A stretch of DNA of 46,708 bases from NCBI RefSeq assembly GCF_005780165.1, contig NZ_VAUV01000029.1, forward strand, positions 1 through 46,708, read 5' to 3'. Under the pieces are notes generated by a model. That model worked only from the letters and a program-made list of their open reading frames with translations. It ran no database searches and was not told the DNA's origin. This document shows, one piece after another, positions 1 through 46,708 of this stretch. Both the position numbers and the translations under genes were made by a program. How positions within the stretch are numbered: position 1 is the first letter of the stretch; each line of letters begins with the position of its first letter. Source of the DNA: Phragmitibacter flavus (GTDB lineage Bacteria; Verrucomicrobiota; Verrucomicrobiia; Verrucomicrobiales; Verrucomicrobiaceae).

Positions 1-127
1 CCAAGAACCAAGAACCAAGAACCAAGAACCAAGAACCAAGAACCAAGAACCAAGAACCAAGAACCAAGAACCAAGAACCAAGAACCAAGAACCAAGAACC
101 AAGAACCAAGAACCAAGAACCAAGAAC
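1..127. repeat. Tandem heptamer array (CCAAGAA)x18
   Basis: Eighteen perfect copies of the 7-bp unit CCAAGAA plus one extra base are visible, and the array begins at the window edge, so it may extend upstream. It ends three bases before the ATG at 131 and therefore forms the whole visible leader of the beta-helix gene. A change in copy number shifts spacing by 7 bp, which would move any promoter relative to the start codon without altering the protein. The units carry purine-rich AAGAA but no real Shine-Dalgarno sequence. There are no spacers, so this is not a CRISPR array. Confidence 0.97.
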
Positions 128-130
128 TCC

Positions 131-1213
131 ATGAACCCCCTCCTCCGCTTCATAATCCTCCTCCTGCTCCCCCTCCCCCTACCCGCCACCGCCGCCCAAA
201 TCACCGTCCACAACCCCACCGAACTGCGCACCGCACTCACCACCCTCAAACCCGGCACCCACCTCAAAATCGCCCCCGGCGAATACCCCGGCGGCCATCA
301 TCTCAAAAACCTCCAAAACCTCACCATCGAAGCCCTCGATCCCCAAAACCCACCCCTCTTCAAGGACGGCAACACCGCCTGGCAATTCTCCCGCTGCGAA
401 AACCTCACCCTTCGCCACCTGCACATCTCCGGACAAAAACTCAACGGCATCAATCTCGACGACGGCGGCCATCTCGACAAACCCGTCTCCGGCATCACCC
501 TCGAACACCTTAAAATCAGCAACATCGGCCCACAAGGCAACCGCGACGCCATCAAATGCTCCGGCCTAACCAAACTCACCATCCGCCACTGCCACTTCAA
601 CGGATGGGGCGGCTCCGCCATCGACTTCGTCGGCTGCCATGACTCGCTCATCACCCACTGCCACTTTGAAGGCAAAGACGGCTACAGCGCCCACACCGGC
701 ATCCAGCTCAAAGGCGGCACCTCCGACATCACCATCGAACACAACCAATTCATCAACGGCGGCCAGCGCCCCATCAACGCCGGCGGCTCCACTGGCCTCG
801 CCTACTTCCGGCCCCAAGGTGCCAAATACGAAGCCAAAAGCCTCATCATCCGCCACAACACCATCCAGGGCAGCCCCTGCGCCATCGCCTTCGTCGGTGT
901 CGACGGTGCCCAATTCCACCACAACACCATCCTCTTCCCCACCCAGTGGCTGTTCCGCATCCTCCAGGAAACCACCGAACCCAACTTTGCCCCCTGCCGC
1001 AACGTCATCATCAAAAACAACCACTTCGTCTACCACCGCGCCAGCCTCCGCAGCGATATCAACATCGGCAGCGGCACCCAACCCGAAACCTTCCAGTTCG
1101 ATGGCAACACCTGGATCGCCGAAGACCAGCCCCAAGCTTCTCAACCCAAACTTCCCACCCAAGAAAAAAACGCCACCTACGGGATCGACCCACGAAAAAC
1201 CCCACGAAAGTAA
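131..1213 (+). CDS. Secreted right-handed parallel beta-helix protein
   Basis: This 360-residue protein starts with a signal peptide (hydrophobic FIILLLLPLPLPATAA, cleavage near residue 21). From about residue 45 to 310 it shows short imperfect repeats such as LTIRHCHFNG, ITIEHNQFIN, LIIRHNTIQG and VIIKNNHFVY, which are the rungs of a parallel beta-helix of the pectate-lyase-like / NosD type. Members of this fold are often polysaccharide lyases or hydrolases acting outside the cytoplasm. No diagnostic catalytic set can be assigned from sequence alone, so the substrate is unknown. The ATG follows the heptamer array almost directly. The CCCCACGAAAGT motif, also found upstream of other genes here, overlaps its 3' end. 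Confidence 0.88.
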   Translation: MNPLLRFIILLLLPLPLPATAAQITVHNPTELRTALTTLKPGTHLKIAPGEYPGGHHLKNLQNLTIEALDPQNPPLFKDGNTAWQFSRCENLTLRHLHISGQKLNGINLDDGGHLDKPVSGITLEHLKISNIGPQGNRDAIKCSGLTKLTIRHCHFNGWGGSAIDFVGCHDSLITHCHFEGKDGYSAHTGIQLKGGTSDITIEHNQFINGGQRPINAGGSTGLAYFRPQGAKYEAKSLIIRHNTIQGSPCAIAFVGVDGAQFHHNTILFPTQWLFRILQETTEPNFAPCRNVIIKNNHFVYHRASLRSDINIGSGTQPETFQFDGNTWIAEDQPQASQPKLPTQEKNATYGIDPRKTPRK

Positions 1214-1288
1214 CTCCCAAAATCCTTGTCAATCCCATCCACTTCTGTCCTGCTACTCACAACCCGCCACCCGCCCGCCGCACTCCCC

Positions 1289-2383
1289 ATGAAAAAAACA
1301 TCCTCATTCTTCGCCGTCACTCTCACCCTCCTCGTCGGCCTAGCTCCCCTCACCCAACCCCACGCCCACGCCTTCGAACTCGTCATCGGCACCCCAAAAA
1401 CCGAACCCGTCGTCACCCCCTTCTGCATCGACTTCGACGCCGCAGGCAACCTCTACGGCGTGGAGTTTGAAAACGGCCACCGCGTCTTCAAACTCGACCC
1501 CAGCGGCAACACCCTCACCTTCCTCGGCGGCCAAAAAGGCATCATCGCCCCCAAAGACGACAACGGCAAAGGCGACGGCGGACCCATCGCCGACGCGCTC
1601 TTCAGCGGCATGCACGACCTCGCCGTCACCAAGGCCGGCCAGGTCTACCTCGCCGACAGTTGGGTTGGCCGACTCCGTCACTACAACCCCACCACCGGCA
1701 TCGTCACCACCGCCGCCGGCACCGGCAAAAAAGGCAACAGCGGCGACAACGGTCCTGCCACCCAAGCCGACATCAACCAGCTCTTCGCCTGCGCCCTCAG
1801 CCCCGACGAAACCAAACTCTATCTCGTCGACATCAGCAGCCTCCGCGTCCGCTACCTCGACCTCACCACCAACATCATCCACGCCTTCGCCGGCACCGGC
1901 AAAAAAGGCCAGCCCCAGGATGGCACCAAAGCCGTCGACCAACCCCTCATGAACCCTCGCGCCGTCGCCGTCGATCCCAACAACGGCACCGTCTACATCG
2001 TCGACCGCGACAACCACTCCCTCCTCCGCGTCACCCCCGACGGCATCATCACCACCGTCGTCAACGCCTCCGGCAAAAAAGGCGCCAGCGGCGACAACGG
2101 ACCCGCCATCGACGCCACCCTCAACGGTCCCAAACACGCCATCGTCGACCACCAAGGCCGCGTCATCATTGCCGACGCCGAAAACCACACCATTCGCCGT
2201 TACGACCCCAAAACCGGCAACATCGAACTCCTCGCCGGCACCCCCAACCAAAAAGGCACCCTCCTTGAGAAAGACAAAGTCCAGCTCAACCGCCCCCACG
2301 GCCTCCGCCTCACCCGCGACGGCCAAACCCTCTACATCGTCGACAGCTACAACCACCGCATCCTTCGAACCGACTACAAATAG
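1289..2383 (+). CDS. Secreted NHL-repeat (six-bladed propeller) protein
   Basis: The protein is 364 residues from ATG 1289. An upstream in-frame TTG at 1226 would put 21 polar residues before the signal peptide, so 1289 is preferred. The start MKKTSSFFAVTLTLLVG with a cut near AHA is a clear signal peptide. The rest is a series of NHL blades: repeats of the type GTGKKGxSGDNGPA followed by PxAVAVDxxNGTVYIVDRDNHSLLRV, with a last blade RPHGLRLTRDGQTLYIVDSYNHRILR. NHL propellers act as binding scaffolds or, in some cases, lyases and oxidoreductases; no catalytic residues are evident. It lies 75 bp after the beta-helix gene on the same strand and could share its transcript. Confidence 0.88.
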   Translation: MKKTSSFFAVTLTLLVGLAPLTQPHAHAFELVIGTPKTEPVVTPFCIDFDAAGNLYGVEFENGHRVFKLDPSGNTLTFLGGQKGIIAPKDDNGKGDGGPIADALFSGMHDLAVTKAGQVYLADSWVGRLRHYNPTTGIVTTAAGTGKKGNSGDNGPATQADINQLFACALSPDETKLYLVDISSLRVRYLDLTTNIIHAFAGTGKKGQPQDGTKAVDQPLMNPRAVAVDPNNGTVYIVDRDNHSLLRVTPDGIITTVVNASGKKGASGDNGPAIDATLNGPKHAIVDHQGRVIIADAENHTIRRYDPKTGNIELLAGTPNQKGTLLEKDKVQLNRPHGLRLTRDGQTLYIVDSYNHRILRTDYK

Positions 2384-2404
2384 GAAACAAGATTCATCAA
2401 ACCA

Positions 2405-2479
2405 CAGATGGACACAGATAAACACAGATCAAAGCCATCGCCAAATCTGAGCTCATCTGTGTTCATCTGTGTCCATTTG
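2405..2479. repeat. 25-bp imperfect inverted repeat (CACAGATGGACACAGAT type)
   Basis: Arms at 2405-2429 and 2455-2479 are reverse complements with three mismatches, separated by 25 bp. The arms are built from ACACAGAT / ATCTGTGT words. It lies just after the NHL-repeat gene and looks like an interspersed intergenic palindrome rather than a classical terminator, because no T-run follows the stem. Confidence 0.8.
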
Positions 2480-2660
2480 CTTCGCTACGCTCACCCCTAC
2501 GGGGCAGCCTGCGGCTGGCTGTCTCACTACGCTCGGCGGTGGTCAAAAAAAATCACACCGCTTCCTGTCCATTTCTCTCGCTACGCTCACCCCTACAGTG
2601 CAGCCCAATACGCTCGGCCGGGGTTAAAAAAATTCGTGTCCATTCGTGTCCATTCGTGGT
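2468..2660. repeat. Tandem degenerate repeat upstream of the histidine kinase
   Basis: The 19-mer TCGCTACGCTCACCCCTAC occurs at 2482-2500 and 2579-2597, 97 bp apart. Each copy is preceded by a GTCCATTT-like word and followed by GCAGCC, TACGCTCGGC and a run of A, so two units of roughly 100 and 75 bp are present, the second with a deletion. They end in ATTCGTGTCC repeated twice and ATTCGTGG around 2632-2660. The block separates the NHL gene from the kinase and is open in the kinase frame. Confidence 0.75.
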
Positions 2661-4702
2661 TTTTCTTCCTCCTCCTCCTCTCTCCCCTCCAAGCCGCCGA
2701 GCCCCCCTTCGTCAAAGCCATCGACATCCGCTCGATGACCCCCACTGAAGCCGACCAAAACCGCGAGGTCCAGTTACGCGGCACCGTCATCTTCTCCGAT
2801 GCCAACAACGCCGTTTTTCTCCAGGACGAAACCGCCGGCACCCTCTTCTGGCTCGAAAAAAACCAGCCCGCCCCCGCCCCCGGCGACGTCGTCGAAGTTC
2901 GCGGCACCACCCGCTACGGCCTCTACGTCCCCGGCATCGAAGAAACCACCTACCGCATCCTCAATCGCGGCGAAATGCCCGCCCCCATCGAAGCCACTTA
3001 CGAAGACCTCCTCTCCGGCCGCTACCACTACCAATGGGTCAGCATTCAAGGGATCGTCCGCTCCATCCACACCGCCGTCACGACCGACATCAACCCCACC
3101 ACGCTTCCCTCCAACGCCACCGCCAACGCCGCCAAACAACGCACCACCATGCGCGTCGCCATGGGCTCCCGCATTGTCGAAATCCGCCTCAACGACCCCC
3201 CTCCCAATTCCGACGAACTCATCGACAGCACCGTGCACATCACCGGCCTCGCCTCCGGTGCCATCAACGACCGCCGCCAGCTTCTCCAACCCTACCTTTG
3301 GCCCCACGACAGCAACGCCATCAAAATTCTCGAACCCGCACCCGATCCCACCCAGCTCCCCACCCTTCCTGCCACCGACCTCCTCACTTTCCGCCCCACC
3401 GGTCGCAGCACCGGCCACCGCGTCCGCATGTCCGGCACCATCCTCGCCGCCTTTCCCGACGGACGCCTCTTCCTCCGCGACGACACCGCCTCCTTCGCCG
3501 TCAACCTCGCCACCACTACCACCACCGACCCTCTCCATCCCGGCGAAAACATCGAAATCCTCGGCTTCCCCGAAATGGAACGCTTCAGCGCCGCCCTCGC
3601 CGACGCCCAACTCATCACCCGCACCCCCGGTCCCCCACCCCAGCCCATTCCCACCACCATCCGCGAACTCATGCGCGGCACCTACGACAACGACCTCATC
3701 ACCCTCACCGCCGAAGTCACCGAAACTTATCAAAGCGAAAACGGCCCCATCCTCATTCTTCACACCAACGAACGCTCCCTGCGCGCCCAGCTTCCCCCCA
3801 ACCACCCCATTCCCGCGCCACACAGCCGCATCCAGATCACCGGCATCTGCCTCGTCGAAAGCAGCAAACCCATCGCCTATCAGTCCCAACCCCAAACCCT
3901 CAGCCTCCACCCCCGCAACGCCGCCGACATCCTCATCCTCCAAACCCCCTCGGGGTGGCCCCAACCCCGCCTCACCATCGCCCTGATCGCCTTTGCCATT
4001 GCCACCCTCCTCGCCGCCCTGTGGATCCTCCTCCTGCGTCGTCAGGTCGAAAACCAAACCGCCGCCCTGCGCGACCGCATCGAGCACCAGGCCATGCTTG
4101 AAGAACGCCACCGCATCGCCCGCGAATTCCACGACACCCTCGAACAAGACCTCACCGGCCTCTCCCTCCAGCTCGGCGCCGCCGCCAGCGTCCCCACCGA
4201 CCGCACCCCCACCCTCCTAGCGACGGCCCGCCACCTCGTCACCCGCATCCAGACCGAAACCCGCAACCTCCTCACCGACCTCCGCACTCCGCCGGACCAA
4301 GCCCTCCCTCTCGCCACCATCCTCCAAAACCTCGCCGAATCCCGCACCACCGAAAACGGCCCCACCATCGAAGTCCACACCGACGAAAACCTCCCCACCC
4401 TTCCTCCCCGCACCCTCCATCACCTGCGCATGATCGCCCAGGAATCATTGGCAAACGCCCTGCGCCACGCCAACGCCACCCTCATTCAAATCCACCTCAC
4501 CAATCAGTCCGAGCCCGACCACCTCCTCCTCACCATCCGCGACAACGGAAAAGGTTTCGACCCCTCAGAAACCTGGGAAAAACCCGGCCACTACGGCTGC
4601 ATGGGCATCCGCGAACGCGCCCGCAAACTCAACGCCACCGTCGAATGGCACAGCCAGCCCACCAAAGGCACCACCCTCGAACTCAAACTCCCTCGCAGCT
4701 AA
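2636..4702 (+). CDS. Sensor histidine kinase (NarX/DesK-type, HisKA_3) with extracytoplasmic OB-fold-like repeats
   Basis: From GTG 2636 the product is 688 residues: a signal peptide (SWFFFLLLLSPLQAA), about 420 exported residues with three OB-fold-like segments (for example QLRGTVIFSD...AVFLQDETAGTLFW and VRMSGTILAAFPDGRLFLRDDTASF), a membrane helix near 446-467, then a cytoplasmic kinase. HisKA_3 is clear at REFHDTLEQDLTG with phospho-acceptor His499. HATPase_c follows with N box QESLANALRHAN, G1 DNGKGFD (Asp636) and G2 GCMGIRERA. The response regulator starts 39 bp downstream, so they form a two-component pair. The ligand is unknown. The frame is open back to ATG 2408 through repeats, giving up to 764 residues; that extension lacks protein-like character, so I place the start at the GTG. 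The end is certain, the start is not. Confidence 0.9.
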   Translation: MSIRVHSWFFFLLLLSPLQAAEPPFVKAIDIRSMTPTEADQNREVQLRGTVIFSDANNAVFLQDETAGTLFWLEKNQPAPAPGDVVEVRGTTRYGLYVPGIEETTYRILNRGEMPAPIEATYEDLLSGRYHYQWVSIQGIVRSIHTAVTTDINPTTLPSNATANAAKQRTTMRVAMGSRIVEIRLNDPPPNSDELIDSTVHITGLASGAINDRRQLLQPYLWPHDSNAIKILEPAPDPTQLPTLPATDLLTFRPTGRSTGHRVRMSGTILAAFPDGRLFLRDDTASFAVNLATTTTTDPLHPGENIEILGFPEMERFSAALADAQLITRTPGPPPQPIPTTIRELMRGTYDNDLITLTAEVTETYQSENGPILILHTNERSLRAQLPPNHPIPAPHSRIQITGICLVESSKPIAYQSQPQTLSLHPRNAADILILQTPSGWPQPRLTIALIAFAIATLLAALWILLLRRQVENQTAALRDRIEHQAMLEERHRIAREFHDTLEQDLTGLSLQLGAAASVPTDRTPTLLATARHLVTRIQTETRNLLTDLRTPPDQALPLATILQNLAESRTTENGPTIEVHTDENLPTLPPRTLHHLRMIAQESLANALRHANATLIQIHLTNQSEPDHLLLTIRDNGKGFDPSETWEKPGHYGCMGIRERARKLNATVEWHSQPTKGTTLELKLPRS

Positions 4703-4712
4703 AAAATCTTAG

Positions 4713-4740
4713 CCTTTATCCCTTATCCTTTATCCTTTCT
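4713..4740. repeat. Heptamer array (CCTTTAT)x4, degenerate
   Basis: Four 7-bp units (CCTTTAT, CCCTTAT, CCTTTAT, CCTTTCT) fill the kinase-regulator gap and end one base before the ATG at 4742. The same array, again preceded by TTAG, recurs at 9774-9801. The leader has no Shine-Dalgarno-like sequence. Confidence 0.85.
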
Positions 4741-4741
4741 T

Positions 4742-5359
4742 ATGATCTCCATCATGCTCGTCGACGACCACTTCGTCGTTCGCAACGGCCTCGCCACCTC
4801 CCTCGAAATCGAGCCCGACCTCAAAGTCATCGCCACCAGCGATACCGGCGAAAACGCCGCCACCCTCTACCAGCAGCACCGCCCCACCGTTGTCCTCATG
4901 GACATGCAACTCCCCGGCATCAACGGCGCCGAAGCCACCGCCCTCATCCGCGATCTCGATCCCGACGCCCGCATCCTCATCTTCTCCACCTTCGCCCGCG
5001 ACGAAGAAATCGTCGCCGCCCTCGACTCCGGTGCCTCCGGCTACCTGCAAAAAACCGCCACCCGCGAAGAACTCATCACCGCCCTGCGCCTCGTCGCCAG
5101 CGGCAATCGCTACCTCCCCTCCGACCTCGCCCAGCGCCTCACCCATCTACAAACCGGACCCACCATCACCCCCCGCGAACGCGAAATCATCGCCCTCGTC
5201 GCCCAAGGCTCCGCCAACAAAGAAATCGGAGCCCAACTCGGCATCTCTGAAGACACCGTCAAACAACACGTCAGCCGCATCCTCCAAAAACTCGGTGTCA
5301 AAGACCGCGCCCAAGCCACCGCCGAAGCCATCCGCCGCGGCATCGTCAAACTCGACTAA
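4742..5359 (+). CDS. NarL/FixJ-family response regulator (REC + LuxR HTH)
   Basis: This 205-residue regulator has an N-terminal receiver with the acidic pair at VDDH, phospho-acceptor Asp54 in VLMDMQLPG, a conserved Ser/Thr region at IFSTFAR and Lys in YLQKTA. A LuxR-type helix-turn-helix follows from about residue 140: TPREREIIALVAQGSANKEI, then GISEDTVKQHVSRILQKLGV. Length and order are those of NarL-type regulators. It lies 39 bp after the cognate histidine kinase and 85 bp before a secreted glycoside hydrolase, which is a plausible but unproven target. The kinase presumably phosphorylates Asp54 to promote DNA binding. Confidence 0.96.
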   Translation: MISIMLVDDHFVVRNGLATSLEIEPDLKVIATSDTGENAATLYQQHRPTVVLMDMQLPGINGAEATALIRDLDPDARILIFSTFARDEEIVAALDSGASGYLQKTATREELITALRLVASGNRYLPSDLAQRLTHLQTGPTITPREREIIALVAQGSANKEIGAQLGISEDTVKQHVSRILQKLGVKDRAQATAEAIRRGIVKLD

Positions 5360-5444
5360 TCATTCGTAGCAAGCAGCCGACGTGAGGAGGCTCTAACCAT
5401 CCGCCCCACGCCCCACAAAAACCCACACCTCCGCACCCACCAAA

Positions 5445-8060
5445 ATGCGCCTCCTCACTCTCTTCCTCATTTTCGCGGCCACCTCCTCCCTCCCCGCCCA
5501 ATCCCCATCCCCATCCCCCTCCCTCACCGACCAAGGTTGGTTCCCCTTCACCATCTCCGCCTTCGACGACAAAACCCCCGCCGACCTCGACCTCTCCCAC
5601 CTCAACCACACCCCTGCCGGCAAACACGGCTTCATCAAACCCAACGGCGAAACCCTCACCGACAACACCGGCAAACCCTGGCGCTATTTCGGCACCAACC
5701 TCACCGCCGACGCCTGCTTCCCCTCCAACGAAGAAGCCACCCAATTCGCCGCCCACCTCGCCAAAATCGGCATCAACCTCGTCCGCTTTCACTTCATGGA
5801 CGAAAACTGGAGCGGCACCCAACTCATCCATCAAGACAACCAACCCGGCCTCCAACCCGAACCCCTCGCCCGACTCGACTTCTTCTTCGCCGAACTCAAA
5901 AAACGCGGCATCTACTCCAACTTCAACCTCCACGTCGGACGCCAATACCCCGACCAGCCTCCAGGTGCCCCCGACAAATCCAAAGGCATCGACAACATCT
6001 ACCCACCCTACGTCGAAGCCCTCAAACAATACGCCCGCGACCTTCTCACCCACGTCAACCCCCACACCGGCCTCGCCTATCAAGACGACCCCGCCATCGC
6101 CATCGTCGAGGTGAACAACGAAAACACCCTCATGATGAACACCTGGTGGCCCGCCAAAATCACCGGCCCCATCCACGACAACATCGCCCAACAATGGACC
6201 GACTGGCTCCACAAAGCCCACAAAAACGACCTCAGCCTGCTCCGCGAAAAATGGGGCGTCCAACCCGCCACCCCCGCCCCCAACCTCGTCGAAAACGGCA
6301 CCTTCCAACACAACGCCAGCGGCTGGTATCTCGACCAGCAAGGCGGCGCCGTCTCCACCCTCAGCCCCTCCTCCGAAGCCGACGCCATCCGCCTCACCGT
6401 CACCAAACCCGGCAGCGAAGAGTGGCACAACCAGCTCATCCGCAGCGTCCCCATCCAATCCGGCAAAACGTACCGCCTCACCTTTCGCGCCCGCTCCGAC
6501 ATCCCCAAAAAAATCTACACCAACACCCAGCAATCCGCCGCCCCCTTCGCCATGACCGGACTCTGGAAAGAACTCGCCCTCACTCCCGACTGGCAAACCT
6601 TCGAACTCCTCTTCACCGCCAAAGACGTCATCCCCGACAAAACCAACCTCATCTTCGGCCCCAACGGCCACACCGGCTGGATCGAACTCTCCGACATCCA
6701 CCTCGCCGAACACAACGACGCCTACCTCCCCCCCACCACCACCTTCGAAACCGGCATCCCCCTCCCCACCGAAAACGCCAACGAACACGTCCGCTACGAC
6801 TACTACCAGTTCCTCGCCGAAACCGAACTCAACTACGCCAAGGAAATGCACCGCTTCCTCAAGGAAGATCTCAATATCAAATGCCTCGTCACCCACTCCC
6901 ACATCTTCTTCGGTGCCCTTTTCGGAGTCAGACGCGAAGCCCTCGTTAGCGACGTCGTCCACGCCAACGCTTACTGGCATCACCCCAATTTCCCCAAAGG
7001 CGACTGGAGCGACAAAGACTGGGAAATCAATCAGGAAACCCTTTCCCAAGACCCCACCGGCGGCATCCTTTCCGAACTCGCCGTTCAACGCCCGGTAGGA
7101 AAACCCTTCGCCATCACCGAATGGGACATTCCCGCCCCCATCGACACCCTCGCCGAAGGACTCCCCCTCCTTGCCGCCTTCGCCAACTTCCAAGGCTGGA
7201 GCGGACTCACCCTCTACACCTTCGCCCACAGCCGCGAAGACCTCCAAGCCCAGCACTACCACAGCTTCTTCAACTACCAGGGCCACCCCGCCAAACGCGC
7301 CGGCATCCCTTTCGCTGCTTTGCTCTTTCGCAATGGATCAGTCGATTTTGGACATGGCCGCACCACAATTCAAATACCCACCACCGCTCTCATTCTCGAT
7401 ATTGTCAAACACAACGGCAGCATCTGGTCCAATTGGCGCCGCTTCTACGAGAGGATGGGGCTTGATGGTTCACTCGCCTTGAAATCTCCGACAGCACTTG
7501 CCTTTAGTGAAATTCCCTTCACATCGCCCGACCTGCTCCGCCGTTTCATCACCCCCTCTCCCCAATCGTATTCCACCACCCCCATCACCTGGGGCAACAA
7601 CGAGTCCAAAGTCGCCACCGTCATCAACGACCACGTCCTCTTCGCCACCGGCAACCTCCCTGGCAAAACCCACACCCTCGGCCCCATCCAGCTCAACGTC
7701 GCCCCAATGCCATCCGAGCCTGAACCCAATATTCCCCCCTTCGCCATCTTCGGCCTCATCCCCCTCGACGGCCAACCCATCGCCACCTCAAAAAAACTCC
7801 TCGGCCTCGCCCTCAGCCGCTCCGAAAACCAAAACATGCAATGGCGCACCGACCGCAAAACCGTCTCCAACCAATGGGGCTACGGCCCCTCCCTCGTCCT
7901 CGGTTACGAAGCCAAGGTCACGCTCCCCGGCAACGAATCCAACTGGACCATCCGCCCCCTCGACCCCACTGGCACCGCCCAAGCCCCCATCGCCCAAAAC
8001 ACCGACACCTGGCCCATCTCCCCCTCCCACAAAACCGTCTGGTGGCTCCTCGAACGCTAA
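5445..8060 (+). CDS. Secreted cellulase-like (clan GH-A) glycoside hydrolase with internal carbohydrate-binding module
   Basis: The 871-residue protein has a signal peptide (MRLLTLFLIFAATSSLPAQ), a short Ser-Pro linker, and a TIM-barrel hydrolase region starting with PWRYFGTNLTADACFP. The clan GH-A acid/base motif is VEVNNE with Glu226, and the likely nucleophile is Glu559 in AITEWD. Between them, about residues 283-430, sits a CBM4/9-like jelly roll (LVENGTFQHNASGWYL ... WIELSDIHLAEHNDAY) inserted into the barrel. A beta-rich C-terminal part (about 650-871) probably forms an accessory domain. The family resembles GH5-like cellulases of PVC bacteria, but the substrate is not determinable. A stretch around 7310-7560 is visibly less C-biased than the rest. 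It lies downstream of the two-component system. Confidence 0.87.
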   Translation: MRLLTLFLIFAATSSLPAQSPSPSPSLTDQGWFPFTISAFDDKTPADLDLSHLNHTPAGKHGFIKPNGETLTDNTGKPWRYFGTNLTADACFPSNEEATQFAAHLAKIGINLVRFHFMDENWSGTQLIHQDNQPGLQPEPLARLDFFFAELKKRGIYSNFNLHVGRQYPDQPPGAPDKSKGIDNIYPPYVEALKQYARDLLTHVNPHTGLAYQDDPAIAIVEVNNENTLMMNTWWPAKITGPIHDNIAQQWTDWLHKAHKNDLSLLREKWGVQPATPAPNLVENGTFQHNASGWYLDQQGGAVSTLSPSSEADAIRLTVTKPGSEEWHNQLIRSVPIQSGKTYRLTFRARSDIPKKIYTNTQQSAAPFAMTGLWKELALTPDWQTFELLFTAKDVIPDKTNLIFGPNGHTGWIELSDIHLAEHNDAYLPPTTTFETGIPLPTENANEHVRYDYYQFLAETELNYAKEMHRFLKEDLNIKCLVTHSHIFFGALFGVRREALVSDVVHANAYWHHPNFPKGDWSDKDWEINQETLSQDPTGGILSELAVQRPVGKPFAITEWDIPAPIDTLAEGLPLLAAFANFQGWSGLTLYTFAHSREDLQAQHYHSFFNYQGHPAKRAGIPFAALLFRNGSVDFGHGRTTIQIPTTALILDIVKHNGSIWSNWRRFYERMGLDGSLALKSPTALAFSEIPFTSPDLLRRFITPSPQSYSTTPITWGNNESKVATVINDHVLFATGNLPGKTHTLGPIQLNVAPMPSEPEPNIPPFAIFGLIPLDGQPIATSKKLLGLALSRSENQNMQWRTDRKTVSNQWGYGPSLVLGYEAKVTLPGNESNWTIRPLDPTGTAQAPIAQNTDTWPISPSHKTVWWLLER

Positions 8061-8064
8061 AAAA

Positions 8065-8123
8065 GTAGAAGGCTCGTCCCGAGCCTTTCAACTCCAAGCC
8101 AAGGCTCGGGACGAGCCTTCTAC
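8065..8123. repeat. Perfect 23-bp inverted repeat element
   Basis: Arms 8065-8087 and 8101-8123 are exact reverse complements (GTAGAAGGCTCGTCCCGAGC...), with a 13-nt spacer. The element starts four bases after the stop codon of the glycoside hydrolase. A degenerate copy lies at 41333-41390, also right behind a gene. As RNA it would form a very stable hairpin and could stop transcription or protect the 3' end, although no T-run follows. It is best viewed as a REP- or MITE-like interspersed palindrome. Confidence 0.95.
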
Positions 8124-8126
8124 CTT

Positions 8127-8141
8127 CCCCCCACGAAAGTG
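8127..8141. repeat. Shared 15-mer CCCCCCACGAAAGTG, copy 1
   Basis: An identical 15-mer occurs at 9805-9819, and a 12-base version lies at 1200-1211. This copy sits 59 bp before the start of a PEP-CTERM gene, directly behind the inverted repeat. It may be a promoter-proximal element or the edge of a repeat family. Function is unassigned. Confidence 0.4.
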
Positions 8142-8200
8142 CGCATCATTTTAGTCTGGGCGAACCCAGCGGTTTGTAGTTCAATGAACTTCATCACGCC

Positions 8201-8887
8201 ATGTTGAGCAAAGCATCCTACCTCCTCCCGCTCATCGCCTGCCAGATCCTGCTGGCCGGGTCCCTCAACGCCGCCACCATGCTCATTGACTTCGGCCTTG
8301 GCTCCCTCAGCGACACCACCGGAAAAGGCCCCACCACCGGACTCGCGCAAACCTGGAACAACTACACCGACACCTCCGGTGCCACCAACCTTGCTCTCGT
8401 CGACACCTCCAATCTCAGCACCGCCATTATTCTCTCCACCAGCGGCAGCTTCAACGTTCTCAACGAAGCCGCCAACCCCATCGGTGCCCCCTATCCCAAC
8501 ATCGCAGCAGGCGACGCCTTCTTCAACAACCCCGCCCGAACCCTCACCTTCTCCGGACTCGACCCCCTTCTCACCTACAACATCACCGTTTACGGATACG
8601 CGAATCGCTCCGATTCCCGACTTACCAACGTCAACATCAACGGCGTCATCCAATCCTACGAACCCTCCAACACCTCCACCGGCAACCTCGACGGCGGCTT
8701 CGTCACCTTCACCGGCCTCGTCCCCAACGCCTCCAACCAAATTGCCCTCACCCTCACCACCTCCACCGGCAACTACATCCTCAACGTCATTGAGCTCACC
8801 TCCGTCCCCGAACCCTCCCGCGCGCTGCTCCTCACCACCGGCCTGCTTCTCAGCTTCCGCCGCCATCGCCACCGACCCAGGCAGTAA
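8201..8887 (+). CDS. PEP-CTERM sorted exported protein
   Basis: The product is 228 residues with an N-terminal signal peptide (SKASYLLPLIACQILLAGSLNAAT), a beta-rich body of about 170 residues beginning MLIDFGLGS, and a C-terminal PEP-CTERM tripartite signal: VPEPSRALLL, a short hydrophobic segment and the basic tail RRHRHRPRQ. PEP-CTERM proteins are cut and anchored or released by exosortase and often belong to the extracellular matrix. The body has no motif I can assign; it has the look of a galactose-binding or malectin-like jelly roll. It heads a run of three PEP-CTERM genes. No exosortase gene is in the window. Confidence 0.85.
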   Translation: MLSKASYLLPLIACQILLAGSLNAATMLIDFGLGSLSDTTGKGPTTGLAQTWNNYTDTSGATNLALVDTSNLSTAIILSTSGSFNVLNEAANPIGAPYPNIAAGDAFFNNPARTLTFSGLDPLLTYNITVYGYANRSDSRLTNVNINGVIQSYEPSNTSTGNLDGGFVTFTGLVPNASNQIALTLTTSTGNYILNVIELTSVPEPSRALLLTTGLLLSFRRHRHRPRQ

Positions 8888-8921
8888 CACGAACTCGCAA
8901 ACCTGCCTCAACCACCCATCG

Positions 8922-9773
8922 ATGAACCCGCTCCACCTCCTTCCTGCGGCCCTGATCACCCTGGTCCTGCTCAGCAGCACCCAGGCCGCCACGGTCGCCC
9001 ACTGGCGATTTGAAGGCGACACCACCACCTGGCTTCAAGACTCCAGCAGCAACGCGCATCACCTTTCAAATACCAACAGCACCTCCACCCAGCTTCTCCT
9101 GCCCGCCACGGGCGATGGCTCCTCCTTCGCCAATCCCATCCCCCAGTCCGGACTTCCCAACCTGTCCGCCACTTCTTTCACCGGTTCCGGATCGGGCATC
9201 ATGGCCACCGCCGGCAGTTCCTCCTGGACCTCAAACACCTTCACCATTGAGGCCATGGTCAACATCAGCAACACCACTGGCCTGAAAACCATCGTCGGCC
9301 ACCTCTCCCAAACCCTCGGACGCAGCTGGTTGCTCGGGATCCAAAACAACCAGCTCTCCATCCTGCTCGGCGATGGTGCCAGCGCCACGGAAACCTATCA
9401 CACCCCCTCATCCCCCAACTTCACCCTCGCCCTCGACAAGGACTACTACGTCGCCGTCGCCGTCAATCTCAATGCCGTCAACGCCTCTGAACGCCTCACC
9501 TTCTACATTCAGAACCTCACCGACGACGGCCCCCTCATTTCCACCCTCTTCACTTCCCTCTTCACCTCCCTCGAAGGATCAACCGACGGCCTCGCCATTG
9601 GCTCCACGGGCCACGCCTCCTCGCGATTCACCGGCCTCATCGACGAAGTCCGCTTCTCCAACACCACGCTCTCCGCCAGCCAGCTCCTCGTCCCCGAACC
9701 CTCCCGCGCCCTCCTCCTCAGCCTGGGTGCCGCCCTTTTCATCACCAATCGCCGCCGCAATCTCAGTCCTTAG
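8922..9773 (+). CDS. LamG-domain PEP-CTERM protein, tandem paralogue A
   Basis: Starting at ATG 8922 the product is 283 residues. The frame is open much further upstream, but the signal peptide NPLHLLPAALITLVLLSSTQAAT and the parallel with the next gene fix this start. A LamG/concanavalin-A-like fold (Laminin_G_3 type) spans about 25-245: VAHWRFEGD, FTIEAMVNISN, YYVAVAVNLN, GLIDEVRFSNTTLSASQL. It ends in a PEP-CTERM signal, VPEPSRALLLSLGAALF plus NRRRN. The likely role is extracellular glycan or matrix binding. Its TAG stop (9771-9773) lies in the TTAG that begins a heptamer repeat. Confidence 0.87.
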   Translation: MNPLHLLPAALITLVLLSSTQAATVAHWRFEGDTTTWLQDSSSNAHHLSNTNSTSTQLLLPATGDGSSFANPIPQSGLPNLSATSFTGSGSGIMATAGSSSWTSNTFTIEAMVNISNTTGLKTIVGHLSQTLGRSWLLGIQNNQLSILLGDGASATETYHTPSSPNFTLALDKDYYVAVAVNLNAVNASERLTFYIQNLTDDGPLISTLFTSLFTSLEGSTDGLAIGSTGHASSRFTGLIDEVRFSNTTLSASQLLVPEPSRALLLSLGAALFITNRRRNLSP

Positions 9774-9801
9774 CCTTTATCCTTTATCCTTTATCCTTTT
9801 A
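9774..9801. repeat. Heptamer array (CCTTTAT)x3 plus one variant
   Basis: Three perfect CCTTTAT units and a fourth, CCTTTTA, follow immediately after the TAG stop of LamG paralogue A. The same repeat, also introduced by TTAG, separates the histidine kinase from its regulator at 4713-4740, so this is an interspersed family rather than a chance run. Confidence 0.85.
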
Positions 9802-9804
9802 AAG

Positions 9805-9819
9805 CCCCCCACGAAAGTG
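9805..9819. repeat. Shared 15-mer CCCCCCACGAAAGTG, copy 2
   Basis: Identical to 8127-8141 and located 50 bp before the ATG of LamG paralogue B. A similar word, ACTAAAGTGAG at 10694-10704, lies about 50 bp before the next gene. Placement before several exported-protein genes suggests a promoter-proximal element; no convincing shared -10 box was seen. Confidence 0.35.
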
Positions 9820-9869
9820 AGCCCCACGAGCCTCGTCAAACCGTCGCGAACCTGCGTCAATGACTGGTG

Positions 9870-10703
9870 ATGAACCCGGTCCACCTTCTGCCTGCGGCTC
9901 TAATTAGCCTGATTCTCCTCAGTTCCGCCCAAGCCGCCACGGTGGCCCACTGGCGTTTCGAAGGTGACAGCAGCACTTGGCTTCTGGACTCCAGCGGCAA
10001 TGGCAATCACCTCACCAACGGCGGCAACGGAACTTCTTACGTCCTCCCCACCAGTGGTGCAGGCTCTGCATTTTCCGATCCCATTCCTCAAACCGGCACC
10101 CCCAACCTCAGAGCCCTCAGCTTCATCGGCGGCGGCACCGGCCTGCTCCGTGCACCAGACAGTCCCGCTTGGACCACCCCGACCTTCACCATTGAGGCCC
10201 AAATCAATCTGAACGCGGTCGGCGCCCTTCAATCCATCGCCGGCCACTTTTCAGGTGCCTCCGACCCCCTCACCCGCGCCCTGCTCTTTCATGTCAATAG
10301 CAGCAACAATCTGAGCGTCATCATCAACAACAACACCTTCTCCTCGACCTTGAATCTCAGCGCTGGAACCGACTATTTCGTGGCTCTTGCCGTCGATCTG
10401 ACCGCCCCGGAATCCCAGCGCCTCACCTTCTATCTTCAAGATCTGACCAACGGCGGAACCCTCCAGCAAAGCGTCCGATCAGCCAACGTCACCTCCGTCA
10501 ACAACACCACCGCCGACTTCTCCATCGGCAGCACCGGCAATCCCAGTTCCCCCTTCAACGGCCTCATCGACGAAGTCCGCTTCTCCAACAGCACTCTCAC
10601 CGCCAATCAACTCCTCATCGCCCCCGAACCCTCCCGCTCCCTCTTCCTCTGCCTGGGCCTCGGCCTCGTCTTCACCCATCGCCGCCGCAACTCACTAAAG
10701 TGA
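9870..10703 (+). CDS. LamG-domain PEP-CTERM protein, tandem paralogue B
   Basis: The product is 277 residues from ATG 9870; a GTG directly before it is a possible alternative. It is closely related to the preceding gene: NPVHLLPAALISLILLSSAQ, then VAHWRFEGDSSTWLLDSSGN, FTIEAQINLNAVGALQSIAGH, YFVALAVDLTAPESQRLTFY, GLIDEVRFSNSTLTANQL. The C-terminus APEPSRSLFLCLGLGLVF with RRRN is a PEP-CTERM signal. The sequence upstream of both genes is also alike (CGCGAACCTGCGTCAA against CGCAAACCTGCCTCAA), which supports a tandem duplication that included the leader. The expected location is the cell surface or extracellular matrix. Confidence 0.88.
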   Translation: MNPVHLLPAALISLILLSSAQAATVAHWRFEGDSSTWLLDSSGNGNHLTNGGNGTSYVLPTSGAGSAFSDPIPQTGTPNLRALSFIGGGTGLLRAPDSPAWTTPTFTIEAQINLNAVGALQSIAGHFSGASDPLTRALLFHVNSSNNLSVIINNNTFSSTLNLSAGTDYFVALAVDLTAPESQRLTFYLQDLTNGGTLQQSVRSANVTSVNNTTADFSIGSTGNPSSPFNGLIDEVRFSNSTLTANQLLIAPEPSRSLFLCLGLGLVFTHRRRNSLK

Positions 10704-10753
10704 GATGGTCGCCTCGCGCAAAACATGAGAATATCCACGTTCTTATCTCTGCC

Positions 10754-13700
10754 ATGCGTCTCCTCACCGTCCTCTTCCTAACCCTCGCGGCCCCGCTTCT
10801 TTCTGCCAGCGAACCCGCACCCGTCGCCTCTTGGAATTTCGACGACACCAGCAAAGACACCCCCGGCACCTGGCTTAACCCCAAAAAGCCCGCCGCCACC
10901 ACCACCGGTCCCCGCTCCCCCCGCTACGCCAACTTCCCCGAGAAAAACACCGCCCTCACCTTCCCCGGCAAAGGCACCGACACCTCCCTCATCATCAAAG
11001 ACAACGGCCCCGACGGCCCCCAGAGCCTCCAGTTCAAAAAAGGCGACCCCATCACCCTCGAAGCCTGGATCAAACCCAGCCCCCAACTCAACGGCGAAGC
11101 CTACATCATCGCCAAAGGGCGCCACTCCCAAAAAGGCTTCCACTCCATGAACCAAAACTACGGCCTGCGCGTCAAAAACGGCGACAAAGGCGTCCGCATC
11201 GGCTTCATCTTCTCCAGCCACGACGGCAACAACAAAAATCCCCAGTGGCACGTCTGGTGGAGCGACGACAAAGCTTACGAAGCCTCCTCCGCCTGGCACC
11301 ACATCGCCATCACCTACACCTTCGGCGTCGCCGACAGCCTCAAAGGTTACATCGACGGCAAACTCACCACCGGCACCTGGACCTTTGCCGGTCCCACCGA
11401 CCGCGCCCCCGTCACCGACACCGACGACCTCAAAATCGGCACCGCCCTCGAAGGCAAACCCGGCAACTCCTACAACGGCGACCTCGACGCCGTCGCCATC
11501 CAACGCGCCATCATCCCTCCCGCCGACATCCAAGCCCGTTACGCCTTCACCCCCGCCCCGCCCCCGGTTGTCGACACCGACCTCATCCCCGGCAAAGTCC
11601 TTGTCCAGATCGCCGAAGAAAATGTCCCCGCCTCCCGTGCCTGGCCCGAAGACAACCCCACCGTCGCCACCACCTACACCGAAGACGTCTTCGGCTTTTT
11701 CGAAATCCCCCACAAATACATCTCCACCGGCATCCGCGCCGACCGCTCCCCCGCCCTCGTCCGCGCCACCGCCAAGGTCGACCTCCCCGCTGGCAAACAT
11801 CGCCTCCTCCTCCGCGCCCGAGGCGGTGCCCGACTCTACATCGACGGCCAGCAAACCCTCACCACCCCGTTTCCCAAAGGCGACACCGGTGGCCACGGCG
11901 TCGTAGCCGACCAAGACACCTACCTCAACCTCGGACCCGACTTCCGCTTCGCCCCTCCCGGCAACCGCGAATCCACCATCACCTTCGAATCCAAAGGCGG
12001 CCAGCACCTCGTCCTCCTCGAAACCATCATCGGCTCCTCCGGACAACGCCCCGAACTCGGCGAAACCGTCATCGCCATCTCCCCCGAAGGCTCCCAACAC
12101 TGGCACCTCCTCAGCCCCGGCGACCGCCGCGTCCCCTATACCGACGCCGGTTGGGCCGCTTATGAAGCCGAACGCCGCCCGCGCATCGAAGCCATGAACA
12201 CCGCCGAACGCAACCGCGTCCGTGCCCAACAAAATCCCTACTGGGAAAAACGCCGCGCCGCCGCCGCTGCCTGGCTCGCCTCCACCAAAGATCAGCAACC
12301 CGCCGTTCCCGCCCTGCCTTCCGGCTACACCGCCAACAACCCCATCGACCACTTCATCGCCGCCCGCATCGCCGACGTCGCCCTTGCCTACCAGGCCATC
12401 CCCAGCGGTGGCGTCGACTTCCATCGCGAAGTTCAGCCCATCCTCGAAACCAAATGTTTCTCCTGCCATCAAGGCGGAAAAGTCAAAGGCGGACTCTGGC
12501 TCGACAGCCTCAAAGGCCTCCTCACTGGCGGCGACGAAGAAGGACCCGCCATCATCAAAGGCAAACCCGCCGACAGCCCCCTCATCCACCGCATCACCAC
12601 CGACGACGACAACCTCATCATGCCTCCCAAAGGCGACCGCCTCACCGCCGATGAAGTCGCCATCCTCGAAAAATGGATCGCCCAAGGTGCCTCCTGGCCC
12701 GAATTCAAAGTCGCCAACCTCAAACCCACCGACCTCAGCACCGACCTTCACTTCCTCCGCCGCGTCACCCTCGACACCACCGGCGTCGTCCCCAGCGAAG
12801 CCGAAGTCAACGCCTTCCTCGCCGACACCTCCAAAGACAAACGCGCCAAGGTCATCGACCGCCTCCTCGCCGACCCGCGCTGGGCCGACCACTGGGTCAG
12901 CTACTGGCAGGACGTCCTCGCCGAGAACCCCAACATCATCAACCCCACCCTCAACAACACCGGTCCCTTCCGCTGGTGGATCTACGAATCCCTTCTCGAC
13001 AACAAACCCATCGACCTCTTCGCCACCGAGTTGATCCGCCTCGAAGGCTCCAACCGTTACGGCGGCCCCAACGGCTTCGGCACCGCCACCCAAAACGACG
13101 CCCCCATGGCCGAAAAAGGTGCCATCGTCGCCTCCGCCTTCCTCGGTGTCGAAATGAAATGCGCCCGCTGCCACGACGCCCCCGCCCACATTTCCCTCCA
13201 AAAAGACCTCTTCCAGCTCGCCGCCATGCTCAGCCAGGAAAGCGTCAAAGTCCCCACCACCAGCAGCGTCCCCATGGACAAATTGCATGAAGGCGGCCGC
13301 AAACCGCTCATCAAAGTCACCCTCGCCCCCGGCTCCATTGTCGAACCCGACTGGCCATTCACCCGCTACGCCGACCCCAAAATCGCCGACCAACTCGTTG
13401 CCGAACCCGACAACACCCGCGACCGCCTCGCCGCCCTCGTCACCGCTCCTCAAAACGAACGTTTTGCCCAAGTCATCGTCAACCGACTCTGGCAGCGCCT
13501 GATGGGACGCGGCCTCGTCGACAACGTCGCCGACTGGGAAAAAGGCGGCCCCACCCATCCCGAACTGCTCACCTGGCTCGCCCGCGACTTCGTCCGCAAC
13601 GGCTACGACCTCAAGTCCACCGCCCGACTCATCCTCAACACCCACGCCTACCAGCGCGCCACCGACCCCACCCTCAACACCCCCAGCCCCCTCCACATCG

Positions 13701-14449
13701 CCCCCGCGCCCCGCCGGCTCAACGCCGAACAAATCGTCGACTCCCTCTTCGCCGCCACCGGCAAACCCTTCAACGTGGAAGAAGTCAGCCTCGACCTCGA
13801 CGGCAACCGCTCCGACAAAAACTCCATCACATTAGGAAAGCCCAACCGTTCCTGGATGCTTGCCAGCACCTCCAACGAACGCGACCGCCCCAGCCTCACC
13901 CTTCCACGACTCCAGGCCGTCGCCACCGTCCTCGAAGCCTTCGGCTGGCGCGGCGCAAGGCAGGACCCCATCAGCATCCGCGACAGCGCCCCCAACACCC
14001 TGCAACCCGCCATCCTTTCCAACGGCACCATGGGTTACTGGCTCACCACCCTCAGCGACGACCACGGCATCACCCAGCTCGCCCTGGAAGACCAGCCTCT
14101 CGACAAATTCATCAACCGTCTCTACCTCCGTCTTCTCACCCGCGAACCCACCGCCCAGGAACTCGCCTCCACCCGCGACCTCCTCCAGCCCGGCTACGAC
14201 AAACGCAGCATGGTTCCAGTCGCCAAAACCAAAGAAACCGTGACCAGCACCGGCGAACGTAAACGCCCCTACTACTTCACCTGGTCCAACCATCTCGACG
14301 GCATCGCCAACACCCTTGGTGTCGAAGCCGAAGAACGCGCCCGCCAAGGCGATCCTCCTACCGAAAAACTCAACGCCGAATGGCGTCAGCGCCTCGAAGA
14401 CCTCCTCTGGAGCCTCCTCAACCGCCCCGAGTGGCTCTTCAGCTCATAG
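10754..14449 (+). CDS. LamG / PSCyt1 / DUF1549 / DUF1553 'planctomycete cytochrome' protein
   Basis: From ATG 10754 the product is 1231 residues; an in-frame ATG at 10700 would add 18 polar residues before the signal peptide (MRLLTVLFLTLAAPLLSA). A LamG-like fold covers about 30-265, then a beta-rich region to about 450. PSCyt1 carries the haem motif CFSCH (Cys568, Cys571, His572) in VQPILETKCFSCHQGGKVKG, ending near DEVAILEKWIAQGA. DUF1549 follows (FLRRVTLDTTGVVPSEAEV, RWADHWVSYWQDVL), with a second CxxCH, CARCH at Cys803. DUF1553 makes up the rest (RLAALVTAPQNERFAQVIVN, VDNVADWEKGGPTHPELL). These exported proteins are abundant in Planctomycetes and Verrucomicrobia and are thought to serve redox steps in polysaccharide breakdown; the reaction is not established. 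Confidence 0.93.
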   Translation: MRLLTVLFLTLAAPLLSASEPAPVASWNFDDTSKDTPGTWLNPKKPAATTTGPRSPRYANFPEKNTALTFPGKGTDTSLIIKDNGPDGPQSLQFKKGDPITLEAWIKPSPQLNGEAYIIAKGRHSQKGFHSMNQNYGLRVKNGDKGVRIGFIFSSHDGNNKNPQWHVWWSDDKAYEASSAWHHIAITYTFGVADSLKGYIDGKLTTGTWTFAGPTDRAPVTDTDDLKIGTALEGKPGNSYNGDLDAVAIQRAIIPPADIQARYAFTPAPPPVVDTDLIPGKVLVQIAEENVPASRAWPEDNPTVATTYTEDVFGFFEIPHKYISTGIRADRSPALVRATAKVDLPAGKHRLLLRARGGARLYIDGQQTLTTPFPKGDTGGHGVVADQDTYLNLGPDFRFAPPGNRESTITFESKGGQHLVLLETIIGSSGQRPELGETVIAISPEGSQHWHLLSPGDRRVPYTDAGWAAYEAERRPRIEAMNTAERNRVRAQQNPYWEKRRAAAAAWLASTKDQQPAVPALPSGYTANNPIDHFIAARIADVALAYQAIPSGGVDFHREVQPILETKCFSCHQGGKVKGGLWLDSLKGLLTGGDEEGPAIIKGKPADSPLIHRITTDDDNLIMPPKGDRLTADEVAILEKWIAQGASWPEFKVANLKPTDLSTDLHFLRRVTLDTTGVVPSEAEVNAFLADTSKDKRAKVIDRLLADPRWADHWVSYWQDVLAENPNIINPTLNNTGPFRWWIYESLLDNKPIDLFATELIRLEGSNRYGGPNGFGTATQNDAPMAEKGAIVASAFLGVEMKCARCHDAPAHISLQKDLFQLAAMLSQESVKVPTTSSVPMDKLHEGGRKPLIKVTLAPGSIVEPDWPFTRYADPKIADQLVAEPDNTRDRLAALVTAPQNERFAQVIVNRLWQRLMGRGLVDNVADWEKGGPTHPELLTWLARDFVRNGYDLKSTARLILNTHAYQRATDPTLNTPSPLHIAPAPRRLNAEQIVDSLFAATGKPFNVEEVSLDLDGNRSDKNSITLGKPNRSWMLASTSNERDRPSLTLPRLQAVATVLEAFGWRGARQDPISIRDSAPNTLQPAILSNGTMGYWLTTLSDDHGITQLALEDQPLDKFINRLYLRLLTREPTAQELASTRDLLQPGYDKRSMVPVAKTKETVTSTGERKRPYYFTWSNHLDGIANTLGVEAEERARQGDPPTEKLNAEWRQRLEDLLWSLLNRPEWLFSS

Positions 14450-14460
14450 CCGACCGTGAC

Positions 14461-14502
14461 ACAGGCTTGCAGCCTGTAGGTGTGGCAGGCATTTTGCCTG
14501 CC
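14461..14502. repeat. Paired palindromes (ACAGGCT-TGC-AGCCTGT and GGCAGGCA-TTT-TGCCTGCC)
   Basis: Two perfect small hairpins, 14461-14477 (7-bp stem, 3-nt loop) and 14484-14502 (8-bp stem, TTT loop), follow the DUF1553 gene 11 bp after its stop. The layout is typical of extragenic palindromic repeats in PVC genomes. They could also end or attenuate transcription of the cytochrome gene, but there is no T-run. Confidence 0.85.
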
Positions 14503-14644
14503 CGGGTCGGGAGCTTCAGCGCGGAGCCTTCACTCAGGCCTCCATCTTGTCCCTCCCAGCAGGCGTCCTTCCCTGCGATCTCCCGTTCCCCGTCCGCCCC
14601 GATCCCCCATTTGACAACCCCCATCCCGCCCCCGAAACTCCCCC

Positions 14645-14890
14645 ATGACCGCGACCGTTGAAACCCTCCTTCAACAGGCCCTCACCCTGTCCTATGATGA
14701 ACGCGCCCTCCTGGCCGACCAGCTCTGGGAAAGCCTCCATCCCGACCCACCGCTCAGCGACGAACTCAAAACCACCCTCGATCGTCGCTGGGAAGAAATC
14801 GAAAATGGCACCGTGAAGTGCGAAGACGCTTTTGTTGCCTTGGATCGTTTGGAGAAAGAGCTGCATGAAAGACTTGGAGCAGCATCCTGA
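14645..14890 (+). CDS. Addiction-module antitoxin-like protein (orphan)
   Basis: This 81-residue protein fits the small 'putative addiction module component' family (TIGR02574 type): VETLLQQALTLSYDERALLADQLWESL, a helix-rich N-terminus, then LDRRWEEIENGTVKCEDAFVALDRLEKEL. Members normally precede a ParE/RelE-type toxin. Here the 209 bp that follow contain palindromic repeats and no toxin-like frame before the FAD oxidoreductase, so the gene appears to be an orphan antitoxin or a lone regulator. It is flanked on both sides by palindrome clusters (14461-14502 and 14926-15007). Its 3' end is less C-biased than neighbouring genes. Confidence 0.8.
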   Translation: MTATVETLLQQALTLSYDERALLADQLWESLHPDPPLSDELKTTLDRRWEEIENGTVKCEDAFVALDRLEKELHERLGAAS

Positions 14891-14925
14891 ACTCCACCCC
14901 ACGATAGATAAAATCAAGCCATGTC

Positions 14926-15007
14926 ATGTCCTGTAGGGACATCTCATAGCAGCCCGGCACAGTGTGCCGGGTATCCGATCGCACAACCCCGCGTCCTGTC
15001 AGGACGC
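14926..15007. repeat. Cluster of three small palindromes
   Basis: Three hairpins are visible: ATGTCC-TGTAG-GGACAT (14926-14942), CCCGGCAC-AGT-GTGCCGGG (14953-14971) and GCGTCCT-GTC-AGGACGC (14991-15007). All are perfect stems of 6 to 8 bp. The cluster fills most of the gap between the antitoxin and the FAD oxidoreductase and looks like another interspersed extragenic repeat family. Confidence 0.85.
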
Positions 15008-15099
15008 CTCATGCACCCGTCGCATCTCAAACTCCAACATCACCCCCCCTGCGAAAGACCATCTCGACATCCATCGTAGCCTTCTGTTACACCTTAACG

Positions 15100-17109
15100 A
15101 TGTTTGCCATGATGAAGAAACTCTTCCGCTTCCTCCCCGCAGCCCTTTGCCTGCCTCTCCTCCCCCTCCTCCTCAGTGCCGCCCCCGCCACCCCCAACCC
15201 CGGCCTCAAATACTACTATCCCGTCCCTGCTGCTGATCCCGCGCTCACCATCGAAGCCGATATCTGCGTCTACGGCGGAACCCCAGGCGGAGTCGCCGCC
15301 GCCGTCCAATCCGCCCGCATGGGCAAAAAGGCAGTCCTCATCGTCTTCCGCCGCCACGTCGGCGGCATGACCTCCGGCGGACTCACCGCCACCGACATCG
15401 GCAACCGCAAAGCCATCGGCGGATTCGCCAACGAAGTCTACGCCCACATAGGCAAAACCTCCGGCTTCAAACCCTCCCAGGCCGAAGATGCCTTCATCCA
15501 CTTCCTCCAACAAGCCGGCGTCACCGTCTACTACGAACACCGCCTCAAAGACGTCATCAAAGAGGGCAACCGCATCACCACCCTCACCTTCGAAAATGGC
15601 AACAGCGCCAAAGCCAAAATGTTCGTCGACGCCACTTATGAAGGCGACCTCTTCGCCAAAGCCGGCGTCTCCTTCCACGTTGGTCGCGAAGCCAACGCCA
15701 CCTACAACGAAACCATCAACGGCATCCAGTTCCGCAACGCCCACAACTTCAATATTCCCGTCGACCCCTACCACACCCCCGGCGCCCCCAACAGCGGACT
15801 CCTTCCCACCATCTCCTCCGCCGACCCCGGCAAACCCGGCGAAGGCGACACAAAAATTCAGGCCTACAATTTCCGCTTCAACCTCTCCAACGCCGGAACC
15901 CGCATCCCCTTCCCCAAACCCGAAGGCTACGATCGCAACCGCTACCTCGTCTACCTCCGCTACGCGCAGGCCAGCACCACCAAACCCATCATCCCCTTCC
16001 AACTCCACAACGGCGACTGCAACAACACCGGCGGCTTCTCCACCGACCACATCGGCGCCAACTACGCCTGGCCAGAAGGCGACTACACCACCCGCGAAAA
16101 AATCTTCCAGGACCACGTCAACTACCAGCAAGGCCTCGCCTGGTTCGCCGCCCACGACCCTGAAGTCCCCGACAACATCCGCGCCCTCGTCAACCAATAC
16201 GGACTCCTCAACGGTGAATTCCCCGAAACCAACGGCTGGCCCCACGAACTTTATGTCCGCGAAGGCCGACGCATGATCTCCGACTACGTCATGACCGAAC
16301 ACGAGTGCACCAGCCAGAAAATCCCCGAAGACCCCATCGGCCTCGCCGCCTACACCATGGACTCCCACAACTGCCAGCGGGTTGTCATCGACGGCAAAAT
16401 CCGCAACGAAGGCGACGTCCAGGTCCGCGTCCCCCAACCCTACTCCATCAGCTACCGCAGCATCATCCCCAAAGAAGCCGAATGCTCCAACCTCCTCGTC
16501 AGCGTTTGCCTCTCCTCCAGCCACATCGCCTACGGCTCCATCCGCATGGAGCCCGTCTTCATGATCCTCGGCCAGTCCGCCGCCACTGCCGCCAGCATGG
16601 CCATTGACGAAAATACTTCCGTCCAAAAAGTCGCCTATCCCCAACTTAAAAAACGCCTTCTCGCCGACAGCCAAATCCTCACTTGGGAAGGCGGCCCCAC
16701 CCGCACCGTCATCGCCGACACCATCCCCAAAGGCATCGAAGTCAACTACACCCAGGCCAGCAAAACCGGCGACTGGATCGAATCCGCCTCGGGCAACTAC
16801 CTCCACGACAACGACGAAGCCAAAGGCACCAAAACCATCACCTTCACCCCCGACCTGCCCGCCGACGGCAACTACGACATCTACCTCCGCTGGCTCAAAC
16901 ACGGCAACCGCGCCACCAACGTCCCCATCGAACTCCAATACCCCAACGACAGCAGATCCCTCACCATCAACCAACGCACCCAGGGCGGCTGGATTAAAAT
17001 CACCAACGGCACCTTCAAAGCCGGCAAACAAACCACCCTCACCATCACCACCAAAGACACCAATGGCCACGTCGTCGCCGATGCCATCCGCTTCGTCCCG
17101 GTGCAGTGA
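15100..17109 (+). CDS. Exported FAD-dependent oxidoreductase with golvesin-like C-terminal domain
   Basis: The protein is 669 residues from ATG 15100; ATGs at 15109 and 15112 are equally possible starts for the signal peptide (KKLFRFLPAALCLPLLPLLLSAAPA). The FAD_oxidored fold (PF12831 type) begins with the dinucleotide motif VYGGTPGGVAAAVQSARMGK, then RRHVGGMTSGGLTATD, and includes MFVDATYEGDLFAKAGVSF. A C-terminal beta domain (about 545-669: GDWIESASGNYLHDNDEAKG ... DAIRFVPV) matches golvesin/Xly carbohydrate-binding-like modules. Such proteins are common in PVC polysaccharide-degradation loci; the substrate is unknown. Palindromic repeats occupy the leader, and no Shine-Dalgarno sequence is visible. 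Confidence 0.9.
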   Translation: MFAMMKKLFRFLPAALCLPLLPLLLSAAPATPNPGLKYYYPVPAADPALTIEADICVYGGTPGGVAAAVQSARMGKKAVLIVFRRHVGGMTSGGLTATDIGNRKAIGGFANEVYAHIGKTSGFKPSQAEDAFIHFLQQAGVTVYYEHRLKDVIKEGNRITTLTFENGNSAKAKMFVDATYEGDLFAKAGVSFHVGREANATYNETINGIQFRNAHNFNIPVDPYHTPGAPNSGLLPTISSADPGKPGEGDTKIQAYNFRFNLSNAGTRIPFPKPEGYDRNRYLVYLRYAQASTTKPIIPFQLHNGDCNNTGGFSTDHIGANYAWPEGDYTTREKIFQDHVNYQQGLAWFAAHDPEVPDNIRALVNQYGLLNGEFPETNGWPHELYVREGRRMISDYVMTEHECTSQKIPEDPIGLAAYTMDSHNCQRVVIDGKIRNEGDVQVRVPQPYSISYRSIIPKEAECSNLLVSVCLSSSHIAYGSIRMEPVFMILGQSAATAASMAIDENTSVQKVAYPQLKKRLLADSQILTWEGGPTRTVIADTIPKGIEVNYTQASKTGDWIESASGNYLHDNDEAKGTKTITFTPDLPADGNYDIYLRWLKHGNRATNVPIELQYPNDSRSLTINQRTQGGWIKITNGTFKAGKQTTLTITTKDTNGHVVADAIRFVPVQ

Positions 17110-17201
17110 AGCCCCATTCACAACCTTCACCAGAAACCCCCTCCCCATTTGCCGAGCCAAAAGATGCTGACACCATCTTCCACATGCTCTACTCTCTCAG
17201 C

Positions 17202-18089
17202 ATGAAGACTTTACCGCAGCCACTTCGAATCGCAGTGCAAATGCTTTTCGTCGGCGTATTCTGCCCATCCCTTCCCGCAGCCACCCTCATCTACTACAAC
17301 AGCGCGACCAGCGGCAATTCCGTGACCAATCTCGGAACTCTCGGAGCTGCGGGCAACGGCACCATCACCACCGCCGGCACAGGTTCCGTCACCACTGTCG
17401 CCACCGGCGGCCCTTCAGGTGCCGGCGACGCTTTTCTCAACCTCAGCAGCACCACCTTGAATGGTGGCTGGGTCACCGCGCCTGCCAACCTGCTGCCGAA
17501 TTTTCGCAACAACAACTGGTCCGTCAGTGGCTTCTTCAACCGTCCGGCCAACACCAACTCCAGCGACGTCATCCTCCACTTCGGCAGCGGCGACACCTTC
17601 GGCAGCGAAAACGAGCTCTACCTCTACGGCCAGTCAGGCAACAACAACGTCCGGCTCGAACATTTCCCCGGCAATGGGCTCGGAAGCCTCCAGTCCAGCC
17701 TCGCCCTGAACACCTGGCACAGCTATGCCATCACCTTCACCGCCTCCGGACTCAATGACGGAACCGGCACCCTTGCCCTCTATCTCAACGGCAACGCCGT
17801 GGGGTCCAGCAGCAACTTCAACCTCAGCACCGGCGGCAGTGGTGACGGGGGTGTTGCCCAAACCCTGCAAATCGGCGGCATCGGCTATGCCTCCAACAGT
17901 GGCAGTGCCGACCGCGCCCTCACCGGAGGCATCGATGAATTCGCGGTTTACGATCTCGTCCTCAACAGCACCGAAGTCGCCGCCCTGCACAACCGCACCA
18001 TCACCCCCCTCGACGTCATTCCAGAACCCAGCCGCGTCCTGCTGATCCTGGTTGCCGCCATGGGATGGTTGTCCATCCGTCGTCGTTAA
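17202..18089 (+). CDS. LamG-domain PEP-CTERM protein
   Basis: I place the start at ATG 17202 (295 residues), because MKTLPQPLRIAVQMLFVGVF is a normal signal peptide; ATG 17184 is possible and the open frame reaches further back into the previous gene's 3' end. After the cleavage site (PAATLIYYN) comes a LamG/concanavalin-A-like fold: NNNWSVSGFFNRP, LNTWHSYAITFTASGLNDGT, LALYLNGNAVGSSSNF, GGIDEFAVYDLVLNSTEVAAL. The C-terminus VIPEPSRVLLILVAAMG ending RRR is a PEP-CTERM signal. It is more distant from the 8922/9870 pair than they are from each other. The likely place is the cell surface; the ligand is unknown. Confidence 0.85.
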   Translation: MKTLPQPLRIAVQMLFVGVFCPSLPAATLIYYNSATSGNSVTNLGTLGAAGNGTITTAGTGSVTTVATGGPSGAGDAFLNLSSTTLNGGWVTAPANLLPNFRNNNWSVSGFFNRPANTNSSDVILHFGSGDTFGSENELYLYGQSGNNNVRLEHFPGNGLGSLQSSLALNTWHSYAITFTASGLNDGTGTLALYLNGNAVGSSSNFNLSTGGSGDGGVAQTLQIGGIGYASNSGSADRALTGGIDEFAVYDLVLNSTEVAALHNRTITPLDVIPEPSRVLLILVAAMGWLSIRRR

Positions 18090-18123
18090 AGCCTCGCAAG
18101 CTTTTACCCTTCATCCCTTCGCC

Positions 18124-19383
18124 ATGAATCGCCGCCAATTCATCCACACCACCGCCATCGCCAGCCTGGCCAGTTCCCTCGCCGCCATCCCCGCCGTCGC
18201 GCAAGGCAAACGCAAACCCCGCATCCTCCTGCGCAACGGCTGGCAAAGCATCAACATCGGCGACATCGCCCATTACCTCGGCATGATGGAGCTCATCAAA
18301 GCCCACGGCATCGACGCCGACGTCCGCTTCTGGTCCAGCAACATGGAGAACGGTGCCGACACCCTCTTCCAAAAAGAATTTCCCGAAGTCCCCTTCTTCC
18401 TCAACGACAAGGAAAAAATCGCCACCGCTTTCGAAGAATGCGACTTCCTCCTTCACGGCTCCGGCTCCGGCTTCGTCGCTTATAAAGACACCATGCGCTG
18501 GCACAAAGAAACCGGCAAACCGTTTGGCATCATCGGCATCTCACTCACCACCATCAACGACGACGTCATCAACACCCTTAAACAGGCCGATTTCGTTTAT
18601 TTCCGCGACGGCGTGTCCGCCCAAAAAGCCCTCGACCTCGGCGTCCCATCCCCACCCCATATGGGCTGGGGACCCGACACCGCCTTCGGTGTCGTCAAAC
18701 TTCGCGACGACGAAAAAGCCCTCGCCTTCATGAAGGAAAACAACCTCGAAGAAGGCAAATTCCTCTGCTGCATCCCCCGCTACCGCTGGACCCCGTTCTG
18801 GCTCGTCAAAAAAGGCCGCCCCTTCGAACAATTCAAACAAGACCGCAACGACGAAAAGAAAGAAGCCGACCACGCCCCCTATCGCGAAGCCATCATCCAG
18901 GTCACCCGCCAGACCGACATGAAAGTTCTCATCACTTGCGAGGACCAAACCCAAATCCCCCTCGGCAAGGAAATGATCTACGACCCCCTTCCCGACGACG
19001 TGAAAAAGAAAGTCGTCTGGCGCGATAACTACTGGCTCACCGACGAAGCCCTCAGCGTCTACGTCCGCAGCGCCGGTCTCTTCGGCAATGAAATGCACAG
19101 CCCCATCATGTGCATCGCCAACGGCATCCCCGCCACCGTCGGTCGCTGGGACGAACAAACCAACAAAGGGTTTATGTGGCGTGACATCGGCCTCGATGAA
19201 TGGCTCTTCACCATGGACGATGAAGCCCGTGTCGCCAAAATCCCCGAGACCATCCTTGCCATCGCCAAAGATCCCGCCGCCGCCAAAGCCAAAGCACTCA
19301 AAGCCCGCGACATCGTCCTGGAGAAGCAAAAAGAGCAGTTCGACAATCTCAAAAAATCTCTCACCACCCTCGCCCTCAAGTAA
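18124..19383 (+). CDS. Polysaccharide pyruvyl transferase family protein with Tat signal
   Basis: The 419-residue protein starts at ATG 18124 with a twin-arginine signal, NRRQFIHTTAIASLASSLAA, cut near AVAQ. The mature part resembles the polysaccharide pyruvyl transferase / WcaK family (PF04230 type): ILLRNGWQSINIGDIAHYLGM near the N-terminus, a middle LLHGSGSGFVAYKDTMRWH, ADFVYFRDGVSAQKALDLGV, and a C-terminal SAGLFGNEMHSPIMCIANGI. Cytoplasmic members transfer pyruvate from phosphoenolpyruvate to glycans, so Tat export suggests a different activity. It follows a PEP-CTERM gene by 34 bp. Codon use is C-rich like its upstream neighbours. Confidence 0.82.
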   Translation: MNRRQFIHTTAIASLASSLAAIPAVAQGKRKPRILLRNGWQSINIGDIAHYLGMMELIKAHGIDADVRFWSSNMENGADTLFQKEFPEVPFFLNDKEKIATAFEECDFLLHGSGSGFVAYKDTMRWHKETGKPFGIIGISLTTINDDVINTLKQADFVYFRDGVSAQKALDLGVPSPPHMGWGPDTAFGVVKLRDDEKALAFMKENNLEEGKFLCCIPRYRWTPFWLVKKGRPFEQFKQDRNDEKKEADHAPYREAIIQVTRQTDMKVLITCEDQTQIPLGKEMIYDPLPDDVKKKVVWRDNYWLTDEALSVYVRSAGLFGNEMHSPIMCIANGIPATVGRWDEQTNKGFMWRDIGLDEWLFTMDDEARVAKIPETILAIAKDPAAAKAKALKARDIVLEKQKEQFDNLKKSLTTLALK

Positions 19384-19408
19384 GTTCAATTCCTTCGTTC
19401 GAAGATTT

Positions 19409-21034
19409 ATGTCTCAAGCTACTACATCGATCTTTGAACCAACCTTCCGTTTTTGGACAACGCCCTTTTTTGTTTTTACCTGGCTGATTTTGGCAAACTC
19501 CAGCCTTCCCGCCCAACGGACCGAATCGGAAAGACTGTTCCAACAACTGAGTGCGGCGGAACGGGCTGGAGACTATCCAAAAATCATTACCCTCGCCACC
19601 CGCGCCATTCGCCTAGCTCCAGACGAATATCGATTTTATGCCATGCGGGCCTCCGCCCACATTGTTTGCCTGGAATTTGAAGCTGCAGAGCGGGACATCG
19701 CCAGCGCCATTCGATTGAATCCCAATGCCGTTCATCCCTACCTTTTCCGCGGGATCATTCTTGTCACAAAGGGACAGCTCGCTCAGGCAGAAAAGGCGTT
19801 TGACCAGGCGATACGCTTGGATCCCAACATTGGTGAAAGCTACCGTCAGCGCGCCAAAATTCATTATCAATTAGGAAATCCCTCGAAAGCCGCCAAGGAC
19901 TTTTCCATCGCAATTAACCTGGAACCCTCAGAGATGGGCAGCTACTACAACCGCGGCAAAGCTTACTACGACCTTCATCGATTTGACAAAGCCATCAGCG
20001 ACTTCACGGTAGTCATTAAATCCAATCCAAGCGATCACGAAGCCCTCAGTTTGCGTGCCGAATCATTTTGCGCCAACAAGAACTTCGCTGCCGCCCTGAG
20101 TGATGCGGATAGTGTGCTCGATAAACATCCGAACTTCTACATCGCCAGGCTCACCCGGGCAAAAGTCTACGCTCAAATGGAGGAGCACGAGAAGGCCATC
20201 GCTGACGCAGCGGAAGTAATCCTCCTGGCACCCGAAAAACATCCGTTCCGAGCCATGGCTCTCGGCCTGCAAGGCGAGTGCTTGGCCTTGCTCGGACAAT
20301 ACGACAAAGCACTCGAAAGTTTCGCCGCAGCCCTGACCATTCCACCAAAATTGCCCGTATACCTTGATCAACGCGGCCAGTTGTTGATGAAACTCGGCCG
20401 ATTTCAAGAGGCGCTTAGCGACTATGAAGACCTTTACAAGCTAACACCAAAAAGTAAGCCTACCCTTGCCAGAAGAGGCGAATGTTACACCTGCACTGGC
20501 CAATACGAAAAAGCGTTGGTCGACTTCAACCAGCTGATCAGCATGGACACCTCCCGCCCTGAGGGATGGGCTAGCCGCGGCTCCGTGCATCATCACGCAG
20601 GCAACTGGAAAAACGCCCGAGAAGACGCCCTAAAATCAATTTCTCTAGACCCCACGTTTCCACACGGCTACCGCCTCTTGGCGCTAAGTCACCTCGTTCA
20701 CCCTCAGCCCGGCGAAGACGCACCCACCCAAGCTCTCGAATTCGCCACCAAAGCGTGTGAACTCTCCGAATGGAAGGAATACGTTTGCCTCGACACCCTC
20801 GCCGCCGCCTACGCCGCCAACGGCGATTACATCACCGCCCAAAAATGGATCAAGGAATACCAAAAACTCAATCCCCTGTCACCCCTGCATCACAAGCCTT
20901 CGAGCAGGAAATCACCCGCAAAGCCGCTGAACAAGAAAAGCAGCAAGCCACGTCTCGCTAACCGTCTCCCAACAAAAATCCCCACCAAGATCGCTCTTGA
21001 TGGGGACTCAAATAGAATCGATCTCGCGGCCTAG
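19409..21034 (+). CDS. Exported TPR-repeat protein
   Basis: From ATG 19409 the product is 541 residues. The frame is open further upstream but would overlap the previous gene; the hydrophobic segment ([17 protein letters not shown]) supports this start. About ten tetratricopeptide repeats follow from residue 45, for example [57 protein letters not shown] and [19 protein letters not shown]. The C-terminus is a Lys/Ser/Pro-rich tail. TPRs act as protein-interaction scaffolds; the partner is unknown. Base use is clearly less C-biased than the genes on either side of the block. It converges with hppA: the two stop codons overlap in CTAG (21031-21034), and the hppA terminator hairpin lies inside its last codons. 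Confidence 0.88.
20974..21006 (-). terminator. Rho-independent terminator of hppA, inside the TPR gene
   Basis: Arms 20979-20990 and 20995-21006 form a 12-bp stem with one mismatch and a 4-nt loop. Read on the minus strand, the stem is followed by TTTTTG, the pattern of an intrinsic terminator, 25 bp past the hppA stop. On the plus strand the same bases are codons of the TPR protein's C-terminal tail. Confidence 0.78.
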
Positions 21035-23097
21035 AACAACAACGGAATGATCAAAATCGCGACGATGTTCACCACCTTGATCATCGGGTTGATCGCAGGA
21101 CCGCTGGTATCCTTGTAAGGATCGCCCACCGTATCTCCGGTCACCGCTGCCTTGTGGGCCTCGCTGCCTTTGCCGCCGTGGTTGCCTTCTTCAATATACT
21201 TCTTCGCGTTGTCCCATGCGCCACCGGCACTGGTCATGCTAAGTCCGAGGAAAAGACCGGTAACAATTGTTCCCATCAAAACGCCACCCAAAGCTTTGTA
21301 GCCCAGGAAAGGAATGAGTCCGACGATTAATACAATCGCCACTGGCAGCAACGCTGGAAGAATCATTTCACGCAACGCAGCTTTCGTCACGATATCCACG
21401 CAAGTCGCATACTCCGGGGTGTCCGTGCCCTTCAAGATGCCAGGCTTTAAACTGATCTGACGACGCACTTCCTGAACCACCGCACCGGCGGTGTTGCCCA
21501 CGGCATTCATGCTCATCGCGGCAAACAGGAAGGGAATCAGTCCACCCAAGAACAGACCAATGATCACATACGGATCCTTCAAAGAAAAGTCGACCGTTGC
21601 CGTAGCTGCCAGAACTCCGGTCGCATGCAAATGTTTGTCCAGTTCCAGATAATAACTGCCAAACAACACCAACGCTGCCACTCCGGCTGAAGCGATCGCA
21701 TAACCTTTGGTCACCGCTTTCATGGTGTTGCCCACTGCATCCAAACCATCAGTTACTTCACGCACTTCTTTCGGCAGTTCACTCATCACCGCAATACCAC
21801 CTGCGTTGTCCGTGATCGGACCAAACGCATCCAGACTTACAATGATCCCCGCCATGGAAAGCATGCTCATCACCGCAATGGCAATGCCATAAAGTCCGGC
21901 CAGCATGTAACCTCCAGCAATCGACGCGCAGATCAGAATCACCGGCAATGCCGTCGCGTAGTTACCAATCGCAATCCCCGCAATGATGTTGGTCGCATGA
22001 CCCGTTTCTGAAGCTTTGGCGATTTTGCGCACCGGACCATATTCCGTCGCGGTGTAGTAGTTGGTGATCAACACCACGGCCCAGGTCAGCACCAAACCAA
22101 TGATCGCGGTGCCATACAAAGCCGTCGGTGTGAATGGCAAACCTTCCACATTGCTGAACAACGCCTGCGTCACCGGCCATGCCAGCACCGCCGTCACCAC
22201 CGCCGAAATTCCCACACCTTGCATCAACAACGCGGTCGCACCGCCATTGCGGAGGTTCACCCACAAAATCCCCAGCACCGCACCCACGATGGAAATGCCG
22301 CCAATCAGGAACGGATACACCAAGGCACCCGCAAAGGTAGGCAGGCTCAAATGGGCAATCAACAAGGCCCCAATCAAAGTCACCGCATACGTCTCAAAAA
22401 CATCTGCCGCCATACCCGCGCAGTCACCCACGTTGTCGCCCACGTTGTCAGCAATGGTCGCCGGGTTGCGTGGGTCATCTTCGTCCAGACCAATCTCATT
22501 CTTGCCCACCAAGTCAGCACCCACATCGGCTGCTTTGGTATAAATGCCACCGCCGAGACGGGCAAACACACTGATCAACGAAGCCCCAAGCGCCAGGCCC
22601 ACCAGCGCATCAATCGCTGCCCCCACATGTCCACCTGCCGACATCACCAAATAAAACACCGCCACCGAAACCAAGGCCAAACCCACCACCAGCAAACCCG
22701 TCACCGCACCGCCATTAAATGCCACACGCAACGCGGGCAAGGCTCCAATCGTCGCCGCCTGGGTTGTGCGCACGTTCGCCACCACCGCGACGCGCATGCC
22801 GATGTAACCGGCAATCATCGAACAAACCGCACCAATGACAAATCCCACCGGCACCGCCAGCGACTGCTTCCACACATACAGCAAAATGGTGATGATGACT
22901 GCAATCACACTCACCGTGCGCACCTGTCGGCTCAAATACGCCTTCGCGCCTTCCTGAATCGCCCCGGCCACTTTCCTCATCAGCTCATTGCCCGGCGACG
23001 ACGCCATGATTTTTTTGATGAGCACCACGGCATAAAGCAGCCCGATGACGCCTAGCACGATGGAAATGACAATACCGTAGTTGTTGAGGAATAACAT
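21031..23097 (-). CDS. hppA: Membrane-bound proton-translocating pyrophosphatase (K+-independent type)
   Basis: The 688-residue membrane protein splits PPi and pumps protons across the cytoplasmic membrane. About 15-16 hydrophobic segments are visible. The PPi-binding signature [20 protein letters not shown] is followed by [25 protein letters not shown], and a second acidic site is near the C-terminus ([21 protein letters not shown]). The segment [17 protein letters not shown] has Lys where K+-dependent enzymes have Ala, which points to the K+-independent H+-PPase class. I use ATG at 23097 ([10 protein letters not shown]); an upstream in-frame start at 23124 is possible. It lies 136 bp downstream of the uracil-DNA glycosylase gene on the same strand. 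Confidence 0.96.
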
Positions 23098-23233
23098 GCG
23101 AATGAGGGGAACGTTGCGAAACACTGGCCTTTTACCGCGATCGATGAACCGGGAAAAAGAGGCGCGAGTTTAGCGAGCTTCCCGCAATGGGCAATGAGGA
23201 ATTTTTTCGAAAGAAGATTCAATCTCCCTTCCT

Positions 23234-24145
23234 TCACTTCCCTGCTTTGGAGAAATAGCCCTTTTGTTTGGCCGAAATGGGCAGCCCCACATGTTCCATC
23301 ACCTTCATCATGTCCTCCCAGACGAGGCGCTTTTCGCGCATCCCGCCGCCATCTTCCTGCTCTCGACGCAACAAATAGGACGGATGATAGGTCACCAGCA
23401 CCGGAATGCCCCGAAACTCCTGCATTGAACTCCGCAAACTGCCCACCTTGCCTTCGATCCCAAGTCCCGTCGCCGCCGTTGCGCCCAGCGCCACGATGAT
23501 TTTTGGCTGAACGATTGCAATCTCCTCCACCACAAACGGCAGACAAGCTTCCATCTCCGCCGCCGTCGGAGCGCGATTTTTGCTCCCCTGCATCCTTCCG
23601 TCATCGATCTTCGGTCGATACTTGCAGATGTTCGAAATGTAAACTTCACCACGCCTCAGCCCCATCGCCTGAATGATTTTCGTCAACAATTGACCCGCCG
23701 GACCCACAAACGGCTCACTTTGCTTCTCCTCCTCAGCCCCCGGTGCCTCCCCGATGAACATGATCTCCGCATCCTCGCTCCCCGTCGCAAACACCATCAC
23801 CTCACGCAAGGTTCCCAACTCGTGCACACGACCATTCGCCCCCTCCTGTGCCGCCCGCTCCGCCAGTCGATCCAGCCCTGCACGCTTTGATTCCGCCCCA
23901 GTCTCCACCTTTCCGGCCCTGGGAGCCGTGTGCAAAGTCACCGCCGGCTCAGCCACCTTTGCAACCGCCACCACCTTCTTCGGCCCCCCTTTCAACCCCT
24001 GCAAAGCTTCCCCGGAAATCTTCACATGCGTCACCCCTCTGGCACGCTGCTGTTCCAGATAAGTTTGCAAAAGCTCCCGTGCCGCATCCATTCCCCGCGC
24101 CATAACCTCGATCCCCATGCTTCGCAAGTGCCGATGCCTCGCCAT
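23234..24145 (-). CDS. Uracil-DNA glycosylase family 4-like protein, variant
   Basis: The product is 303 residues. The C-terminal 190 carry the UDG fold: motif [44 protein letters not shown], and motif [13 protein letters not shown]. It should remove uracil from DNA in base-excision repair. Family 4 enzymes hold a 4Fe-4S cluster with four Cys; here the last two are kept (NICKYRP, EACLPF), but the N-terminal CxxC that normally precedes motif A is absent ([20 protein letters not shown]). About eleven extra residues ([11 protein letters not shown]) sit between the two kept Cys, the position of the UDGX loop, but no KRRIH motif is present. The first 100 residues are a helical, low-similarity extension. 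Later ATGs in this N-terminus are possible starts. Confidence 0.85.
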
Positions 24146-24230
24146 TCCCCGCCCGTCAGATTAAAGTTGACGCCGCCCCCGATGTCCGCCAAAATCCCTG
24201 TTTTATTCGGAGAGATTAAATAATTTCACC

Positions 24231-24713
24231 ATGCGGAACCTTCTTCTATTCGGCCTTGCCTGCCTCGCCCTCAGCTCCGTCTCCTGCGCCAGCAAGACGG
24301 CCATGACCAAACCCATCAAGAAGATCGACAACGTCCGCACCACCGCTTACACCCACACCGAAAGCGACCACATTCAATACGGCATCAAAACCGCCGACGG
24401 TGGCACCCTCAAATATGGCAACCTGCGCAGCGCCGCCGCCGACTGGTCCGTCTACCCCGTCGGCACCGTCTTCAAGGTCGAAGGCGAACCCTACCTTTAC
24501 GAAGTCGACGACTACGGCTCGGCCCTTGTCGGCACCAACACGGTTGACCTTTACAAGCCGACCAAAACCGCCATGAACCAGCACGGCGTCAAACACGTCA
24601 ACATCAAGGTCATGCGCTGGGGCTCCTACCAACGCAGCCTAGCCATCATGAAGCCGCGCACCAAACACCCCCACGTCCGGCAAATGGTCAGCCGTATCGA
24701 GCGCGACTCCTGA
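24231..24713 (+). CDS. 3D-domain exported protein (probable lipoprotein)
   Basis: The 160-residue product begins RNLLLFGLACLALSSVSCAS, a signal peptide with a lipobox-like end, so Cys19 may be lipidated, although SVSC is not a canonical box. The body carries the 3D (Asp-Asp-Asp) fold seen at the end of MltA and in RpfB/YabE-type proteins: YPVGTVFKVEGEPYLYEVDDYG then LVGTNTVDLYKPT, with the Asp residues in VDDYG and TVDLY. The 3D fold is a double-psi barrel used in cell-wall lytic enzymes, so a peptidoglycan role is likely. It is divergent from the glycosylase gene (85-bp gap) and 20 bp upstream of nth. Confidence 0.82.
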   Translation: MRNLLLFGLACLALSSVSCASKTAMTKPIKKIDNVRTTAYTHTESDHIQYGIKTADGGTLKYGNLRSAAADWSVYPVGTVFKVEGEPYLYEVDDYGSALVGTNTVDLYKPTKTAMNQHGVKHVNIKVMRWGSYQRSLAIMKPRTKHPHVRQMVSRIERDS

Positions 24714-24733
24714 GTGATTCAATCGCGACACCA

Positions 24734-25402
24734 GTGACCAAATCGCAACGCGCCCGGCATTTGCAACAGCGGCTCGCCCTGCTTTATCCCGAGACCCCGG
24801 TTCCGCTCGATCACAAAGATCCCTACACCCTGCTCGTGGCGGTTCTGCTCTCCGCCCAGTGCACCGACATCCGCGTCAACCTGATCACCCCGAAGCTCTT
24901 TGCCGCTGCCGACAATCCCCTCGACATGAGCAAACTCGAAGTGGCGCAAATCGAAGCCATCGTGCGGCCCTGCGGCCTCGGTCCACAAAAAGCCCGCGCC
25001 ATTCGCGAACTCTCCCGCATGCTGGTCGAGCAACACCAGGGAAACGTTCCCGCCGACCTCGAAGAACTGGAAAAACTCCCCGGTGTCGGACACAAAACTG
25101 CTCAAGTCGTCATGGCCCAGGCATTTGGCGTCCCGAGTTTTCCGGTCGATACCCATATCCATCGGCTGGCCAAACGCTGGCGACTCAGCAATGGCAAATC
25201 CGTCATCCAAACCGAGCGCGACTTGAAACGTCTTTTTCCCAGAGAAGCCTGGAACCAACTTCATCTCCAGATCATCTTTTACGGACGCGAATACTGCACC
25301 GCACGCGGTTGCGACGGCACCCGCTGCCCCCTCTGTCAGGAGGTCGCCCGTGTCAGTCCAACTTCTTCCCGCTCCGCCGCTTCCGCCCCCTCTGTCACCT
25401 GA
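24734..25402 (+). CDS. nth: Endonuclease III (DNA glycosylase/AP lyase)
   Basis: The 222-residue product from GTG 24734 matches endonuclease III, which removes oxidised pyrimidines and nicks AP sites. The helix-hairpin-helix LEKLPGVGHKTAQVV holds the catalytic Lys, and FPVDTHIHRLAKRW the catalytic Asp; LLSAQCTD is the family's N-terminal hallmark. The cluster region is odd: the usual C-x6-C-x2-C-x5-C is replaced by C-x4-C-x4-C-x2-C (YCTARGCDGTRCPLCQE), with no Cys after. A Ser/Ala-rich tail of about 15 residues ends the protein. The GTG start follows the 3D-domain gene by 20 bp, so the two may be co-transcribed. Together with the glycosylase across the divergent gap, this is a small base-excision-repair neighbourhood. 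Confidence 0.94.
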   Translation: MTKSQRARHLQQRLALLYPETPVPLDHKDPYTLLVAVLLSAQCTDIRVNLITPKLFAAADNPLDMSKLEVAQIEAIVRPCGLGPQKARAIRELSRMLVEQHQGNVPADLEELEKLPGVGHKTAQVVMAQAFGVPSFPVDTHIHRLAKRWRLSNGKSVIQTERDLKRLFPREAWNQLHLQIIFYGREYCTARGCDGTRCPLCQEVARVSPTSSRSAASAPSVT

Positions 25403-25551
25403 TTTGCCCTTCGAAACGACCGCATTAGCTGGTCTTCATTTTTCTATTCCTTTTTGTTGCTGCCACGCCCTGCCTCGCCTAATTCAACCTGGACCATCAA
25501 CCAAGCACTCCCGCCCTTTCCCGCATGAGACCTGCAACGACCACCCGCGCT

Positions 25552-28026
25552 ATGAAGCCGATCCTACCGCTCATCATGGGCTGCGCCCTTCTTGCCACCT
25601 CCCTTCAGGCCCAACAACCTGATGCTTTGCTCGACAGCCTGACCAGCAACATCAACATCGAAGGCCTCGAAACCAAATTCGATCCCGCCACCGGCATTGC
25701 CACCGCCACTGGCGACGTCCACATCGTTTACGAAGACCTTGAAATCCGTGCCGGTCGTGCTGACTACAACGCCACCACGGGCGACATCATGGCCAAGGAA
25801 AACGTCACCCTCGTCAAAAAAGGCGAAGTGTTCCGCGGTCAAAACATCACCTACAACATCAAAACCGAAGAACTCTCTGCCAACAACATCCGCAGCTACA
25901 TCGAGCCCATCTTCTACGATACCGAAAGTTTCGAAACCAACACCGGCGAACTCACCCGCATTGACGGCACCAGCTCCTTTTTCACCACCCACGACTCGGC
26001 CACCCCGATGTTCAAGGTGAAAGCCAAAAGCATCACCATCTACCCCGAAGACAAGGTGGTCATGCGCAACGTCAAAGTCTACGCCGGCGATGTCCCCGTC
26101 CTTTGGCTGCCCATCTTCAGCCAGCCGCTTGACGACGAACTCGGCTATTTCTTCCAACCCGGTTACACCTCCCAGTGGGGCGCTTTCCTTCTCAATCAAT
26201 ACGGCGTCATGCATGGCGACCACACCCTCGCGAAATATCAGGTCGACCTGCGCAGCGAACGCGGCGTCGCCCTCGGAGTTGATCTCTACTCCGAAAAATG
26301 GCGCGACAATCCGAACATCGGCCAACTCAAGCTCTACTACGGCTACGACCTCAACCCCGACCAGGGCATCAATGACTCCGTGCGTTCCCTGGATCGTGTT
26401 GATGAAAATCGCTACCGCGTCGCCTTCCAACACCGCATCTACATCCCAGGCCCGGAAGAAAGCACCTGGTATCTCGACTTTGACCTCACCAAGCTCAGCG
26501 ATGAGTTCATGCTGGAAGACTTCTTCCTCAACGACTCCCGCACCGACCCCCAGCCTGACAACAACATCAAGCTCGTCAATCGCAGCGACACCTACACCGC
26601 CACGTTGCTGGGCCGCTTTCAGCTCAACGACTTCTACCGTTCCGACGAGCGTCTGCCTGAACTCGCCGTCGATTTCACCCGCAGCCGCCTTTTCAATACT
26701 TCGGTCTTCTACCAGGGCGAAACTTCCCTTGGCATGTATGCCGATCGCCTTGGCGATCTGACTCGTGACGCCATCCGCGGCAACATTGATGCCCAGGAAG
26801 CCTACATCAAACAAGCCTTTGATTCCGACGGCACCCTGCTCACCGGTGAAGGCATCCCCACCCGGCCCAGAATGCGCCGCACCTTCAACGCCAACGAAAT
26901 CTCCCGCGATGCCGTCAACGCCGCCGCCGAAGAGGCCTCCAGTGCCACCACCACCATTTCTCGCGATGCCATCGAGGCCGAGCTCGACATCCTGCGCGCC
27001 GAGCTGAACGAATCCGAATACTTCCGCGCCCACAGCTATCATGAGTTCCTCTACCCGATGAGCTTTGGCGAAGGCAACTGGATCAACTTCGTTCCCCGCC
27101 TCGGCGGCGGAGCCACCTACTACAACGACATCCAGGGCGGATACGCCGATGGTGGCAGCGACACCAAACCGATCTTCCATGTCGGCTTCGATTTCTCCCT
27201 GAAGTTCAGCAAGGTCTGGGATGACTACAAAAACCGCACCCTCGGCATCGACGGCCTGCGTCACATCGTCCAGCCCTACCTCAATTACTCGTTCGTGGAA
27301 GCCGACGAGATTGAAAACCTGCGCTCCATCGACCGCCTCACCCCAAGCACCCGCCCGCGTCCGCTCGACCTCCCCCAGTTCACTGCCATTGATGACATCC
27401 GTTCCTGGAACATCGCACGGGTCGGCGTTCGCAACCTCCTTCAGACCCGTCGCGAAAACTCTCCCGGCAACTATGGCACCTTCAACTATGCCGGACTCAA
27501 CACCTACGTTGACCTGTTCATGGAAGACCCTGAGTTTGACCGCGACATCTCCAACCTCTACAACGACCTGTTCTGGAATCCTCTTCCTTGGCTTTCCTTC
27601 AACATCAACAGCCAGTTGCCGATTGGTGACAGCGAATTCAACTTCACCGAACTGAACTCCTACGTCACCTGGTTGCCCACCCGCAACTTCTCTTGGTCCA
27701 TCGGTCATCAACTGCTCACCGACAACCCCTTGTTCATCGACAGCAGCCTGATCACCTCCCGCGTCTATGCGCGCCTCACCGACAACTGGGGTTTCTCCAT
27801 GAACCACATCTACGAGATGGATGACAGCACGCTGGAATACCAGAGCTACAGCATCCACCGCGACCTTGCCGCCTGGAAAATGGCCGTTGGGGGCCTCATC
27901 CGCGAAAGCCGCACCGGCGATCCTGAAGTGGGCGTCATCGTCTCCTTCACGCTGAAAGAGTTCCCGCAGCTCAGCATTCCCCTCGACCTCGATCCGAACC
28001 CCACCGGTCGCGGCGGCAGAGAATAG
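25552..28026 (+). CDS. lptD: LPS-assembly outer-membrane protein LptD
   Basis: From ATG 25552 the product is 824 residues (ATG 25525 adds nine). After the signal peptide (LPLIMGCALLATSLQAQ) comes an OstA/LptA-like jelly roll (IEGLETKFDPATGIATATGD ... EELSANNIRSYIEP), then VPVLWLPIFSQPLDDEL..GYFFQPGYTSQWGAF, the LptD junction, and a large barrel ending in ELGVIVSF-like strands (VGVIVSFTLKEFPQLSIPL). LptD inserts lipopolysaccharide into the outer leaflet with LptE, so the organism probably makes LPS. The mature protein has no cysteine, so the disulfides known from Escherichia coli LptD cannot form. An acidic helical stretch around residues 440-495 (ANEISRDAVNAAAEEASSA) looks like an insert between barrel strands. 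A terminator follows. Confidence 0.88.
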   Translation: MKPILPLIMGCALLATSLQAQQPDALLDSLTSNINIEGLETKFDPATGIATATGDVHIVYEDLEIRAGRADYNATTGDIMAKENVTLVKKGEVFRGQNITYNIKTEELSANNIRSYIEPIFYDTESFETNTGELTRIDGTSSFFTTHDSATPMFKVKAKSITIYPEDKVVMRNVKVYAGDVPVLWLPIFSQPLDDELGYFFQPGYTSQWGAFLLNQYGVMHGDHTLAKYQVDLRSERGVALGVDLYSEKWRDNPNIGQLKLYYGYDLNPDQGINDSVRSLDRVDENRYRVAFQHRIYIPGPEESTWYLDFDLTKLSDEFMLEDFFLNDSRTDPQPDNNIKLVNRSDTYTATLLGRFQLNDFYRSDERLPELAVDFTRSRLFNTSVFYQGETSLGMYADRLGDLTRDAIRGNIDAQEAYIKQAFDSDGTLLTGEGIPTRPRMRRTFNANEISRDAVNAAAEEASSATTTISRDAIEAELDILRAELNESEYFRAHSYHEFLYPMSFGEGNWINFVPRLGGGATYYNDIQGGYADGGSDTKPIFHVGFDFSLKFSKVWDDYKNRTLGIDGLRHIVQPYLNYSFVEADEIENLRSIDRLTPSTRPRPLDLPQFTAIDDIRSWNIARVGVRNLLQTRRENSPGNYGTFNYAGLNTYVDLFMEDPEFDRDISNLYNDLFWNPLPWLSFNINSQLPIGDSEFNFTELNSYVTWLPTRNFSWSIGHQLLTDNPLFIDSSLITSRVYARLTDNWGFSMNHIYEMDDSTLEYQSYSIHRDLAAWKMAVGGLIRESRTGDPEVGVIVSFTLKEFPQLSIPLDLDPNPTGRGGRE

Positions 28027-28058
28027 TATCTTTCAAACATACAAACCTCCCTTGTTTT

Positions 28059-28098
28059 CAAAACCGGCAATCCCCATCAGGATGCCGGTTTTGTTTTT
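28059..28098 (+). terminator. Rho-independent terminator after lptD
   Basis: The stem AAAACCGGCA (28060-28069) / TGCCGGTTTT (28083-28092) can extend through TCC/GGA with one bulged A and is followed by GTTTTT. It lies 33 bp after the lptD stop and has the full form of an intrinsic terminator. Confidence 0.88.
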
Positions 28099-28201
28099 CC
28101 ATCCCCCACACCTCACTTCCCCCATCAAACCACTTGAGACCCCGGCCAGCCCAACCTAGCCTGCCGCACCCTCATTTTATCTTCTTCTTCGACATTCTCT
28201 C

Positions 28202-29518
28202 ATGAAACTTACCATCATTGGTTCTGGATATGTAGGACTCACCACCGGCGCCTGCTTTGCCGAAGCGGGCCACCATGTCATGTGCGTTGACAACGATCCC
28301 CGCAAAATCCAGACCCTGCTCGACGGCAACATTCCCATCTACGAGCCCGGCCTCGCCACTCTCGTAAAGAAAAACGTTGTCTCCAAACGCCTCCAGTTCA
28401 CCACCAGCACCGAAGACGGCGTCAACTACGGCGAAGTCATTTTTATCGCCGTCCCCACCCCTCCCCAACCCGACGGCAGCGTCGACCTCAGCTACATCGA
28501 AAAAGTCGCCCGCGAAATCGCTGTCTGCCTCGACAGCTATCGCGTGATCGTCGACAAAAGCACCGTTCCCGTCAAAACCGGTGAACGCGTCAGCCAGACC
28601 ATCCGCCGCTATGCCAAAGCCGGTGTCGAATTCGATGTCGTCTCCAACCCCGAATTCCTCCGTGAAGGCAGCGCCGTGGACGACCTCATGCACCCCGATC
28701 GCATCGTCATCGGAGGCAACAGCGACCGAGCTCTCGCCGTCATGCAAAAGGTTTACGAGCCCTTCGTCGCCCCCGTTCTTGTCACCGACATCAACAGCGC
28801 CGAGCTCATCAAACACGCCGCCAACAGCTTCCTCGCCCTCAAAATTTCCTACATCAACGCCCTCTCCGAAATCTGCGAGATCAGCGGTGCCGATGTCGAA
28901 AAGGTCGCCGAAGGCATCGGCATGGACAAACGCATTGGTCGCAGCTTCCTCAACGCTGGCCTCGGTTACGGCGGTTCCTGTTTTCCCAAAGACATCTCCG
29001 CCTTCATCGCCATCGCCGAACAACTTGGCGCGCCCTTGAATCTCCTGAAGGAAGTGGAAAAGATCAACGCCCATCAGCTGAACCGCTTCCTGCAGGGCAT
29101 CCGCGAAGCCCTCTGGGTCCTCAAAGACAAAAAGCTCGCCGTCTGGGGCATCAGCTTCAAACCCAACACCGATGACGTTCGCAGCAGTGTCGCCGTCAAT
29201 CTTATCGAAGCCCTGGTCGCAGAAGGTGCCAAAGTCACCGCCTTTGATCCAAAAGGCATGGAGAAGTTTAAGGAGCTGCCATTGGCTGGGAAAGTCACTC
29301 TTACCGAAAGCGCCCTCGAAGCAGCCCGCGACGCCGAAGCCCTCATCGTGGCCACCGAATGGCCCGAATTCGCCACCGTCGACCTCGCCGAGCTCCGTGA
29401 TGTCATGCGCACCCCCTTGATTTTCGACGGACGCAACCTCCTCGATCCTGAGGCCGCCGCCAGCCATGGCTTCCAATACCGTGGCATCGGTCGCGGCACC
29501 CTGCCCGGTCTGGTGTAA
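28202..29518 (+). CDS. ugd: UDP-glucose 6-dehydrogenase
   Basis: The 438-residue product oxidises UDP-glucose to UDP-glucuronate with two NAD+, feeding capsule, exopolysaccharide or LPS sugars in the cytoplasm. The N-terminal Rossmann fold has GSGYVGLTTGACFAEAGH. The middle carries FIAVPTPPQPDGSVDLSYIE, VDKSTVPVKTG and NPEFLREGSAVDDLMHPDR. The catalytic cysteine is Cys260 in LGYGGSCFPKDISAF. The C-terminal UDP-binding domain shows AVWGISFKPNTDDVRSS and IFDGRNLLDPE. Length and order are normal. The start at ATG 28202 gives a proper Rossmann N-terminus. It is probably monocistronic, since a terminator lies upstream and an opposing gene downstream. Confidence 0.97.
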   Translation: MKLTIIGSGYVGLTTGACFAEAGHHVMCVDNDPRKIQTLLDGNIPIYEPGLATLVKKNVVSKRLQFTTSTEDGVNYGEVIFIAVPTPPQPDGSVDLSYIEKVAREIAVCLDSYRVIVDKSTVPVKTGERVSQTIRRYAKAGVEFDVVSNPEFLREGSAVDDLMHPDRIVIGGNSDRALAVMQKVYEPFVAPVLVTDINSAELIKHAANSFLALKISYINALSEICEISGADVEKVAEGIGMDKRIGRSFLNAGLGYGGSCFPKDISAFIAIAEQLGAPLNLLKEVEKINAHQLNRFLQGIREALWVLKDKKLAVWGISFKPNTDDVRSSVAVNLIEALVAEGAKVTAFDPKGMEKFKELPLAGKVTLTESALEAARDAEALIVATEWPEFATVDLAELRDVMRTPLIFDGRNLLDPEAAASHGFQYRGIGRGTLPGLV

Positions 29519-29537
29519 ACAAAAAGGAAAAGGGACC

Positions 29538-29560
29538 GCGAAGTTTCACTTCGCTTTCGC
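29538..29560 (+). terminator. Possible weak terminator after ugd
   Basis: A 6-bp stem, GCGAAG (29538-29543) / CTTCGC (29549-29554) with loop TTTCA, lies 20 bp after the ugd stop and is followed by TTTCGCTTTCGC. The T content is low, so this is only a candidate. Confidence 0.35.
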
Positions 29561-29655
29561 TTTCGCTTCAAGCGGTTTTGCCGACTCCAAGACCGTCTCT
29601 TCCGCCTAAGCAGATTAGCCCCTCGCAGCTCCCGCCCTTCCGCCGCCTTGGCAGC

Positions 29656-29698
29656 AAAACAAAAAACCGCTCGCGCCAAATGATTGACGCGGACGGCT
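29656..29698 (-). terminator. Rho-independent terminator of the beta-barrel gene
   Basis: Arms CCGCTCGCG (29667-29675) and CGCGGACGG (29688-29696) pair with two mismatches. On the minus strand they are followed by TTTTTTGTTTTG. The position, about 35 bp past the stop of the outer-membrane protein gene, fits an intrinsic terminator. Confidence 0.65.
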
Positions 29699-29731
29699 TT
29701 TGAAAGGTTATCTTCTGACGACTACCTGCGA

Positions 29732-30346
29732 TCAAAAGACAAAACGCAAACCTGCACGAACCAGACCGAAGTCGCTGTCGCCACGCTCCACAAAGGTGTA
29801 GCGGGCATCGCTAAAGATCCCGAAGTTGGGGCTGAAGCGATACTCCATGCCGACACCGGCGTGCGCGATGAAAAGCACATCGTCCGAATCGCGCGCGTCA
29901 TCGTCATCTTCCAAACGGTCGCGAGCGTCAGAGAAGTCGTCGGAGTCGAGGTCATCCGCATTGAACGTCACTCCGGCTCCACCGAAACCATAAAAAGCAA
30001 AGCCCGATTCGCCGATCGGAGCACGCAGGAACAGGTTCACCGAAGCCGTGCCAAGGATGTCTCCATCCGTGTCGAAGAGAGAACCTTCAGCACCAATCCC
30101 GAACCAACGAGAGAAGAAGTAGTTGAATCCAATCCCGCCACCAGCGGTATCATCATCGAGCAACTCTGTGTTGCCTGAACTGGTGATGCCGTAAGCACCA
30201 AAGGCATCAATCTGGAGCTCACCCGCGCGGTAGAGCGAAGGTTGGGTCTCAGCAATCGTTTGCACCTGTTGATAAGTGGATTCACCAGCGAACCCTGCGG
30301 AGGCAGTGGCGGCAAGCAATGAGAATGCGAGCAATGTTTTTTTCAT
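29732..30346 (-). CDS. Outer-membrane beta-barrel protein
   Basis: From ATG at 30346 the product is 204 residues; the frame is open upstream, but KKTLLAFSLLAATASAGFAG is a standard signal peptide. The mature part alternates amphipathic strands (GELQIDAFGAYGITSS, GGGIGFNYFFSRWFGIGAEG, GFAFYGFGGAGVTF, HAGVGMEYRFSPNFGIFSDA) and ends in ...GLRFVF, a C-terminal aromatic typical of proteins folded by BAM. This fits a small 8-stranded OmpA/OmpW-like barrel. A very acidic segment (DDLDSDDFSDARDRLEDDDD) lies between strands and may bind cations on a loop. A terminator follows. Its precise role is unknown. Confidence 0.85.
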   Translation of the reverse strand: MKKTLLAFSLLAATASAGFAGESTYQQVQTIAETQPSLYRAGELQIDAFGAYGITSSGNTELLDDDTAGGGIGFNYFFSRWFGIGAEGSLFDTDGDILGTASVNLFLRAPIGESGFAFYGFGGAGVTFNADDLDSDDFSDARDRLEDDDDARDSDDVLFIAHAGVGMEYRFSPNFGIFSDARYTFVERGDSDFGLVRAGLRFVF

Positions 30347-30633
30347 AGGTTGTTTTTGTGTGTGGGTGTTTGGAGGCTTGATTGCGGAGGTAATCGAAAA
30401 CGACCATCCATCAGGTTGTAAAAACCCGAGCATTAAGGAGAAATCATGCGGCGAGGCGGTTGATTGAAACCTCAGCCAAATTCTCTCGATTCATCCGGGC
30501 CGCCCTGCCCGCTGGTCATCCCGGCAACGGGACCTCATTCATCGCGCACCCAAAAGCCCGACGCGGCTGCCGCCGAACCAATTACCAGCCTTTGCGTTTC
30601 CTTACCTTCCCGACAAACTGGTCTTAAACTCGC

Positions 30634-33600
30634 TCACAGCGTCGTTACCACCTGCGCCGCCCCTTCGACAATCTCCACCTTGAACCCCTTCACCACGCCA
30701 GCTGCCCGTCCAATGAGGATGCTCACCGCCGTTTTGCCCGCAGGCAGATCCAACGTCACCGTCTCACCCACTTCTGGCAGAACCTTGTCGCCATAAGTCA
30801 TCGTCACCCCTTTGCTGTGCGTCAGCTTCAAAGTCACCTTGCCGGCCGCAGCCATCTCCAGATCGCATTGCAAAATCGCGCTCGGATACCAGGGGTGCAT
30901 CTTCACCTCTGAGATCTCCTGCAACGGCACATCGCCGTTCACCATGCCAAGCCGCAAATCCCACGGATATCCACGACTGCGATCCGACAAAGTAAACAAT
31001 CCCACGTGACGCACATGATCGATGTCGGCTGGCGACATCGCCCCCATTGTCCGCCAGGTGCGGATAAAACGGTTCGGCGGCGTTTTGTAATTCCCCTCCT
31101 TGCCCAGTTCGGCCAGGAACCGCACCAGATCAATGAACTCATCTTCGCGCAAATTGGCCGTCAGTCCCGGAGGCATCATCGACACCGGACTGATGGTATT
31201 CTGCGCAATCTCCGACTTCGCCACTTTGTGCAGGTTGTTGCCCGCATCGCGAATCTGCAACTCATCGCCGCTGTCCTGCGCAATCGCTCCCGCATAAACC
31301 TGTCCGCTCTTGGTCGTCACCATTGTCATGTGGTAACCTTCCTTGATCTTCGCCGTCGGATTCAACAATGACTCAATGATGTAGTCCACCGGCGCACTCG
31401 CCCCCAGCGAAACCATGTCCGGACCAATCATGCCGCCGCTCCCGCCGATCGCATGACAGCTGATGCACAACAACTCCTGCTTCCGGTAGACCAATTCGCC
31501 ACGAACCGGATCCCCGCTCTGCGCCACTTTCTTGACCATCGCCCCCATCTCCTCGGCAGACAATGGACGATCCATCTTGCGCACGCCACCCGCATTGCGC
31601 AGCGGCTCCTCCAGCGCGGCACCAAGTCCACGCGTGTTCGCCAGTCGAATCCCTTCAATGGCGGCCGGTTCGGGGATTTTCTTCCCATCCAGCGCCTTCA
31701 CCAGCAAGCCGGGAAGCGTTTTGTTTTTCAAAAATGCCTCGAACACCGGCTGAGCTGCTTCGCCGGTCTCCGCCGTGGCCAGATACCCAACCGCCTGTTT
31801 CGCCGCCAGATCCGGCGCGATGTTCGTCAATCCATGAATCGCCAGCACCCGCGTCTCCGCCGCTTCGCCTTCGCTGCTCAACTTCACAAACAAATCCCGC
31901 GTTCCAGCACCGCCCAGTGAGGTCAACCCCCGGACCGACGCCGCCCTCACCACCGCGCTGCTTTCCTTGTTGCTCACCAACTCGGTAAGCCGACCGCGCA
32001 ACGCCTCGATCTTCCACGCTCCTGCCAACTCCGCCGCACGAGTGGCGCGATCCACATCACCGGAGTCCAGCAACGGCAGCAACACCGCTTCACTTGCCGT
32101 GGTCGGCCTCGCCCCGCGCTGACCCGCCTTCAACAGCGCATCCAAAATCCCTACCCGACGCGCGGCAAGTTCCGGCTTCAAAACCAAAGCCAGCAACTGA
32201 CCCAACTGCTTCGGCGTCGCCAATGTGCCCGCCATATCCAACAGCGCCGCGCTGTCATCCGCTCCCAGTTTGTTCGCTGCAAAACCATCCAACAAAGGCT
32301 GCAATGCTTCCGCCTTGCCAGTCGCCTTCAGCGCATAAACCAGGTGCTTCGGATTGTCATCCATCTTGAGCTTGCCCTTCAAGAACGCCGGCAGCCAGAT
32401 CTCCGACTGCTCCCGGCAGATCAACTCCAAAAGAAAATCAAGATTGTCGTCCATCGGCTGGTCCAACGCCCGCAACGCCACCGGCACCGCCTCCGCCTGA
32501 CTGTAAAAATACAAGCAGCCCAAAGCCCACAAACGCACCTGCGGATGTTCATCCTTCACCGCCACCTCCAGCAGCTTCAAAGCTTCCTTGTTCTGCGCCA
32601 ACCGTTGCGACAAAATCCGCAACCCCGCTGCCCGAATGTGATGATCCTTCGACTCAAGCAGTTTCGCCACCAGCTTGGGATCATGATGGTTGATCGTCTC
32701 CAACGCCCACACCGCCTGCAACATCTTCTCGCCAATGCCAGCGTCACTCGTCATGCTCTTCTCAAGCGCCGCCACCACCTCAGCCTTGTCCCGACTGCGC
32801 AACGTCTGCGATGCAAACTGACGGTTCCAGCGACGTTCGCTCGACACCTGTTGGTCCACCAATTCCTGCGTGCTCAACTTCGCAAAATCCGGACTCTTCG
32901 TCAAAGGCCGACCCTTCGCCGTCAAACGCCAGATACGGCCATTCGTGCGGTCGCGACGCGGATCACGAAAGTCCACCTCGCCATGCTGAATGATCGGGTT
33001 AAACCAGTCCGCGATGTAGATTGCTCCATCCGGTCCCGTGCGGACGTCGATCGGACGAAACCCGCGATGCGTGCTCGCCAGCACATCCGGCATTTGTTTG
33101 CTCAAATAACCGCTGCCATTCTCCGTGAGTTGAAAACGGTTGACCCGGTTCCCGCGGAAATCGCACGTCACCAACGTCCCCTGCCAGTCATCCGGCAGAT
33201 GCGGGTCCGAGATGATCTCCAATCCACAATGCTTTGGCTGCCCCGGATTCAACCCCTGGATGGTCCGCTTTGCTCCCGGACTCGTCAGAAACACCGCTCC
33301 AGGGAACAGATAATTGATCCCCTGACTGCCCGCGCCATCCGTCGCAAAACTCTGACCATACCTGTCATATTCCAAACCCCAAGGATTTACCAACCCCTTC
33401 GCAAACACATCGGTGCGCCCCGTCTCCTTGCGATACTGCCAGATTCCTCCGCCCATCAACCGCTTCACCCCGTGCGGCGTCTCCAGATGACTGTGGATAT
33501 AAATGCTCTGGTTAAAATTTAGGAGCCCTTCCGGCGAGAAACGAAACGTGTGCACCAGGTGATGCGTGTCCTCCGTTCCAAATCCGCTCAACACCACCTG

Positions 33601-34056
33601 ACGCAAATCTGCCTTGCCATCGCCATCCGTGTCCTTCAGAAAAAGGATCTCCGTCGAGTTCGCTACATAAGCCCCGCCATCCGCAGGAATCACCGCCGTG
33701 GGAATGTGCAGATCATCCGCAAACAACGTCGACTTGTCCGCCTTGCCATCGCCATCGGTATCCTCCAGCACCACCACCTGGTCAATGGCCTCATCCCCCG
33801 GCTTGATCTGCGGATAAGTCGTGCTGCACACCACCCAAAGCCGCCCCTGCGCATCCCAGTTCATTTGCACCGGCTTGCGCAACATCGGCTCCGCCGCCCA
33901 CAGATTGATCTCAAACCCCTCCGGCACAATGAACGCCTTTTGTTCCGCCTCCACCGATGGATCAGGAACATCCGCCGTCGACTTCGGTTGCGACGCAAAA
34001 CACGCGCCCGACAGCATCAAAACCGAAGCACTACGAAGAAAAGAAAAATGAGACAT
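30634..34056 (-). CDS. PVC-type membrane-bound dehydrogenase: propeller, HEAT repeats and C-terminal cytochrome c
   Basis: The product is 1140 residues from ATG at 34056 (a GTG one codon earlier is possible). After a signal peptide (FLRSASVLMLSGACFA) comes the 'putative membrane-bound dehydrogenase' region (TIGR02604 type; about 40-380): FEINLWAAEPMLRKPVQMNWD, VVLEDTDGDGKADKSTLFADD, FLKDTDGDGKADLRQVV, IDVRTGPDGAIYIADWFNPI. HEAT-like helical repeats cover about 400-800. The C-terminal haem domain (TIGR02603 type) has CISCH at Cys864, Cys867, His868, and NLREDEFIDLVRFLAELG. A final 100 residues form a beta domain. These PVC proteins are thought to oxidise sugars or similar compounds in the periplasm. 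It follows the SGNH-like gene by 59 bp, so the two probably form an operon. Confidence 0.92.
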   Translation of the reverse strand: MSHFSFLRSASVLMLSGACFASQPKSTADVPDPSVEAEQKAFIVPEGFEINLWAAEPMLRKPVQMNWDAQGRLWVVCSTTYPQIKPGDEAIDQVVVLEDTDGDGKADKSTLFADDLHIPTAVIPADGGAYVANSTEILFLKDTDGDGKADLRQVVLSGFGTEDTHHLVHTFRFSPEGLLNFNQSIYIHSHLETPHGVKRLMGGGIWQYRKETGRTDVFAKGLVNPWGLEYDRYGQSFATDGAGSQGINYLFPGAVFLTSPGAKRTIQGLNPGQPKHCGLEIISDPHLPDDWQGTLVTCDFRGNRVNRFQLTENGSGYLSKQMPDVLASTHRGFRPIDVRTGPDGAIYIADWFNPIIQHGEVDFRDPRRDRTNGRIWRLTAKGRPLTKSPDFAKLSTQELVDQQVSSERRWNRQFASQTLRSRDKAEVVAALEKSMTSDAGIGEKMLQAVWALETINHHDPKLVAKLLESKDHHIRAAGLRILSQRLAQNKEALKLLEVAVKDEHPQVRLWALGCLYFYSQAEAVPVALRALDQPMDDNLDFLLELICREQSEIWLPAFLKGKLKMDDNPKHLVYALKATGKAEALQPLLDGFAANKLGADDSAALLDMAGTLATPKQLGQLLALVLKPELAARRVGILDALLKAGQRGARPTTASEAVLLPLLDSGDVDRATRAAELAGAWKIEALRGRLTELVSNKESSAVVRAASVRGLTSLGGAGTRDLFVKLSSEGEAAETRVLAIHGLTNIAPDLAAKQAVGYLATAETGEAAQPVFEAFLKNKTLPGLLVKALDGKKIPEPAAIEGIRLANTRGLGAALEEPLRNAGGVRKMDRPLSAEEMGAMVKKVAQSGDPVRGELVYRKQELLCISCHAIGGSGGMIGPDMVSLGASAPVDYIIESLLNPTAKIKEGYHMTMVTTKSGQVYAGAIAQDSGDELQIRDAGNNLHKVAKSEIAQNTISPVSMMPPGLTANLREDEFIDLVRFLAELGKEGNYKTPPNRFIRTWRTMGAMSPADIDHVRHVGLFTLSDRSRGYPWDLRLGMVNGDVPLQEISEVKMHPWYPSAILQCDLEMAAAGKVTLKLTHSKGVTMTYGDKVLPEVGETVTLDLPAGKTAVSILIGRAAGVVKGFKVEIVEGAAQVVTTL

Positions 34057-34115
34057 CACGACAAAAATTTAAATGAGTAAGCAAAACGAAAATCCAACAC
34101 CCAACCTAATTAGCC

Positions 34116-35048
34116 TCAAGGCAGCTTCTCCGCCGGAACCGCCTGCGCCTTCAACTCCGCGATCCTCTTTTCCTGAGCCGCCACCAGAGGATCAAACTGC
34201 TCCATTTCCTTCGCATTCTGACCCTGCTCATGCTTGCGAAACCCATGCAGATACGTCTCGTTCGCCGGCCGCCAGCGATTAAAAAACAGGAAATCCTTGT
34301 GCACCACCGTCGCCCGAATCTGCTTCGCCAATGGCTGCTCCACATCAACCTTGGGCAGTTGCAACGCCCCAAGCAACTCCTGCACAAACACTCGATAGCC
34401 CGCCTCGTTAAAGTGCACCCCATTGTCCGTCAACTTCGGCGTCGCCCCCGCTTTTTTCCCCGCCCCCATCAATTCATAAACGTCCACAAAGGTCGCATCC
34501 TGCTTCGCCGCAAACTCCTTCAATGCATCCCGCACACTGCCAAGCTCCACATTTGCCTCCGTCAGGTCCGGCATCGGTGTCCCCATGTTCTCAAACGGAG
34601 GAGGCGACACAATGATCACCCGCAAGTTCGGCGACTTCGACCGAGCCAGATCCAGCAAATTGCGGTAGCCCGTGATGAAAGCGGGCAGTTTGATCAACCC
34701 CTCAAACGGCATGTCCGCCCCATAGCAGGCCACCAGCACCGTCGGTTTCAGTTGCTCCAAATGATTTCCCAACCGCTGCAATCCCTCCGCAGGCGGACCA
34801 AAATACGACCGCGCATGCCCAAACACCGTGTCTCCGCTCCATCCCAGATTGCGCACCGACAACGTCTTCCCCGGTGTGGCCAGCTGCAGCTCTGTCTCTA
34901 AAAATCCATACTTCTGCTCCCGCTCCACCAAGGTGCCGCCCAATAAAACAATGCGGTCATTGTTCTTAAACTCAAACGCCGCCGCACCACCACACCAAGA
35001 GCCAAGCAGGCTCAATGACACAAAAAAAACAATACGGGAAAAGTTCAT
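34116..35048 (-). CDS. Exported SGNH/GDSL-hydrolase-like protein, nucleophile position altered
   Basis: From ATG at 35048 the product is 310 residues; an upstream open extension lacks signal-peptide character, while NFSRIVFFVSLSLLGSWCGG is a good signal. The SGNH fold can be traced: block I IVLLGGTLVEREQKYGF, block II NLGWSGDTVFG, block III VACYGADMPFEG, and block V LTDNGVHFNEAGYRVF, with Asp and His kept. In block I the GDS nucleophile motif reads GGT, so Ser is replaced by Thr and Asp by Gly, as seen in some PVC relatives next to membrane-bound dehydrogenases. Ester hydrolysis is therefore uncertain. The last 70 residues are charged and helical (EQFDPLVAAQEKRIAELKAQ). It is the upstream member of an operon with the dehydrogenase, and divergent from the giant repeat-protein gene. 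Confidence 0.85.
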   Translation of the reverse strand: MNFSRIVFFVSLSLLGSWCGGAAAFEFKNNDRIVLLGGTLVEREQKYGFLETELQLATPGKTLSVRNLGWSGDTVFGHARSYFGPPAEGLQRLGNHLEQLKPTVLVACYGADMPFEGLIKLPAFITGYRNLLDLARSKSPNLRVIIVSPPPFENMGTPMPDLTEANVELGSVRDALKEFAAKQDATFVDVYELMGAGKKAGATPKLTDNGVHFNEAGYRVFVQELLGALQLPKVDVEQPLAKQIRATVVHKDFLFFNRWRPANETYLHGFRKHEQGQNAKEMEQFDPLVAAQEKRIAELKAQAVPAEKLP

Positions 35049-35258
35049 CGGAGGAAAAAAGGGAGGACTAAACACCCTGAAAGCCGGGAAACTTTCTGGG
35101 GACCGGCATTTTGACCAGCACCTCAAGCATTTGCAAGCCAACAACCATCGCAAAAACAAAAGAAACCCGTAGCGAATTAATTACCCATTGCATTGCTTCG
35201 CATGGGAAAAAATTAGCTGGTCAAAAGCTCTCCTTTTTGACACGCTACTGGTCGCACC

Positions 35259-38200
35259 ATGAATAATCCTCGCACCTCCCGGCATCGCTTCCTCGCTTTG
35301 CTCGTCATTTTCGGATTGGCGGCTTCACCATCACTGCCCGCGATTGACTATTTCTGGCAAGGCACCACCGACTCCAATTTCACCACCGTTGAAAACTGGC
35401 GGACCGAAATCACCGGTGCCACCGCAGGTGCCGTCCCCACCGGCACCGACATCGCCCATTTCAACGCCGATGGCCTCGTCAACGCCTTCACCTCCCTCGG
35501 TGCCAACCGCGCCCTTCAGGGAATATCCTTCAACAGCAACTCCGCCACGCCCATCACCATCGGCACCCTCAACGACTTCATCCTCTCCCTCGGCTCCTCG
35601 GGCATCGACGTCTTGTCCGGAGCAGGTGCCCACACCATCAACTCCGCTCTCACTCTCACTGCCACCCAAACTTGGAACAACGTCAGCGCCGATCCCGCGC
35701 CTTTCACCATTGCCGGCAACTTCACCACCGGCACCAACACCCTCAATCTTACCGGCACCAATGGCTTCACCGTCAGCGGCGCGACCAACGTCAACGGAGT
35801 CACCACTCTCAACAATACCGGCTCGGGCACCCTCCTCCTCAGCGGCCCCATCACCCTCGGCAATACTCTAAGCCTCAATGGCACCGGCGACATTAACCTC
35901 AGCGGCACCACCACCCTCGGTGCCAGCCGAGTTATCAATGTCGAAAACACCGGTGGCGTCAGCCTCGGCAACATCACCAACTCCGCCACCGCCACCGTTA
36001 GCATCAACGCCTTCGACACTGCAGCTCCTGAAGTCAACGGCGTCATCTCCAACGGCACCGGCTCCACCTCCGTCACCCTCAACAACCTTTCCGGTGCCAC
36101 CGGCACCATCGACTTCAACGCCGCCAACTCCTTCACCGGCACCCTCATCATCGTCCAGGGCCAGCTCAACGTGAACGCCTCCAACCTCGCCAACACCTCC
36201 ATCAACCTCGGTGCCACCAACACCAACGGCGTCGGCCAGACCGCCACCCTCAACCTCGCCGCCGGCACCAACTACCGCATCGGCACCGTCACCCAACAAG
36301 CCAACTCCGCCGGCGGCATCATCAGCGGCGGAGCCGGAGCCACCCTCTCGCTGGACACCGCCAATCGCACCCTCAACATCGGCAAAACCACTTCCACCGG
36401 CCCCGACCTCCTCATCGGCGTCGGCATCGTCAACGGCGGCACCACCGGACGCGCCCTCACCAAAGACGGCACCGGCACCGTCCAGTTCGACGGCGTCAAC
36501 ACCTTCACCGGCACCTTTTCGGTGCGCAACGGCACCGTCATCCAGAATGCCAGCCAGACTGCCTCAGGCGCTCTCACCATGGGCGGCATCGCCGACGTCA
36601 CTCCCGTCCTTACCATCAACAACGGCGTTACCTACCGCCTCGGCGGCACCCTCTCTCAATCCTCCACCGGCAACGGTGGCATCATCAACGGCAACGGCAC
36701 CCTCGGCCTCTTCAGCAACCGCACGTTTTCCATCGGCGACGCCGCCTCAGCCCCCATCGATCTGCTGATCTCCACCTCCATCACCGACGGCGACGCGACC
36801 GCCCGCAACATCACCAAAACCGGCGCCGGCACCCTCTCCATGCAGGGAGCCAACAGCTACAGCGGATCGACCAGCCTTTTTAACGGCACCCTCATCCTCG
36901 ACTACAGCTTCAACAACACCGATTCCCGGCTCCACGACAGCGCCGCCCTCGCCATGCAGGGAGGAAGACTTGAACTTCAGGGCAACGACACCGGCCCCAC
37001 CATCGAAACCACCGGCACCACCACCATCAACAGCGGCAGCAACACCATCGCCCTCGTCGACGACGGCCATGCCGTCGACCTCTACCTCGCCAGCCTCACC
37101 CGAACCGCCCTTTCTACTACCACCGGCATCGCCACGGGCGTCGTCAACTTCCAGCTCAGTGACCCCACCCTCACCACCATCACCGCAGCCGCCGGAACCG
37201 CCAACAACGCCAACGGATTCCTCGGCGGCTGGGCCACCCACAACGGCAATCGCTGGGCCACCAAAAACGTCGACAACCAGATCGTTGCCTACACCGGCAT
37301 CACCAAAAACGACAAAACCACCTGGGCCGCCAATGACGACATCGTCGTCACCAGCCCCCCCACCGGCATCCTTTCCGCCCCTGCCGTCTCCACCCTCATC
37401 CTCGACAATAACGCCAGCACCACCCTCGACCTCGACAACAACGCCCGCAGCCTCACCCTCACCAACAACGCCCTCCTCGTCGGCTCCACCGCTGGTGCCA
37501 ACGACACCACTCTTAATGGCAGCCAGATCATTGGTCATCTGATCCCCAGCGGCGTGACCGAAATGATCATCACCAACCAATCCCCCGGCGTCTTCACCCT
37601 CAATGCCACCCTCGGATCCGCCACTTCCCTGGTTGGCAACTCTCTCAGCGTTGTCTACGGCGGCCCCGGCCTCATCCACCTCACCGGCACCAACTTCAAC
37701 CTCGGCACCACCACCATCCACGGCAACGTTCAGGTCAGCGGTGGCAATGCCCTCGCCGACTACTCCACCCTCACCCTCGGCAGCGCCTCCAGCAGCCTCT
37801 CCCTCAACAACTCCAGCGAAACCATCGGCACCCTCTCCAGCCCAACGACCCAAACCGCCAGCATCGACCTCGGCACCAGCGGGCACCTCACCATCAACCA
37901 ACGCAACGACGCCACTTATAACGGCACCTTCACCGGCGGCGGCACCATCACCAAAGCTGGCAACAACCGGCTCAGCCTGTCCTCCAGCAACCTCTCGGGA
38001 TTCACCGGCAACGTCGAAGTGCTTGGCGGCAACCTCGAACTCAACATGGACACCAGCGGCTTCTCCGCCATCTCCAGCCTCCTCCTGCGCGGCGGCACCG
38101 CCCTCATCGCTCAAAACGGCAGCGCCAGCCGCGACAAAATCGCCAACACTGCCACCATCATCCTCGAAGGCACCACCGCCAACGGACTGCGCATCGCCAG

Positions 38201-41200
38201 CAACCAAAATGGCGGTCGCACCGAAACCGCCGGCAAACTCGAACTCAGCGCCGGAGCCAACACCATCACCCTCGCCAACACCGCCACCAGCCCCACCGCC
38301 GCCGTCACCACCCTGACCTTCAGTGACGCCACCGACGCCTTCGAACGCTCCAACAACGCCACCCTTCTCGTCCGCACCTCCATCTCCGACCTCGGCGGCC
38401 CCTCCACTTCGCTGGCCACCCGCGTCACCTTTGCCTCCGGCATCGCCGACCAGCTCATCGGCAATGGCGCCATCGACCCGCTCACCATCACCGACACCGC
38501 CATCCTTCCTTTCGCCATCGGTGGCATTTCCGACGTCAACAACCCCGGCACCAGCTTCCTTACCATCGGCAACAATGGCCTCCGCATCCTGCTGGACACC
38601 GAATACGCCAACAATTACGCCACCGCCGCCAGCACCGATAACCTCAGCCTCAACACCACCGCCACCGCTCTCGCCACCGCCACCTTCAACGCCCTTCGCC
38701 TCGATACGACCACCGGCATCGTCGATCTCACGGGCGCCCCCGGCTCCACCCTCACCCTCACCAGCGGTGCCCTCCTCGTCAGCGGCGGAGCCACCGCCAA
38801 TGGCAGCACCATCAGCGGTTTCGATCAAATCCTCGCTGGTGGGACCCCCGACGCCGTCCCTGATGAACTCATCATCTTCACCACCACCAGCAACGCCGCC
38901 CCCACCGCTGCCGTCACCACCATCAACTCCTCCATCGCCAACAACGGAGCCGCTCCCACCAGCCTCACCAAAACCGGCAACGGCACCCTCGTCCTCGGCG
39001 GCACCAACAGCTACACCGGCACCACCACCATCAACCAGGGACGCGTCGAATTCACCACCGACGCCAACCTCGGCACCGGCGGCCCCATTCGCATGGCTGG
39101 CGGCACCCTCGCCTGGACCGGAGCCAACACCACCGACATCTCCACCCGCGGCGTCCAACTCCTCGGACCCAGCTCATTCGTCATTCCCTTCCACGGCACC
39201 AGCGGCATCGCCGTCATCACCGGCAACACCTTTGATACCACCGGCAACACCGTCACCCTCACCCAGTCCATCGGACAAAATGGCAACGGCGGCCTCGTCA
39301 AAACCGGCACCGGCACCCTCAACCTCAACGGCGGCATTACCTACACCGGCAGCACCATCCTTCAACAAGGCACCCTCAACTTCTCCACCATTGCCGCCAA
39401 CACCACCTCCGCCCTTCACCAGATCGGCACCACCGGAACCCTCAGTTCCACCATTGCCGACGGACTCCACACCGGCTCCGTCATCGTCGGCGGCGTCTTC
39501 GGTGCCCAATCCGGCAACCTCTCCGGCAACCTCACGGTCCAGGGCGGCGACGTCAACATCGGCAGCGGCCAGGATGGCCTCCTCCTCATCGCTTACAAAG
39601 ACAACTCCGCCAGCGGGGGCTTCAACATCAAAGCCACCGCCAACTTCTCCGCCGCCGATTCTGTCACCGTCAACGTCGACCGCATCATCCTCGGCAGCAA
39701 CGCCACCTCCGGCAGCGCTTCCGGCACCGACGGCAACCTTCTGCTCTCCACCAGCGGCCCCAACCACCTCACCGCCTCCCGCATTCACCTCGCCGACTCC
39801 CCCGGTCCCGGCAACAACGCCACAGGCGACACCTCCAGCATCATCCTCGGTGACGCCGACAACACCATTCACGCCGACATGATCCTCATCGGCGGACGCA
39901 AAGCACGCGGCGAAATCACCGGCGATACCGGCACCTTCACCCTCCGCTCCCAGGACGGCCATGGCGGTGCCAACGTCTACCTCGCCGACAACGATGTCTC
40001 CACCGGCACCATCGCCAATGGCGTCCTCAACCTCAACGGCATGCAGGTGAACGCCATCATCAATACCCTCAACCTCGCCCGCCATCACTCAGGTGCAGGC
40101 GGTGCCAACGCCACTCTCAGCTACAACCTTGGCATCATCAAAGCCACCACCATCGAGATGGCCATCACCGACTTCCGCGGCAGCTCAACTTCCGACGGCA
40201 GCACTGATGCCACCATCAACCACGGCGGCACCGCTACTATGCAATTCCAGACCCTCAGCAAAGGCAACGGCGACGCCGTCTACAACTGGCAGGGCGGCAC
40301 CATCCAAAACCTCGCCAACGACAACCTCACCAATCAAAACGTCACCATCACCTTCAACGGAACCGGTTCCGCCACCGACCCCACCCTGCGCACCTTCACC
40401 GTCGACGAAAACCAGACCGCCACCTTCCAGGCCGATGCCGAATTTGCCGGCGCAGGCTCCTTCACCAAAAATGGCGAAGGCGACCTCAACCTTCTCGGCA
40501 CCAACATCAACACCGGCAACGTCCACATTGCCCAGGGCACCCTATCCCTCGAAGAAAGCGGCTCCATGAACGACGCCGCCTGGTTCAACATCGCCACCGA
40601 CGCCACCCTCAAAGTCGCCGACCGCACCACTTCCTCCTACGCCAGCGACGCCGTCATCTCCGGCACCGGCACCATCGACGCCACCGACGGAACCTTCACC
40701 GTTGGCAGCAACATCGGCACCATCAATACCGTCGGCTCCCTCCGTCCCGGCGCTTCCAGCACCAACCACAGTCTCGCCAGTGCCACCACCGTCGGCGACC
40801 TCACCGGTTCCCTTACCATCCAAGGCAACCTCGTCCTCGAAGGCGACGCCCTTCCTCTGGAACGAGCCGTCCTGCAACTCGCCAGCAGCAACCGCAACGC
40901 CTCTTCCTCCCTCGGCAACTACGCCAACATCGCCGCCTGGGTCGACAACATCGACACCGACTTCGCCAGCTTCATGGAAGGCAGCGGCGGCAATCACGAC
41001 TTCATCGACATCAACGGCGACCTCACCCTCAATCTCAACGGAGGCATCACGGTGGAAACCCTCAACGGCTACACCGGCGTCTTTGGCGATGTCTTCAACC
41101 TCCTCGACTGGGTCGACCTCAACAACAACGGCTTTACCATGGGCGAACGCTACCGTCTCGGCACCGAGACCGGACTCGATCTCGTCCTCCCCACCCTCGC

Positions 41201-41336
41201 CGCCTCCTATCAATGGGACACCAGCCTCTTCGCCACTCACGGCGTCCTTGTCGTCGTCCCTGAACCCACCCGGACCACCCTGCTGACCGCCGCGTTTGCC
41301 TTCCTTCTCCTCCAACGCCGCCGCAAACAAAAGTAG
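35259..41336 (+). CDS. Giant autotransporter-associated beta-strand-repeat PEP-CTERM protein A
   Basis: The 2025-residue protein has a signal peptide (RFLALLVIFGLAASPSLPA) and is built almost wholly of Gly/Thr/Asn-rich beta-strand repeats. Clear PATR units (TIGR02601 / PF12951 type) include LTKDGTGTVQFDGVNTFTG, ITKTGAGTLSMQGANSYSG, LTKTGNGTLVLGGTNSYTG near residue 1236, and VKTGTGTLNLNGGITYTG. This predicts a long beta-solenoid stalk. There is no autotransporter barrel; instead it ends with VVPEPTRTTLLTAAFAFLLL and RRRKQK, a PEP-CTERM signal. The likely role is a surface or matrix adhesin-like fibre. Its TAG stop (41334-41336) lies inside the inverted-repeat element that follows. A stretch near its 3' end (40386-40978) is nearly identical to one in the next gene. 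Confidence 0.93.
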   Translation: MNNPRTSRHRFLALLVIFGLAASPSLPAIDYFWQGTTDSNFTTVENWRTEITGATAGAVPTGTDIAHFNADGLVNAFTSLGANRALQGISFNSNSATPITIGTLNDFILSLGSSGIDVLSGAGAHTINSALTLTATQTWNNVSADPAPFTIAGNFTTGTNTLNLTGTNGFTVSGATNVNGVTTLNNTGSGTLLLSGPITLGNTLSLNGTGDINLSGTTTLGASRVINVENTGGVSLGNITNSATATVSINAFDTAAPEVNGVISNGTGSTSVTLNNLSGATGTIDFNAANSFTGTLIIVQGQLNVNASNLANTSINLGATNTNGVGQTATLNLAAGTNYRIGTVTQQANSAGGIISGGAGATLSLDTANRTLNIGKTTSTGPDLLIGVGIVNGGTTGRALTKDGTGTVQFDGVNTFTGTFSVRNGTVIQNASQTASGALTMGGIADVTPVLTINNGVTYRLGGTLSQSSTGNGGIINGNGTLGLFSNRTFSIGDAASAPIDLLISTSITDGDATARNITKTGAGTLSMQGANSYSGSTSLFNGTLILDYSFNNTDSRLHDSAALAMQGGRLELQGNDTGPTIETTGTTTINSGSNTIALVDDGHAVDLYLASLTRTALSTTTGIATGVVNFQLSDPTLTTITAAAGTANNANGFLGGWATHNGNRWATKNVDNQIVAYTGITKNDKTTWAANDDIVVTSPPTGILSAPAVSTLILDNNASTTLDLDNNARSLTLTNNALLVGSTAGANDTTLNGSQIIGHLIPSGVTEMIITNQSPGVFTLNATLGSATSLVGNSLSVVYGGPGLIHLTGTNFNLGTTTIHGNVQVSGGNALADYSTLTLGSASSSLSLNNSSETIGTLSSPTTQTASIDLGTSGHLTINQRNDATYNGTFTGGGTITKAGNNRLSLSSSNLSGFTGNVEVLGGNLELNMDTSGFSAISSLLLRGGTALIAQNGSASRDKIANTATIILEGTTANGLRIASNQNGGRTETAGKLELSAGANTITLANTATSPTAAVTTLTFSDATDAFERSNNATLLVRTSISDLGGPSTSLATRVTFASGIADQLIGNGAIDPLTITDTAILPFAIGGISDVNNPGTSFLTIGNNGLRILLDTEYANNYATAASTDNLSLNTTATALATATFNALRLDTTTGIVDLTGAPGSTLTLTSGALLVSGGATANGSTISGFDQILAGGTPDAVPDELIIFTTTSNAAPTAAVTTINSSIANNGAAPTSLTKTGNGTLVLGGTNSYTGTTTINQGRVEFTTDANLGTGGPIRMAGGTLAWTGANTTDISTRGVQLLGPSSFVIPFHGTSGIAVITGNTFDTTGNTVTLTQSIGQNGNGGLVKTGTGTLNLNGGITYTGSTILQQGTLNFSTIAANTTSALHQIGTTGTLSSTIADGLHTGSVIVGGVFGAQSGNLSGNLTVQGGDVNIGSGQDGLLLIAYKDNSASGGFNIKATANFSAADSVTVNVDRIILGSNATSGSASGTDGNLLLSTSGPNHLTASRIHLADSPGPGNNATGDTSSIILGDADNTIHADMILIGGRKARGEITGDTGTFTLRSQDGHGGANVYLADNDVSTGTIANGVLNLNGMQVNAIINTLNLARHHSGAGGANATLSYNLGIIKATTIEMAITDFRGSSTSDGSTDATINHGGTATMQFQTLSKGNGDAVYNWQGGTIQNLANDNLTNQNVTITFNGTGSATDPTLRTFTVDENQTATFQADAEFAGAGSFTKNGEGDLNLLGTNINTGNVHIAQGTLSLEESGSMNDAAWFNIATDATLKVADRTTSSYASDAVISGTGTIDATDGTFTVGSNIGTINTVGSLRPGASSTNHSLASATTVGDLTGSLTIQGNLVLEGDALPLERAVLQLASSNRNASSSLGNYANIAAWVDNIDTDFASFMEGSGGNHDFIDINGDLTLNLNGGITVETLNGYTGVFGDVFNLLDWVDLNNNGFTMGERYRLGTETGLDLVLPTLAASYQWDTSLFATHGVLVVVPEPTRTTLLTAAFAFLLLQRRRKQK
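40386..40978. repeat. Near-identical 593-bp block, copy 1
   Basis: Aligns without gaps, at an offset of 5730 bp, to 46116-46708. I found two substitutions (40672 C to T, 40790 C to T in the second copy). Upstream of 40386 the two genes diverge quickly. Copy 2 reaches the window edge, so the true length may be greater. Confidence 0.93.
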
Positions 41337-41390
41337 AAGGTCCGTCCCGGGCCTTTCCTACTTCCTCAAGGCTCGAGACGAGCATTCTAC
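41333..41390. repeat. Degenerate copy of the GTAGAAGG inverted-repeat element
   Basis: Arms 41333-41355 and 41368-41390 match in 18 of 23 pairs and resemble the perfect copy at 8065-8123, with a 12-nt spacer. The first arm begins GTAG, and its TAG is the stop codon of giant repeat protein A. Confidence 0.85.
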
Positions 41391-41420
41391 TTTCCACACA
41401 CGACCTCCCCCTTGCCTCTC

Positions 41421-44400
41421 ATGCCAAAATTCACCCTCTGCATCAGCACCGCCCTCATCCTCTGCGGCACCCTCCACCCGCTTCACTCCGCTGATCGTTA
41501 TTGGGGCGGCAATGCCAGTGGCTCATTGCAGGATCTCGCGAACTGGTGGCAGGATGCCAATGAAACCAGCGCCGCTGCCGCCATCCCGGGAGCCGCCGAC
41601 CTCGCCATTTTCAATACCTCTCTCTTTGGCGCACCCGACAACGTCATCAGCACCCTCGGAGCCAACACCTCCCTCCAAGGCATGTTGTTCAACGGTGCCT
41701 CCACCTCCGCCATTACCCTCGGCACCCTAAACGACTTCACCCTCACCCTCGGTTCCGCTGGCATCACCCAACAGACTGGCGCCGCCGCCGTCGCGATCAA
41801 CTCCAACATCATCGTCGGAGCAGTTCAATCTTGGAACAACCAAAGCCTCGACGCCCTCACCATCGCCGGCAACGTCGCCCTCAACAACAACCTCACCCTC
41901 AGCGGCACCGGTCCCATCTCCATCACCGGCCCCATCACCACTTCAGGCAATCGCACCCTCACTGTTAGCAATACCGGCGATGTCAGCATCGGCAGCTTCA
42001 TCAACACCGGCACCTTCACCTTCAACGTCGGCACCGACTCCAGCCTTGATGCCAACGGCGTCCTCTCAGGCTCCGGTGCCATCGAAAAAAACGGTGCCGG
42101 CACCCTGTTCTTCAACAATGCCAACACCAATACCGGTAACCTGCGCATCCGCGACGGCACCGTTTACGCCACTCAATCCAACATCGGCGGACTTCAGCTC
42201 ATCTTCGGCGCCAATGCCAGCACCATCGGCACCGATGGCCCCGGCACCCTCACCCTCGACAACAACAGCGCCGTCGAATTCAAACTCGGCAACACCGTTT
42301 TCGTCCACCTCACCAGCGACGGCGGCCTCATCAACAGTGACGGCGGTGGTGCCGCCACCCCCTTCGTTTCCTTGAACGCCACACGCACCTTCATGATCCG
42401 CGACGCCGCGCCCGACGTGGACCTGCGCGTCAGTGTCGGCATTGCCAACGGCACCGCCGCATCCGGCATCAACAAACGCTCCACCGGCACCCTGCTCCTC
42501 GAAGGTGTCAACACCTACACCGGAGTGACCAGCGTCGACCGCGGCAAGCTCATCCTCGACTATCAGTTGAACAACGACGACAACAAACTCAGCAACTCCA
42601 CCGCCACCAACCTGCGCGGCGGCACTTTGGAACTCCGCAGTCACAACACCAACGCCACTTCGGAAACCGTTGGCTCCATGGGTATCGGCCCCGGTGCCAG
42701 CACCCTCAACCTTGTCAGTGTCAACGGCCAAACCCTCGACCTCAACGTCACCGGCAACCTCACCCGCGCCGCCAACACCGGCGTCGTCAACCTGGTCACC
42801 GCCACCCCCGCCCTCGCCCACCTCAACGTCACCGGGGCTGGCACAGTGAACAATACCTCCGGCTTCCTCGGCGGGTGGTTCACCTACAACGGCAACCGTT
42901 GGGCTACACGACAAGGCAACGAAATCGTCGCCCTCGCCGGCACCCTTCAAAACGACAAATCCCTCTGGACCAACACCGACAACATCATCGTCAACACCCC
43001 CACCACCGGCAGCCTCAACACCCCGGAAATCGCCTCCCTCATCCTCGACAACCCCGCAGGTGGCATCGTCGCCCTAGACAATCACGCGTCCGCCCTCACC
43101 CTCAGCCAATCCTCGCTGCTCGTTTCCTCCAACACCACTTCCGACGTCACCCTCTCAGGTGGCCAGTTGATGACCAAAAACGCCGCCTTCAACGCCTCCA
43201 ATGAACTCATCATCACCAACCTCTCCGCCGCCACCTTCAACCTCGGCACCAACCTAGGCACCAGCAACACTTTCCTCACCGCCGTCCAAAACGTCACCCT
43301 CGCGGGACCCGGATTGATCAACCTCACCGGTGCCAGTTCCACCACCCCCGCCGCCTCTTTCACCATCCACGGCAACGTCCAGCTCTCCTCCTCCAACGCC
43401 TTTGGTTCCTACAGTGCCGTCGTCATCGGCGGCGGCGGCGACATGACCACCAACGGAGCCCGCCTCGCTATCAACGGTGGCACCGCCGTCATCGGGCGTC
43501 TCTCGGGAGGCGTCAGCGGCGACCACAACTTTCAGGAACTTGGCAACGGCGAAGTGGCGCTCGGCACCAACGGCAATCTCACCATCAACCAGACTGCCGA
43601 CGGCACCTACAGTGGCCTCTTTTCCGGCTCCGGCACCCTCATCAAGAAAGGGGCTGCTGCCCTCACCCTCCAGTCCACCACCTCCACCTTCAATGGACAA
43701 GTCCAGGCCTTCGGTGGCACCGTCAACCTCACTGGAAGCGCCAATACCCTCAGCGCCATCAGTTCCCTTCTCATTCGCGGCGGCTCGGTCAGTTCCTCCC
43801 AAAACCAGGACAACACCGGCATCAATCACATCCGCGACGCCGCCACCATCACCATGCAAGGAACCACCGGCAACGGATTGATGGTCACCAGCAGCCGCAA
43901 CACCCTCACCCAGACCGAAGTCTTCGGCGTCCTCAACCTCGACAGCAGCTCCAACACCCTCACCGTCGACAACACCATCGCCAGTCCGACCGGAGCCACC
44001 GCCGCCGTCATGACCTTCGGCCAGGCCAACTCCCTCACCCGCAGCAACAAATCCACCCTTCTGGTGCGCGGTCGCAACCTCGGCCTCACCACCCCCGTCG
44101 CTGGCACCCCCGCTTCACGTGTCACCTTCACCAACACCACCGCCATCGACGCCGCCCTCATCGGCAGTTCCAGCACGGCCCTATCCACCATGCTGCGCAT
44201 CCTCCCCTACGGCATTGGCGAAAGCAACTCGACCAGCACCGCCACGCTCGCCGCCGTCGGCAACTCCTTCCTCACCTACGGCGCAGGCGGCACCGGCCTC
44301 CGCACCCTCACCGACGCTGAATACGCCGCCAGCTTCATTACCGATACCAACGTCAGCCTCAATGCCACCACCGGCAGCCTCGCCGGAGGCACCCTCAACT

Positions 44401-46708
44401 CCCTCCGCATCGTCAATAACAGCGGAACCAACCCCGTGGCGCTTACCGGCAGTGGCGATCTTATCCTCACCAGCGGAGCCCTCCTCATGACCGCCGGAGC
44501 CACCGACAACGATGCCTCCATCAGCGGCTTCTCCTCCCTTACCAGCGGAACCACCGTCGCCGAACTCAACGTCTTCGTCACTTCCTCCAACAGCATCCCC
44601 AGCAACACCACCCTCACCCTCAACACCGCCATCATCGACAACGGCCAGCCCGTCTCCCTCACCAAATCCGGCGGCGGCACCTTGGTCCTCACCGGCAACA
44701 ACACCTACACCGGCGAAACCACCATCAACCAGGGCGTGGTTGAATTCGGCAACACCGGCACCGGCAACCTCGGCAGCGGCCTTCTCCGACTCGCAGGCGG
44801 CACCCTTCGTTGGGCAACCGGCAATACCACCGACATCACCGCTGGCAACCGCACCGTTCAATTCCTCGGCTCCAGCGTCTATCTCACCCCCAGCGCAGGC
44901 GGCAATGTCCTCAACCCCGGCAGCACTTTCGACACCGGCGCCAACAACGTCACCCTCGCCAACGCCATCGGCAACAACGGTTACGGCGGCCTCACCAAAA
45001 CCGGCACCGGCATCCTCACCCTCTCCGCCGCCCCCACCTACACCGGAGCCACCACCATCATGGAAGGCACCATCAACTTTCAAACCATCGCCCCCGACAC
45101 CAGCGATGCCCTCTACCTCATCCGCACCGCCACCGGAACCGGCACCGTCTCCGCCACCGTCGCCAACGGCCTCAACGTCAAATCACTTGTCGTCGGCGGA
45201 GCCTATGGAGCCGATGCCGGCTCCACCACCGGCAACCTCACCGTCAGCAGCGGTGCCGTGAACATCAATGATTCCGGCGGTTTTGTCCTTATCGGCTATC
45301 GCGACAGTTCCTCCGGCACTGGCAATACCGTTACCACCACCAGCACCGCCAACTTCACCAATGCCAGTTCCGTCACCCTCAACACCGCCCAGCTCGAACT
45401 CGGCGGTTATCGGGGTGGCGTGGGCACGGTCAACCTGAGCAGCATCGGCGTTCTGCAACTTTCCAATGGCGCCAACCAGATCACCACCGGCAGCATCATT
45501 GTCGGCCATGCGCCTTCCAGCATCAGCAACGTCGCTGGCACCTCCACCATCACCCTCGGTTCCTCCTCCAACATCATCAACACCGACACCATGGTGCTCG
45601 GTGGTGCCCGTTCCAGAGGCACCGTCACCATCCGCTCCGGCGGCAGCTTCACCCTGCGCGGCAGACAGGGCGGCGACACCGGCGCCAACCTCTTCATTGG
45701 CGACAACGACGCCACCGGCACCGGCGTCGACACCATCGGACTGCTCGACCTCACCAACGCCAGCAACGTCGACGCCATCATCAACCAACTCATCATCGGA
45801 CGCCTCGCCGGCACCACCGCCGGCGGCTCCGGTCAGGGCACCCTTACCTTCGACACCGGAAGCATCAACGCCACCACCATCCTCCTCGCCACCCCCAATT
45901 ACTCCACCGGCGTTACCACCAACGACATCGAAACCCAGGGCACCATCAATCAATGGGACGACGCCACCCTCCGATTCATGAACCTCAGCCAGGGCCGAGG
46001 CACCGCCAACTATAACTGGCAGGGCGGCACCATTCAAAACCTCGCCGGGGCTGATCAAACCAATCAAAACGTCACCGTCACCCTCAACGGTGCCGGTTCC
46101 GCCACCGATCCATCACTGCGCACCTTCACCGTCGACGAAAACCAGACCGCCACCTTCCAGGCCGATGCCGAATTTGCCGGCGCAGGCTCCTTCACCAAAA
46201 ATGGCGAAGGCGACCTCAACCTTCTCGGCACCAACATCAACACCGGCAACGTCCACATTGCCCAGGGCACCCTATCCCTCGAAGAAAGCGGCTCCATGAA
46301 CGACGCCGCCTGGTTCAACATCGCCACCGACGCCACCCTCAAAGTCGCCGACCGCACCACTTCCTCCTACGCCAGCGACGCCGTCATCTCCGGCACCGGC
46401 ATCATCGACGCCACCGACGGAACCTTCACCGTTGGCAGCAACATCGGCACCATCAATACCGTCGGCTCCCTCCGTCCCGGCGCTTCCAGCACCAACCACA
46501 GTCTCGCCAGTGCCACCACTGTCGGCGACCTCACCGGTTCCCTTACCATCCAAGGCAACCTCGTCCTCGAAGGCGACGCCCTTCCTCTGGAACGAGCCGT
46601 CCTGCAACTCGCCAGCAGCAACCGCAACGCCTCTTCCTCCCTCGGCAACTACGCCAACATCGCCGCCTGGGTCGACAACATCGACACCGACTTCGCCAGC
46701 TTCATGGA
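41421..46708 (+). CDS. Giant autotransporter-associated beta-strand-repeat protein B (partial, runs off the window)
   Basis: The frame from ATG 41421 stays open to the last base, giving 1762 complete codons and no stop. It starts with a signal peptide (PKFTLCISTALILCGTLHPLHSA), then YWGGNASGSLQDLANWWQD, matching the YFWQGTTDSNFTTVENW start of protein A. PATR-type repeats recur: IEKNGAGTLFFNNANTNTG, LTKSGGGTLVLTGNNTYTG near residue 1080, and LTKTGTGILTLSAAPTYTG. The last visible stretch (46116-46708) is almost identical to protein A. By analogy the missing end should carry about 115 more residues and a PEP-CTERM tail, but this is not seen. It lies 84 bp after protein A and is a tandem paralogue of similar length. 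Confidence 0.93.
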   Translation, partial: MPKFTLCISTALILCGTLHPLHSADRYWGGNASGSLQDLANWWQDANETSAAAAIPGAADLAIFNTSLFGAPDNVISTLGANTSLQGMLFNGASTSAITLGTLNDFTLTLGSAGITQQTGAAAVAINSNIIVGAVQSWNNQSLDALTIAGNVALNNNLTLSGTGPISITGPITTSGNRTLTVSNTGDVSIGSFINTGTFTFNVGTDSSLDANGVLSGSGAIEKNGAGTLFFNNANTNTGNLRIRDGTVYATQSNIGGLQLIFGANASTIGTDGPGTLTLDNNSAVEFKLGNTVFVHLTSDGGLINSDGGGAATPFVSLNATRTFMIRDAAPDVDLRVSVGIANGTAASGINKRSTGTLLLEGVNTYTGVTSVDRGKLILDYQLNNDDNKLSNSTATNLRGGTLELRSHNTNATSETVGSMGIGPGASTLNLVSVNGQTLDLNVTGNLTRAANTGVVNLVTATPALAHLNVTGAGTVNNTSGFLGGWFTYNGNRWATRQGNEIVALAGTLQNDKSLWTNTDNIIVNTPTTGSLNTPEIASLILDNPAGGIVALDNHASALTLSQSSLLVSSNTTSDVTLSGGQLMTKNAAFNASNELIITNLSAATFNLGTNLGTSNTFLTAVQNVTLAGPGLINLTGASSTTPAASFTIHGNVQLSSSNAFGSYSAVVIGGGGDMTTNGARLAINGGTAVIGRLSGGVSGDHNFQELGNGEVALGTNGNLTINQTADGTYSGLFSGSGTLIKKGAAALTLQSTTSTFNGQVQAFGGTVNLTGSANTLSAISSLLIRGGSVSSSQNQDNTGINHIRDAATITMQGTTGNGLMVTSSRNTLTQTEVFGVLNLDSSSNTLTVDNTIASPTGATAAVMTFGQANSLTRSNKSTLLVRGRNLGLTTPVAGTPASRVTFTNTTAIDAALIGSSSTALSTMLRILPYGIGESNSTSTATLAAVGNSFLTYGAGGTGLRTLTDAEYAASFITDTNVSLNATTGSLAGGTLNSLRIVNNSGTNPVALTGSGDLILTSGALLMTAGATDNDASISGFSSLTSGTTVAELNVFVTSSNSIPSNTTLTLNTAIIDNGQPVSLTKSGGGTLVLTGNNTYTGETTINQGVVEFGNTGTGNLGSGLLRLAGGTLRWATGNTTDITAGNRTVQFLGSSVYLTPSAGGNVLNPGSTFDTGANNVTLANAIGNNGYGGLTKTGTGILTLSAAPTYTGATTIMEGTINFQTIAPDTSDALYLIRTATGTGTVSATVANGLNVKSLVVGGAYGADAGSTTGNLTVSSGAVNINDSGGFVLIGYRDSSSGTGNTVTTTSTANFTNASSVTLNTAQLELGGYRGGVGTVNLSSIGVLQLSNGANQITTGSIIVGHAPSSISNVAGTSTITLGSSSNIINTDTMVLGGARSRGTVTIRSGGSFTLRGRQGGDTGANLFIGDNDATGTGVDTIGLLDLTNASNVDAIINQLIIGRLAGTTAGGSGQGTLTFDTGSINATTILLATPNYSTGVTTNDIETQGTINQWDDATLRFMNLSQGRGTANYNWQGGTIQNLAGADQTNQNVTVTLNGAGSATDPSLRTFTVDENQTATFQADAEFAGAGSFTKNGEGDLNLLGTNINTGNVHIAQGTLSLEESGSMNDAAWFNIATDATLKVADRTTSSYASDAVISGTGIIDATDGTFTVGSNIGTINTVGSLRPGASSTNHSLASATTVGDLTGSLTIQGNLVLEGDALPLERAVLQLASSNRNASSSLGNYANIAAWVDNIDTDFASFM
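46116..46708. repeat. Near-identical 593-bp block, copy 2
   Basis: Partner of 40386-40978, within giant repeat protein B and in the same reading frame. The block includes the segment coding ENQTATFQADAEFAGAGSFT and continues to the window edge. Confidence 0.93.

Follow-up and report, generated by a model that had tools for sequence, protein, structure and literature searches.

The window analysed here, 46,708 nucleotides that make up the whole of contig C29 in the 5.91-Mb, 44-contig genome of Phragmitibacter flavus (Verrucomicrobiaceae), ends in two neighbouring genes for giant surface-type proteins which share a nearly identical stretch close to their C-terminal coding ends. The question raised by this locus is how two otherwise diverged genes came to carry it. 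A preliminary description saw in it recent gene conversion or module exchange between surface proteins, possibly in the service of antigenic variation, with an assembly artefact at the contig edge as the dull alternative. Recent gene conversion between diverged tandem paralogs, laid over an older homogenised layer, turns out to be the best-supported reading, with a probability of about 80%; it is carried by the contrast in substitution rates and by the conflict between trees of different gene parts. The features involved are collected in Table 1.

Table 1. Features of the tandem gene pair and of the comparable pair elsewhere in the genome. Positions without a contig name refer to the window.
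Feature	Position	Strand	Description
Gene 1	35259..41336	+	2025-aa PATR beta-strand-repeat protein; PEP-CTERM motif VPEPTRTTLLTAAFAFLLLQRRRKQK at the C-terminus
5' flank of block	40251..40385	+	Intermediate similarity; gene 1/gene 2 dS 0.43, dN 0.21
Block, copy 1	40386..40978	+	Gene 1 residues about 1710-1907; 591/593 against copy 2
3' tail of gene 1	40979..41333	+	Includes PEP-CTERM; gene 1/gene 2 dS 0.28, dN 0.035
GTAG-type REP/REPIN-like hairpin	41330..41393	+	Immediately follows gene 1, whose TAG stop is part of the GTAG
Gene 2, 5' part	41421..46708	+	Same family; truncated where the contig stops, rest in contig C31
Block, copy 2	46116..46708	+	In gene 2; its last base is that of the contig; final 127 bp identical to C31:1-127
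Similar hairpin after gene 2	C31: about 485-547 (L020)		Resembles the 41330-41393 element
Tandem PATR/PEP-CTERM pair gB/gC	C18:89000-105360 into C33:1-615		Loci L021 and L022; here too the contigs part at the repeat, with a 127-base overlap

Two PATR-repeat proteins with a PEP-CTERM signal

Both proteins match the PATR profiles PF12951 and TIGR02601 over cut-off, and both reading frames are open, without inner stops. Gene 1 begins with a hydrophobic N-terminal segment (by eye), and for gene 2 we judge the ATG at 41421 a likelier start than the TTG at 41412, from which the protein would count 1883 aa. PATR is the only family listed by Pfam in gene 1 and in the window part of gene 2, and the lack of any match to an autotransporter beta-barrel there distinguishes them from PATR autotransporter-associated proteins; in place of the C-terminal outer-membrane beta-barrel of a classical type V autotransporter, both tails bear a PEP-CTERM signal. 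When the tails are scanned alone, TIGR02595 (cut-off 16 bits) matches the last 50 aa of gene 1 with 19.3 bits (E 0.0014) and the gene 2 tail in C31 with 17.8 bits (E 0.0044); scans of the whole proteins at E 0.001 list no such match. The Pfam PEP-CTERM profile PF07589 reaches 11.2 bits on gene 1, under its cut-off of 20.7, and gives no match on the gene 2 tail in C31, and the tail of a third paralog, gA on contig C18, has no PEP-CTERM match in the Pfam or TIGR library.

Three genome matches to exosortase (PF09721) lie over cut-off, which together with the TIGR02595 matches fits exosortase substrates, proteins marked by a C-terminal PEP motif, a hydrophobic stretch and a basic end. The two products are probably exported or surface proteins handled via exosortase. 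In their repeat profiles, their TIGR02595-type signal and the exosortase matches of their genome, they resemble proteins that combine PATR/TIGR02601 repeats with PEP-CTERM; PEP-CTERM proteins of Verrucomicrobia, with presumed sorting, are treated in PMC4960237. Such repeats are abundant in this genome, with at least 148 PATR matches among the best 150 of 315 candidates scored.

Extent and edges of the shared block

The gapless match of some 593 bp at an offset of 5730, with two substitutions, that had first been noticed by eye is borne out: 591 of the 593 bases are identical. The two differences are C/T exchanges, one at 40672 (T to I) and one, silent, at 40790. The longest identical run in the codon alignment of the two genes spans 286 bp, a length reached in none of 10,000 codon shuffles (maximum 53). 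At its 5' side the block has a sharp edge at 40385/40386, where 17 differences in the 69 bases 40317-40385 give way to none as far as 40671. The sequence just upstream had been called clearly diverged, which holds in part: 40340-40385 is only moderately so (8 of 46 positions differ), and strong divergence (about 60-66% nucleotide identity) begins upstream of about 40250. At the 3' side, where following the sequence past 46708 had been proposed, identity drops at once: the first base after 40978/46708 already differs between gene 1 and the C31 continuation of gene 2, and 30 of the next 352 positions differ (40979-41330), leaving about 92% identity. The block thus has two real edges, and 40978/46708 is its true end and not merely the end of a contig. 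The 40979-41333 tail is an older homogenised layer next to the recent block.

Relative to the stop codon, the block runs from -950 to -358, and the PEP-CTERM signal lies outside it, in a last window where the two genes agree at 89% of nucleotides. The C-terminal 480 residues of gene 1, modelled with AlphaFold (mean pLDDT 63.3), contain a strand-rich part, confident only to about residue 270, which we read as beta-helix-like, and a low-confidence helix at residues 460-479. The block corresponds to model residues 165-362: it starts inside the confident strand-rich part, crosses its end and excludes the PEP-CTERM. The suggestion that exchange keeps the membrane-proximal or sorting part the same does not agree with these limits, and the block looks like a recombination tract rather than a domain.

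The contig end

The last 127 bases of the window are the first 127 of contig C31, where the reading frame of gene 2 stays open until a stop at C31:480-482. A contig that stops where the block stops is what would be expected if a short-read assembler halts where two copies part. The order gene 1, block, gene 2, block, C31 is the sole simple linear one and would be nearly forced, although extra tandem copies are conceivable: beyond copy 1 the same contig continues into gene 2, and swapped exits would therefore close a separate 5.7-kb circle.

Divergence rates and phylogeny

Identity along the two genes is far from uniform, silent sites included. For dS, three segments of the bodies give 0.55, 0.51 and 0.49, the 5' flank 0.43 and the tail 0.28, against 0.014 for the block (computed on whole codons, so that one flanking difference is included). 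All these absolute values are rough, since biased codon use probably compresses dS within the genome. The non-uniform silent divergence that the preliminary description had proposed to look for is therefore present, with a tract far closer (dS 0.014) than the rest (about 0.5). In the same block, dS amounts to 0.50 between gene 2 and gA and to 0.59 between gene 2 and the ortholog from genome G007. Diversifying selection in the bodies, for which dN and dS values of about 0.5 each might speak, was considered and set aside, as dS between genes of one genome may be lowered by codon bias.

Trees of 12 rows were computed separately for body, block and tail. In the body tree, gene 2 groups with UBA11399 (100/99), these two group with gA (100/100), and gene 1 falls outside. 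The block tree unites genes 1 and 2 (100/100), as does the tail tree (98/96). Constraining the two genes to pair in the body lowers the log-likelihood by 78.7 and is rejected (p-AU 7.7e-6), by a test subject to the same model pull between long branches as the tree itself, where gene 1 sits on a long branch (1.12), has an unusual letter make-up and is flagged by the tool as unsure in placement. Tract and flanks thus conflict, with gene 1 as a long branch in the body, and in the block tree the paralogs of one genome are closer to each other than to orthologs, all of which come from other genera.

A second tandem pair and the generality of the pattern

A comparable case is provided by gB and gC. 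Their 3' region shows 13 differences in 531 bp, from -832 to -302 relative to the stop, and identity rises from 63.4% in the body to 92.0% over the C-terminal 300 aa. Here the 5' region is also similar (90-92%), and the middle parts, at 46-77%, are each other's best matches among the proteins compared. A 551-aa N-terminal query from gB found nothing at E 1e-20 in 18 other genomes.

Two of eight same-strand neighbouring pairs in this genome exceed 90% nucleotide identity over the C-terminal 300 aa, namely genes 1 and 2 (96.4%) and gB/gC (92.0%); the other six have bodies at 26-55% and C-terminal parts at 50-57%. This comparison left out the neighbouring 3396- and 5363-aa ORFs on contig C3 and a 1027-aa ORF before gA. 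The non-adjacent gene 2 and gA show no rise (body 67.9%, C-terminal part 68.8%). Among other genomes, in regions picked from listed matches rather than exhaustively and with some genes cut at the far end of the range, none of 12 neighbouring pairs was comparable, the best 300-nt window reaching 83.7%; two of the nine groups (G018 C165 and G015 C4) held one such ORF and yielded no pair. Modest C-terminal rises occur in G002 (63.6 to 74.4%) and G010 (58.5 to 71.3%). In the single-contig genomes G011 and G002, 20 PATR-gene regions each, covering only part of their PATR genes, were free of stretches linking different genes at a length of 120 bp or more and an identity of 88% or more. C-terminal homogenisation is therefore no constant habit of the family. 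Two of eight pairs here, no rise between gene 2 and gA and none of 12 pairs elsewhere suggest that chromosomal closeness plus enough similarity may be needed.

Among the matches listed, G001, G007, G011 and G018 each contain one with more than 50% identity to the C-terminal query. Each of 13 related loci, with flanks of at most about 10 kb, holds one family-matching ORF (11 are distinct, L133 and L136 being the G018 and G001 loci again); the names they carry are Prosthecobacter, Verrucomicrobium sp., Verrucomicrobiaceae and Verrucomicrobiales.

Hairpins and other repeats

The two hairpins that follow genes 1 and 2 fold with -28.9 and -38.7 kcal/mol (z -5.7 and -7.7). Their 20-bp arm has 67 genome matches at up to 2 mismatches and the reversed control none. 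The many arm matches, the hairpins and the GTAG end agree with the repeat part of the GTAG REP family described in PMC3733652, whose other mark is a RAYT transposase in the same genome. The Y1-transposase family PF01797 has 13 matches in the genome, some of them fragments and not typed as RAYT.

Several further repeats were observed. Two neighbouring window ORFs, 8286-9773 (a Laminin_G_3 protein) and 9867-10703, have 137 bp in common at 84% close to the 3' end of each, which may be a fainter case of what is seen in genes 1 and 2. The polysaccharide pyruvyl transferase ORF at window 18052-19383 has 165 bp at 86.7% in common with an ORF on C20 (L066). A 1730-aa ORF on the minus strand of C2 (L106 12641-17833) contains internal repeats with a spacing of about 150 bp, at 80-84% over up to 1.2 kb, and in G011 a tandem array with a period of about 144 bp and 92-95% identity (L126 10478-11877) lies a few hundred bases after the gene 2 ortholog.

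Alternative explanations

An assembly error at the contig edge, with copy 1 misjoined there to pass as copy 2, is very unlikely. The assembly is of short-read style, and the contig ends at the repeat with exactly 127 bases in common with C31, as happens likewise between C18 and C33; an overlap of this size resembles a k-mer overlap, which is typical of short-read assemblers. The copies differ at two sites, however, and have different flanks on both sides, swapped exits would produce the 5.7-kb circle, and the distantly related gB/gC pair has the same pattern. Even less can be said for strong purifying selection or an RNA element holding the block constant, an explanation we regard as having next to no chance of being right. 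The C-terminal region of gene 1 is indeed somewhat closer to relatives than its body is, but in the same block both copies are well separated from gA and from the G007 ortholog (dS 0.49-0.59, dN 0.30-0.33), and since these two diverge freely there, constraint cannot explain the identity of genes 1 and 2. More weight attaches to the possibility that gene 1 is a chimera, formed when a different body acquired a duplicate of the gene 2 3' end, the block being the trace of that capture. The position of the gene 1 body outside the group of gene 2, gA and UBA11399 is consistent with this, as are the similarity of the whole last 300 aa and the REP-type hairpin after both genes; the bodies align mostly at 50-75% with gaps, and a chimera built from a copy of the gene 2 3' end would look similar. 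Such an origin is nonetheless unlikely, because one event hardly explains a twentyfold difference in dS between block and tail, and because identity breaks off sharply at 40978, a point within the coding sequence that bounds neither a gene nor an element. Moreover, among the PEP-CTERM-type proteins of this genome that were compared, the gene 1 body best matches gA and gene 2, which indicates that the bodies are homologous.

The idea of an antigenic-variation or contingency locus, where conversion would be programmed surface variation, is unsupported and highly improbable. With their diverged bodies and shared ends, these giant surface-type proteins do recall babA/babB of Helicobacter pylori, the closest described parallel found: according to PMC4552749, which cites Pride and Blaser 2002, babA, babB and babC are adhesin-type genes of a pathogen with near-identical ends and a divergent middle, occupy separate loci, form chimeras by gene conversion and can carry phase-variable CT repeats. 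Genes 1 and 2, by contrast, stand in tandem and have no such tract inside them, and their N-termini are unlike (38-66% nucleotide identity), whereas those of gB/gC are alike (90-92%). Conversion here also brings the two proteins closer together instead of diversifying them, and both frames are open. The only simple tract in 34801-46708 is an A8 at 35022, before gene 1, and Tandem Repeats Finder reports short low-copy arrays only, of at most 5.8 copies. An expressed locus accompanied by silent partial donor cassettes is not what was found: DNA searches of the own genome with the block and with body parts (best 40 candidates each) revealed no partial copy that was both long and near-identical. 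The further block copies that had been envisaged did not appear, the best other match being a 73% paralog, and long body matches to other genes lie at 64-70%, with higher identities confined to short stretches.

Probable gene conversion in a family of giant repeat proteins

Gene conversion accommodates these observations as follows. Genes 1 and 2 would be old tandem paralogs for exosortase-type (PEP-CTERM) proteins with a long PATR repeat body, and homologous recombination between the neighbours would recently have copied a C-terminal part of about 593 bp non-reciprocally. Around this tract would lie an older and broader zone, converted or homogenised earlier and extending to the stop; the bodies, too diverged for frequent pairing, would go on diverging. 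The mechanism is presumably of RecA type, and the conversion may bring a functional benefit. Since the block of gene 1 is as close to outgroups as that of gene 2, the sequences suggest gene 2 as the donor; against this, the block tree does not keep UBA11399, the body partner of gene 2, beside it (90/89 and 91/88, unstarred).

In the open literature collection searched, no paper mentions both PEP-CTERM and gene conversion. The case is a new instance of a known process in a little-studied protein family, and it adds a clear example of gene conversion among giant repeat proteins. It also illustrates how, in such a genome, a recently converted paralog rather than an artefact can lie behind a break between contigs. 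With two distantly related pairs affected, a recurrent conversion hot spot might lie about 950-300 bp before the stop, in the C-terminal part of such tandem PATR/PEP-CTERM giants; this is a tentative and rather doubtful proposal. If it were true, the genome would preserve a shared interface for assembly or anchoring as the bodies diversify, and would thus act as a modular workshop for surface proteins.
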